Part shown: positions 1 through 45,929 of the stretch, one piece after another | Layout of the letters: every line of letters starts with the position of its first letter | Position numbering within the stretch: position 1 is the stretch's first letter | NCBI GenBank assembly: GCA_029260855.1 | Contig: JAJDCK010000005.1 | Span: 1-45,929 of the forward strand | DNA length: 45,929 nt | From: Candidatus Saccharimonadota bacterium | GTDB taxonomy: Bacteria; Patescibacteriota; Saccharimonadia; Saccharimonadales; OFTM59 | Direction of reading: 5' to 3' | Translations under genes and position numbers: made by a program | The notes under the pieces: generated by a model | The model's database searches: none | Told to the model about the DNA's origin: nothing | Seen by the model: the letters and a program-made list of their open reading frames with translations, nothing else

Positions 1-1
1 G

Positions 2-30
2 TTGACAAAACTGCTAAAGCTTGCTATAGT
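2..30 (+). promoter_or_regulatory. Consensus promoter for the first gene, leaderless
   Basis: TTGACA at 2-7, a 17-nt spacer and TATAGT at 25-30 match the housekeeping sigma consensus. The ATG of the next gene is at 39, only 8 nt after the -10 box, so the expected transcription start falls on or next to the start codon. Confidence 0.8.
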
Positions 31-38
31 TTTAATCC

Positions 39-644
39 ATGAGTAAATCAAGCGAAGGCAATCAACGCCGAACCCGCCGTAAAGACCATCAAGTTGGGCA
101 GATTGAGCTTGCTTACACTAGTGAGCATGATGCACTCTTAAGTAAAATTAATCGTCGTGGTACTCAAAAATCAGCCTTCGAAGGGCTGTCATTAACAGCT
201 AGAGGAAAAGTTGTAGGTGCTGCCGCGTTAATAGCCACAGTACTTTTGATGCCTGTCATATCTGAGCGTGGTGATGCTGTATCTAGTGAGAGTCGCACGG
301 ATAGGCTATCTAACGCCCCAGCACAGCAGCAAATTTTTGATGAAAGAATATCTCCAAACAGCATGGCATCGCAGATTGCCAGAGATATAAAAGCAGGTAA
401 AAACGTTGTGCGCATGGCAGTTGACGACAGTAAGGATCTCCCGTGGAATTTGGCGATCCGCACGGCTAAGGCTGCAGGTATTAAAGGTGAAAGCATCGCT
501 CCACTAGTTGATGTTTATACTGAACAGCTCCAGCCAGATGGCGTAGCCAATGTAGGTGATGAGTACATCCCTGCAGATAATTATATGGTGCCATCAGACT
601 TAGCTGATAGAATGCTAGAGATCGAAAACGAGTCTCAAGAATAA
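39..644 (+). CDS. Hypothetical single-pass membrane protein
   Basis: A 201-residue protein that I do not recognise. The N-terminus (about 1-50) is basic and polar. One membrane segment lies near residues 56-74, followed by a polar outer part whose last about 80 residues could form a small domain. It has the layout of a type II membrane protein with the N-terminus inside. No lipobox or cleavable signal peptide is visible. There is no Shine-Dalgarno sequence. The consensus promoter ends 8 nt before the ATG, so translation is probably leaderless. It is a single-gene unit closed by the terminator at 667-695. Confidence 0.7.
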   Translation: MSKSSEGNQRRTRRKDHQVGQIELAYTSEHDALLSKINRRGTQKSAFEGLSLTARGKVVGAAALIATVLLMPVISERGDAVSSESRTDRLSNAPAQQQIFDERISPNSMASQIARDIKAGKNVVRMAVDDSKDLPWNLAIRTAKAAGIKGESIAPLVDVYTEQLQPDGVANVGDEYIPADNYMVPSDLADRMLEIENESQE

Positions 645-666
645 ATAGTGTTTTTGTCGTGCGCTT

Positions 667-695
667 ATCCACCACATGTTGTGGTGGATGTTTTT
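667..695 (+). terminator. Rho-independent terminator
   Basis: A perfect 10-bp stem (667-676 with 680-689) with a 3-nt loop is followed by G and five T, then ATTT. It ends the upstream gene and insulates the mraZ control region. Confidence 0.85.
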
Positions 696-737
696 ATTTG
701 GCAAAACTGTGGATAAGTAATCACGTTTCTCTTGATA

Positions 738-805
738 GTGGGTCAAAAATGCTTGCATGTGGGTGAGGGTGGGTAGTAGACTGATGTCAGTGGGTAATCG
801 TAGGT
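738..805 (+). promoter_or_regulatory. MraZ-box array upstream of mraZ
   Basis: Four exact GTGGGT hexamers start at 738, 759, 769 and 790, and a GTAGGT starts at 800, giving steps of 21, 10, 21 and 10 bp. MraZ is known to bind TGGGN repeats about 10 bp apart upstream of its own gene, so this is very likely its operator. All boxes lie on one face of the helix, and there are more of them than the usual three or four. Confidence 0.8.
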
Positions 806-896
806 AATCCAAAATAGATTACTGGGCGACCAAACCAGCAGGAGACAGCTCCGATAGGTAAAAATAAAAAACCACTAGTAATTTAACTATCATCAT

Positions 897-1268
897 ATGC
901 CCAAGGTAGACTACTTCGTTCGCAAACTCGACGATAAACGGCGGTTAACAATACCGACTGAACTTCGACACGAGCTGGCGGGAGGGGTGGTGATCACTAG
1001 GGGCTTCGGTAAATACTTGCACCTGTATCCTAAAAAGATATGGGACAGTCAGGTTGAACCGCAGCTTGAAGGTGATCTCTTGGACGAGCGGATCGCAGAC
1101 CTGAATATACGTTTTCGTACCGGCAAAGTTGAAACTGAGCTGGACGGAAAGCAGGGAAGGGTGATGCTTGAACAAGACCTTTTGGATTACGCTGGAATCA
1201 AGCGTGACATCGTGGCAGTCAGTGCAGGACGTTATTGGCGTCTAATGGCACCTGGCCAAGATAGTTAG
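897..1268 (+). CDS. mraZ: Transcriptional regulator MraZ
   Basis: A 123-residue AbrB/MraZ-fold regulator of the division and cell-wall cluster. Two swapped-hairpin half-repeats are visible: residues about 10-26, with the DDKRRLTIP pattern, and about 80-100, with DGKQGRV. It is somewhat shorter than typical MraZ (about 140-150). It stands first in the cluster, ahead of rsmH, and the GTGGGT boxes at 738-805 upstream support autoregulation. No Shine-Dalgarno sequence precedes the ATG; a weak AT-rich -10-like stretch lies just before it. Identification rests on fold pattern, operator and position together. Confidence 0.88.
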   Translation: MPKVDYFVRKLDDKRRLTIPTELRHELAGGVVITRGFGKYLHLYPKKIWDSQVEPQLEGDLLDERIADLNIRFRTGKVETELDGKQGRVMLEQDLLDYAGIKRDIVAVSAGRYWRLMAPGQDS

Positions 1269-1289
1269 TCCTTTAACAATTAGGAATGA

Positions 1290-1675
1290 ACTGTAGTACG
1301 TAGAACGAATAACGTACAACGGGGAAAGCCGAAAAGTACAACCAACCCGAAAGCGGGCAAGGGAAAAGAGCAGCCCGAGTTTGAATTCATTTCAAACCCG
1401 GCGCGACGAGAAAAACCGTAGGTTTGTCTCTGTTACCCCGAGGTTAGCTATTCGGCAGTCAACAAGTGGAACCTAGGTAACCACTCAAAAAACCTATGTT
1501 CTTTACACTAAAACACCTCCCAAAACTCCACCTCACACATAAGTCTCTCAAAACTTTAGAACAGGAAGTAAGAAGTTCGAAGATTTTTCAAATCTCTCAT
1601 TTAACCTTCTACACATACGGCCTGTTCTTATAAAAACAAAAACTCCAAAAAAACAAATAGTTGACTGCTGATTAG
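1290..1675 (+). ncRNA. Structured leader RNA between mraZ and rsmH
   Basis: About 450 nt separate mraZ from rsmH, unusual in this tight cluster, and no good reading frame fills it. Several stems are visible: GTACGT 1296-1301 with ACGTAC 1312-1317; a CCCG/CGGG hairpin near 1348; GTTTGAA/TTCAAAC around 1380-1396; GTTACC 1432-1437 with GGTAAC 1476-1481 enclosing GGTT 1442-1445 with AACC 1470-1473; and a three-tier hairpin, GAACAGG 1559-1565 with CCTGTTC 1621-1627, AGAAG 1571-1575 with CTTCT 1606-1610, AGATTT 1581-1586 with AAATCT 1590-1595. A structured RNA motif upstream of mraW/rsmH is known in Actinobacteria; I cannot show homology. It could be a cis-regulatory leader or a processed RNA. Confidence 0.5.
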
Positions 1676-1720
1676 GTGACCTTGTCAAAAACAAACACCA
1701 AAACAAAAACAAAGGTGTAT

Positions 1721-2628
<908 letters not shown>

Positions 2629-2629
<1 letters not shown>

Positions 2630-2691
2630 TGCCCATTCAGGTAAAAAGCCTCTCCAGAGCCTACAAAGTCCGCGTCAAAGTGATGCAGTAG
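2629..2691 (+). CDS. 20-residue micro-ORF coupled to rsmH
   Basis: The ATG overlaps the rsmH stop codon (TAATG), and AAGGAGA sits about 7 nt upstream, the best ribosome-binding site in this cluster. The peptide is short and basic (starts MPIQVKSLSR, five Lys/Arg in the second half) and ends at TAG 2689-2691. A strong hairpin follows at 2699-2732. It could be a translated leader peptide controlling ftsL-murG expression, or a genuine small protein. I do not recognise it. Confidence 0.5.
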
Positions 2692-2698
2692 GCATTGG

Positions 2699-2732
2699 TG
2701 TCCGTGTCCCGTATAAAACCGGGACACGGACA
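2699..2732 (+). promoter_or_regulatory. 13-bp perfect hairpin between rsmH and ftsL
   Basis: Arms 2699-2711 and 2720-2732 pair perfectly around an 8-nt A-rich loop. No T-run follows on either strand, so it is not a standard terminator. It probably marks an mRNA processing, stability or attenuation site right after the micro-ORF and before ftsL. Confidence 0.6.
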
Positions 2733-2763
2733 AGCATAAAACAAATAAAAAAAGTAGAAAAAA

Positions 2764-3111
2764 ATGACATACTCAAATTCACTCGCAATGGGCCGTCAGC
2801 GATTTGCGGCTCGCAACCAAAACTCAACCAGTTTTAGGACTACAGAAAAAACACTGGGGCCAGTTAGTAATACCATAATGCTTATAGTGTTAGCGTGTCT
2901 TTTGGGGCTTTTATACTTGACGCAAGTAACGAAAACTAATGCGCTAGGGTATCAGATAAGTGAGATGGAAGCAGAGCACACCAGTCTCAAAACTGAACAT
3001 GACGAATTGCAGGTTGCGTCTGCCCGCCTCCAGGCTTTAGAGCGCGTAAAAAACAGCGATATCGCCAAGCAACTTGTAAGCGTTGCCCCAAGCGGAACAA
3101 TTAATCAGTAA
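2764..3111 (+). CDS. ftsL: FtsL-like cell division protein
   Basis: A 115-residue bitopic membrane protein with FtsL/DivIC architecture: a polar cytoplasmic N-terminus, one membrane segment at about residues 36-54, and a heptad-rich coiled coil at about 58-100. FtsL links FtsQ/DivIB to the FtsW-FtsI septal synthase. Primary sequence is weakly conserved in this family, so the call rests on topology and position between rsmH and the class B PBP. The start has no Shine-Dalgarno sequence, only an A-rich tract. Confidence 0.8.
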   Translation: MTYSNSLAMGRQRFAARNQNSTSFRTTEKTLGPVSNTIMLIVLACLLGLLYLTQVTKTNALGYQISEMEAEHTSLKTEHDELQVASARLQALERVKNSDIAKQLVSVAPSGTINQ

Positions 3112-3138
3112 AACTGTAAAAGGTAGGCCTGAATCTAG

Positions 3139-4911
3139 ATGCAGCCACCAGATAAGTTATTATTCACACCAGTACAGCGCGTTCGAGTATGGTATTTCTT
3201 GTTGCTTTCCATCTGCGCGGTGTTTATTGTGCGCTTGTTCTACCTACAGGTGATTAAACACGACTACTATAGATCAGCCGCTCTTACATCACAGCTTAAG
3301 CAATATGAGATACCTGCCGAGCGAGGTATTATTGAGGTCCAAAACGGAAAAGAAACAGTCCCGATAGTACTAAATGAGATGCGTTATACACTTTTTGCAG
3401 ACCCCAAAATTATCAAAGATCCGACTCGCGCCGCCCAACTAATTCACGATGCCATTGGCGGTGATGTAGATGATTACGAAGAAAAGATGAAGCTTGATAC
3501 GCGCTACTCTGTTCTGGCCAAAAAGCTGACCAAACAGCAAAACGAAAACATCAGTAAACTAGAAATCCCAGGTGTGCTGACTGCCGATGCACCGCAACGC
3601 ACCTACCCCCAGGGGACATTAGCCGCCCAACTACTTGGTTTTGTCGATGACGAAGGGCGGGGCAAGTATGGACTTGAACAGGCGCTTAACGATCAGTTGA
3701 AGGGGCGTAATGGTCAACTCAAGGCGATTACCGATGCCCGTGGCGTGCCTTTAGCAGCGAACAACGAGAACGTTTTAAAAGAGCCCGAGCATGGTGAAAA
3801 AATCATCTTAACGATCGACCTTGGTATGCAGCAACAGCTTGAAGACATACTCAAGGACGGTGTAGAACACGCGCAATCGCAGTCAGGTGGAGCAATAATC
3901 ATGGACGTGCGCACGGGTGAGATAAAAGCCATGGCCAACTACCCAACATATAGCCCAGCAGAATTTTTCAAGGTTGACGGTAAGGATATAGGTGTTTTTG
4001 AGAATAAAGTTGTCAGCGCACCGTTAGAAGTAGGGTCAATCATGAAGCCACTAACAACAGCTGCTGCACTTGACCAGGGAGCTGTTAATCGTAACTCATC
4101 ATTCTTTGATAAAGGGTACTTTAAGATCGACGGTGCGACAATCACAAATGTAGAGGAGTCAGGCGGCTCGGGCCAACGGACCCTAAACGATATTTTGCAG
4201 CAATCATTGAATACGGGCGCCACCTGGTTGTTGATGCAGATGGGCGGTGGGGAAATTAACGAACAGGCACGAACGGCCTGGCACGACTACATGGTCAATC
4301 ATTATCGTCTAGGGAGGTCTACTGGTATTGAGCAAGGCTACGAGGGTGCCGGCACAATACCAGACCCTAACGAAGGCTATGGGCTGAATATCCAGTTTGC
4401 TAACAGTGCCTTTGGCCAGGGGATGACAGCGACGCCGTTACAAATGGTTGCTGCTATCGGTAGTGTCGTGAACGGAGGCACATACTATCGTCCTCACCTG
4501 GTAGAGAAGATCATTACTGCGGACGGGCGTGAAATTATCAAAAAACCGGAAGTCTTGCGTTCAGAGGTGGTCAGCTCTGAAGTGGGTAAACAATTAAAAG
4601 AAATTATGGAGTACACATTTGGCAAGAACTATAGGGCGTACGGGGGGATGCCCAAGTTGCGTGATGAGTTTTCTGTTGGCGGCAAAACCGGTACAGCGGA
4701 AATCCCCAACCCCGAAGGCGGCTACTACACAGACCGCTACAACGGTATGTTTATGGGCTTTGTAGGCGGTAACGAAGTTGAATACGCAATAGTCGTTCGA
4801 GTCGACGCGCCAAAAATTGCTGGATATGCTGGGACTAAAGCCGCCGGGCCCATATTCGTTAGTATCGTTAATACTCTGATTGATAATTTTGGCGTAACAC
4901 CTAAGAAATAA
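3139..4911 (+). CDS. ftsI: Septal peptidoglycan transpeptidase (class B PBP, FtsI/PBP2-type)
   Basis: A D,D-transpeptidase that crosslinks septal peptidoglycan outside the membrane. It has 590 residues: one N-terminal membrane anchor (about 16-36), a PBP dimerisation/pedestal domain (about 55-215) and a transpeptidase domain. The catalytic SxxK is SIMK at S300-K303, the SxN is SLN at 356-358, and the KTG is at 516-518. It lies directly after ftsL and before mraY, as in a standard dcw cluster. All three active-site motifs are intact. There is no PASTA domain at the C-terminus. Confidence 0.95.
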   Translation: MQPPDKLLFTPVQRVRVWYFLLLSICAVFIVRLFYLQVIKHDYYRSAALTSQLKQYEIPAERGIIEVQNGKETVPIVLNEMRYTLFADPKIIKDPTRAAQLIHDAIGGDVDDYEEKMKLDTRYSVLAKKLTKQQNENISKLEIPGVLTADAPQRTYPQGTLAAQLLGFVDDEGRGKYGLEQALNDQLKGRNGQLKAITDARGVPLAANNENVLKEPEHGEKIILTIDLGMQQQLEDILKDGVEHAQSQSGGAIIMDVRTGEIKAMANYPTYSPAEFFKVDGKDIGVFENKVVSAPLEVGSIMKPLTTAAALDQGAVNRNSSFFDKGYFKIDGATITNVEESGGSGQRTLNDILQQSLNTGATWLLMQMGGGEINEQARTAWHDYMVNHYRLGRSTGIEQGYEGAGTIPDPNEGYGLNIQFANSAFGQGMTATPLQMVAAIGSVVNGGTYYRPHLVEKIITADGREIIKKPEVLRSEVVSSEVGKQLKEIMEYTFGKNYRAYGGMPKLRDEFSVGGKTGTAEIPNPEGGYYTDRYNGMFMGFVGGNEVEYAIVVRVDAPKIAGYAGTKAAGPIFVSIVNTLIDNFGVTPKK

Positions 4912-4933
4912 GTTATAATAAGAAGAACACACC

Positions 4934-5977
4934 ATGCCTGAATCATTCACATTAGTACTTGAAACAAACACTGTAATACATGTCTTGTTGCTGGCTTTTT
5001 TTGGGTTTGCCCTTAGTATGTTGCTCACTCCGATCTACACAACGATAGCTTATCGTTATAAGTGGTGGAAGCAACAAAGAACAAATGCGTGGTCGGGTGG
5101 GATAGCGGCGGTTTATAACAAGTTACACGCAGAAAAACACAAGCGCAACATACCGACCATGGCTGGCATAGTTTTTGTTGTGTCGGTAGGACTAGTAACT
5201 CTACTGGCTAACCTGGACCGGGGTGAAACATGGCTTCCGTTGGCCGGCATGATAGGGTCTGGGATGATTGGTTTTATAGATGACTGGATCAATATTAGAG
5301 GGAAGAATAATCGTCTTGCGGGTATGCGAGCAAAAATTAAGTTTGGGCTTCATAGTCTGGTCGCAGTTGCGGGAGGGTGGTGGTTCTACTCTAAGCTTGA
5401 AGTTTCTAGTATCCACATCCCAGGTCTGGACGAGGTCAACCTTGGGATTTTAGTCATAGCGCTGTTCTGGCTGGTGGTTATAGCAACTGCCAACGCTGTT
5501 AATATCACTGACGGTTTAGACGGTTTAGCTGGCGGGCTCCTTGTCTCGTCGTTTACTGCCTATGCGGTTATTTGTTTTAGTCAGGGCCAGTTTGCGCTTG
5601 CCGGGTTCTGCCTAACAATTGTAGGCGCGCTTCTAAGCTACACTTGGTTTAATATTTATCCTGCCAGGTTTTTTATGGGCGATGTTGGGGCCTTTGCGCT
5701 CGGTACGGCGCTCGGTATTATTGCGATGCAAACTGATACGATTTATATACTACCGGTTATTGGGTTTGTGTACCTGGCGGAGACGGGCTCGGTAATTATT
5801 AATCGTTTGTCCAAAAAGCTCAGACACGGCAAAAAAGTGTTCAAATCGTCACCGATTCATCATCATTTTGAAGCGATAGGATGGCCGGAAACCAAGGTTA
5901 CGATGCGCTTCTGGGTCATTGGACAAGTTGTTGCGGTTCTTGGATTGATACTTTATCTGTTAGAAGGGAATATATGA
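4934..5977 (+). CDS. mraY: Phospho-N-acetylmuramoyl-pentapeptide-transferase MraY
   Basis: It makes lipid I by moving phospho-MurNAc-pentapeptide from UDP to undecaprenyl phosphate, at the inner face of the membrane. The 347-residue protein has about ten hydrophobic segments. The family motifs are present: IDDWINIRGKNNRL in an early loop, NITDGLDGLAGG (the acidic magnesium site), and a late PIHHHFE histidine motif. Its TGA stop overlaps the ftsW ATG (ATGA), so the two are translationally coupled. Confidence 0.95.
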   Translation: MPESFTLVLETNTVIHVLLLAFFGFALSMLLTPIYTTIAYRYKWWKQQRTNAWSGGIAAVYNKLHAEKHKRNIPTMAGIVFVVSVGLVTLLANLDRGETWLPLAGMIGSGMIGFIDDWINIRGKNNRLAGMRAKIKFGLHSLVAVAGGWWFYSKLEVSSIHIPGLDEVNLGILVIALFWLVVIATANAVNITDGLDGLAGGLLVSSFTAYAVICFSQGQFALAGFCLTIVGALLSYTWFNIYPARFFMGDVGAFALGTALGIIAMQTDTIYILPVIGFVYLAETGSVIINRLSKKLRHGKKVFKSSPIHHHFEAIGWPETKVTMRFWVIGQVVAVLGLILYLLEGNI

Positions 5978-7215
5978 GCATAGCTCGGCGCCCGATACTG
6001 TTGGATCGGCCCCTACAAAGGAGGCACCGCCCGGACTATATATTGCTACTCTTGAGTCTTATCCTGCTCAGTGTTGGTTTGATTGTGGTCTATGCTATTA
6101 GCCCGGGGCTGAGCGCGCAAAAAGGTGTCGCAGCAAACTATTACGCGTCAAAACAAATAATAGCTGTCGCACTTGGGCTGGTTGCATTTATTCTAACGGC
6201 TCAGCTTCCGCTAAAATCATTGAAGGTGGTCCAAAAACCACTAATTATATTGGCAGTATTAGCATCTATATCTGTGCAGTTGTTTGGACAAGAGGTCAAC
6301 GGAGCCTCGCGCTGGTTGCAGGTTGGGGGGATATCATTTCAGGCTGTAGAGCTAATAAAATTTGCGTTATTAATATGTATGGCCAGCTTTCTAAATCAGC
6401 GGCACAAAGAGGGCTTGTTGGGCAACCAGGAAAAGACGATTAAACCGATGCTAATTGCTGTAGGTATATGCAGTTTCGTCGTAGCTTTTGTCCAGAGCGA
6501 CCTTGGCTCAGCCGGGGTAATAGTTGCTATGGTGGGGAGTATGGCGTTTGTGGCGGGGTTACCGATGAAGAAGGTGCTAATGTTTGCCGGTATAATTGCC
6601 GTTGGTACATTCTTAGCGATCGCCAGTAGTCCTTACAGACGTGAGCGCCTGGCAATATTTATGAACCCAGGACAAGACTGCCAGAACGTTGGATACCAAT
6701 CTTGTCAGGCATTGAGCGCGATAGGGTCGGGCGGTTTGTTTGGAAAGGGGATAGGTGGTAGCGTGCAGGCCTACGGCTATCTACCCGAGTCGGCTAACGA
6801 TTCAATATTTGCGATTTTTGCTGAGATGTCGGGTTTTCTGGGCGCTACAGTACTGATAGGACTATTCATCGCCTTATTTTCACGGCTAAAATTAATTATT
6901 GAAAAGGCTCCCGACACCAGAACAAGACTTCTTGTTACCGGTATTTTAGCCTGGCTGAGCACGCAAGCATTGATTAATATCGGCGCGATGATCGGTCTGT
7001 TGCCCCTAAAGGGCATAACCTTGCCGTTCGTAAGTTATGGCGGTACCAGTATTATATTTGTGGCGGCCGCGATAGGTCTGGCATTTAACGCTTCGCGTTA
7101 CACTACTTACGGTGTAAATAGCATGGCATTAACGGAGGGAAAACGTTATGACGATCCTGCTGATCGGCGGGGGCACGGGCGGTCACATTACGCCGCTATT
7201 AGCCGTCGCCCATGA
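5974..7215 (+). CDS. ftsW: Septal glycosyltransferase FtsW (SEDS family)
   Basis: A SEDS-family peptidoglycan polymerase that works with the class B PBP encoded upstream. I place the start at the ATG at 5974, which overlaps the mraY stop; an earlier in-frame ATG at 5881 lies inside mraY. This gives 413 residues with about ten membrane segments. Family features include NGASRWLQVGG, the VQSDLGSAGV loop, the GGLFGKGIGGS stretch and PFVSYGGTS near the end. The polar C-terminal tail overlaps the murG start by 68 nt, unusually deep. Confidence 0.94.
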   Translation: MSIARRPILLDRPLQRRHRPDYILLLLSLILLSVGLIVVYAISPGLSAQKGVAANYYASKQIIAVALGLVAFILTAQLPLKSLKVVQKPLIILAVLASISVQLFGQEVNGASRWLQVGGISFQAVELIKFALLICMASFLNQRHKEGLLGNQEKTIKPMLIAVGICSFVVAFVQSDLGSAGVIVAMVGSMAFVAGLPMKKVLMFAGIIAVGTFLAIASSPYRRERLAIFMNPGQDCQNVGYQSCQALSAIGSGGLFGKGIGGSVQAYGYLPESANDSIFAIFAEMSGFLGATVLIGLFIALFSRLKLIIEKAPDTRTRLLVTGILAWLSTQALINIGAMIGLLPLKGITLPFVSYGGTSIIFVAAAIGLAFNASRYTTYGVNSMALTEGKRYDDPADRRGHGRSHYAAISRRP

Positions 7216-8290
7216 GCTAAAACGGCTTCGGCCCGATATTACACTGATTCATGTTGGTGAAAAGGGCGGCCGATTTAAGCACCTTACGGACAACCACTCG
7301 GATATTGATAGGTCTGCTTATATTTTTGCCGGCAAATTTAGACGTTATCATGACGAATCATGGTTTCGTAAATTTATTGATGTGAGAACTAATCTGCTTA
7401 ATCTACGCGACGGGTTTTTGGTTGCTCTTGGGTTTATACAAGCTCTCTGGATGCTTATTAACACTCGTCCGAATGTCATATTTATAAAAGGTGGTTTTGT
7501 CGGGGTGCCGGTAGGCCTTGCAGCTGCAATTATGCGTATACCGTTTGTGACGCACGATTCAGACACGATGCCTGGCCTGGCCAATCGTATTATCAGTAGA
7601 TGGGCAAAGCTTCATTCCACAGGCATGCCCGTCGAGTTCTATTCATACCCCCGCAATAAAACAAAGTTTGTGGGTACACCTGTCGGGCGAGACTTTAGCC
7701 TAGTTAATAAAGAGGACCAGGACAGCGCAAAAAACATACTTGGCATTCCTCAAAAAGCACAGATTATACTGGTGACAGGTGGGAGTTTGGGCTCGCAGCG
7801 AATCAACAGCATTATGGAGGCGATAGTGCCGGGCATTTTAGAGAATCACGATGAAGTGTTTGTGATTCACCAGACCGGAGAGTCAAACAAAGGAGTTTAC
7901 GGGGACTATCACAACCCGCGCTTACGAGTTGAGCCATTCATAAAAAATTTTTACACAGCTTCAGCTGCTGCTGATATCGTGATAGCGCGAGCTAGCGCAA
8001 CCACGATCGCTGGGCTCAGCATCCAGGCCAAGCCAATGATACTTATACCTAGCCCTTTTTTGAGTGGGGGGCATCAGCTCAAGAATGCGCAGGCTATGTC
8101 GGACAAGAATGCCGCAATTGTTCTACAAGAAAAACATCTAATAGCAAAGCCAGGCCTATTAGCAGAAGTCCTGGAAGACCTATTAAGCAACACCAAGCTT
8201 AGACAAAAACTTTCCAGCGCAATGTCAAGACTGGCGAAACCAGATGCCGCGAGCGAACTAGCGCGTATAATACTAGAAAACTCAAAATGA
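7148..8290 (+). CDS. murG: UDP-GlcNAc transferase MurG
   Basis: It adds GlcNAc to lipid I to make lipid II, on the cytoplasmic membrane face. At 380 residues it has two Rossmann-like GT-B halves. The N-terminal GGGTGGHITPLL glycine loop and the later TGGSLGSQRIN loop are clear, and the C-terminal half has the SGGHQLKNA donor-site stretch. The start at 7148 has GGAGGG about 8 nt upstream, although it lies within ftsW. Its stop overlaps the ftsQ ATG (ATGA 8287-8290). Confidence 0.96.
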   Translation: MTILLIGGGTGGHITPLLAVAHELKRLRPDITLIHVGEKGGRFKHLTDNHSDIDRSAYIFAGKFRRYHDESWFRKFIDVRTNLLNLRDGFLVALGFIQALWMLINTRPNVIFIKGGFVGVPVGLAAAIMRIPFVTHDSDTMPGLANRIISRWAKLHSTGMPVEFYSYPRNKTKFVGTPVGRDFSLVNKEDQDSAKNILGIPQKAQIILVTGGSLGSQRINSIMEAIVPGILENHDEVFVIHQTGESNKGVYGDYHNPRLRVEPFIKNFYTASAAADIVIARASATTIAGLSIQAKPMILIPSPFLSGGHQLKNAQAMSDKNAAIVLQEKHLIAKPGLLAEVLEDLLSNTKLRQKLSSAMSRLAKPDAASELARIILENSK

Positions 8291-9195
8291 AAGTTTCTTT
8301 CAAGCGGCGCAAAAAAGAATCAAGACAGGCCAAACCTCCTGGTGTGGCCAACGTGTTTTCGTACTACGCGAGCCGTTCGCCCAGCTCTAAAGTGACCGAA
8401 CGATACCACGACAAAAAACCAGCAAAACAAGCGCGTTCTGTGAACTGGCATATGTTTCCGGTCTGGCTGGCCACGGTGGCGATATTGATAAGCCTTGGCT
8501 ATTTATTATGGCTGGATATTAACCCGCGCATCGAGGTTGTGGCTTTGACGCCAGAAAAAGAGTCGATCATGCAAAGCACGGGAACCTATCAAAGAGCCGG
8601 GCAAGAAATTTTGTCAAAATCTATTTTCAATCGCTTCAAACTAACCGTTGACACCAATCAGTTGGCGAGTAATTTTCAAGCGCAATTCCCAGAATTATCT
8701 GAGGTGGCCGTTATTACTCCAATCGCAGGGCATAGACTTACTTTTGAGATTAAACCTACAAAACCAGCGGTAGCGCTGTTGTCGAGCGCTACGGACTTTA
8801 CTGTTTTAGACGAGCGGGGGAGGGCGCTCTTTAAAACGGAGAACGTTAATAAAATAACTGCGCTTAATATCCCTGCGGTTGTTGATGAGACCGGTATTGA
8901 AGTCGAGGTTGGCGACAGCGTACTACCAGCCGAGAACGTAGGTTTTATCACAGAACTCACTAGACAGTTATCGGCGAAAGACATCCCAATTCAAAGTGTA
9001 ATTCTGCCACTAGTAGCAAACGAAATACACATCAAACCCGCCAATCAGAGCTATTATATAAAATTCAATATAGTGGGCGATGCTCGGTTACAGGCCGGCT
9101 CACTCGTTGCAACTCTCCGACACCTTGAAAGGGAGGGAAAGACCCCGAGTGTATATATAGATGTTAGGACCGGTGAAAAAGTATACTACCAGTAA
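8287..9195 (+). CDS. ftsQ: Cell division protein FtsQ/DivIB-like (POTRA)
   Basis: A 302-residue bitopic protein: a long basic cytoplasmic tail (1-55), one membrane segment (about 56-76), a POTRA-like domain (about 80-160) and an FtsQ/DivIB beta domain. It scaffolds the FtsL-FtsW-FtsI complex. The sequence is weakly conserved, but the topology, the last place in the dcw cluster and the ATGA coupling to murG support the call. No ftsA or ftsZ follows, although they often do in other bacteria. Confidence 0.85.
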   Translation: MKVSFKRRKKESRQAKPPGVANVFSYYASRSPSSKVTERYHDKKPAKQARSVNWHMFPVWLATVAILISLGYLLWLDINPRIEVVALTPEKESIMQSTGTYQRAGQEILSKSIFNRFKLTVDTNQLASNFQAQFPELSEVAVITPIAGHRLTFEIKPTKPAVALLSSATDFTVLDERGRALFKTENVNKITALNIPAVVDETGIEVEVGDSVLPAENVGFITELTRQLSAKDIPIQSVILPLVANEIHIKPANQSYYIKFNIVGDARLQAGSLVATLRHLEREGKTPSVYIDVRTGEKVYYQ

Positions 9196-9923
9196 GCGGT
9201 TCAACTCGTTGTTAAGCCTCAGCTTAGTTTATGCTTCTCCCGCTCTGCCCCTTCGCTGTTCGCAAATTGTTCGTAATGATAAAATTCTTACATAACGCAA
9301 AAAAACTATACGAACATACAGAAGCAGGGGAAAGTCAAATATAACTGCACAAGACAGAAAAGCAGGGCAAAGCAATTTTTAATACTAAACGTCCTAAAAA
9401 GCAAATGTTTTCACATATGTGCTGTGGAAAAGTCGTACTCTACAGCACCGGTCCTATTTAGTCGCGACCGGGGGCACACTTCAGCCATCAAGAGCGGAGA
9501 TGAAAATCTATCTTTGCGTGAGCTGAAGCAACCATAAGCCGAACATTTGTGCGCGTAACAATAAAACTCCCCTACAGGCAAAGCAGTGTTTAACCATTTG
9601 CTGGCCCGAATATAGAGTCGTAAAATATACATTGTGCGACATCTCGTCTAGTGCTCGCTTGTGTGTCCTTGCTGGCTATATTTTAGCTCCTAGCTCTTAC
9701 GGTTTTTTTTGTTTAGTTTTGTTTTTGTCAATTGCTGCACCCTTGCCTGTAGTTGTAACACTTAAAAAATCGATTCGTATCATCGCACTTTACTAACCGC
9801 GTAATTTTTATCATAACATGTTCGCATATTGTACAATTCACAATTTATTTTTGCTCTAGTATTGGCTCAATGTCCATAAGAATAAAAGTAGTTTTGCCTA
9901 AGGCGCCGGGTAGCTTGCCATTT
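9196..9923. other. 728-nt gene-free region with several strong stems
   Basis: No convincing reading frame is present. Consecutive stems can be drawn: GTGCTGT 9419-9425 with ACAGCAC 9442-9448; CCGGTC 9448-9453 with GACCGG 9466-9471; CTTCAGC 9479-9485 with GCTGAAG 9522-9528. Two similar 12-mers, AGCAGGGGAAAG and AGCAGGGCAAAG, occur about 30 nt apart near 9323-9372. No clear promoter or T-run terminator frames it, so the strand is open. It may hold a structured RNA. I could not match tmRNA, RNase P RNA or SRP RNA. Confidence 0.4.
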
Positions 9924-10406
9924 CTAAATTGGCCATAACCCATAATCAGCCCAAACGAGCGTCTCCTTAGGGCTTAATCTGCGATGCCGATTCCAAGCAT
10001 CATATATCTTTTTATTTTGTTTGGGCGTTGATCCAAAGGTATCTCTTACTACCGGGACTTCTGCAACCAATAGATAATTTTCAGGTATTAGACGTGTAGG
10101 CGGGTTTTTACAAATATAGTCGTAGTGGGCGGGATACATGTCGGTGGTTGAGGTTTTATAAAGACCCCAGGTATGTGGTAACACCACGGCCCCACAGTGA
10201 CTCGCGACGAATTTAAAGGCCATATCCGCCGCCAGCAAAGCTTCAGCGAGTGACCCCGCCCCATGTGCAGACAAGCGTGTATGGCGAACTATTGAGTCTG
10301 GTTGTTGTTGGCCTGCTTGTAGCAGACCCTCAGCCCCATATACAACTTGCGTTTCTGGTCCAAACAGGGGAAGTTCTAGGTCGGGATAGTTGAGAAGAGT
10401 TGCCAT
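9924..10406 (-). CDS. Hypothetical protein, 160 residues
   Basis: I do not recognise this protein. It looks soluble, with no signal peptide or membrane segment, and is rich in aromatic residues and proline in its C-terminal half (PAHYDYICKNPPTRLIPENY, then WNRHRR and WADYGLWPI). No Shine-Dalgarno sequence is visible; TGTAAT lies 6 nt before the ATG, so the mRNA may be leaderless. Residue composition and the absence of stops over 160 codons support a real gene. It is downstream of, and on the same strand as, the sigma-4/HARE gene. Confidence 0.6.
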   Translation of the reverse strand: MATLLNYPDLELPLFGPETQVVYGAEGLLQAGQQQPDSIVRHTRLSAHGAGSLAEALLAADMAFKFVASHCGAVVLPHTWGLYKTSTTDMYPAHYDYICKNPPTRLIPENYLLVAEVPVVRDTFGSTPKQNKKIYDAWNRHRRLSPKETLVWADYGLWPI

Positions 10407-10461
10407 GTTTTGATTACAGATGAAGGTTATTGATAGAATAACTTCAAAGTTCTTACTGAAT

Positions 10462-11496
10462 TTACTCAGCTAGGCTGTAGGTGGCTTTGGCGACGCGTTT
10501 GAATTGTGGCTTGCCTTGCAGGTTCAACAAGATGGTGGTTTCTTTAACGTAGCGACTCTTCAGGACCTCTTTGACGATGTCATCACGGTGCATGGGCTCG
10601 CCTTTTTTCTTCAGAATATTGGCTATGACATCCGACACTGTGCCCTTAGAGTATCCCCACTCTTTTAGAGCGTAGATACCGCGGCCAATAAGCACAAAGC
10701 GCTTGTCTTTGATTAGTTCGTTATGGATGGCTTGAGTGGTCACATCTTTACGCTTAAACTCCGAGCCCTTGATAGCTTCAGAAATTTCGTTAAAGTGCAT
10801 GTGTTTGCCGCTTTCGTGCAAGATGACATAAATCTTATCGCGAATATTCTTTGGGTTGACCATCGGCCACCTGATAAGCCCCCAGCGTTTGTTAAGCGTT
10901 GCTAGATGCTTGGAAATACTAGCCAGGGCTTCGGCGTGCTTTGCGTCCTTGTTCCCTGCTTGGGTGGCAACCTGGTCTATTGTGGTGGGTTTACCGATCT
11001 TCTTTAGAGCATCAATAACTTTGCCGACGAGGTCTTTAATATTCTTCTCATCATGCATGTCTTTAATGCCGACCGCTAAGTGGAAGTGGTCGTTTTCATC
11101 TATAACAGCTAGCTTAGGAGAAAGTTGAGCCAAAAACGAAACCCGGGACTGGTCTATTCGGCTATTGTTTTTTGTTAGTCGGGCGCTTAGCTCGGAAACT
11201 CTAGCTACATGACCAAGTTCCTTAATCTGTGCAATAAAAAGTTCTTGAATTTCCGAGATGTGCGGAAGCTGGCCTTGCTCAGCCTGAGTCTTAAGACGAG
11301 CTACAACAGCCTTTTCTAGCTGACGGACTCGTTCACGAGTAATACCAAGCAGTTCACCAATCTGCTCCAGGGTCTCTTTACGGTCAAATAAGCCATAGCG
11401 ACGTGAGATAATTTCTCGTTCTCGTTCTCGTTCTATTGTCCCCAAGGCATCGTTAACAACCTTTTCAATATTTAACCTCTTGGTATTGTCTGTCAT
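10462..11496 (-). CDS. Sigma-70 region 4 plus HARE-HTH regulatory protein
   Basis: A 344-residue protein with a sigma-70 region 4 at about residues 12-72 (FDRKETLEQIGELLGITRER, then VRQLE), the helix-turn-helix that contacts the -35 element. No region 2 is present, so it cannot be a full sigma factor. The C-terminal half (about 215-340) has winged-helix modules of the HARE/ASXL type, as in the Firmicutes RNA polymerase delta subunit. The likely role is a DNA-binding partner of RNA polymerase. The promoter is at 11537-11565, with AAGGGA upstream of the ATG. The architecture is clear; the function is inferred. Confidence 0.78.
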   Translation of the reverse strand: MTDNTKRLNIEKVVNDALGTIEREREREIISRRYGLFDRKETLEQIGELLGITRERVRQLEKAVVARLKTQAEQGQLPHISEIQELFIAQIKELGHVARVSELSARLTKNNSRIDQSRVSFLAQLSPKLAVIDENDHFHLAVGIKDMHDEKNIKDLVGKVIDALKKIGKPTTIDQVATQAGNKDAKHAEALASISKHLATLNKRWGLIRWPMVNPKNIRDKIYVILHESGKHMHFNEISEAIKGSEFKRKDVTTQAIHNELIKDKRFVLIGRGIYALKEWGYSKGTVSDVIANILKKKGEPMHRDDIVKEVLKSRYVKETTILLNLQGKPQFKRVAKATYSLAE

Positions 11497-11536
11497 GATT
11501 CGGTCAGTCCCTTGCTTTTAACATAAGTTTAGTATT

Positions 11537-11565
11537 ATTCTAAAACAATAACTTTTAAAAGTCAA
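11537..11565 (-). promoter_or_regulatory. Promoter for the sigma-4/HARE gene
   Basis: Read on the minus strand: TTGACT, a 17-nt spacer, TAGAAT. The predicted start leaves about 33 nt of leader, which includes an AAGGGA ribosome-binding site. Confidence 0.7.
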
Positions 11566-11694
11566 TCCCTCTTTTTTTATGACTTAACTATAGCACAAAA
11601 TGGACTTCCCTGCACACAGTAGCGTGTAGAAATATCATCATAAAATAACTTGCACAGATCACAAATTGTGGATAACCATGTCCTTTTTAATAAA

Positions 11695-12363
11695 TCAAGC
11701 TTCTAGTAGTGTGTTTTGGCTAAAAAGAGCCTGTAAGCTTTCCCCTAGATCGGGTGAGTAAGCTTTATCGTGCAGGTCGTATTGGACTTCAGTATAACCG
11801 AAACCACTTTCGTGTAGTGCTCTCTGCATAGTAGTTTTGGGATAGTATACGTCTGGGCTGTATTGTTGATAAACCAATGGTTGATCATGGTGTATGCGTC
11901 TATATAAAAGAATACTGGCCATACTCAAATCATCTTCACAGACGAGAATAGCCTGGATATGACCTGGATTGTGCACTTCAATGTTTTCTGTCACTTCAAG
12001 GTCTGCAGACGATGGAACTAAATGATCCCTTGTCTGCGATGGACAGTAACTACTTAAGGGGTGTGAATGTAACACCATCAATAGATCGTTACGCATGACA
12101 GGCTTGTCGTGATCTTCACGAAACATATAGATCAGCGAAGCTAAACTTATTGATGTTGCTTCGTCCTTGAGGGGGGTCCCAGGGCTACTTCCACGGATAA
12201 CTTCGGATATCCTCGGCTTCTTATCCTTAGATGTGTACACCACAAAACCTGCTTCTCTGTAATTTTTCGCAGTATATCTGGCTACTTTGCGCGCGGCAAT
12301 TTTGAAGTCAGGCAGCTGTAATATCTTCTCAAGTTCTTGAGGACTATTAGCTAAAGAATTCAT
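11695..12363 (-). CDS. JAMM/MPN-like metalloprotease-fold protein
   Basis: A 222-residue protein with a JAMM-type signature: H99-x-H101 followed by P, then S118-x-x-D121, with acidic residues upstream (E54). JAMM/RadC/JAB proteins are zinc hydrolases. The gap between the second His and the Ser (16 residues) is longer than the usual 7-10, so the zinc site is plausible but not certain. It is cytoplasmic, with no signal sequence. The start lies after an AT-rich region with TATAAT and TATAAA. Its substrate is unknown. Confidence 0.6.
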   Translation of the reverse strand: MNSLANSPQELEKILQLPDFKIAARKVARYTAKNYREAGFVVYTSKDKKPRISEVIRGSSPGTPLKDEATSISLASLIYMFREDHDKPVMRNDLLMVLHSHPLSSYCPSQTRDHLVPSSADLEVTENIEVHNPGHIQAILVCEDDLSMASILLYRRIHHDQPLVYQQYSPDVYYPKTTMQRALHESGFGYTEVQYDLHDKAYSPDLGESLQALFSQNTLLEA

Positions 12364-12409
12364 AAATCATATTTATACCATATTATATAAGTATTTAAAA
12401 ATATTTGTA

Positions 12410-14707
12410 CTATTTTTTGGCGGTTTTGCGGCGCTTAAAGCCTTTTTTCTTGGTGGGGGCTTTTTCTATTAGCTCCTTGGCTTCTGCTTCTGTTATCTTG
12501 GTCGGATCAACAGACTTTGCGATGCGTGCGTTTTTCTTGCCATCGGTTACATATGGACCATATGGACCATTTAGTATTTTTAGGCCGGACGGAAACTCGT
12601 TTATATGCTTCTCTGCTTCTTGTTGTAGTTTCTTAGCATAAAACTCTCTTGCTTCGCCTTCTGTGATCTTCATAGGGTCATGCGGCTTTATAGAAACATA
12701 CAGCTTACCTACCTGTATGTATGGACCAAAACGTCCAATGTTGGCTTTGATCTCTTCTCCGTCATCGGTCTCCCCTACAGTCCTCGGTAGTTTGAACATT
12801 TCTAAAGCTTGCTCCAGCGTCACGTCGTTCATATCAACACCGGTTGGCAATGGGGCAAAGTCCGGCTTTTCGTCTGATTCGGTTATACCGCGCTGTAGCA
12901 TCGGCCCGTAGCGACCAAAGCGCACCACAATAGGCTTAGATGTCTTAGGGTCCAAGCCAAGTTCACGCGATTGACTAGTTTCCTCTCTGGTGACATTTTC
13001 TGACTGTTTAATTAATGGCTGAAAATCTTTATAAAAAGCTTGAATCATTTTTTGCCACTCCTGTTTGCCTTCGGCTATATGGTCAAAATCTTCTTCTACA
13101 TGTGCGGTAAAGTTGTAGTCTACGATGGATGAAAAGTGCTTTACAAGGAAATCCGTGGTCACCTCTGCTAGCGCCGTCGGCATAAGCTTACCACGGTCGG
13201 CTCCTGTCACCTCGGTTACCTCGGTTTGAGCTATGCCACCATCCTTAAGTCTCAGGCTCTTCACGGTTCGTTCTGTGCCTTCAAGATCCAGCTTCTCAAC
13301 ATAACCGCGCGCCTGGACGGTAGAAATTGTCGGCGCATATGTACTTGGCCTTCCTATCCCGAGCTCTTCAAGTTTACGCACAAGGCTGGCTTCTGAGTAG
13401 CGTGCTGGTGGCTTGCTGAAGGTTTGCGTGGCTGTCATTTCCTCTAGAGCGACCTCTTGACCGTTTTTTATGATTGGCAGTATAACGTCATCTTTAGTGC
13501 CACCATAAACCTTGAAAAAACCATCAAATTTCAAAACCTCGCCCTTGGCTGAAAAGGTTTCGCTGCGGTTGCTGGATGACACGATAATCTCGGTCTTGTC
13601 TACTTGTGCTGGTGCCATCTGGCTTGCCAGGGCTCTTCGCCAGATTAGTTGATAAAGTTTTTCTTGCTGGGCATCATCACCGGCCGACAGTTTAGTGAAG
13701 TCGGTTGGCCTAATTGCCTCATGAGCTTCTTGAGCGCTTTGGTCTTTTGTCTTATATTGGCGGACCTGATGATATTTGTCGCCATACTGCTTCTTAATAA
13801 ACTCTTTTGCCGATGTAATAGCAAGACCAGAAAGCGTGGTGCTATCGGTACGCATGTAAGTGATATGACCGCTTTCATACAGACGTTGGGCTAGTGTCAT
13901 TGTCTGTTTAACGCTATAACCGAGCTTACGTGCAGCTTCTTGCTGTAAGGACGATGTAGTAAATGGCGCACCAGGGTTGCGTGTACCTGGTTTTTTCTCG
14001 ATACTTGTAACCTTGAAAGTTGCAGTTTTGCTCGCTTCTAGAAATTCTTTTACAGATTTTTCCTCGGCAAAACGGCTGGCTAGTTCTGCGGGCAGCTTGC
14101 TGGTTCCGGCTAAGAAACTTGCTGTAACCTTAAAAGCAATTTGAGGTTCAAAGGCTTTGATCTCCCTTTCTCGCTCAACCGTCAGCCGGACGGCTACGGA
14201 TTGAACGCGACCAGCACTTAAGCCCGGGCGGACTTTTTTCCAGAGTACGGGTGATAATTCATAGCCCACTAGACGATCTAATACTCGCCGGGCTTGCTGG
14301 GCATTTACTAGTGCCATATTGACAGTACGGGGGTTTGCTACAGCGTGTTCGATGGCTGGCTTGGTTATTTCGTGGAACACGATGCGCTTCGCTTTTTTTT
14401 CATCCAGTTTGAGAGCTTGGCATAGGTGCCAGGCTATAGCCTCACCTTCTCGGTCTTCATCGCTTGCTAGCCAGACAGTGTCAGCGCTTTTGGCAGCTTT
14501 TCGTAGTTCGCTAATGGTCTTGGACTTATCAGACGGTACCTCGTAATGCGGCTCAAAACCATTTTCTATATCTATATTAAGGCCTTTTTTGGGGAGGTCT
14601 CTGATATGGCCAAAGCTACTTTTGACGCTGTAGTCTTTGCCTAAGAATTTTTCAATGGTTTTGCCCTTGGCCGGGCTCTCCACGATAACGAGGTTTTTAG
14701 AACCCAT
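12410..14707 (-). CDS. topA: DNA topoisomerase I (type IA)
   Basis: It relaxes negative supercoils. I start it at the ATG at 14707 (MGSKNLVIVESPAKGKTIEK), which has GGAGG upstream; an in-frame ATG 102 nt earlier would add an untypical leader. 765 residues: TOPRIM domain (about 1-130, with DEDREGEAIAWH), type IA core with the catalytic Tyr in the YMRTDS motif, then C-terminal topoisomerase repeats (RFGRYGPM, RFGPYIQ, GPYGPYV). The repeats lack the zinc-binding cysteines found in E. coli TopA. A short Lys/Arg-rich tail ends the protein. Confidence 0.95.
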   Translation of the reverse strand: MGSKNLVIVESPAKGKTIEKFLGKDYSVKSSFGHIRDLPKKGLNIDIENGFEPHYEVPSDKSKTISELRKAAKSADTVWLASDEDREGEAIAWHLCQALKLDEKKAKRIVFHEITKPAIEHAVANPRTVNMALVNAQQARRVLDRLVGYELSPVLWKKVRPGLSAGRVQSVAVRLTVEREREIKAFEPQIAFKVTASFLAGTSKLPAELASRFAEEKSVKEFLEASKTATFKVTSIEKKPGTRNPGAPFTTSSLQQEAARKLGYSVKQTMTLAQRLYESGHITYMRTDSTTLSGLAITSAKEFIKKQYGDKYHQVRQYKTKDQSAQEAHEAIRPTDFTKLSAGDDAQQEKLYQLIWRRALASQMAPAQVDKTEIIVSSSNRSETFSAKGEVLKFDGFFKVYGGTKDDVILPIIKNGQEVALEEMTATQTFSKPPARYSEASLVRKLEELGIGRPSTYAPTISTVQARGYVEKLDLEGTERTVKSLRLKDGGIAQTEVTEVTGADRGKLMPTALAEVTTDFLVKHFSSIVDYNFTAHVEEDFDHIAEGKQEWQKMIQAFYKDFQPLIKQSENVTREETSQSRELGLDPKTSKPIVVRFGRYGPMLQRGITESDEKPDFAPLPTGVDMNDVTLEQALEMFKLPRTVGETDDGEEIKANIGRFGPYIQVGKLYVSIKPHDPMKITEGEAREFYAKKLQQEAEKHINEFPSGLKILNGPYGPYVTDGKKNARIAKSVDPTKITEAEAKELIEKAPTKKKGFKRRKTAKK

Positions 14708-14953
14708 CTTACTGCTGCCTCCAATTGTGAAAGCCGTGTTGGCGAGTGCGATTTGATAGTTCTCCTGAGGACGCGTAACTTCCGTTACGTTGACGAGTGA
14801 AATCATCAAGGCGTGCCGCCAGCACGGCTTGCAGCAGGGTGGTAGTGGTAATATGGATTCTACTCATGCTTCCTAAGTGTACCTATTAAATATGTATCAG
14901 CAAGTAACAGTACTTGTGTTGTTGATAAATTGCAAACGCTATTATCACTAAAA

Positions 14954-15820
14954 CTAATTCAGGCTCCAGTGGCCGGCGCCGAGCGGGTGAATTTTCCCAG
15001 CTATTTCTAGCATTGTCAGTGTCTGGTTAAAGGTCATAGCGTCTAGCCCGCTCTTTTTATGTAGCTCACCGCCATCGGACATGCCCGCAGCCAGTAATTT
15101 CAATATCATCAACTCTTCCTTGGTGTCGGCGATAAGCGTTTGCTGTTTTTGATCCTTTGTATTATCCATCCCTAACGCCATAAAGATGTCTGCTGCTTCG
15201 GTTATCGTTAGCGCGCCTGTTTTTATTAGCTGGTTGGTGCCAGCACTTGTTGGGCTGGTAATGTTGCCCGGTGCCACCATGACTGTCCTGCCCTGTTCGA
15301 GCGCAAAACCTGCTGTGTGGATGGTACCGCTTTTAAGAGCCGCTTCGGTGATAAGCACGCCCTCACTTAGGCCGGAAACCAATCGATTGCGGGCTATAAA
15401 GTTCTCGCGTCGGGCATCAGTGTTAATGGGGTACTCGCTAATTATTGCTCCGCCCCGCGCTAGGATTTTGTTGGCAAGGGCTCCGTTGGTCGAGGGGTAG
15501 AATCGGTCTAGTCCACAAGGCAGTACCGCTATGGTCCGACCGTTCACCGCCAATGCGGCTTGGTGAGCAAGCGCGTCAACACCGAGAGCTAGCCCGCTTA
15601 TTATCACTACTCCTTTGCTTGCCACTGCTTCTACCAGGCGCGTGGTTATTTGTTTGCCATAAGGAGACACCTGCCTTGTGCCAACAACCGCCAAGCGGTG
15701 TGTGTCCATAAGCCCCTCTATATCCCCAAGTACGTATAACTGTTTTGGAGGGTATGGTATCTCGCGCAGCATTGACGGGAAAGACGCGCCGTTAAGCGTT
15801 AGCTTCTTGACATTATTCAT
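14954..15820 (-). CDS. dprA: DNA processing protein DprA
   Basis: It loads RecA on incoming single-stranded DNA during natural transformation. 288 residues with a Rossmann-like core: GTRQVSPYG, the SGLALGVDALAH motif, the LPCGLDRFYP stretch and the NRLVSGLSEG/AALKSGTIHTA motifs. A C-terminal winged helix (about 225-285) is present. The N-terminal part is short, without a SAM domain. There is no Shine-Dalgarno sequence; TATAAA lies 5 nt before the ATG, and the promoter region overlaps a divergent promoter for the ncRNA at 15871. Confidence 0.93.
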   Translation of the reverse strand: MNNVKKLTLNGASFPSMLREIPYPPKQLYVLGDIEGLMDTHRLAVVGTRQVSPYGKQITTRLVEAVASKGVVIISGLALGVDALAHQAALAVNGRTIAVLPCGLDRFYPSTNGALANKILARGGAIISEYPINTDARRENFIARNRLVSGLSEGVLITEAALKSGTIHTAGFALEQGRTVMVAPGNITSPTSAGTNQLIKTGALTITEAADIFMALGMDNTKDQKQQTLIADTKEELMILKLLAAGMSDGGELHKKSGLDAMTFNQTLTMLEIAGKIHPLGAGHWSLN

Positions 15821-15835
15821 TTATGTTTATAAGTA

Positions 15836-15864
15836 TTGACATAATGTAATAAATTTGCTAGAAT
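15836..15864 (+). promoter_or_regulatory. Near-perfect promoter for a non-coding RNA
   Basis: TTGACA at 15836-15841, a spacer of exactly 17 nt and TAGAAT at 15859-15864. It points away from dprA, into a region without reading frames, and the predicted start is near 15871. Confidence 0.85.
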
Positions 15865-15870
15865 TGCAAT

Positions 15871-16201
15871 TCGTAAGCGGAATTATCCCGACTTACCGTA
15901 CCTTATACCCATTCTAACACCCTTCATAGCATTAGCGACGAATGGGAAGCGTTAGATTGTTTTAGAGCGTGCCGCGGGCTGAGTTGTTACCCTCCACTTA
16001 ATCTATTGGCGCTGGTCCTTAATTTATTATTGGCCGAATGCGCTCTAAAACAGACTAACCCCTTTAACCCCTGTCACCCCTGCGTTTTATTTGCAGTTTA
16101 AAGGGTCGACCAGGCATCACCAGGTGGAGTGAAAACTTCAAGGTGGGTTGAAGGGTGTAATAGACCTCCAGCGGTGCCCACCCCCACTGGAGGTCTTTTT
16201 T
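15871..16201 (+). ncRNA. Unidentified structured non-coding RNA, about 330 nt
   Basis: The segment is framed by a near-consensus promoter (15836-15864) and a strong intrinsic terminator (16162-16201), and it holds no credible reading frame. Stems seen: CCCATTC 15908-15914 with GAATGGG 15940-15946, overlapping TCTAAC 15913-15918 with GTTAGA 15951-15956 (alternative pairing or pseudoknot); an 11-bp stem 15959-15969 with 16041-16051; CCCTTTAA 16060-16067 with TTAAAGGG 16098-16105 enclosing CTGC/GCAG; CTTCAA 16136-16141 with TTGAAG 16148-16153. I find no tmRNA tag, RNase P core or SRP Alu/S motif. It is probably abundant, and its family is unknown to me. Confidence 0.75.
16162..16201 (+). terminator. 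Strong intrinsic terminator of the ncRNA
   Basis: A 10-bp stem (16162-16171 with 16187-16196) runs straight into six T. The reverse direction lacks a T-run, so it serves the plus-strand RNA. Confidence 0.85.
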
Positions 16202-16219
16202 GTGCCCACCCCTTTTGAC

Positions 16220-16792
16220 TTATAGAATAAAATTGCGAGTTTCGGGTGCGAGTTTATTGCTGTAAATATATTCGGTTAGGATGCTTGTGACTTCGCGCGT
16301 TAAGCCGGATAGGTGCGCTATTTCGTCTTTGTTGAATTTAGCTAGGACAAAGTCTGAGCCGCTCATTATCGTATCTGCTCCGATACCTATACGAACTCTC
16401 CCAAATGTGTCTCCGATGTGTTGAGTTAGCGACTTGATGCCATTATGACCAGCGCTGCTACCGCCTATGCGCATGCGGATCTGGCCAAAGGGCATGTCAA
16501 GTTCGTCGTGGACAACCACTAAATTATCATTCGGGACTTTATAAAAATGCTGAACGCGTTGAGCAGCTTCGCCACTTAAGTTCATAAATGTCATAGGCTT
16601 ACAAAGGACTACGCGCGTGTCGCCTAACGTCTTGGTCGCAACGTGGCTTTTTAAGTCTTTCTTTTCTACCCACGGGCCAAAATCGTGCGCTTTGGCAAAT
16701 GCATCCAGGCACTCATAGCCTATATTGTGTCGCGTACCGTCATACTTCTTGCCGGGATTTCCCAGGCCCACAATCAAAACTGTTTTGTTCAT
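16220..16792 (-). CDS. pth: Peptidyl-tRNA hydrolase
   Basis: It frees tRNA from dropped-off peptidyl-tRNA. The start at the ATG at 16792 gives 190 residues, the normal family length, beginning MNKTVLIVGLGNPGKKYDG. Catalytic signs: the GTRHNIG histidine, the KPMTFMNLSG stretch, HDELDMPFG with the key Asp, and GGSSAGHNGIKS. An in-frame ATG at 16852 would add 20 residues not typical of Pth. It lies downstream of der on the same strand. Confidence 0.95.
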   Translation of the reverse strand: MNKTVLIVGLGNPGKKYDGTRHNIGYECLDAFAKAHDFGPWVEKKDLKSHVATKTLGDTRVVLCKPMTFMNLSGEAAQRVQHFYKVPNDNLVVVHDELDMPFGQIRMRIGGSSAGHNGIKSLTQHIGDTFGRVRIGIGADTIMSGSDFVLAKFNKDEIAHLSGLTREVTSILTEYIYSNKLAPETRNFIL

Positions 16793-16854
16793 GCCAAGCG
16801 TATAAAGCGGTATATTGTCGCCGGTTTGCGGTTTTTTCTGTAATAACGCCATAA

Positions 16855-16892
16855 TGAGTATGAAGTATGAGGTATCAAGTATGAAGTATGCA
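16855..16892. repeat. Short direct repeats of AAGTATGA/AGTATGA type
   Basis: Between der and pth, the units GTATGA, AAGTATGA, AGTATGA and AAGTATG follow each other with small gaps. It could be a local slippage repeat; I see no other function. Confidence 0.4.
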
Positions 16893-16938
16893 ATAGTACA
16901 GTGCTGCTCTAACCCAACTACTATCTACTACCTACCAA

Positions 16939-18285
16939 CTACTCTTTGCTTACTGGTTTTCTGCCGTGTTTGTGGGTTACGTGTTTTTCAAAGAACCAGA
17001 AGCGGACGGGGGTGCCTTCGAAACCGTATTTTAGTCGTAGCTCTTTATCCATGAATCGCTTATAACTCCAGTGTAAAAACTTTGTATGTGCTCCATACAC
17101 CTTGAAATTAGTCGGGTTGTCGTCTTCTTGCAAGATGTAGTTTAGCTTAGGCATACGATTTTTTAGCCCAGCTGGCGGATGGCTGTTTGTAATGTCTCTG
17201 AGCCAACGGTTTAGCTCGCTGGTCTTTATGCGCGTATGACGCGCCTTGTCTATGTCTAATACTAGATCAAATAGCTTTGTCACATTTTGTCCGCTTACAG
17301 CACTGGTAAAGATCAATGGCGCCCAAGGCACAAAATCAAAATCATAGGCAATTTCTGGTGCAAGCTTATCTCGGGTGTAGGCGTCTTTGTCCAGGCTGTC
17401 CCACTTGCTGACGACCAGCACCAGGCCTTTGCCTGCCTCTTTTATCATTCCGGCGATCTTCTGGTCCAGCGCTACATGTAGCTCGTTTGCGTCCATCAGA
17501 AGAAAACATACATCAGACTGTTCAATAGCGCTTAAAGCACGGATGACGCTAAAACGCTCTATGCCTTTTTCTATCTTGCCGCTTCGCCGAATACCGGCGG
17601 TGTCCATAAGCTCGATTTCTCTGCTCTGATAACGCACGATCGCTCGGTTTATGTCGCGCGTGGTGCCCGCTTTGTCTGCGACTATGGCCTGCTGTTTTTT
17701 AGCTAGTGTATTGAATAATGACGATTTGCCAACGTTTGGGCGCCCAAGTAGCGCTATGCGCAGGCGATCATCATCGTCCTCTAGCCTTGCACTAGGGATT
17801 GACTCAACAAGATGGTCTAACAGCTCGTCTATACCGCGGTTTTGGGTAGCGCTGGTTAGAAAGATGTCCTTAATACCGAGACGCCTGTAATCATCTATTT
17901 GTGCTTTGGGCTTCTTGTCCGACTTATTAACTACTAAATAAACAGGTTTACGGCTTTTTAGGGCCAGCTTTGCTACTCGCCTGTCCTCCTCACTGATTAA
18001 CACATCGGCCTCAATTACTACCCATATAACATCGGCACTATCGGCGGCCTGGGCAATTTGTTCTTGAATAGTGAACTCAAAGTCGTCTTCGGCTGTTTTG
18101 AGGCCGGCTGTATCCACTAGCCAGAAATTCTGACCTGCGTACTCGGCCTTGGCTGTAATGCTGTCACGTGTCGTGCCGGGCTCTCTTGCGACAATGGCTT
18201 CACGCCGATCTAAAACCGCATTAAACAAGCTGGACTTGCCAACATTTGCCCGTCCCACAATAGCAACAATAGGTAACTTGCTCAT
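16939..18285 (-). CDS. der: Ribosome assembly GTPase Der (EngA)
   Basis: A double GTPase for 50S ribosome maturation. 448 residues: the first G domain has GRANVGKSS, DTAGL and NKSDKKP; the second G domain (from about residue 179) has GRPNVGKSS, DTAGIRR and SKWDSLDK; a C-terminal KH-like domain follows. Length and order are typical. No Shine-Dalgarno sequence: TTGGCA (18315-18320), a 17-nt spacer and CATAAT (18292-18297) end 6 nt before the ATG, so it is probably leaderless. Confidence 0.96.
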   Translation of the reverse strand: MSKLPIVAIVGRANVGKSSLFNAVLDRREAIVAREPGTTRDSITAKAEYAGQNFWLVDTAGLKTAEDDFEFTIQEQIAQAADSADVIWVVIEADVLISEEDRRVAKLALKSRKPVYLVVNKSDKKPKAQIDDYRRLGIKDIFLTSATQNRGIDELLDHLVESIPSARLEDDDDRLRIALLGRPNVGKSSLFNTLAKKQQAIVADKAGTTRDINRAIVRYQSREIELMDTAGIRRSGKIEKGIERFSVIRALSAIEQSDVCFLLMDANELHVALDQKIAGMIKEAGKGLVLVVSKWDSLDKDAYTRDKLAPEIAYDFDFVPWAPLIFTSAVSGQNVTKLFDLVLDIDKARHTRIKTSELNRWLRDITNSHPPAGLKNRMPKLNYILQEDDNPTNFKVYGAHTKFLHWSYKRFMDKELRLKYGFEGTPVRFWFFEKHVTHKHGRKPVSKE

Positions 18286-18291
18286 ATGGGT

Positions 18292-18320
18292 ATTATGGTT
18301 TACTTACCGGTAATTGCCAA
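18292..18320 (-). promoter_or_regulatory. Leaderless promoter of der
   Basis: On the minus strand: TTGGCA, a 17-nt spacer, CATAAT, then 6 nt to the der ATG. It overlaps the end of the small ORF at 18293-18469. Confidence 0.6.
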
Positions 18321-18469
18321 ATAGCCAGGCCGTGTGGTGCGAAAGGCTCTTGTTCGCCGGGCTCCCATACGACATAAGGTCCAAGCAATGTTGAAAGGCT
18401 GTCGGGTAATCTTGCCTGTAATACCTCAGCCATGCCCGTATAACCTGGTATTACGCTAATCTGCAACAT
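18293..18469 (-). CDS. Small hypothetical protein, 58 residues
   Basis: This frame fills most of the gap between the pseudouridine synthase and der. It begins MLQISVIPGYTGMAEVLQAR and ends with TAA 7 nt before the der start codon. The composition looks protein-like (hydrophobic/polar alternation, Pro-Gly turns, Trp), with no membrane segment. GGAG lies about 15 nt upstream of the first ATG, which is rather far; the second ATG (residue 13) is an alternative. I do not recognise it. If real, the der promoter lies inside its 3' end. Confidence 0.45.
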   Translation of the reverse strand: MLQISVIPGYTGMAEVLQARLPDSLSTLLGPYVVWEPGEQEPFAPHGLAIWQLPVSKP

Positions 18470-18525
18470 ACAAACTCAAACTCCGAAAAATTAATTCACT
18501 TGCTATTTTAGCAAATTATTGTAAT

Positions 18526-19188
18526 TTATGTAAGTGTTTTATACGTACCTGTATTAAGACCACTTAATTTATAAGTATAAAAATCCGTGCGTTGGAGTTT
18601 AGTAAGCACATAACCCATAGAGCCGAAGGTGCGGCGGATTTGGCGGTTCTTGCCTTCTGTCATTGTAACCTTCCAGACGAAGCCCTTATCGTCGAGCGGC
18701 TCGAGTTCAAACTTACTGATTCCGTCGTTCAGTTGGACGCCGTCTTTGGTGATTTTGTCGTGGTCTTCAGGCGCGAGTGAACGGCCTAAGCGGACTTCGT
18801 AGACCTTGGTCTTTTTAAAACTTGGGTGCGTCAGCTGGTAGGATAGCTGGCCGTCATCAGTCATTAGTAATAAGCCGGAAGAATCTTTATCTAAACGGCC
18901 AATTGGCTTTAGTTTGCGCAGGTGTGGCGGAAGCAAATTATAAATAGTCCTACTGCCCTGCCCGACTCTAGAACACACATATCCGACAGGCTTATTCAGC
19001 ATTATGGTTATGGTCTTGACAGGGGGTGTAATAGCGCGCTTGTCAAGGGTCACAGTGTCGTTTGGCCCAACAGTCTGTCCTAGCTCAACTGGCCGGCCGT
19101 TAATGGCAACTCGCCCTTCGGCAATAGCCCTATCGGCTGCGCGGCGACTTAAACCTGTAGCATTAGCTACAAAAACATTGATTCTCAT
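18526..19188 (-). CDS. rRNA pseudouridine synthase, RsuA/RluB family
   Basis: It converts a specific rRNA uridine to pseudouridine. 220 residues: an N-terminal S4 RNA-binding domain (about 1-55) and a catalytic domain with the motif GRLDKDSSGLLLMTDDG, where the Asp of RLD is the nucleophile. The later KTKVYEVRL and EGKNRQIRR motifs are typical for the RsuA/RluB/RluE/RluF branch. The exact target base cannot be assigned. An extended -10 (TGC then TAGACT, 19195-19200) ends 6 nt before the ATG, so the transcript is probably leaderless. Confidence 0.9.
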   Translation of the reverse strand: MRINVFVANATGLSRRAADRAIAEGRVAINGRPVELGQTVGPNDTVTLDKRAITPPVKTITIMLNKPVGYVCSRVGQGSRTIYNLLPPHLRKLKPIGRLDKDSSGLLLMTDDGQLSYQLTHPSFKKTKVYEVRLGRSLAPEDHDKITKDGVQLNDGISKFELEPLDDKGFVWKVTMTEGKNRQIRRTFGSMGYVLTKLQRTDFYTYKLSGLNTGTYKTLT

Positions 19189-19213
19189 ACGATTAGTCTA
19201 GCAAAGATTGATT

Positions 19214-20146
19214 TTATAGTGCGATGGAGTTTGGGCTATCCCCGTCCCGTTGAGTACTACCTGGATCTGTGGTCGTATCAAGGGGTTTATTGGGTATTGG
19301 TGTGGCAACGACAGGGTTGTCTGGCGTTATCACCGAACTGACTGTTGGTTGTGGTGCTTGCTCGCCTGTGTTTTCTTTTTCAAGTAAGGCGTTCAAGTCT
19401 GGCTTGCCGGATAGATCGTTGATTGGCTGTATGATCCTTTTTCTAGACGAAGCATTGCTGTCGTCATCATTAGTGTCTGTAGGCTCTGTTCCTTTATCTC
19501 CATCTAGAAGGTTGTTGACTGCATCGGTTAGCTTCTCTGCTGTCTCTGTAGCTTGTTTGGTTTCGTCAACTGTCGGGGGCTCTTGGACGGGGATGGGGTT
19601 GTTATTGTTTACCTGTATGTTTGTAGCCGGAGGCTGCACGGTGGGTGGGTTTGTTGCTGGCGGTTCCGTGGGTGCGGCTGAAGGCGGGTCGTCCGCAATG
19701 GGCGTTGCAGCAGGAGATGGCTGTGGCGCTGCTGCAAACACGGCATCATTCGACGGGCTCATAGGGGTTGGAGCGTCCTCGCCCTGCAAAACTTCTCTTG
19801 CAACTTTGGCTACATCCTCTAGGGTCACCTGGGACTTGACCAAATAACGATCTGCGCCTAGCTTGTCGGCGCGGGTCTTGTCTTCGGCTTGAGAGAGCGC
19901 TGTCATCATAATGACTTTGGTGTCTTTTGTCTCCGGAGTACTTCGCAATATGTCAAGCATGTCAAAACCACTGATTTTGGGCATCATAACATCGGAAATT
20001 ATAAGGTCAGGGCGCTCCTTGACGGCTAGAGCAAGAGCCTCCTCGCCGTCTTTAGCGGAAACGATCTCGTAGCCTTCAGCTAGAAGGCGCGCTTCGTAGA
20101 TTTCGCGCAGGTTGTTGTCGTCTTCGACCAACATTATTTTTGCCAT
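19214..20146 (-). CDS. Response regulator with long disordered tail
   Basis: 310 residues. Receiver domain at 1-122: VEDD acidic pair, phospho-acceptor D52 in SDVMMPK, MMTA switch threonine, and LVKSQ lysine. The remaining about 185 residues are rich in Pro, Thr, Asn and Asp, with repeated PPAT/PPTV runs and no recognisable fold, so there is no visible DNA-binding output domain. It is encoded 80 nt after the histidine kinase and has its own promoter, so it is the likely partner. It may act by protein contacts. Confidence 0.85.
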   Translation of the reverse strand: MAKIMLVEDDNNLREIYEARLLAEGYEIVSAKDGEEALALAVKERPDLIISDVMMPKISGFDMLDILRSTPETKDTKVIMMTALSQAEDKTRADKLGADRYLVKSQVTLEDVAKVAREVLQGEDAPTPMSPSNDAVFAAAPQPSPAATPIADDPPSAAPTEPPATNPPTVQPPATNIQVNNNNPIPVQEPPTVDETKQATETAEKLTDAVNNLLDGDKGTEPTDTNDDDSNASSRKRIIQPINDLSGKPDLNALLEKENTGEQAPQPTVSSVITPDNPVVATPIPNKPLDTTTDPGSTQRDGDSPNSIAL

Positions 20147-20188
20147 TTGGTTCGGTCTTCCTTTTTCTTGACTATTATTTTACCTGTT

Positions 20189-20217
20189 ATTATAACGAAC
20201 GCTTATGTTTTAGTCTA
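20189..20217 (-). promoter_or_regulatory. Promoter of the response regulator
   Basis: Minus strand: TAGACT, a 17-nt spacer, perfect TATAAT. The leader is about 35 nt and holds AGGAAG. Confidence 0.65.
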
Positions 20218-20226
20218 GGCAGCGCG

Positions 20227-21954
20227 TTAGTTTATGGGTTGCGAAAGTGTTAATGCTTTCTCTGCTTCGGAAGCCTGTAGCTCAGTCGCCTTTTGGCTGC
20301 TGACCCTTGGCAGATTAATGTAGAATGTACTACCTTTGTTCAACTCACTTTCTACCCAGACGCGCCCATTATAAAGTTCAATTATTTTGCGACAAATAAA
20401 AAGCCCTAGCCCGGTGCCGCCAATTGTGCGCGTTGCCGAGCTGTCTACTCTGTAAAACTTCTGAAAAAGGTGCGGAACATCATCAGCTGGTATGCCTGCA
20501 CCAGTGTCCTTGATATATATCTGGATGACCTCGTTGTTGCCGGTCAGACCGACAGATATTTTGCCTGCTTCGGTGTATTTGGTGGCGTTGTCGAACAGGT
20601 TGGTGATCACTTCTCGTATACGATCCGGATCAACATGGACATAATATAGCGGTTTGATCACCTTGCTGCCCGCAGTCACATGCTCCTCCGAGCCGATTAC
20701 GAAGTCCATCATTAAGCCTTTCTTCTCGGCTGTAAATCTCAAAGAATCGGTCAGCTGCTCAAGATACGAACCCATCTCTACCACGACAGGATGGCTGACA
20801 AGTCGTCCGTCTTCTGCTCGGGCGCTTGTTAAGAGATCCTGAAAAAGCTTGCCAAGGTGCTGAGTTGAAGAATGTGCTTTTTCCAAAAAACCCCGCGCCT
20901 TGCTGTCAATGGACGATACTTTGTCGTTTAGAGCTAAAGCTAAATAGCCTTCTATGGCTGCGACAGGTGTGCGCATTTCATGAGAAGCCGTGCTAATAAA
21001 ATCTGCCCGGCGCTTTTCTTCTGCGCGACTAACGCTGATATCTCTTATTATAGCTACGGCACCGCTCACGGTTTTGGTTTTCGGTAATATGACCGGCGAG
21101 ACCACGATGGATACTACGATTGACTTGCCGTCACGCTTGACTAACAGCTTGTCGGCGCTAATAGTTTCGAGCTGACCAAAGATTGCTTTTAACGGATTCC
21201 CCGTATCATTAATCGGCTTGTTATCCTCTTCCAACAACTTTACGACAAGTTGAACGTCAAGGCCTATAGCCTCATCTACCTCCCACCCAGTCAACCTGGC
21301 AGCAGCTGGGTTGATTAGACTAATTTTTCCCTCAGGCGTAATTACCACTAAACCGTCACTGATGGACTGAATGAGCATCTCGGCTTGTTGCTGGTTTGTT
21401 TTGAGCTGACCAGTTAGTTTCTGGACTCGCTTTGTCTCGTGGTCAATGTATAAATTGCGCCAGATTAGGTAGCCAATTGCACCAATCAAATAAGTACCAA
21501 CGACAGCGCCGACAGTGATTATGTCCAGTTGCTGAGTGCCAGCCTCCCCGGTAGCTACAAGGACAAAATATAGTGTCATTAGAAAACCGATAGCAGCCAC
21601 CACATATACGCCGAACAGTCCGCTGAAGAACGCTTGTATAGCCCAGAGCACCCAATACTGGGAGTGTAGCTGGCCAGTATCTTGCATAAGACTGATCACA
21701 TTTAGGGTTAGTAGCATTGCGGATATAAGAGCGGCTATCCAGGGGCTAGTTTTTGCCCTTAACCTGAAGAATATAAGGCCATAAATAATCTGCACGAATC
21801 CAATTATGGCTGTTATGGCAATAAAACCATTTTCAGGGTTGAGAATGCCTGTAGGCATGGTCAAAGCAACAATGCTAGCTACAGTCAGTAGCAGGCCCAA
21901 GCTCGTTACGGCCCAGTTGTACCAGTAATAATACTTATCAGATACGGACTGCAT
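20227..21954 (-). CDS. Membrane sensor histidine kinase with PAS domain
   Basis: 575 residues. The N-terminal part has six to seven membrane segments (about 12-170) and may sense a membrane or small-molecule signal. A PAS domain follows (about 190-305, starting near MLIQSISDGLVVI). The HisKA domain has H325 in STASHEMRTPVAA. The HATPase_c domain shows the N box (NLFDNATKY), DTGAGIPADD and GGTGLGLFICR. All catalytic motifs look intact. The next gene on the same strand encodes the response regulator. Confidence 0.93.
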   Translation of the reverse strand: MQSVSDKYYYWYNWAVTSLGLLLTVASIVALTMPTGILNPENGFIAITAIIGFVQIIYGLIFFRLRAKTSPWIAALISAMLLTLNVISLMQDTGQLHSQYWVLWAIQAFFSGLFGVYVVAAIGFLMTLYFVLVATGEAGTQQLDIITVGAVVGTYLIGAIGYLIWRNLYIDHETKRVQKLTGQLKTNQQQAEMLIQSISDGLVVITPEGKISLINPAAARLTGWEVDEAIGLDVQLVVKLLEEDNKPINDTGNPLKAIFGQLETISADKLLVKRDGKSIVVSIVVSPVILPKTKTVSGAVAIIRDISVSRAEEKRRADFISTASHEMRTPVAAIEGYLALALNDKVSSIDSKARGFLEKAHSSTQHLGKLFQDLLTSARAEDGRLVSHPVVVEMGSYLEQLTDSLRFTAEKKGLMMDFVIGSEEHVTAGSKVIKPLYYVHVDPDRIREVITNLFDNATKYTEAGKISVGLTGNNEVIQIYIKDTGAGIPADDVPHLFQKFYRVDSSATRTIGGTGLGLFICRKIIELYNGRVWVESELNKGSTFYINLPRVSSQKATELQASEAEKALTLSQPIN

Positions 21955-22092
21955 TAGTACGGCCCGCCTGATACTGTGTGAATTTTAATTTTTTTTGTGT
22001 TCATAAATAGCCCACCATATGAAAAAGCTGCGCCATGTAAGCGCTTACGCTTCAGTATACGGTAAAGCCTATATTTTGTTTAGCTGTGGGTG

Positions 22093-22368
22093 TTAGGCTG
22101 CGTTACCGGGCGGATGTGTGGGTGGTGGTCTGTGATGGGCCGAAGGCGCCTCGCCAATAGGGATGACGACAGCCTGCTGCTCTGGCGGCCGACTAACAGG
22201 GTCTTGATCCTTATCAACGATGCTGTTGGCTGCAACGGGCGCGGATAACCCAAGCAAGAATCTAGCGAGTCGGTCTTGCGCTGATACAGGCCGAAATGGA
22301 TTAGATTCGTATCGCTCCGAGAGCCCTCGGACTAAAGCTTCTACGCCGAGCGTCACATCAGGGAACAT
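22093..22368 (-). CDS. Small hypothetical protein, 91 residues
   Basis: I do not recognise it. It starts MFPDVTLGVEALVRGLSERY after GGAGAAAG placed well upstream, so translation is credible. The first half looks helical and the second half is proline-rich and probably disordered, ending PPPTHPPGNAA. No membrane segment or signal peptide is seen. It lies just outside the left end of the integrated element. Confidence 0.6.
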   Translation of the reverse strand: MFPDVTLGVEALVRGLSERYESNPFRPVSAQDRLARFLLGLSAPVAANSIVDKDQDPVSRPPEQQAVVIPIGEAPSAHHRPPPTHPPGNAA

Positions 22369-22451
22369 ACACTTTCTCCATAATCGTCATTTTAACCTAA
22401 AGAATGTATATTTGACAAATAGCAAAAACTAACACGCTACCATGACTGATC

Positions 22452-22473
22452 TGGTGATCCCAAGGGGAATCGA
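22452..22473 (+). repeat. attL-like copy of the tRNA-Glu 3' end
   Basis: 22 bp identical to 28320-28341. Only the tRNA 3' end is present here; the following bases (from 22474) do not continue the tRNA, so this is the junction copy created by integration. Confidence 0.85.
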
Positions 22474-22600
22474 CCTACCTTCGGCAGGCCCATGATTTTC
22501 ATACTGCAAGCATGGCCTGCAATCTGAAAAGTCCTCTTGCTAAGCGCCACTGGCGCTTCTCGCCCTGTTGGGCAACAGGCGCTTCGGTCCACTATAAATC

Positions 22601-22639
22601 AATCTAAAAAGCCCACCATGGAGGTGAGCTCTTTAGATT
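22601..22639 (-). terminator. Terminator shielding the element's left end
   Basis: Read leftward, AGCTCACC pairs with GGTGGGCT around TCCAT and is followed by TTTTTA. An outer 8-bp stem (22601-22608 with 22632-22639) extends it. It would stop transcripts leaving the element toward the left flank. Confidence 0.65.
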
Positions 22640-22765
22640 GGTGAACCTCGTTGAATCGCATTGGAACGATATCCTTATGGAGTTCAGGCGACTCCATCAT
22701 CTTATGAAGGGACTATCTCTGGCATAGGGCATCGCTGTAGTAGTGGAACTAACAACGCAATAGAG

Positions 22766-22815
22766 TATAATGACACTAATAGCATAACAGAGGCGATTAC
22801 TTGGTGGTGTAATCG
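22766..22815 (+). promoter_or_regulatory. Promoter and leader hairpin of the ParB-like gene
   Basis: TATAAT at 22766-22771 has a poor -35 (GTGGAA, 17-nt spacer). In the leader, CGATTAC 22794-22800 pairs with GTAATCG 22809-22815, a 7-bp hairpin just upstream of the AGAGGTG ribosome-binding site. It could be a binding site for translational or transcriptional autocontrol. Confidence 0.55.
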
Positions 22816-22826
22816 GTAAGAGGTGT

Positions 22827-24254
22827 ATGAAAGTAAGAGACACAATCAAAGTCGACATAATTAAGCTAAAGCTGGATGTTGATAACCCACGATTTGCCGA
22901 ACTGTACAACGGTAGTGATAATCAGGATGATTTAATAGAGTACCTTTTGAATTCTGAATCGGCTACTGCTATCGTTAAAGAATTACACGACTCTCAGGAG
23001 TACTACGCTGACCGCCCGTTATGGGTAATAAAACAAAAAGACGGCAACTACTTAGTAAAGGATGGTAATCGGCGGCTTTCAGCTGTTTTAGCTCTACGCT
23101 CTCCAACTAAGTTCGGGTTGACCGTGCCCCGTCAGACTGTTGATGAAGTTCCAGTTATTGTGTACGACACGGAAGATGAGGTAAACAAACGTGTTCGCCT
23201 TGAACATATTCAAAGCTCTTTTAGGGGCTGGGACAGGATTGCTAAGGCTTTAGAAGTTTATAAAATGCGTTCAAGTGGCGCTTCTGTCGATAGCCTTAGA
23301 GAGCTAGATTCGGAACCAAATCAGTTGACAAAATTAGCAAGTTTTTACTATGCAGCTGTTGCTGTAGGTAAGGATGACTTGAAGGTATTACTACGCAAAG
23401 GGCGTGGAAATACAGGTGGAAAAACAATTGTATTTGAACGCCTATTCACCTACCGTACAAAATGCGGTTACGATTTCAGTGGTAAGGCTGGTGGTTACGA
23501 GATAATTATTACAGACCAGGCTCAGTTTGACTCATATATAAATGCTATGGTCGAACTTCTAAAAGCCGATACGGATATTACCCATAAAACGGCTGACACC
23601 GAAAAAGAGACATTTCTTGACAGGCTCAAGCCTTACGGCTTCACACCATCAAGCAAACCCTCTTCTGGTACAAAGGGTAAAACTACGGGAGGAGCGACAA
23701 CCACAGCTACCGCTACTGCGCCAGGCGGAGCTACTCAGCCCACGACTACTACTCCGCCATCCCCTCGTAAGAGTATTAAGACAACTCCAAAATATGCGAG
23801 AAAAGCTATTCCTCGTGCTGTTGACGACCTCGTAAAAGAGGGGTTCAATCTTGATGCCGTATTCTTCACTAATTCAAAAGTCGCCATGAGCCGGGTTATC
23901 TTTGAGGCAGTACTAAAGTATGTAGTCGAGAACACGGAATTCTCGCTTGGCAAGAAACTTAGTGACTCTAACTATTTTCGCAATGCCTACTACAACGGAC
24001 ATGGCAACAAACGACCTGTGACCAACTTTGATAAGTTGAAAGACCTGTTTACTGAGCTCGTTCTAGATACGGGCAAAAAGAAGGCTTTTGTAGACTTTGA
24101 CCTTGAACGTCCACACCAAATCATACATAACTACAATGTAACTGCCGTGCCGAAGGACGCTACAACGATTTGCGATAACCTCATGCCGCTGGTTGAGTTC
24201 CTGTTGCAGGAAGAGCAAGACCTGCTGAATAGTCTCGACAAGAATAAGCTATAA
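22827..24254 (+). CDS. ParB/Srx-fold N-terminal protein with C-terminal helical domain
   Basis: 475 residues in three parts. The N-terminal part (about 1-125) fits a ParB/sulfiredoxin-like domain: it opens with a DNPRF motif and has KDGNRRLSAVLAL, the arginine-rich box of ParB-type nucleotide-binding or nuclease domains. A middle helical part is followed by a Thr/Pro/Gly-rich linker (about 270-320). The C-terminal part is helical and ends with RPHQIIHN, which fits an R-x(5)-H spacing seen in HEPN-type domains, only a weak hint. The gene is followed 7 nt later by a DNA methyltransferase, so the two likely work together in DNA modification, defence or element maintenance. No partner ParA is seen. 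Confidence 0.72.
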   Translation: MKVRDTIKVDIIKLKLDVDNPRFAELYNGSDNQDDLIEYLLNSESATAIVKELHDSQEYYADRPLWVIKQKDGNYLVKDGNRRLSAVLALRSPTKFGLTVPRQTVDEVPVIVYDTEDEVNKRVRLEHIQSSFRGWDRIAKALEVYKMRSSGASVDSLRELDSEPNQLTKLASFYYAAVAVGKDDLKVLLRKGRGNTGGKTIVFERLFTYRTKCGYDFSGKAGGYEIIITDQAQFDSYINAMVELLKADTDITHKTADTEKETFLDRLKPYGFTPSSKPSSGTKGKTTGGATTTATATAPGGATQPTTTTPPSPRKSIKTTPKYARKAIPRAVDDLVKEGFNLDAVFFTNSKVAMSRVIFEAVLKYVVENTEFSLGKKLSDSNYFRNAYYNGHGNKRPVTNFDKLKDLFTELVLDTGKKKAFVDFDLERPHQIIHNYNVTAVPKDATTICDNLMPLVEFLLQEEQDLLNSLDKNKL

Positions 24255-24261
24255 TAAAAGC

Positions 24262-25128
24262 ATGAGCTTCTTCTCTCCGTTGCGTTACCCTGGTGGTAAA
24301 AATAAATTGTCCAAATTTATTGATAAACTGTGCGTGGATAATGGTACGACTGGACATTACGTTGAACCTTATGCTGGCGGTGCTTCAGTGGCTCTTCATT
24401 TACTTATGACTGGGCGAGTTCGAGAAATTACTATCAACGACCTCGACAGAGCTATATATGCTTTCTGGTTCTCGGTTGTTAATAATACCGACGAACTCTG
24501 TAAGTTAATTGAAGGTACACCAATTACTACCACTGAGTGGGAGAAACAAAAGCAGATACTTTCTAATAAGAGTGGTGAATCTGACGTTGTGTTGCTTGGT
24601 TTCGCCACTCTCTTCCTAAATAGAACCAACTTTTCTGGTGTATTGAACGGTGGAATGATTGGCGGTAAGAACCAAACTGGAAATTACAAGCTCGATTGTC
24701 GGTTCAACAAGACGGAGATTATTAGAAAGATTAGAGCCATTGCCGAATATCGTGATTATATCCACGTCACAAATCTGGATGCCATTACACTTGTCGATAG
24801 AGTCTCTGCCGACAGTAATACTATTTTCTACTTCGACCCCCCGTACTACATGAAAGGCCCCTCACTTTACATGAACCATTACAGGCATGATGACCACAAG
24901 GCAGTGAGTGAGGCTATAAAGTCCATACCAAATGCCAAGTGGGTAGTCTCTTATGACGACACAGAAGAAATACACGAACTATATGCTGGCCAGCGGTTCA
25001 TTAACTACTCTTTTACGCATAGTGCAGGTCGCTCTAGGCAAGGAAACGAAGCCGTATTCTTTAGTGATAATCTCAATATTGACTTGAACTTACACCCTGT
25101 AAGTTTGACGCCAATATCTTTAAACTAG
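24262..25128 (+). CDS. D12-class DNA adenine N6-methyltransferase
   Basis: 288 residues, the Dam/DpnM-type size. N-terminal SAM motif: SPLRYPGGKNKL, then VEPYAGGASVALHLL. Catalytic motif DPPY at D192-Y195 (FYFDPPYY). The TNFSG region is also typical of the family. It methylates N6 of adenine in an unknown site. No restriction enzyme is adjacent, unless the ParB-like protein acts as one. TATAAT (24250-24255) ends 6 nt before the ATG, so besides read-through from the upstream gene a leaderless transcript is possible. Confidence 0.92.
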   Translation: MSFFSPLRYPGGKNKLSKFIDKLCVDNGTTGHYVEPYAGGASVALHLLMTGRVREITINDLDRAIYAFWFSVVNNTDELCKLIEGTPITTTEWEKQKQILSNKSGESDVVLLGFATLFLNRTNFSGVLNGGMIGGKNQTGNYKLDCRFNKTEIIRKIRAIAEYRDYIHVTNLDAITLVDRVSADSNTIFYFDPPYYMKGPSLYMNHYRHDDHKAVSEAIKSIPNAKWVVSYDDTEEIHELYAGQRFINYSFTHSAGRSRQGNEAVFFSDNLNIDLNLHPVSLTPISLN

Positions 25129-25319
25129 ATTTGTACTTGAGTGCAGCATACGAAGGTGGGGTGCGGTAGGGGTCGCCGAGGTTGGCGGTCTAAGCCATGT
25201 TTGATGGGGTACTACTTTATACCATAAGCGTAACATAAGTAAAAAACGAAATATCCATACTTCCACATCTGTAAATCTGCGGGTTCCTAGCGGTTTTTGG
25301 TTATGTTTAATTATATGTA

Positions 25320-25814
25320 TTAGTAGCTTGTAGGAATGACTTTACATACTTCATCAAGAAGCTCATCAGGACTCATGTTAAGGTTTTGATTTAAGTCTTT
25401 GAACTCCATTGTTATCATGACGTAGACCATAGTCTGGAAGTTATTTGGATGTTCAAGTTTGTCTGCAATCTTGGCGGTGTATGCACTTAATCGTAATAGC
25501 TCATCAGGTTTTCTGAAACCAGTTCTTGCTGATGCAGTCATCAACCGTAGCTCTTCCTTACTTGCGTTAGGATTCTTGCTTTTGTTTAAGTCATACATTT
25601 TCTTCTGCGTCTTGGCTATTGAGACAGGACTACCAGCTTTTTTAAATAGACCGCCTATCCATTTGAATACAGCTACGACCCAGAAGAAGAGTCCGAACCA
25701 TACAAGAATGCCTGCAAACATAGTTGGTAGCAGGTCGAATATACTTGGCAGTAGTAGTACAAGACCAATGATGAATAGTTGATAGGGTTTGATGCTCTTT
25801 CTTTGTTTCGACAT
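25320..25814 (-). CDS. Hypothetical two-TM membrane protein of the element
   Basis: 164 residues. The ATG at 25814 has AAGGAG at a good distance. Two hydrophobic segments (about 12-30 and 33-54) are followed by a cytoplasmic helical domain rich in Lys and charged residues (about 58-160). I do not recognise the family. It is the only gene of the element on this strand. Possible roles such as exclusion or toxin/immunity are guesses without motif support. Confidence 0.7.
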   Translation of the reverse strand: MSKQRKSIKPYQLFIIGLVLLLPSIFDLLPTMFAGILVWFGLFFWVVAVFKWIGGLFKKAGSPVSIAKTQKKMYDLNKSKNPNASKEELRLMTASARTGFRKPDELLRLSAYTAKIADKLEHPNNFQTMVYVMITMEFKDLNQNLNMSPDELLDEVCKVIPTSY

Positions 25815-25837
25815 ATTTACTCCTTTAAATAAAAAAC

Positions 25838-25960
25838 GACACCACGCTTGGTGTCTAAACCAGTAACAGAGTTATTAAGCCCTAATTACTTCGCATGGTG
25901 CCGTTTTCTAGGCTTAATACCACGCAAAGTTACTTGCGGTTCTCTATGACTGGTTTAGAC
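25838..25960. promoter_or_regulatory. Nested and alternative hairpins in the element control region
   Basis: GACACCA 25838-25844 pairs with TGGTGTC 25849-25855. Overlapping it, the 12-bp arm 25853-25864 pairs perfectly with 25949-25960, and inside that ATTAAGCC 25874-25881 pairs with GGCTTAAT 25911-25918; a GCAA/TTGC hairpin follows near 25924-25937. The first and long stems share bases 25853-25855, so they compete. A near-match of the first arm also lies at 25893-25903. This could be an RNA switch, an origin or a recombination site. Confidence 0.55.
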
Positions 25961-25980
25961 TCTTCTACTATACCTCAAAA

Positions 25981-26163
25981 CTTGCATTTTTACGATTTCT
26001 GACCCCTGAGACAAAACGCAAAACTCTCGTCCTAAATCAAAAGATGATGTTATACCCGTCTTGCATGTAAAAGCGTGTGTTTTTCCCATTTTTTACAGTA
26101 AGTTCGTCAATTATTTTGCATCTAAAATTAGAAGTTGAGTATTAGTACGTTTTGCAAATAAAA
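25981..26163 (+). repeat. Four imperfect TTTGCATNTAAAA-type repeats
   Basis: Similar 13-mers start at 25981, 26060, 26115 and 26151, all in the same orientation, in an AT-rich gene-free stretch (25961-26244). The spacing is 79, 55 and 36 nt. They resemble iterons or binding sites for an element-encoded protein, but the spacing is irregular and no replication initiator is encoded here. Confidence 0.35.
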
Positions 26164-26244
26164 ACGCAAAAAATCAATCAAGTCCAGGGGCGTTTCTAGC
26201 AACATGGGGTGTTATGGCTGGCGATACCTGCAAGCATAATCAAG

Positions 26245-26275
26245 TTGACAAGGCCACAGTATTGTAGTGTATAAT
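26245..26275 (+). promoter_or_regulatory. Upstream promoter of the recombinase unit (P1)
   Basis: TTGACA and TATAAT with a 19-nt spacer, longer than optimal. It may need an activator or a change in DNA twist. Confidence 0.55.
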
Positions 26276-26317
26276 ACAACACATATTTGTCAGAGGTCGT
26301 AGGTGTTAACAGGGGTA

Positions 26318-26346
26318 TTGACTTTTACGCTTATGTTTGATATAAT
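26318..26346 (+). promoter_or_regulatory. Main promoter of the recombinase unit (P2) with long leader
   Basis: TTGACT, a 17-nt spacer, TATAAT. About 190 nt of leader separate it from the first gene; in it CACTCG (26376-26381) can pair with CGAGTG (near 26423-26428), a short GCC/GGC hairpin is followed by six T near 26403-26415, and GTGCT/AGCAC forms a small hairpin close to the start. Attenuation of recombinase expression is possible. Confidence 0.65.
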
Positions 26347-26546
26347 ACCAGCAAGTAAAAAATATCTATTGAGCCACTCGGCATAGTAATCACTAGCCCA
26401 GAGAGGCATTTTTTAATTTAGAGCGAGTGTAGGTCTCAGTCTTATTTTTTATTTACAAATAATAATTAACAGCGACCACACGTATGCCCTCTCGAGAATC
26501 TTGAAACGGGTGTCAACTTGGTGCTTACAAGCACGAGGTATTTTTA

Positions 26547-26768
26547 ATGGCACACCAAAAAACATGGAGTGGGCAGGTTCTGTCTATCTCTGAAAAACCT
26601 ATCATAAATGTCAATGAGGCTCGTAAGGTTCTAGGCAAAGACTATGAGCAGTTATCAGATGAACACTTAATGGGAGCGATTGTCTCCTTATCTAAGATAG
26701 CAAACTACTTTCTAGATAACATTAAAGTTCCAGAAAACCATAAGGTATGTGGTACAATAGGGGTATGA
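26547..26768 (+). CDS. Small protein upstream of the recombinase
   Basis: 73 residues, soluble, probably helical, with the core NVNEARKVLGKDYEQLSDE. It looks like a small accessory protein; its stop almost touches the recombinase start, so the two are probably translationally coupled. I do not recognise the family. Recombinase-linked small ORFs often act as excision or regulatory factors, but here this is inferred from position only. Confidence 0.7.
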   Translation: MAHQKTWSGQVLSISEKPIINVNEARKVLGKDYEQLSDEHLMGAIVSLSKIANYFLDNIKVPENHKVCGTIGV

Positions 26769-26770
26769 AA

Positions 26771-28360
26771 ATGGAAGACAAAACCCCTATAAAAGTCTAT
26801 GGCTACAAGCGTGTTTCTACTGAAGAACAACTTGATGGTATGTCTATGCAGACTCAAGAAATCGCAATTCATGCCTATGCAAAACAACACAACCTAGAGA
26901 TAGTTGATGTATTCCATGATGATGGCATATCCGCCAAAACAGCGAAACGTCCTGCTCTTCAAGATATGCTCAATAAGGTAACTGCTAAAGACAGCACCAT
27001 AAAAGGCATCGTTGTTTATAACCTGAGCCGTATTTCTCGTGACCTAGAGTCATACAGTCGTGACATTGGCTATCATTTGTCGGCTAAGGGAGTACGTCTT
27101 TATTCGACAGTTGAGAACATAGATGACACGCCTGAAGGTCGCCTAATGCGTAACATTGCCCTCTCTATCCATCAGTATGACAATGATTCAAAAAGCAGAA
27201 CTGTCAAAGATAACATGAGGCTTGTTGCTCTTGAGGGCTGGTGGCAAGGTAACATTCCCTATGGCTATAGTCGCGTCAAAGTACCTATCGGCATAAAAGA
27301 CAAAGACGGCAAGGCTAAAGAACGTCTGACACTTGAACCAAACAACCAAGATGATTTAAGCGATAAGATTCGTATGCTCTTGGAGCGTTTTAGCAAGGGA
27401 GATATTAAACAATCCGAACTGGCTGATTATGCAGAAAGTATCCAACTAGAAAGTTCTAAGGGTGGTGGTTTTGCTCCACAATCCATCAAGAACATACTCA
27501 CAAACATCGCCTATGCTGGTTTTGTGTGCAATAAGATGACTGACTATGAGCCTGCTAAGGGCAAACACTCTGGTCTTATATCATTAGATACCTACGAACG
27601 TAACCAAGCCATTCTAGCTGGTCGTAAGCCTGATGAAATAGCCCCTCGCTTTACTGCTAGCTATCCACTCAAGCACTCTCTACTTTGCACTAACTGTAAG
27701 AAGCCGTTAACTGGCAGTGCTCCTACGAGTGGTTCAGGTAAAAGCTCACCTCGCTATCACTGTACACGTTGTAACGGTATGGGTTCTAAAGGACTAGACC
27801 GAGTTGATGAGTTGTTTGAATCATTCCTGAATGATGTTACACCTACAGACAAGATGATAAAGCTGTTTAATGTCATAGTACGCCGTATAGCCTCTAAGAA
27901 GCTCACGGACGTCAACAAAGATATTAGCGATGTACGAGAACAGATGACTAAGATTGATGATGATATGCAAAAGGCATTGCAGTCTATGTTTGATGGCGAT
28001 ATTACAAAAGAAGAAAAAGAACAGTACCAGTCAACACTACGTATGAAGCGTATAGACCTTGAAGAGCAACTAGAGAAGCTACGAGATATACAGAGCCTGA
28101 ATGAATCGACTATTACTTACGTCTGTAACTTCATGAATGCTCCTGCGAAGATGTGGCTAGATGCTGACCCTGAGACAAAAGTAGAGTTTCAGAAGATGGT
28201 TACTGAGAATGGTATTGTATTCGACCTCAAGAACGAAAAGTTTGGAACGGACGGTTTAAGCATGTTTTACAGATTGAAAGACAAACAAAAAGACTCCGAA
28301 GAGTCTCTTGATTCCTATATGGTGATCCCAAGGGGAATCGAACCCCTGTTGCCAGGATGA
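26771..28360 (+). CDS. Large serine recombinase (integrase)
   Basis: 529 residues when started at the ATG at 26771, which has AGGGG 7 nt upstream; ATGs at 26765 and 26747 are alternatives. The N-terminal resolvase domain has the nucleophile S16 in GYKRVSTEEQ and the NLSRISRD arginine motif. Then follow a recombinase domain (WWQGNIPYGY), a zinc ribbon (CTNCKKP and CTRC) and a coiled coil (about 375-440), as expected for large serine integrases. The last 13 codons lie inside attR and the tRNA-Glu gene, so the C-terminus depends on the integration state. It is the only recombinase in the element and presumably inserted it. Confidence 0.93.
   Translation: MEDKTPIKVYGYKRVSTEEQLDGMSMQTQEIAIHAYAKQHNLEIVDVFHDDGISAKTAKRPALQDMLNKVTAKDSTIKGIVVYNLSRISRDLESYSRDIGYHLSAKGVRLYSTVENIDDTPEGRLMRNIALSIHQYDNDSKSRTVKDNMRLVALEGWWQGNIPYGYSRVKVPIGIKDKDGKAKERLTLEPNNQDDLSDKIRMLLERFSKGDIKQSELADYAESIQLESSKGGGFAPQSIKNILTNIAYAGFVCNKMTDYEPAKGKHSGLISLDTYERNQAILAGRKPDEIAPRFTASYPLKHSLLCTNCKKPLTGSAPTSGSGKSSPRYHCTRCNGMGSKGLDRVDELFESFLNDVTPTDKMIKLFNVIVRRIASKKLTDVNKDISDVREQMTKIDDDMQKALQSMFDGDITKEEKEQYQSTLRMKRIDLEEQLEKLRDIQSLNESTITYVCNFMNAPAKMWLDADPETKVEFQKMVTENGIVFDLKNEKFGTDGLSMFYRLKDKQKDSEESLDSYMVIPRGIEPLLPG
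28320..28341 (+). repeat. attR-like copy inside tRNA-Glu
   Basis: Second exact copy of the 22-bp repeat. It covers CCA, the discriminator, the 3' acceptor strand and part of the T arm, and it also encodes part of the recombinase C-terminus. Confidence 0.85.
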
Positions 28361-28394
28361 GAACCTGGTGTCCTAACCGCTAGACGATGGGACC
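28320..28394 (-). tRNA. tRNA-Glu (CTC), attachment site of the element
   Basis: 75 nt with encoded CCA. The acceptor stem is 7 bp with one G-U, the anticodon arm is CCAGG/CCTGG around TTCTCAT (anticodon CTC), and the T arm has the GGTTCGATT loop. The 3' 22 nt are the repeat shared with 22452-22473. The gene is intact, so integration leaves a working tRNA. Confidence 0.95.
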
Positions 28395-28468
28395 TCGTCG
28401 GAATCGACGGTCGGCTTACGCGAAACCCGTCAATGTGGCTTTCGCTCCACCTTCTAGTCGCCTCCTCC

Positions 28469-28540
28469 TCTCAGTTTTTCGTACAGTTGGCTAAATCGCC
28501 TCCTTGGTTTGAAAAACTGTTATAAAAACAGAAACTGAGA
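28469..28540. other. Nested inverted repeats upstream of tRNA-Glu
   Basis: TCTCAGTTT 28469-28477 pairs with AAACTGAGA 28532-28540; inside it ACAGTT 28483-28488 pairs with AACTGT 28515-28520. The rest of the 28395-28638 gap shows no gene. It may be a terminator-like or processing structure in the tRNA transcription unit. Confidence 0.35.
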
Positions 28541-28638
28541 CCGGAAAATTGTAGCATAACAGAGGAGCTTTAGCTACTACGGACAACCGGCAATTTGCCC
28601 TAGCGGCTTATAGAAAGTATCCTTACCAAATAACTTGA

Positions 28639-28995
28639 TTAAAGCTCGCGAATCATTGCGTCAAGTGCCCAAGAATCACCTTTAGAAACATTCAAGTCTG
28701 CTCCACGCACTTCGCCGTCCAAAGACGCTCCTATAACGGTCACTTCACTCAGTTTCTCATGTATGTACGATGTTACGCGTTCCCCGTCTTCCCCGCTCTG
28801 AGATCTGCGGCTAAGATTACCGTCCACAATAGCAATTTCAACATCATTTGACGTTAAGCTGTCAACTAACGCTTCTGCCGCTGCAACCGAGTCGGCCTCA
28901 CCAACTACAGTATGATCGGACACCTCTAAATTCGCTTTGTAGCTTTCTCTCATGGAGGGATCGTCTTCAATTACTATTATTCTTGCATTATCCAT
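28639..28995 (-). CDS. Stand-alone receiver-domain protein
   Basis: 118 residues, just one receiver domain: IEDD acidic pair, phospho-acceptor Asp in IVDGN and the conserved Lys in NVSKGD. The usual switch Thr/Ser position reads GAS. There is no output domain and no kinase nearby. AGGAGA precedes the ATG at a good distance. Single-domain receivers act by protein contact or as phosphate sinks. It follows the polymerase operon on the same strand. Confidence 0.85.
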   Translation of the reverse strand: MDNARIIVIEDDPSMRESYKANLEVSDHTVVGEADSVAAAEALVDSLTSNDVEIAIVDGNLSRRSQSGEDGERVTSYIHEKLSEVTVIGASLDGEVRGADLNVSKGDSWALDAMIREL

Positions 28996-29051
28996 AAGGT
29001 CTCCTTATAGAGTATATTTTGTGATTAACTTAGAGGCATTGCAAGCATGAG

Positions 29052-30431
29052 CTATTTCAGGGTGTGTACAACCGGTAGTTCGTTCCAGCGGGTGACGTAG
29101 CGTGGGCTGCGCAGGCGGTGTTTTGGCTCCCATTTATTTCCAAGAGCTTCTGCGGCGTAGCGGATTTTGCCGCGGCCGAAGCGTTCATTTATAGAATCTA
29201 GCGTTTGCATACGGGCTTTAGACCGGCCTTCTGCTGCGACATTTACAGAGCCGAACACATCAGTCTGTAGATGATCAACAGGTACAAAATCTTGTAACCA
29301 CACCCCTGCCCTGTGGTACTTGACGTGCGGATTGTAAAACTTATGAAATAAGTCCACGACACTTGCGATAAGCTTGCCCGTATCAGCGGTGGGAACCGGA
29401 AAGTACGTCTCCCGTCGCCACACCTGGTAGCCGGGCTTGTGTTTGTTGGTTGTCGCAAACACACCTGCTCGCCTGGCCAGCTGATGGTCTACGCGCAGCC
29501 GGAAGGCAGCCTTAGCGGCAAACGAGGCCAGAGCCGCCTCTAAAGAGCCTATGTCGCCAGTATCTTCACCGAAAGTGCGGGTGCGGGCTATGCTTTTTTG
29601 CGCCTTTCCTTCCCGCTCTAGCGGGTAACAGCTTAAGCCGTTTAATTCTGCGACCAGCTGGCGCCCGTGGATACCCATCAGCTGCTGAGCGTGTTGCGGT
29701 CTTAGCTGGCTGAGTTGCAGCGCATCATGAACCCCCTCAGCTTGCAGTCTAGGCGCTAACCGCCACCCAACCCCCCACACTTCCTGAACGGGTGTAGCCC
29801 GCAACCAAGCGTGAAAGGATAAACCTTTCACACTATCTGATGGGAATATTCTAACCCTGTTTTTGGCGGTTGAGTGTGAAAGGATAAACCTTTCACGTTG
29901 TCTTTCGGGTTGTGGGGGGAGCGGGGAGAGAGACAGGACGCTGTTCAGCGCGGGGTGTACTTTGGCGTGGTTGGCGGCTAGTTTGGCTAGGGTTTTGGTG
30001 GGTGCGACACCAACCGATACGGGGATGCCGATCCATTGCCAGATTTTATCCCGCACCGCCCTGCCCCACGCCCGGTAGTCGTCTATTTTAAGTTCACTTA
30101 AGCCTAAAAAGGACTCGTCTACAGAATACACTTCAATTTGTGGCGTGACTGAAGCCAGGACATCCGTAATACGCCGCGAAATATCACCGTATAATTCAAA
30201 ATTTCCTGAAAATTGTACAACTCGATTGTCCTTAAAAAACTGTCGCCACTTGTATACCGGTGCGCCCATGGGTATGCCAAGCGCCTTGGCTTCGTTGCTG
30301 CGTGCCACTACGCAGCCATCCCCAGAGGACATCACGACTACCGGTTTGTTCTCCAGATCTGGCCTAAACAGCCGTTCGCAGCTTACAAAAAAGTTATTGC
30401 AGTCTATGAGAGCAAAAATTGGTTGCCTCAT
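29052..30431 (-). CDS. umuC: Y-family DNA polymerase UmuC (Pol V catalytic subunit)
   Basis: A translesion polymerase for lesion bypass. 459 residues, longer than E. coli UmuC (422). Catalytic acidic residues: D10 in ALIDCNNFF and D105-E106 in YSVDESFLG; GVGWR in the helix-hairpin-helix region and the UmuC C-terminal SPRYVTRWNELP are present. Residues about 179-208 are coded by an 88-nt palindrome-bounded insertion (29810-29897) not expected in the family; it sits in a loop between ANHAK and PVQEVWG and keeps the frame. The start overlaps the umuD-like stop by 4 nt. Confidence 0.93.
   Translation of the reverse strand: MRQPIFALIDCNNFFVSCERLFRPDLENKPVVVMSSGDGCVVARSNEAKALGIPMGAPVYKWRQFFKDNRVVQFSGNFELYGDISRRITDVLASVTPQIEVYSVDESFLGLSELKIDDYRAWGRAVRDKIWQWIGIPVSVGVAPTKTLAKLAANHAKVHPALNSVLSLSPLPPQPERQRERFILSHSTAKNRVRIFPSDSVKGLSFHAWLRATPVQEVWGVGWRLAPRLQAEGVHDALQLSQLRPQHAQQLMGIHGRQLVAELNGLSCYPLEREGKAQKSIARTRTFGEDTGDIGSLEAALASFAAKAAFRLRVDHQLARRAGVFATTNKHKPGYQVWRRETYFPVPTADTGKLIASVVDLFHKFYNPHVKYHRAGVWLQDFVPVDHLQTDVFGSVNVAAEGRSKARMQTLDSINERFGRGKIRYAAEALGNKWEPKHRLRSPRYVTRWNELPVVHTLK
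29810..29897. repeat. Paired palindromes inserted in frame in umuC
   Basis: The same 21-nt palindrome (8-bp arms GTGAAAGG and CCTTTCAC, loop ATAAA) occurs at 29811-29831 and 29876-29896, 44 nt apart. The flanking bases make the outer arms (CGTGAAAGG/CCTTTCACG) and the inner arms (CCTTTCACAC/GTGTGAAAGG) pair with each other as well. The reading frame passes through the two copies in different frames. It looks like a small palindromic or MITE-like element within a coding sequence. Confidence 0.7.
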
Positions 30432-30769
30432 CTTTGTGCTTTTCTAAATTGGTGAATGGTGGCGGTGATTACACCCCACACGGCTGTGGATTCGTCTACC
30501 GTGTGCTTATAACTAAGAGTAAACCGGTCGGCCTTGGTCCAGACTACGAGGTCGTTTGGTTGAGCATTTATGGAGCGGTCAACGATCACTATATCGCCAC
30601 CAAAAATACCCAAAATCTGCCATTCGTCACCAGACATACGCATTAGATACGTGGTGGCTGTGTGAGTGATTAGGAGTGTGTTAAGGTCAAGTGATTGAAG
30701 CGAGGTGTCGGTGGCTGGGTTCGGAAACCCTTCATGGACGCTGACACCATCAGTATTTTCGTAATACAT
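30428..30769 (-). CDS. umuD: UmuD'-like protein without catalytic dyad
   Basis: 113 residues, aligning with E. coli UmuD at a constant offset of 11. GFPNPATD, LDLNTLLI and SGDEWQILGIFGGDIVIVDR match the LexA/UmuD peptidase-fold core. The nucleophile Ser60 is Glu49 here, the general base Lys97 is Ser86 (a Lys stands two residues later), and the Cys24-Gly25 cleavage site is Glu13-Gly14. It is thus probably a non-cleaving, UmuD'-like scaffold for UmuC. I use the ATG at 30769 (AAGG upstream) instead of the TTG two codons earlier. It is co-transcribed with umuC. Confidence 0.85.
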   Translation of the reverse strand: MYYENTDGVSVHEGFPNPATDTSLQSLDLNTLLITHTATTYLMRMSGDEWQILGIFGGDIVIVDRSINAQPNDLVVWTKADRFTLSYKHTVDESTAVWGVITATIHQFRKAQR

Positions 30770-30996
30770 AAGCAAACTACCTTAAAAGGATTAGAAGCGG
30801 CTGTCGCCAAGCCTTTCTAGATAAGACGACCAGTTGTTGAGTCATCCCGCCCTGGCGGGAAAACAGTAGTTTGCTAATAAGTCTGCGAGTTGAAATCCTA
30901 CGAAGCCTTGGCGAAGGAGGAAGAAATCCCCTCACATAGCTTTACGCGAAGTAGTAAGTACCCACACGACTATTTTTATTATACGCCACCGTCAAG
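30770..30996. other. Non-coding gap with inverted repeats
   Basis: No gene is seen. TCGCCAAG near 30806 and CTTGGCGA near 30907 are inverted, and CCCGCC/GGCGGG near 30847-30860 forms a tight hairpin that could end transcription. The umuD promoter should lie here, but no clear boxes were found. Confidence 0.35.
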
Positions 30997-31405
30997 TCAA
31001 TTTTTGCGTAAGACTACTGAACGTTCTTTGCAATCAAACTTGATAACAAAACGATCAAAGAAGCATTTCTGCCCTACGATAGCTAGCTGCTGGCTAATAT
31101 CATAAGAAAAAAGCACGTCAGCATTAATTGTGACCCCGCCAATATTTAGACCAACCCTATGCCAGTAGCCGATTTGTGGTCTAGTACTGCCAATCCCCCC
31201 GAACTCATGTCGCTTACCGGACTTAACGTTAATCCCTAGTGCTTCCCCCTACTTCTCCCCAAAAAATACAAACGTCCGCTCCAGAATCGACTAGTACGAT
31301 CAACCTGACCGTAGCCTTTGCTCCTTTTTGAATTTCAATAGGAATGAGAGGGCGCAAATTACCGTTAACGGATTTGTAAGCAAATGTAAGTGCTGAACGA
31401 CCCAT
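30997..31405 (-). pseudogene. Retropepsin-like aspartyl protease, frameshifted
   Basis: The first frame starts at the ATG at 31405 (MGRSALTFAYKSVNG) and carries the active-site motif VDSGADV, then runs into a stop. A second frame continues with LGINVKSGKRHEFGGIG and ends at 30999-30997 with a further hydrophobic-Gly strand (AIVGQ). Removing one G from a run of five (plus-strand C-run near 31246) joins the two into one protein of about 135 residues. It is a single-domain retroviral-type aspartyl protease. The shift may be a real inactivation, phase variation or a sequencing error. The upstream gene is 2 nt away. Confidence 0.72.
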
Positions 31406-31407
31406 AT

Positions 31408-31599
31408 TTAGCCGGTATAGGTCATTGAAGAAGCCGGCACTTTAAATAAAATAGGGTTTTCATGGCCAATATCTTGGGCCTTTTCTAAAACTTTAGACGC
31501 ATTTTTGCCATGAGCGATTACTGTAATTTCATCATCTTTAAGGGCAACCCATTGCCCCTTGAACTCTCCAAATAGTTTTGTCCAATTTTTTGCAGTCAT
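31408..31599 (-). CDS. Small protein paired with the retropepsin
   Basis: 63 residues from the ATG at 31599 (TAGGGG 5 nt upstream); the ATG at 31623 would add eight residues. Core: WVALKDDEITVIAHGKN, then a helix and a C-terminal FKVP strand. It looks like the small beta-alpha proteins of DUF5678 type, which I recall beside archaeal and bacterial retropepsins; this link is from memory. The stop is 2 nt before the protease start, so they form an operon. Confidence 0.72.
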   Translation of the reverse strand: MTAKNWTKLFGEFKGQWVALKDDEITVIAHGKNASKVLEKAQDIGHENPILFKVPASSMTYTG

Positions 31600-31701
31600 A
31601 ATTACCCCTATACTTTTACCCATTTTACCTTAAAAAGCAACCTTAAGCATGAGTAATTTATTGCTAGTAATAATATCTCTCACGAAGAACTTTACCAAAT
31701 A

Positions 31702-31730
31702 TTGCATAATATTGCCGAGTGTGATATAAT
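31702..31730 (+). promoter_or_regulatory. Leaderless promoter of the asparaginase gene
   Basis: TTGCAT, a 17-nt spacer, TATAAT, then 8 nt to the ATG at 31739. The spacing equals that of the first gene in the window. Confidence 0.75.
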
Positions 31731-31738
31731 ATATAGAA

Positions 31739-32776
31739 ATGAGCGAGAAAATAGCCTTGATTGGTTTTGGCGGTACTATTGCTATGGCACCTAATGCTGA
31801 GGGTGCACTTGAACCTGCATTTACTGCTGACCAACTAGTAGACCAAGCACCCGGATTACGAAAACTGGGAGTAGACCTTGATGTTATACAACTTTCCAAT
31901 GAAGATAGCACGGATTTAGCTCCAGAGGACTGGCAATTACTTATCGGCAAAGTAGCTGAACTACACTCACAATACGATGGCCTTATCGTCACCCATGGCA
32001 CAGATACAATGCCTTATACAGCTACCGCTCTAGCTCTTGCTTTAGGCGAAGATCTAAGTCTACCTATTATCTTTACGGGGGCGCAAGAAACAATGGATAC
32101 GCCTGGCACAGATGCTCGAGTGAATCTGGAGCGCTCCATGAAGGTTATGCTCAGAGCACTTGAAGAGTGTGTTACAGAAACAATGATTGTCTTTTCTAAT
32201 AAGGTTTTGCGAGCTACACGGACAATCAAAATAAACGAATCAAGCTATGACGCCTTTGATTCCCCTGGCTTCCCGCACTTATCTAACCTGACTGCTGGTA
32301 ATATTTTCTTTAACTCTATGGCTAGACGAAAGAGCAATATGGGATTTTCTTTGCTGCCTCGGGACCAATTTGATAGTGGGGTAGTCAGCATTGATACTAA
32401 ACCAGGATTAAGGCCTGAAAACGTGCGTGCGCTTACTCAATCTGAAACCTGCAGTGCCCTTATTTTGAAATCTTTAGGTGCGGGAAATGTGCCATCAAAA
32501 AGAGCTGAATATTCGCTTCTGCCGGTTATTACAGAAACAGTTGAAGCTGGTAAGCCTGTAATTTTGGCGACTAAATTTGTTGGGGGAAGAACAAGGCCAG
32601 AAATTTATGCGCCAGGCCGCGCCGCTCTAGAATCGGGTGCTGGTCATGCGGGCAATATGACAGATGTGGCTGCAGAAGTGAAACTTATGTGGCTCATGGG
32701 CCAAGGAGTCACTGACCCTGAAAAAGTCAAACGAGCTATGCTGGTACCTTATAGTGGAGAAGTCGACCAGGCTTAA
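31739..32776 (+). CDS. L-asparaginase, type I (cytoplasmic)
   Basis: It hydrolyses L-asparagine to aspartate and ammonia. 345 residues without a signal peptide. The two catalytic threonines are T13 in GFGGTIAM and T85 in THGTDTM, with D89 next to it; a Lys of the second triad is expected in the GAQE region or later. The C-terminal domain ends with GAGHAGNMTDVA. Leaderless promoter at 31702-31730. It ends 2 nt before the end of the convergent DUF3048 gene. In a host-dependent bacterium it may serve nitrogen or aspartate supply. Confidence 0.9.
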   Translation: MSEKIALIGFGGTIAMAPNAEGALEPAFTADQLVDQAPGLRKLGVDLDVIQLSNEDSTDLAPEDWQLLIGKVAELHSQYDGLIVTHGTDTMPYTATALALALGEDLSLPIIFTGAQETMDTPGTDARVNLERSMKVMLRALEECVTETMIVFSNKVLRATRTIKINESSYDAFDSPGFPHLSNLTAGNIFFNSMARRKSNMGFSLLPRDQFDSGVVSIDTKPGLRPENVRALTQSETCSALILKSLGAGNVPSKRAEYSLLPVITETVEAGKPVILATKFVGGRTRPEIYAPGRAALESGAGHAGNMTDVAAEVKLMWLMGQGVTDPEKVKRAMLVPYSGEVDQA

Positions 32777-32778
32777 AT

Positions 32779-34014
32779 TTATGGGGCGTGTTTGACGGCG
32801 CCGGGAGTAACCATTGTGATCCAAGTGCGTCCCGGGTTTAGTGCAAGAATCTTGCCATCTGCTAGTTTGAAAACATAAGAGCTTTTGCGATCGGCTTTTT
32901 CCCAAGTACCTTCTACTACACCACCGTCCTGGTATACATATACGGCGCCCTTGCCCGTAGTCTGATAGACAGAATAAATACCGTTTTGGCCTCTATTCGT
33001 AACTATGGCGACAACTACTTTAGGCGTAATCTGTTGGCCAGACCTTTCGTCAGTATGTGGCTGGCCGCCCATAACTCGGTTGTAGGAGTTAGTAGTGGCG
33101 TCGTAGTCGTAATGGACGTTATATAGAGCGCGAGAGATCGCAAAATCAATAGTTCTTACGGTAGGCGTTGCCAAAGGAGTTTCTTTCTCCTTACGGGCAT
33201 ATCCTGTAAATGTGCTGGTGGTGTAGCCCTTCCTGTTTTGGAGTTCGAGTAATTTGGCTCGGGATGTGTATAGATTGTGTGGCGCAAAACGGTTAGACAC
33301 GCGCTGATAGGTGCCCCCACTGCCCGAATGGTCTAAATCTTTGATGCCTTCATTTCTAATTTGGGCCAGCCCTTCTGCGCTGCCACCGGCGTGAGCAATG
33401 GCTGCATCAAACGGCACCAAAAAGTCCAGGTAATACGGACGGACGGAGCGCACGGGACCTATGTAATCCGGCTGGTCTTCCATGAATAGTGCTAAGAAAC
33501 GGGTTATGCCACCTTCAGCAATCGCTTCAAACACGACGCCCGCATCTTTTAGGCCGGATTGTGGTCGTGCGTCTGGGCTGTTTTCTATCATTACGCCGGT
33601 AACCGGCATCTTATTAAGCTCTGGAGTGATTTGCAGGCCGGTTAGGCGTGAGGCTTCAGTTGTGGGCTTAGGCGGTTCTTTTTTGGGCGCTATCACCACC
33701 GGTGCTGGCGGTGGCGGGTCTGGGGTAAAAATTGCCAATGCGCCGAAAGTCGTTCCTATAATAATTATGCCCGCAAAAAAGAGCAAGGCGATTCGTTTCT
33801 TTGCGTTAGGTGATTTCCAGCTACCCACAAAGGCTTTGAGCCTACCGTTATTTTTTTTGGCTTGGTGACTCGCACCAGCAAATGTCGGCTGATCGACAAC
33901 GCCACTTGTTGTCTCGTCATTTTTCGGGGGTGCACCTTCGGCCTGAGGCGCTACAGGGGTTTCACCGTCAACTAAAGGCTCACGCCGAACTGGCGGCATA
34001 ATGTCGTCTTGCAT
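32779..34014 (-). CDS. DUF3048 (YerB-like) membrane-anchored protein
   Basis: 411 residues. A polar N-terminus (1-73), one membrane segment (about 74-95), a Pro-rich stalk (PDPPPPAPVV), then the outer domain with the DUF3048 signature: VMIENSPDARPQSGL, DAGVVFEAIAEGGITRFLAL, then the GPVRSVRPYY motif. The function of the family is not settled. It is usually a lipoprotein in Gram-positives; here a transmembrane anchor replaces the lipobox. Promoter: TGGCAT (34046-34051), a 17-nt spacer, TATACT (34023-34028), 8 nt to the ATG, so leaderless. Confidence 0.9.
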   Translation of the reverse strand: MQDDIMPPVRREPLVDGETPVAPQAEGAPPKNDETTSGVVDQPTFAGASHQAKKNNGRLKAFVGSWKSPNAKKRIALLFFAGIIIIGTTFGALAIFTPDPPPPAPVVIAPKKEPPKPTTEASRLTGLQITPELNKMPVTGVMIENSPDARPQSGLKDAGVVFEAIAEGGITRFLALFMEDQPDYIGPVRSVRPYYLDFLVPFDAAIAHAGGSAEGLAQIRNEGIKDLDHSGSGGTYQRVSNRFAPHNLYTSRAKLLELQNRKGYTTSTFTGYARKEKETPLATPTVRTIDFAISRALYNVHYDYDATTNSYNRVMGGQPHTDERSGQQITPKVVVAIVTNRGQNGIYSVYQTTGKGAVYVYQDGGVVEGTWEKADRKSSYVFKLADGKILALNPGRTWITMVTPGAVKHAP

Positions 34015-34022
34015 ATACGTCT

Positions 34023-34051
34023 AGTATAAAACGCTTCCGCTTACGATGCCA
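34023..34051 (-). promoter_or_regulatory. Leaderless promoter of the DUF3048 gene
   Basis: Minus strand: TGGCAT, a 17-nt spacer, TATACT, then 8 nt to the ATG. It lies across the 3' end of gltX. Confidence 0.65.
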
Positions 34052-35480
34052 GACTTTCTAGCATTTGGCCCAAACGCCTTAGGCTTGTTTCTTTGCCGAG
34101 GAGGGCTAGCGTTTCAGCTAGTGCTGGGCTGGCGGGGGCTTGGGTGGTGGCGATGCGGATAAGGCTGAAAAGTATGCCGGGTTTCTGGCTGGTTTGCTCT
34201 AATAATTGGTTCAACCTGTCTGTTAAGTCCTGAACAGTAAAATTACTCTGCTCCAGTGTGACCTTGGCTTGCTCAAGCAAAATATTTAGCTCACGTGTTT
34301 CAAGCTTTCCTAACTGTTTATTATCCCTCACTAACAGTAAGTCCACCGGCAAATCTATAAAGAAAAAGCGTGTTAGTTCCGATAACTCGGCAAAATACTT
34401 TAGTCGTTCCTGAACTAGGCCTAGGACCTGAATTTTATGTTCATCGGAATGGCCGCTTGCCTCTTCTGGCCAAAAGCCGCTAACTTTTTTATACAATTCT
34501 TCTAATGGCAACGCGCGGATGTGCGCGCCGTTCATCCAGGCTAAGCGCCGTTCGTCAAAATGTGCGCCGCTCTTTTGGACGCGGTCCAAACTGAATTTTT
34601 GTATTAGCTCTTCACGCGTAAAGACTTCTTGTTCGGTGCCGTCATTCCAGCCCAGGCTAACAATAAAATTGACTAGCGCATCTGGCAAAAATCCGTCGCG
34701 CACATAATCCAAAACATCTTTAGCGCCATCACGTTTGCTAAGCTTCTTTTTGCCGTCTGGACCAAGCACGTGCGGAGCGGTTGCCATGATCGGCGGCGAA
34801 ATATCTAAAGCTTCATGCAAGTTTAGATAATTCGGTACACTAGCTATGAATTCTTGGCCGCGGATTACGTGCGTTATTTCCATTTCCAGGTCGTCAATAA
34901 TATGTGCAAAATTATAAGTTGGGTAGCCATCGGACTTTATGAGAATAAAATCATCAATAACCTCTGGACCAGTCGATAAATCACCCATGATAGCGTCGTG
35001 CCACTTGTATGGTTTAGGGGCGGACTTGAACCTTAACGGCTGACTTCCATCCCAGGTTAGAGTCTTATCCGGACGATGGTTTCTGTATAAAAATGGCTGC
35101 TTGTTTCTTTGTGCTTCTTCGCGGAAGCTCTGAACTTCTTCGGCTGTGTAAGGATCTGCATAGGCTCGTCCGGCGTCAATCAGTTTCTGCGCCCATGCTT
35201 TATAGCTTTCTAACCGTTCGCTCTGGAGGTATGGCGTGTGCGGCCCGCCGATGTCAGGGCCTTCGTTCCATTCTAGCCCAAGAGCCTTGAGGCTATCCAT
35301 GATATGCTGGCCAGAGCCTTCGACTTCCCTTTTTTTGTCCGTGTCCTCAAGCCTAAGTATAAATTTTCCCTTGTTTTGGCGTGCAACAAGCCATGCAAAC
35401 ACCGCCGTGCGAATCCCGCCCACATGCAGAAACCCCGTCGGGCTCGGCGCAAATCGTGTCCTAACATCTTTCTCAGGCAT
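34041..35480 (-). CDS. gltX: Glutamyl-tRNA synthetase
   Basis: It charges tRNA-Glu. 479 residues, class I: the HIGH-type motif appears as GFLHVGG after RFAPSPT, and the KMSKS-type motif as KLSKRDG. The middle has HVIRGQEFIAS. The C-terminal helical anticodon-binding part is complete. No Cys-rich zinc motif of the SWIM type is seen. A TGT extended -10 (TACAAT) lies 9 nt before the ATG, and GTGAGG directly upstream gives a poor ribosome-binding site. Confidence 0.96.
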   Translation of the reverse strand: MPEKDVRTRFAPSPTGFLHVGGIRTAVFAWLVARQNKGKFILRLEDTDKKREVEGSGQHIMDSLKALGLEWNEGPDIGGPHTPYLQSERLESYKAWAQKLIDAGRAYADPYTAEEVQSFREEAQRNKQPFLYRNHRPDKTLTWDGSQPLRFKSAPKPYKWHDAIMGDLSTGPEVIDDFILIKSDGYPTYNFAHIIDDLEMEITHVIRGQEFIASVPNYLNLHEALDISPPIMATAPHVLGPDGKKKLSKRDGAKDVLDYVRDGFLPDALVNFIVSLGWNDGTEQEVFTREELIQKFSLDRVQKSGAHFDERRLAWMNGAHIRALPLEELYKKVSGFWPEEASGHSDEHKIQVLGLVQERLKYFAELSELTRFFFIDLPVDLLLVRDNKQLGKLETRELNILLEQAKVTLEQSNFTVQDLTDRLNQLLEQTSQKPGILFSLIRIATTQAPASPALAETLALLGKETSLRRLGQMLESLAS

Positions 35481-35511
35481 AACCTCACAATTGTAACAGA
35501 TTAGAGAAACG

Positions 35512-36597
35512 TTACAGTCCTGAAACGATTCGCCTGAGCTGATCGGGGCTTAAAGCGGACTCGCCTTCTATTTCGTATAGGATGCCACCGTTCACCCAAG
35601 TTGCATTGCTGCCGTCGTAAACAAAGACGGTACGGCCCTTATCCTCAAAAGTCTGGTAGGTGCTTTTGGCGGCCGTAAAATTTTCTGCAAGCGATTGGCT
35701 GTTTAGGTCGGAATTTTTTTGGACAACGTTGAAGTTGCGGTCATCGGAGTTGGACTCGTACTTTAAGGTAACAGTACCGTTACTGTATTGAACTGGTCCG
35801 TTCAAGGAAAAGCCCGATGGCTGATAAGAAGGTAGTTGAGCTTTGACACCAGCACGAGTGGACGCAACCTTGAGGGCTAGCTGAGGGATGCTGCGATATG
35901 CAACAATCCCTCCGATAAATAAGCTGATAAATACCCCGGCTGCAAGGCTGAGTGCGGAGGGGCTAACGTGGAGATTATTGGCTGCGCGTTGTCTTAGTGA
36001 AGGTTTTTTGGTGCGTGGTTGTTTGTGCGCATCGGCTTTTTGTAGGGCTGTGTCAAACGGGTTAGCTGGTGCAGCGGAGGCAGGACGGTTATTTCGTAGA
36101 TCTATAGGCGTGCTTAGGGCGTGTGGTGCAGCTTTGCTGTGCTTAGGTGCAGGTTTTACAGCTATAGGTGCTACATGTTTAGCTACATGACTTCGTGCTT
36201 CGCCAAACCTGGTCACAAGACTGCTTCTGTGTACGGCGGCGGCTCGCCCAACACGTGTAGGGTCAATATGTGTTGGGCGCTCTGCTCCTGGGCTGGTTTT
36301 TGTGTTTGGGTGATAAATAGAGTAGTTCTTATTGTGGACCGCGGCAACGTTTGAGTCGGGCTTTTTTACAGCACTCCTCATAAGGGTCTTTGAATGAGAT
36401 GCTTTGCTGTGAACAGTGTGTGAAGGTGACGTGTGCCTGGCTGTATCTCGTTTTGGTCGTTTTACGAAACCATCCACCACTTGAGTGCCGGTTGTTGAAG
36501 TAGTTTTCTTGCTTGGTTTTCTGGTGCTGTTGTTTAGCAATTTTCCTGACAGGGCGTCGTAATGCCTGCCATTGATTTCAATTGTATTCTGAGCCAC
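35512..36597 (-). CDS. Membrane protein with basic tail and outer DUF4367-like domain
   Basis: 361 residues from a GTG at 36597 with GAGGG 8 nt upstream; an ATG 99 nt earlier would give a longer protein with an untypical N-terminus. A long cytoplasmic region rich in Lys, His, Ser and Pro (about 1-205), one membrane segment (about 211-235), then an outer domain of about 125 residues with YQPSGFSLNGP, then TVTLKY and FVYDGSNATWVNGG, reminiscent of DUF4367/outer-layer domains. The end (LSPDQLRRIVSGL) fits that too. The function is unknown. Confidence 0.72.
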   Translation of the reverse strand: MAQNTIEINGRHYDALSGKLLNNSTRKPSKKTTSTTGTQVVDGFVKRPKRDTARHTSPSHTVHSKASHSKTLMRSAVKKPDSNVAAVHNKNYSIYHPNTKTSPGAERPTHIDPTRVGRAAAVHRSSLVTRFGEARSHVAKHVAPIAVKPAPKHSKAAPHALSTPIDLRNNRPASAAPANPFDTALQKADAHKQPRTKKPSLRQRAANNLHVSPSALSLAAGVFISLFIGGIVAYRSIPQLALKVASTRAGVKAQLPSYQPSGFSLNGPVQYSNGTVTLKYESNSDDRNFNVVQKNSDLNSQSLAENFTAAKSTYQTFEDKGRTVFVYDGSNATWVNGGILYEIEGESALSPDQLRRIVSGL

Positions 36598-36679
36598 TAG
36601 CTCTACCCTCTTATGTTTTGGTTGAAACACTTGTATCTTAAACCCAAACCACTGAACTCTGCAAGTCTTGTTGCTTCTT

Positions 36680-36709
36680 TTGACAAAAACACCCAACGAT
36701 ATTTATACT
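36680..36709 (+). promoter_or_regulatory. Promoter of the PEGA-domain gene
   Basis: TTGACA 36680-36685, an 18-nt spacer, TATACT 36704-36709; about 20 nt of leader before the ATG at 36737, without a clear Shine-Dalgarno sequence. Confidence 0.7.
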
Positions 36710-36736
36710 ATAGTCACGTTCAGCTAAAATACAAAT

Positions 36737-38209
36737 ATGGATTTCTTAGACCCGATCAAACAACGGCAGCACCGCATACGCCTCTATGTGGGTTATGTGT
36801 TAATGGTGATTGCTATTAGTCTGGCGTCGTTACTTTTAGTGCTTCAGGCCTATGGTTATACATTTGACCTGCAAACAGGTGCTGTTAATCAGAATGGTCT
36901 GGTGTTTGTAGACGCTCATCCTGAACGAGCTGAGGTTTATATTAATGGCGAACTAAAGGGCGCCACAGATCAACGGCTAATAATGCCGGCAGACAGGTAT
37001 AACATTAGTATTAGGCGTGATGGTTATCGCGCCTGGGAGAAAAATATTAACTTGCTAGGAGGAAAAGTTGAGCGTTTGGTGTATCCACTTTTGTTTCCTG
37101 AAGCGCTAGAATCCAAAGAGACCCAGCTTTATGCTGAAAAACCTACCTTTTCTACACAAAGCCCCGACCGCCGTTGGCTGATCGTTAGACAGCCTGGTGC
37201 TGTTTTTAGTTTTAGTCTGGTTGATTTGAACTCTGAGCTAGCTACAGCCACTAGTCTAGTGCTGCCACCGAGTTTGTTTAGTGAGCCAGGGGCTCGTCAC
37301 GATATAGAGATAGTTGAATGGTCTACAGATAATCGCCATGTTGTCGTGAAACATGTGTTTGATACCGGATTTGAGTTTGTTTTAATTGATCGGGAGGCAC
37401 CCGAATCTAGCAGAAATTTGAGTAGGGTGCTGAGTGGTACTGCTTTCACAGATATAGTACTGCGCGATAAGCGTTTTGACAGCTACTATTTACATAATCG
37501 CCCCACACAGACGCTGATGACCGCCGGATTAGACGGCCAAGCCCCCACCCCACTACTTAACGGGGTTATAGAGTTTAAGCCCCACGGTAATGACGTGCTT
37601 TTATACATAGCGAGTAGCGGTGCAGCAGACGGAAATGTCGCGGTGAGGGTGCGTGAAGGCGACCAGATATATACGGTCAAGGAACTACCGGTTGACACGA
37701 CCTACATACTAGACATAGCTCGCTTTTCCGATCGTTGGTATCTTCTAGCCGGGGGGGTTACAGACCAAAGAATGTATGTATTACGTGATCCGGTTTCTGT
37801 GCTTCGTCGCAACCCCGACGCCCAGATTATTCCTGCCGCACTACTCCGGATTGAAAATCCGCAGTTTGCCTCATTTTCTGCCAACGCTCGTTTTGTACAG
37901 ATCCAATCAGGAAGTAAGTTTGTTGTTTATGACGCGGAGACAGCTCGTAATTATCGGTACGACACAGGGCTGAACGCTTCTCAAAAAGCTATCTGGATGG
38001 ATGGTCATCGCCTATCACTTGTTAGCAAAAATCGCGTCAATGTGTTTGATTTTGATGGCACTAACAGACAGGAGCTTTCTCCTGCATATTCAGAATTTGT
38101 ACCCTATTTTAATAGTAATTACACTGCATTTTATACTTTGACTGATTCGCAAATAGCAGGGCGTGCCACTTTGCTACGAACCGAACTTATGGTCAAGCCT
38201 GCTCAGTAG
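36737..38209 (+). CDS. PEGA-domain membrane protein with propeller-like repeats
   Basis: 490 residues. A short cytoplasmic N-terminus, one membrane segment (about 20-40), then a PEGA domain (about 55-110: VFVDAHPERAEVYINGELKG, later DGYRAWEKNI). The remaining about 370 residues show repeated strand-turn patterns with short hydrophobic strands, like TolB/WD-type beta-propellers. It is predicted to face outside and to bind surface sugars or proteins. It is convergent with the sortase gene; no terminator is obvious between them. Confidence 0.82.
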   Translation: MDFLDPIKQRQHRIRLYVGYVLMVIAISLASLLLVLQAYGYTFDLQTGAVNQNGLVFVDAHPERAEVYINGELKGATDQRLIMPADRYNISIRRDGYRAWEKNINLLGGKVERLVYPLLFPEALESKETQLYAEKPTFSTQSPDRRWLIVRQPGAVFSFSLVDLNSELATATSLVLPPSLFSEPGARHDIEIVEWSTDNRHVVVKHVFDTGFEFVLIDREAPESSRNLSRVLSGTAFTDIVLRDKRFDSYYLHNRPTQTLMTAGLDGQAPTPLLNGVIEFKPHGNDVLLYIASSGAADGNVAVRVREGDQIYTVKELPVDTTYILDIARFSDRWYLLAGGVTDQRMYVLRDPVSVLRRNPDAQIIPAALLRIENPQFASFSANARFVQIQSGSKFVVYDAETARNYRYDTGLNASQKAIWMDGHRLSLVSKNRVNVFDFDGTNRQELSPAYSEFVPYFNSNYTAFYTLTDSQIAGRATLLRTELMVKPAQ

Positions 38210-38243
38210 CGGGTGTAGCAGAAGCTGGGCTTGGTCTGCGGCC

Positions 38244-39482
38244 CTACGAGCTTAGCCACTCACGGAAGCGGCTCCAGAGGCTTGGAGAGTCTGACGGAAG
38301 CAGTGCGGGCTTGTCTGTGTCCGCTATGCCCTGGCCGCTGCTTGCGATGTTTGCGGTCGGATCAGGAGAAATCTGCTCACCAACCACCACTAGGCGATTG
38401 ATCGCAGTACCGGGAGGGTCACAAGTTATCAGTGTGACAGAGGGTTTATCGGTGGGGCCTAGAACAGATAAATCAGTAGGAGGAACAATCTTTTTCTGAT
38501 TAACACGATAGACGTATCGCTTGCCACCGTGGTGCAGCATGAACGTATCGCCATTCTCCAGCCGGCTTAAAAGTACAAAAGCAAACTTGTACTTGCCGCG
38601 GTTCAAAATATTGTTGCTGGAGTGACCGAATATCACAGTATTGCCGGTTTCTCCTGGATGAGAAGTCCCCCGGTAATGCACCACACCACCCTCTAGTGCT
38701 TGCTGAAAAACGTCCTCCTCAACCGATGCCACGTCATATACGATCGGGATCTCAACATTAATTTTTGGAATAATAATTTTCGGTTCGGGTCCGACGGAAG
38801 CATCAGAACCTAAGATGATGGGCGTGGCGCTAAGGACCTTACTCGGGGTGATAAACGGTGCAATAAATCGTTCGTTAAAAAATCCAAACAGCATGATAAA
38901 AGTCATCAATAGCCCCATGCTAATACCAAATAGTAAAGATTTATGATGGTGAGCTTTTTGTTTAGCGCGGCTGCCGACTTTATGCAGTAGCTGATCTTTA
39001 AGCTCCAGGACTGAACGACTATCTGTCAGTTTGCGAGGCTGTCTTTTATGCTGTGCTTGTGGACGAGTGTTTATAGGTCGCCCGGTTTCGGCCTTCACTA
39101 CACTTGGTCGGTCTTGCTCGCTTGATTTGGAATGGTTGGCGTAAAACTCTTGCCAGACCTCGTGCTTCTCAGGATCAGGCAGCGCTGTGTAATAGGTGTG
39201 CCAAGCGGTTTGAATATCAGCTAGTGATCTGCCGGACTTGCTTAGATCATACATGTACTTTTGGTGTTTTGACTGATGATTTACGGCGGCTTTAGCTTCA
39301 GCCAGCTCTTCTTTGGCGTTGGGTTCGTTAGCGTATAAAGCGTTTATCTTTCCGCGGATAAGGCTTAAGGCGGGGTTGTCCGCTTCCTGTTTGGGGTCAT
39401 GCAGCGGCTGGATCACTCTGTCTTTTTTGGTCGTGAGTCCTAGGCTATTCTTTAGTTCTTCTAATTCATCGTCTGGGATCAT
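38244..39482 (-). CDS. Sortase (class D/E-like)
   Basis: A cysteine transpeptidase that anchors surface proteins or builds pili. The C-terminal catalytic domain has the His in FGHSS, the Cys in TLITCDPPG and the Arg in INRLVVVG. An N-terminal charged region (about 1-165) with a J-like helical stretch precedes one membrane segment (about 187-207). 412 residues from the ATG at 39482 (MIPDDELEEL); an upstream ATG at 39521 is possible, but a TATACT lies between. No LPxTG-type substrate is encoded in the window. Confidence 0.88.
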   Translation of the reverse strand: MIPDDELEELKNSLGLTTKKDRVIQPLHDPKQEADNPALSLIRGKINALYANEPNAKEELAEAKAAVNHQSKHQKYMYDLSKSGRSLADIQTAWHTYYTALPDPEKHEVWQEFYANHSKSSEQDRPSVVKAETGRPINTRPQAQHKRQPRKLTDSRSVLELKDQLLHKVGSRAKQKAHHHKSLLFGISMGLLMTFIMLFGFFNERFIAPFITPSKVLSATPIILGSDASVGPEPKIIIPKINVEIPIVYDVASVEEDVFQQALEGGVVHYRGTSHPGETGNTVIFGHSSNNILNRGKYKFAFVLLSRLENGDTFMLHHGGKRYVYRVNQKKIVPPTDLSVLGPTDKPSVTLITCDPPGTAINRLVVVGEQISPDPTANIASSGQGIADTDKPALLPSDSPSLWSRFREWLSS

Positions 39483-39655
39483 AAACAGTATAAGTATATA
39501 GGACTTTTGTGGCCGGTGCATTTTGCTTCAAAAACTTCGCTCTACACTGATCCTGGTCAGATGTGCAGCTTGTTGATAGTGTGCACCTTGAATCAAGCCA
39601 CGCCATTCGCGCAGCTCGTGTAGTATAATCGCCCTGTATAATACAGTCTGTGTAT

Positions 39656-39741
39656 GCCGGGGTGGCGGAATGGTAGACGCGCTGGACTCAAAATCCAGTG
39701 TTGGCAACAACATGAGGGTTCGAGTCCCTCCCCCGGCACCA
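39656..39741 (+). tRNA. tRNA-Leu (CAA)
   Basis: 86 nt with encoded CCA. Acceptor GCCGGGG/CCCCGGC, anticodon stem CTGGA/TCCAG around CTCAAAA (anticodon CAA), a long variable arm typical of tRNA-Leu, and T loop GGTTCGAGT. Two TATAAT boxes lie 9-25 nt upstream. Confidence 0.95.
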
Positions 39742-39744
39742 AAT

Positions 39745-39774
39745 AAATAGCTCGGCCATCTGGCTGAGCTATTT
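39745..39774 (+). terminator. Terminator-like hairpin after tRNA-Leu
   Basis: AAATAGCTC 39745-39753 pairs with GAGCTATTT 39766-39774, with an inner GCC/GGC. The T-run is within the stem end rather than a clean tail. Confidence 0.55.
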
Positions 39775-39972
39775 ACATAATATTTCTCAAAGACGCAGCC
39801 TTGTGAGCTAGCTACCAAATTTAACCCGCGAACTAACACAATTTAATACCTATAGAGGTGTGGCCTTGTTAACCCTTGTTGCCCCCCCTTTTTTGCTAGT
39901 TCAGGTTTTAGACGTAGACTTATAATGTGTAAGAAAGTGGTGTTTTGGATAGGCTAATGAGTTATCGGGGAT

Positions 39973-40578
39973 TTATTGTGTTTGTGCTGGAATCCTTAAA
40001 ATCCGGTCCACTGCTTCGGCTTCTTTTTGTGTAAACCCTAAATTGAGACGAGGGTCACACTCTACGATGAACGGCTCCTGGAATGGCAGAAAAGGCTCTA
40101 CTGTGTCGTCCACAATTGCATAGCGCCCCACAGGGTATTTGGCCAGCCAGGCCTCTACTTCTATGCCACGATCCCAGGGCCTCAATTCGCGAAATATCGC
40201 CATTCTTTCTTTGCGAGGAGGGGCTGCTGTCGATTTCCAGAGTTCACCTTCTAAATCTGTCGTTCTGTCAATGATTGGCGGGTTGGGCCAACCAGCCTGT
40301 GTGGCGTACCAGACTATCCTTGATCTATATTTACGAGCGCCACGCCAATCAGAAGAAATTACCAAACTTGCGTTATGTGCTTCCGTCACTTCTCTCAGGC
40401 ATGCAACAGCGGCGGGATCAAAGTATTTAATGTTTGGTATTAGTTCTAGGCTCCTCTGTCTTAGCATTTCCTCGTTTGCCGCCAGAACGTTATCAATATC
40501 AAGAAAAATTACTTTCTCGGGTAATTTTTCTGGGTCAAATAGAGGCTTTGTTATTCCAGAATATGAGCGCTGAAGAAT
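39973..40578 (-). CDS. HAD-fold protein (RNA-repair HAD type), non-standard start
   Basis: A haloacid-dehalogenase-fold phosphatase-like domain: FLDIDNVL (nucleophile DxD), LVISSDWRG (motif II Ser), AIVDD (acidic pair). It resembles the HAD domain of RNA-repair proteins. The DxD motif lies upstream of the first ATG (40467), and the open frame reaches back only to a TAG at 40579-40581 with no ATG, GTG or TTG between. Translation would need an ATT (40578) or ATA start; otherwise the gene is 5'-broken. The coordinates show the maximal frame. Confidence 0.68.
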   Translation of the reverse strand: MLQRSYSGITKPLFDPEKLPEKVIFLDIDNVLAANEEMLRQRSLELIPNIKYFDPAAVACLREVTEAHNASLVISSDWRGARKYRSRIVWYATQAGWPNPPIIDRTTDLEGELWKSTAAPPRKERMAIFRELRPWDRGIEVEAWLAKYPVGRYAIVDDTVEPFLPFQEPFIVECDPRLNLGFTQKEAEAVDRILRIPAQTQ

Positions 40579-40794
40579 CTACCTAGAATCCTTAGGTTGC
40601 CACTCGTTATCGACTCTTGGGTTTAGTGATTTATAAATACTGACCACACACAACACTGATGACCGACCGGACAGTATTATGAGGAGGTGTCGGTAACTAT
40701 TCCTATCATTTGGAGCGTCCTATTTTTGACAATCTTTATCTGTTAAGTTGAAAAACGATTCTCTATATTAGTTAATTCACGCATAATTCATCCG
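40579..40794. other. Gap without recognised features
   Basis: 216 nt between the HAD gene and the interrupted two-TM gene. I see no reading frame, terminator or clear promoter in it. Confidence 0.3.
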
Positions 40795-41079
40795 TTAACC
40801 GACTGAGACTAGAGCAAGCAATAACTCCATAATTGTCTGAAAAGTGCTCTCCTGTTTGGTCGTCAGAGATTCACTATCCTGCCGAATGGATTTTGTCGTA
40901 GAAATCAGGACTTGAGCCATGACTGCTGTAAGGATAGCGAGCGATAGTGCCAGAACAGCAAAAAACGTTCATATTGAGATGTAAGCAAATCCGATAGAAA
41001 CTGGCATAAGCAGAATACTTACTATCGCCAATAGTTTTAGGGTTTTGCCGGGTATAAAAGTTTTGATAGTAGGTTTCAT
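40795..41079 (-). pseudogene. Two-TM small protein interrupted by TGA
   Basis: One frame of 94 codons from the ATG at 41079 (MKPTIKTFIPGKTLKLLA) to TAA at 40795-40797 is broken only by TGA at 40971-40969. Both halves look like membrane protein: a hydrophobic segment before the stop (LLAIVSILLMPVSIGFAYI) and one after it (FFAVLALSLAILTAVMA), followed by a polar and then hydrophobic tail. TGA is a true stop elsewhere in this genome, so this is most likely a recent nonsense mutation. Family unknown. Confidence 0.45.
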
Positions 41080-41108
41080 ATTTTATGGTTAAGGATAGCA
41101 TATAAAGC

Positions 41109-41122
41109 TTGAGTTAACTCAA
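41109..41122. promoter_or_regulatory. 14-bp perfect palindrome
   Basis: TTGAGTTAACTCAA in an otherwise empty intergenic stretch; it could be an operator or a short hairpin. Confidence 0.35.
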
Positions 41123-41289
41123 TGGTGTGGGTGCACTATTCGTCATGCTAACAAGGACGTACCTTTATAGGTGTTAAATTGTGCTAGTTTTGATATTCTG
41201 AAAGCATGCCGTCTCGCAATACTAGTAAGGGCGGTGTGACTGGATCTTTTACAATCCTGTATCGGTCCCCGAACATGTTTAAAATGGCG

Positions 41290-41688
41290 CTAGCTTATAG
41301 GGGCAGTATTGTAAGCCGGGCTAGAATCTCTGGGCGCAACCGGAATGCGCGGTTCTCGATCGCCGTCGTATGGTGGTTTCTGCGGGTCATTGCCTGGATC
41401 CGCGGGTTCTGCCCCTGGGATAGGGCTTATAACCACCTGCACGCCAAACATTGTCGTTGTTACAGGCTCACCATCTTCTATGCGAGAACGCAGCATATAG
41501 GTACCGAATTCTGTGCCATAATCAGCAGGTTTACGGTTTAGCCTGCAAAGGTCAGTATACCTAAATGCTAACTTTTGTTCAGGGCCTCCTGTTAGGCCAC
41601 TAGCTGCTCCCTCGACTATCTCAAGGCCAAGCTCTTCAGGCGTCGGCACAGGATTATCATGACTGTCACTGGATTTTGATTCAGACAT
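41290..41688 (-). CDS. Hypothetical acidic, proline-rich-tailed protein
   Basis: 132 residues from the ATG at 41688 with GAGGAG upstream (the ORF extends further but lacks a good site). An acidic Ser-rich N-terminus (MSESKSSDSHDNPVPTPEEL), a middle with a short beta-like region (MFGVQVVIS), and a disordered Pro/Asp-rich end. No family is recognised and no membrane segment is seen. Confidence 0.65.
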   Translation of the reverse strand: MSESKSSDSHDNPVPTPEELGLEIVEGAASGLTGGPEQKLAFRYTDLCRLNRKPADYGTEFGTYMLRSRIEDGEPVTTTMFGVQVVISPIPGAEPADPGNDPQKPPYDGDREPRIPVAPRDSSPAYNTAPIS

Positions 41689-41754
41689 ACCAAACTCCTC
41701 ATTAATTACTGCAATTATAACACAGTAGTCAATATTGAGCAATAGTTGCGTAGT

Positions 41755-42552
41755 CTAATGATCTTTTTGCGCGATAGAAGTTGTTAGGGCTTCAAATGTT
41801 TTGGTTGGGTTTTGGAGCCACCAGACGCTTGCAGCTGCAGCTGTTTGGACTCGCCAGATTTCTTTGTTTTCCTTCAAACGGGTTGTACTCACACCTCCGT
41901 TGGCAGCTACGGCTATCTGGTCTAGGTGTTTAACGATGATGTTAGCCGGGTACAGATCAGTCAGTTCGTGCAGCACCTCTACTAGTTTCATTAAAGACAT
42001 GTCAAAAGTAACGGGCGTACTAAACCCGGACTTCTGGACTATTTTCTGTAATTGGGCGAGGCTGACGACCAAGGTAGTTTCTGGCCGTTGAAGCAGTAAT
42101 TTGGGCGTACCCTGAAAATAGTCTGCCGCATCTTTTGTTATCGTCAGCTGACCTTTGTGTCCATGGATAAATTTTTCTAAAACTGTGGCTGTTTCAGAAT
42201 TGCGGCTCAGATCGCCAGCCAATAAAACTCCATCTGCCCAAGCTGCGTGTTCCATAAACTCACTAAATGATTGCTTGGCAAAGCTGCCGCTTGGCGTGCT
42301 GGGGGCAAAAAACGCCGTTTCAAAAAATCCACCAACCAGTTTTTGAATAGCATTGGGCAAAACAACTCGGGCGACGCCAACACCGGCAGTCTCGCCTGCC
42401 TGATAAGCTTCAGCGGGTGAGGCAAAACCATGCGCGTTACCGCCGATTATTACCAGCTTACCTGCATGGCGCTTATTTTCCGGCTGGCTCCACAGTAGCT
42501 CCGGAAATAGCGGCTTGTTAATTGTCTGCCTATGCCAGTACGTTTCACCCAT
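41755..42552 (-). CDS. Carbohydrate-kinase-fold protein (NAD(P)HX dehydratase-like)
   Basis: 265 residues from the ATG at 42552 (a TTG 18 nt earlier is possible). The fold pattern of the C-terminal half of YjeF/Nnr is clear: KLVIIGGNAHGFASPAEAYQ, ETAGVGVARVVLP and DGVLLAGDLSRNSET. The usual catalytic Asp and HPGE motifs of ADP-dependent NAD(P)HX dehydratase are not seen, so the enzyme may be divergent or have another substrate. It follows the divergent receiver gene, 13 nt apart from it. Confidence 0.68.
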   Translation of the reverse strand: MGETYWHRQTINKPLFPELLWSQPENKRHAGKLVIIGGNAHGFASPAEAYQAGETAGVGVARVVLPNAIQKLVGGFFETAFFAPSTPSGSFAKQSFSEFMEHAAWADGVLLAGDLSRNSETATVLEKFIHGHKGQLTITKDAADYFQGTPKLLLQRPETTLVVSLAQLQKIVQKSGFSTPVTFDMSLMKLVEVLHELTDLYPANIIVKHLDQIAVAANGGVSTTRLKENKEIWRVQTAAAASVWWLQNPTKTFEALTTSIAQKDH

Positions 42553-42582
42553 CTCTTTAGGATACTCCAAATATCAAGGTAG

Positions 42583-43230
42583 CTATATTTGTTGAGCGGC
42601 CCGGGCCGCGGCTGCTGCTTTATGTTCCATGTCTTTTGAATATTTAGCTTCTCGTTCAATTCTTTTTCGCTCTTTGGCTGTAAGTATTGCTTGATAAACT
42701 GCGGGACCAACATCTTCATACCATAGCCACGGAATTTGGGCTGGATCTTTGAGGCTGCCTTCTTTAACTCTTGAAACACCTATCATTAACACCTCTTGTT
42801 TCATCCTTCTAGCTGCAACTTCATACGTAAATGCATGTTGTAAAAGCTTAGCGCGGTCTTGGCTATTAAGACCCTTTTCCTTTAGTCCTGCCTCTGCCTG
42901 GTTCATAACTGAAGTTATGGGTTGTACATACTTCCCAAAAAGAATTGACAATAAGTGACTACCTTGCCCGAGACTATAAGGCTTTGATGAATCTAGTTCA
43001 CCATCTAAGAGCAACACGTTAAAGCTTAAAGTGCCCGGAGTTTGAGGTTGAATCTTTGACCCAGCTTCTTCCAGAGTTCTTGATATAGTCAAGTTATCGC
43101 CCTGAACCAAGCCATAGCTGTTCAAAGAATCTTTAATATCTCTAGCTTTAGATTGAGAATCTTCGGCAAGCAGTATACGCACCTCATCAATACCTACTTT
43201 TGGGCATTCTGTATTGTAGTAGTCAATCAT
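42583..43230 (-). CDS. Divergent receiver-like protein
   Basis: 215 residues. The start of a receiver domain is visible: VRILLAEDSQSKARDIKDSL (acidic pair) and VLLLDGELDS (phospho-acceptor Asp). A large insertion follows (about 100-145), then VLMIGVSRVKEG, which may hold the last receiver strand. The C-terminal end is a charged Ala/Lys/Arg helix. No output domain. TATAGT lies 7 nt before the ATG, so it is probably leaderless. Confidence 0.62.
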   Translation of the reverse strand: MIDYYNTECPKVGIDEVRILLAEDSQSKARDIKDSLNSYGLVQGDNLTISRTLEEAGSKIQPQTPGTLSFNVLLLDGELDSSKPYSLGQGSHLLSILFGKYVQPITSVMNQAEAGLKEKGLNSQDRAKLLQHAFTYEVAARRMKQEVLMIGVSRVKEGSLKDPAQIPWLWYEDVGPAVYQAILTAKERKRIEREAKYSKDMEHKAAAAARAAQQI

Positions 43231-43370
43231 TAGGAATACTATACCATACTTGTCAATTTTTCGCTACATCTTCAGGCGTAATTTGTGGGACCTAAAAAAC
43301 TACTGCTATTTTAAAGTATCCGATCGATTCAGCGCACGAAGGCTGGCCGGTCGAAAACTGTCACGAACAA

Positions 43371-44084
43371 CTAAATCAGTACGTATTGGCCGTTTGACGG
43401 CTCCAATTTATAAATGACGTTTTTTCGTTCTATAACTATTTGCCAGCCCGCCCCTCTGGCGTAATCAAACAGTGTTTTGTTGGGGTTAAAGGCGATTGGC
43501 TTCTCGACGTATTCCAGCATCTCAATATCACCGTGTGTGTCGCCTACCGCAATGCTATCTTGTAGCGTGCAACCATATTTACTAACTAATTTTTTTACGT
43601 GCGAGGGCTTATTTTTATAAGTCGCCCCCATTTTGCCAGTAAAATATAACCCATCATGCTCGTATTTATTGCCAACCCAATCGTCAAAGCCGTGTTGCTT
43701 ACAAAAATGTTCAACAACGCTCTGCTCAGATCCGGAAACAGCAAAGATCATGTACTGCTTTTTCTTTAAGTCAGTAATCAACCCAGTTGTGTAGCGGTAG
43801 ATTTTGTGAGCAAATTTCTGCATAACTTCGTCAACCACTGCCTGATAGGCGCTGAACTTTATTGTTGGTAACGCCCGGTCAAAAACTGCTATGCATACTC
43901 TTGAGTAGTCTTCAAAGCTTTGGTCGCTGCTTCGGCTCAGCCAAGCCTCAAGAGCTTCATCTATAGCCTTTGAATCAGAGTCTGGCAGCATACCACGTCG
44001 CTTCATTGCGTGTAGGGTTGCCAGATAAAGGCTCGTCCGAGCTACAGTCCCGTCAATATCAAACACCGCAAATGGACGCTTCAT
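43371..44084 (-). CDS. HAD-superfamily IB phosphatase (SerB-like)
   Basis: 237 residues. FDIDGTVART gives the nucleophile/acid Asp pair; a helical cap; SGSEQSVVE gives motif II; Lys follows in GKMGATYKNK; GDTHGDIEML gives the metal-binding Asp pair. This fits the phosphoserine phosphatase-like HAD-IB subfamily, although the substrate is uncertain. It overlaps the hydrolase gene upstream by 4 nt and forms an operon with it and xth. Confidence 0.85.
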   Translation of the reverse strand: MKRPFAVFDIDGTVARTSLYLATLHAMKRRGMLPDSDSKAIDEALEAWLSRSSDQSFEDYSRVCIAVFDRALPTIKFSAYQAVVDEVMQKFAHKIYRYTTGLITDLKKKQYMIFAVSGSEQSVVEHFCKQHGFDDWVGNKYEHDGLYFTGKMGATYKNKPSHVKKLVSKYGCTLQDSIAVGDTHGDIEMLEYVEKPIAFNPNKTLFDYARGAGWQIVIERKNVIYKLEPSNGQYVLI

Positions 44085-44671
44085 ATGCTAATAACCTTTG
44101 ACTCGCCATCCTCAGCTAGCTGATTATACGTGTCGCTGACCAGCTTGACGTAGGGACTTGGGTTGGTCCAGATGTCGTCATGCTGCCCAGGCAAGAGTTT
44201 AATAAACCAGTTGTTTAAGGTTGCAATTTTATGCATCTCTTCAGGGTGTAAGAAGTGGTCATTGTCATTGCGTATTATAACTACTTTTGGGGCAACATGA
44301 CCAAGGATATTTTTACTTTTCCAGGCTAACCACATCTTGTACCAGCGTTTTGGTTTAATAAATATATATCCTGTGTTAACTATGATTTTCTTGATCCACC
44401 ATAAGTTTTTGGGCTCATCCTTGAGCTTAGACCGAACGCTTTTTATTAATCTTTTGCCAGGCCAGTAAGGTAGGCCCACCAAGAGAACTAATTTGGCATC
44501 CAGGGTATTTGGCAACATAAAGCACCCACCAGAGTGGGCGATCAGTATGTTAGCATCTTCGCAACGTTTTGTTATCGTAAAGCCCGCGTCGTGCAGGGAT
44601 TTTCTTAGTTGTTTACCGTGCCAGCTCCCTTCGGACCAGCCATATATAATGCACACCTTCGGCTTGTTCAT
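44081..44671 (-). CDS. Alpha/beta hydrolase-fold protein (RBBP9-like)
   Basis: 196 residues. The start VCIIYGWSEGSWHGK, nucleophile region IAHSGGCFML, Asp in NDNDHFLHPEE and His in LPGQHDDIW fit an alpha/beta hydrolase of the RBBP9/YdeN kind. The usual G-x-S-x-G is A-H-S-G-G. No signal peptide. Coupled to the genes on both sides by 4-nt overlaps. Confidence 0.78.
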   Translation of the reverse strand: MNKPKVCIIYGWSEGSWHGKQLRKSLHDAGFTITKRCEDANILIAHSGGCFMLPNTLDAKLVLLVGLPYWPGKRLIKSVRSKLKDEPKNLWWIKKIIVNTGYIFIKPKRWYKMWLAWKSKNILGHVAPKVVIIRNDNDHFLHPEEMHKIATLNNWFIKLLPGQHDDIWTNPSPYVKLVSDTYNQLAEDGESKVISI

Positions 44672-45459
44672 AGTTCAACACTCACCGGACAGTGGTCGCT
44701 GCCCATGATGTCGGCGTGAATCTCTGCGGATTTGATTTTGTCTTTCAGCGACTTGGAAGCTAAAAAATAATCTATGCGCCAGCCGACGTTGCGAGCCCTT
44801 GCGTTTGCCCAGTGGGTCCACCAGGTGTAGTGGCCATTACCATGTTGGAATAGACGCAGAGTGTCAATAAAGCCTGCGTCAATGAACCCCTGGAAACCCT
44901 CGCGTTCTTCCTCTGTAAAGCCTTTTTTGCCGACGTTTTCTTTGGGCCGCGCCAAGTCATCTTCGGTGTGGGCTACGTTCAAGTCGCCACAGAAAATAAC
45001 CGGTTTATTTTGCTCCAGCTGTTTTACGTACGCTAAAAACGCCGGATCCCATTGTTTGTGGCGTAATCCGACGCGCGACAAGTCGTCCTTTGCATTAGGC
45101 GTATAAACAGTAACTAGGTAAAATTTCTCGTACTCTGCCGCAATCACCCTCCCCTCTTTGTTTGGGTCGCCGTAATCGTCGGCGTTCAAGCCGTACTTGC
45201 TGATTATCTGATCGGGCATTCCGTTGACGACTGCTATAGGTTCTATCCTGGTAAAGATGGCGGTGCCCGAATAGCCTTTTTTTTCGGCTGAGTTCCAGTA
45301 TTCCTCATACCCCGGCATATCAATTACAGCCTGGCCTTGCTCGGCCTTGGTTTCTTGCAGACACAAAATGTCTGGCTGATGTTTCTTAATAAATTCCTGA
45401 AGAGCCCCCTTACGCACCACCGACCGAACCCCGTTAACGTTCCATGAATAAATCTTCAT
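44668..45459 (-). CDS. xth: Exodeoxyribonuclease III (AP endonuclease)
   Basis: 263 residues of the ExoIII/APE1 EEP fold: SWNVNGVRSV, CLQETKAE (metal-binding Glu), TVYTPNAK, CGDLNVAH (catalytic Asp-Asn) and MGSDHCPV (Asp-His). It cuts abasic sites and removes 3' blocks in base excision repair. Length and motif order are typical. First gene of the three-gene operon with the hydrolase and HAD genes; divergent from pyrH. Confidence 0.95.
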   Translation of the reverse strand: MKIYSWNVNGVRSVVRKGALQEFIKKHQPDILCLQETKAEQGQAVIDMPGYEEYWNSAEKKGYSGTAIFTRIEPIAVVNGMPDQIISKYGLNADDYGDPNKEGRVIAAEYEKFYLVTVYTPNAKDDLSRVGLRHKQWDPAFLAYVKQLEQNKPVIFCGDLNVAHTEDDLARPKENVGKKGFTEEEREGFQGFIDAGFIDTLRLFQHGNGHYTWWTHWANARARNVGWRIDYFLASKSLKDKIKSAEIHADIMGSDHCPVSVEL

Positions 45460-45501
45460 GAATCTAAGTATAGCTCCACTTGGAATGGTCTGGTAGACTA
45501 A

Positions 45502-45929
45502 ATGACGATGTATAAAAGGGTTCTGCTAAAAGTATCGGGTGAACAGTTGGCTGGTAGTTACGACGCCGGCATTGACCCACGAGTTGCAACTTATCTGGCG
45601 GAGGAGGTAAAAAAGGCCAGCGAAAACGGATGTCAGATTGTGATGGTTGTAGGTGGCGGTAACTTGGTGCGTGGAGCCGAGATAGCAAAACACGGGATCA
45701 AACGAGCTACTGGCGACCATATGGGCATGCTGAGCGGGCTGATAAACTCTATGGCACTTACTGATATCTTTGAAGCGCAAAAAATTCCAACTCGCTGTCT
45801 TAGTAATGTTTTTGCTCAGCAGGTTGCTGAGTCCTATTCTTTCCGCTTAGCTGAGAAACATCTTGAAAAGGGCCGAGTCGTTATAGTTGCCGGTGGTATA
45901 GGGCGCCCATATTTTACGCACGATACCGC
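45502..45929 (+). CDS. pyrH: UMP kinase (partial, cut by window end)
   Basis: About 142 residues are visible up to the last base. The start is ATG at 45502 or, more likely, 45508 (MYKRVLLKVSGEQLAG). MVVGGGNLVRG is the glycine-rich phosphate-binding loop, DHMGMLSGLINSMAL contains the UMP-binding Asp, and VVIVAGGIGRPYFTHD leads to the second substrate site. It makes UDP from UMP. A frr gene often follows pyrH; it would lie outside this window. Confidence 0.93.
   Translation, partial: MTMYKRVLLKVSGEQLAGSYDAGIDPRVATYLAEEVKKASENGCQIVMVVGGGNLVRGAEIAKHGIKRATGDHMGMLSGLINSMALTDIFEAQKIPTRCLSNVFAQQVAESYSFRLAEKHLEKGRVVIVAGGIGRPYFTHDT

Follow-up and report, generated by a model that had tools for sequence, protein, structure and literature searches.

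RNA gene between dprA and pth

The window, meaning the whole analysed stretch of 45,929 nucleotides, contains a free-standing RNA gene at 15836–16201 on the plus strand, located between dprA (PF02481) and pth (PF01195), both of which were assigned by domain and by synteny. Because dprA (15820–14954) and pth (16852–16220) both read left, on the minus strand, the RNA gene is divergent from its upstream neighbour dprA and convergent with its downstream neighbour pth. The promoter (15836–15864, plus strand) has the form TTGACA-17-TAGAAT with an extended −10 TGC, running from TTGACA at 15836 to TAGAAT at 15864, and matches the consensus at 11 of 12 positions in addition to the TG of the extended −10. 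Promoter-like sites of lower quality turn up readily by chance in such a scan (4 found, 3.9 expected). At the other end, a terminator stem (16162–16171/16187–16196) is followed by a T-run, and no open reading frame of at least 40 amino acids lies inside the gene. The transcribed part was set to 15871–16201 (plus strand) from the promoter spacing and the terminator, with homology over the whole stretch; as the start is placed at about 15871, the RNA would be about 330 nt long. The original prediction, which had claimed a promoted, terminated RNA of this length and without coding potential, was thereby confirmed. The transcript may, as had also been proposed, be abundant; the pointer to this is a promoter that is both strong and conserved.

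Of 131 distinct homologous copies, 129 retain the promoter; TTGACA is present in 108, the 17-base spacer in 120 and the extended −10 in most of them, and the median inferred transcript is about 370 nt long. Either dprA or pth, or both, flank the RNA in 128 of these 131 copies; the other 3 match neither gene within the fetched flank. In family f4 (locus L213), the RNA and pth are separated by additional DNA that carries a small gene.

Distribution

Homologues were found by blastn in 48 of 61 genomes, the own genome included. R1, a covariance model of the 5′ half of the RNA, matched 217 of 295 genomes of the order, distributed over 127 of 143 genera. Applied to a phylum-wide sample, the model hit 24 of 380 genomes, all 24 of them in the own order. 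A second model, R2, applied to class lists, gave matches in the own order only. Among the genomes searched, the RNA is restricted to one bacterial order. A pattern scan for the 3′ end in named genomes returned Saccharibacteria/Saccharimonadia, bins titled Patescibacteria, and untitled or evidently mislabelled bins; in the matches titled ‘Chloroflexi’ or ‘Parcubacteria’, a Saccharibacterial dprA or pth adjoins the RNA, and these bins look mislabelled.

Six genomes of the same order without a model match carry the 11-mer TTACCCTCCAC; these sites have no adjoining dprA or pth, look like chance occurrences in coding sequence and were discarded. In genera g52, g58 and g62 of family f35, most genomes match neither model, and other genera of f35 do match; the RNA appears to have been lost or to have diverged strongly in these three genera.

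Comparison with known RNA families

At gathering level, Rfam 15 returned two tRNAs in the window, neither of them in the RNA gene, and no match in 20 homologous loci. Under relaxed thresholds nothing credible was obtained for the RNA gene, the best E-value being 1.1 for a human lncRNA model. RNase P RNA (RF00010) and tmRNA (RF00023) were rejected as identities, the genome having its copies elsewhere, at G000:C17:14796-15137 (E = 1.2e-81) and G000:C9:43172-43554, respectively; ARAGORN finds no tmRNA at the RNA gene. SRP RNA was likewise rejected: no domain IV motif was seen and the lineage has no detectable Ffh M domain, as SRP_SPB was found in 0 of 21 genomes, compared with 14 of 14 positive controls, and the SRP RNA models RF00169 and RF01854 gave one weak chance match only in 26 genomes. 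Absence of SRP has been reported for other CPR bacteria (PMC4508563, PMC8080830); for the present order, no description of it was found in the literature searched.

The 6S RNA model (RF00013) has no match in the own genome; its silence means little, because it also misses several control bacteria. The single long hairpin with a central bubble that characterises 6S RNA is absent, the covarying architecture being multi-domain with a long-range helix, and a 6S identity is not supported. The earlier assignment as a structured RNA of unknown family, lacking hallmarks of tmRNA, RNase P RNA or SRP RNA, agrees with these searches, and the Infernal search that had been proposed as a check matched no known family. 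Searches of open full-text literature on 6S RNA, non-coding RNA and sRNA in Saccharibacteria turned up no description of such an RNA. The gene is best described as that of a previously unlisted, order-wide, single-copy structured RNA.

Secondary structure and covariation

The RNA folds with −114.7 kcal/mol, compared with −89.7 ± 5.5 kcal/mol for shuffled sequences (z = −4.5), and beats all 100 shuffles. The 5′ hairpin P1 (15873–15896), of which 121 of 129 homologues retain 6 or more pairs, is followed by the conserved single-stranded element GUACCUUAUACCC (15898–15910; GYACCUUAUACCC in relatives), which was recovered in two alignments. The long stem P3 joins UGUUUUAGAGCG (15958–15969) to CGCUCUAAAACA (16041–16052) in 12 bp and covaries strongly, with 10 of 11 pairs changed on both sides among 82 sequences. 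It is extended by P3ext, in which GUUAG (15951–15955) pairs with CUAAC (16055–16059). In the same 82 sequences of less than 80% identity, the structure made up of P3ext, P3 and the enclosed hairpin P4 has 94% of its cells paired and shows double-sided changes in 199 cells, against 48 in shuffles; it collapses when slid by one column.

The strand GUUAG is shared, as it can also pair with 15914–15918 in the upstream helix P2 (5′ strand UCUAAC, 15913–15918, with 15951–15956), which is an alternative to P3ext. Most homologues retain both options. Support for P3 and P3ext is good; P2, with 94% of its cells paired but few double changes in it, is likely. The original prediction had described a stem of 11 bp and a pair of competing stems: the former proved to be the 12-bp helix P3, and the latter is recognised in the two partners of GUUAG. 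Covariance analysis of the dprA–pth intergenic regions of Saccharibacteria, which had been suggested at the same time, was clearly positive.

Hairpin P4 (15981–15999) has the form GAGU-UGUUACCCUCC-ACUU in the window and AAGU-UGUUACCCUCC-ACUU in relatives. Its loop ACCCUCC is identical in 131 of 131 copies; some families of the order have CUACCCUCC loops or altered P4 stems of the form ACGU..ACGU. Further downstream, S1 (CCCUUUAAC, 16060–16068) and S2 (GUUGAAGGG, 16147–16155) form the long-range helix P6, which is almost always paired and shows compensatory changes at five pairs (first pair CG→GC, 3, followed by CG→UA, 2, UG→CG, 2, AU→CG, 1, and the last pair CG→GC, 11). Pairing of the P4 loop with S2 inside the RNA was considered and rejected, as family f17 changes S1 and S2 together and leaves the loop unchanged.

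The terminator hairpin (16162–16196) presents the loop CGGUGCCCACCCCCA with an invariant GCCCACCC, around which 102 different stems occur. GGUGGG or GGGUGG stands directly upstream of S2 in 122 of the 131 copies; in L035, L040, L169 and L171, it is found in an inner hairpin only. A pseudoknot between GGUGGG (16142–16147) and CCCACC of the terminator loop is likely from the sequences, and it is beyond proof by covariation because its columns do not vary.

The 3′ domain (16069–16141 and homologues) comes in at least two unrelated-looking types on the same core, type A with CUUCAAGGUGGGUUGAAG in 17 copies and type B with GAYGCUUCRCU in 72. The local hairpin CUUCAA-GGUGGG-UUGAAG (16136–16153) of the type A domain, exact in 17 of 131 copies including the window, competes with P6. 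In L044, L045 and L018, the RNA accommodates large insertions of more than 100 nt, located upstream of S1 or in the surroundings of S2 and the terminator.

Complementarity to the hsp20 leader

An invariant loop within a covarying stem suggests a partner in trans, and the own genome (790 kb) was read whole. The 11-mer complement GTGGAGGGTAA occurs there once outside the RNA gene, and this single site is the ribosome-binding site of hsp20 (PF00011). The exact complementarity of hsp20 to P4 extends over 15 nt, and by duplex energy hsp20 ranks first of 785 leaders (−29.9, next −20.4). Taken alone, the evidence from this one genome is weak because shuffled hairpins reach similar counts and energies: the 3 leaders with at least 9 complementary nt are not above the shuffled hairpins (mean 1.6), and the best of 100 shuffled hairpins finds −29.5 kcal/mol somewhere in the same genome.

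The hsp20 prediction was set down beforehand, and 800 kb of a genome from a different family (G445) then served as the test. The hsp20 gene of G445 carries TGGAGGGTAACAACT, a 15-nt exact complement to its own P4, and ranks first of 390 orthologues as well as first of 814 leaders by duplex energy, while the whole RNA, used as a control in sense, reversed or complement-only form, reached at most 9 nt. Among 11-mers of the form NNGGAGGNNNN, 4 of 4096, that of P4 included, kept at least 10 nt in any orthologous leader pair. The second-best orthologue pair is an aquaporin gene, with 11 and 10 nt complementary to the same hairpin P4 at the ribosome-binding site. The part of the prediction that concerned recA failed, only 4 nt being kept in G445, and an RNR gene, also predicted beforehand, is missing from those placed orthologues that have long matches in the own genome.

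In a third family (L054), the complement to P4 is 18 nt long (AAGUGGAGGGUAACAACU) and stands directly before the AUG; the hsp20 site of this family also appears as a minus-strand match in the blastn search with the RNA (G050:C21). The three hsp20 leaders compared, from three genomes of three families, are unlike one another outside the site complementary to P4, and they fold no better than shuffled ones. Exact-pattern scans of viral contigs detected neither the 3′ motif of the RNA nor the hsp20 leader motif. By sequence, the RNA has two features of a base-pairing sRNA, namely its own promoter and terminator, and an exposed seed against a target conserved in three families.

Proposed function and alternative explanations

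Since the invariant hairpin P4 matches the ribosome-binding site of hsp20 as an exact antisense, the RNA probably controls this gene. The reading preferred here, to which a probability of roughly 0.55 is given, is that of a structured, trans-acting base-pairing RNA that would block translation of hsp20. P4 would present its invariant loop UGUUACCCUCC as a seed, which would kiss the complementary ribosome-binding site of the hsp20 mRNA and zip into a duplex of about 15–18 bp that covers this site and nears or reaches the start codon. The 30S subunit would thereby be kept off, holding Hsp20 synthesis down until the message is released by stress or by a change in the RNA; the position of the duplex points to repression, not activation. 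The aquaporin gene, and perhaps dnaE, may be secondary targets with shorter conserved complementarity, giving a small regulon. The pseudoknotted terminator together with P6 would give the RNA stability of its own, and the mutually exclusive helices P2 and P3ext may open or close the P4 domain, so that a conformational switch is possible because the helices compete.

Trans-encoded sRNAs of the RsaE/RNAIII type target Shine–Dalgarno sequences with C-rich loops, and the present RNA resembles them in its exposed C-rich loop directed against ribosome-binding sites, its own promoter and terminator and its free-standing gene. It differs from them in a more deeply conserved fold with a long-range helix and a likely pseudoknotted terminator, and in a seed that is invariant over the whole order. 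A crude motif scan recognised no Hfq-like protein. ROSE and fourU thermometers act in cis inside the leaders of small heat-shock genes; regulation at the hsp20 ribosome-binding site through base pairing, as proposed here, is common to both, but a separate RNA would supply the pairing strand in the present case, and the three hsp20 leaders lack better-than-shuffled folds of their own. With RNA polymerase-binding RNAs of the 6S/Ms1 type, the RNA shares the size range, the strong promoter and an apparent housekeeping distribution, and it is set apart by the missing 6S covariance match and by its architecture. Like SRP RNA, it is a conserved structured RNA of a reduced genome; unlike it, it shows no domain IV motif and occurs in a lineage without detectable SRP RNA and Ffh M domain.

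Against the base-pairing reading, the depth of conservation and the complexity of the fold exceed the needs of a simple antisense RNA. A rival reading is the RNA of a housekeeping ribonucleoprotein, either 6S-like or of a new kind, in which P4 and the terminator loop are protein contacts, the match to hsp20 is secondary, and RNA polymerase, the ribosome or another protein is the partner. A single-copy, order-wide gene with a strong promoter, a likely pseudoknot and a long-range covarying helix recalls RNase P RNA and tmRNA, and no 6S RNA was found in the genome with RF00013, although the silence of a model that fails on several control bacteria weighs little. No long hairpin with a central bubble imitating an open promoter is present, however, and protein contact leaves 15–18 nt of exact antisense to one gene in three families unexplained; this possibility is accordingly regarded as less probable, yet worth keeping in mind. 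It is doubtful that the RNA is a bistable thermostat acting in trans, in which strand exchange, between P2 and P3ext and in some families between CUUCAA/UUGAAG and P6, would switch the P4-presenting, hsp20-repressing form on or off with temperature or host stress; if true, it would replace other heat-shock regulation of hsp20 across a whole order of epibiotic bacteria.

Somewhat more doubtful still is a general mimic of the anti-Shine–Dalgarno sequence, whose ACCCUCC loop would bind any GGAGG message and broadly lower initiation at strong Shine–Dalgarno sites. The loop does contain CCUCC, GGAGG occurs at −18 to −4 in 50 of 789 own genes, against 3 in far-upstream controls, and 8 leaders are complementary over at least 8 nt (control mean 2.4); there is, however, no overall excess of leaders with at least 9 nt, and in hsp20 the complementarity runs on past the GGAGG core for about 10 nt and is preserved among the orthologues. 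That the hsp20 match is a coincidence and the function has nothing to do with base pairing is very unlikely: a shuffled hairpin will now and then hit a leader of comparable energy in a single genome, but hsp20 ranks first in two families and is complementary over 18 nt in a third, a result equalled by about 0.1% of comparable 11-mers. Hardly any weight is given to an action in cis on pth or dprA, for instance through interference with their transcription or through antisense overlap. The constant neighbourhood of these genes (128 of 131 copies) would fit it, but the RNA ends before pth and starts outside dprA, the intervening DNA in L213 separates it from pth, and interference needs neither a conserved structure nor invariant loops.

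The base-pairing RNA favoured here would mirror in trans what the thermometers of small heat-shock genes do in cis, with the chaperone gene hsp20 as the predicted controlled gene. It would offer a first handle on post-transcriptional control in the reduced, host-dependent Saccharibacteria, most of which carry this new RNA family, whose fold is backed by covariation, whose locus is fixed and whose proposed target can be tested.

Additional observations

Between pth and the RNA of L213 (2368–2450, family f4) lies a tiny open reading frame, MTKLKLNDFTQ, with its own terminator; its ribosome-binding site TGGAGGGTAACA is complementary to P4 of the RNA over 12 nt. A search by conserved motifs in the 790 kb of bin G000 did not find 16S rRNA, so that the bin is probably without rRNA genes. 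At the 789 gene starts of the own genome, TANN[AC]T hexamers peak 12–15 bases upstream of the start codons (55 genes at 12 and 37 at 13, background about 12); this peak suggests that many messages may be leaderless.
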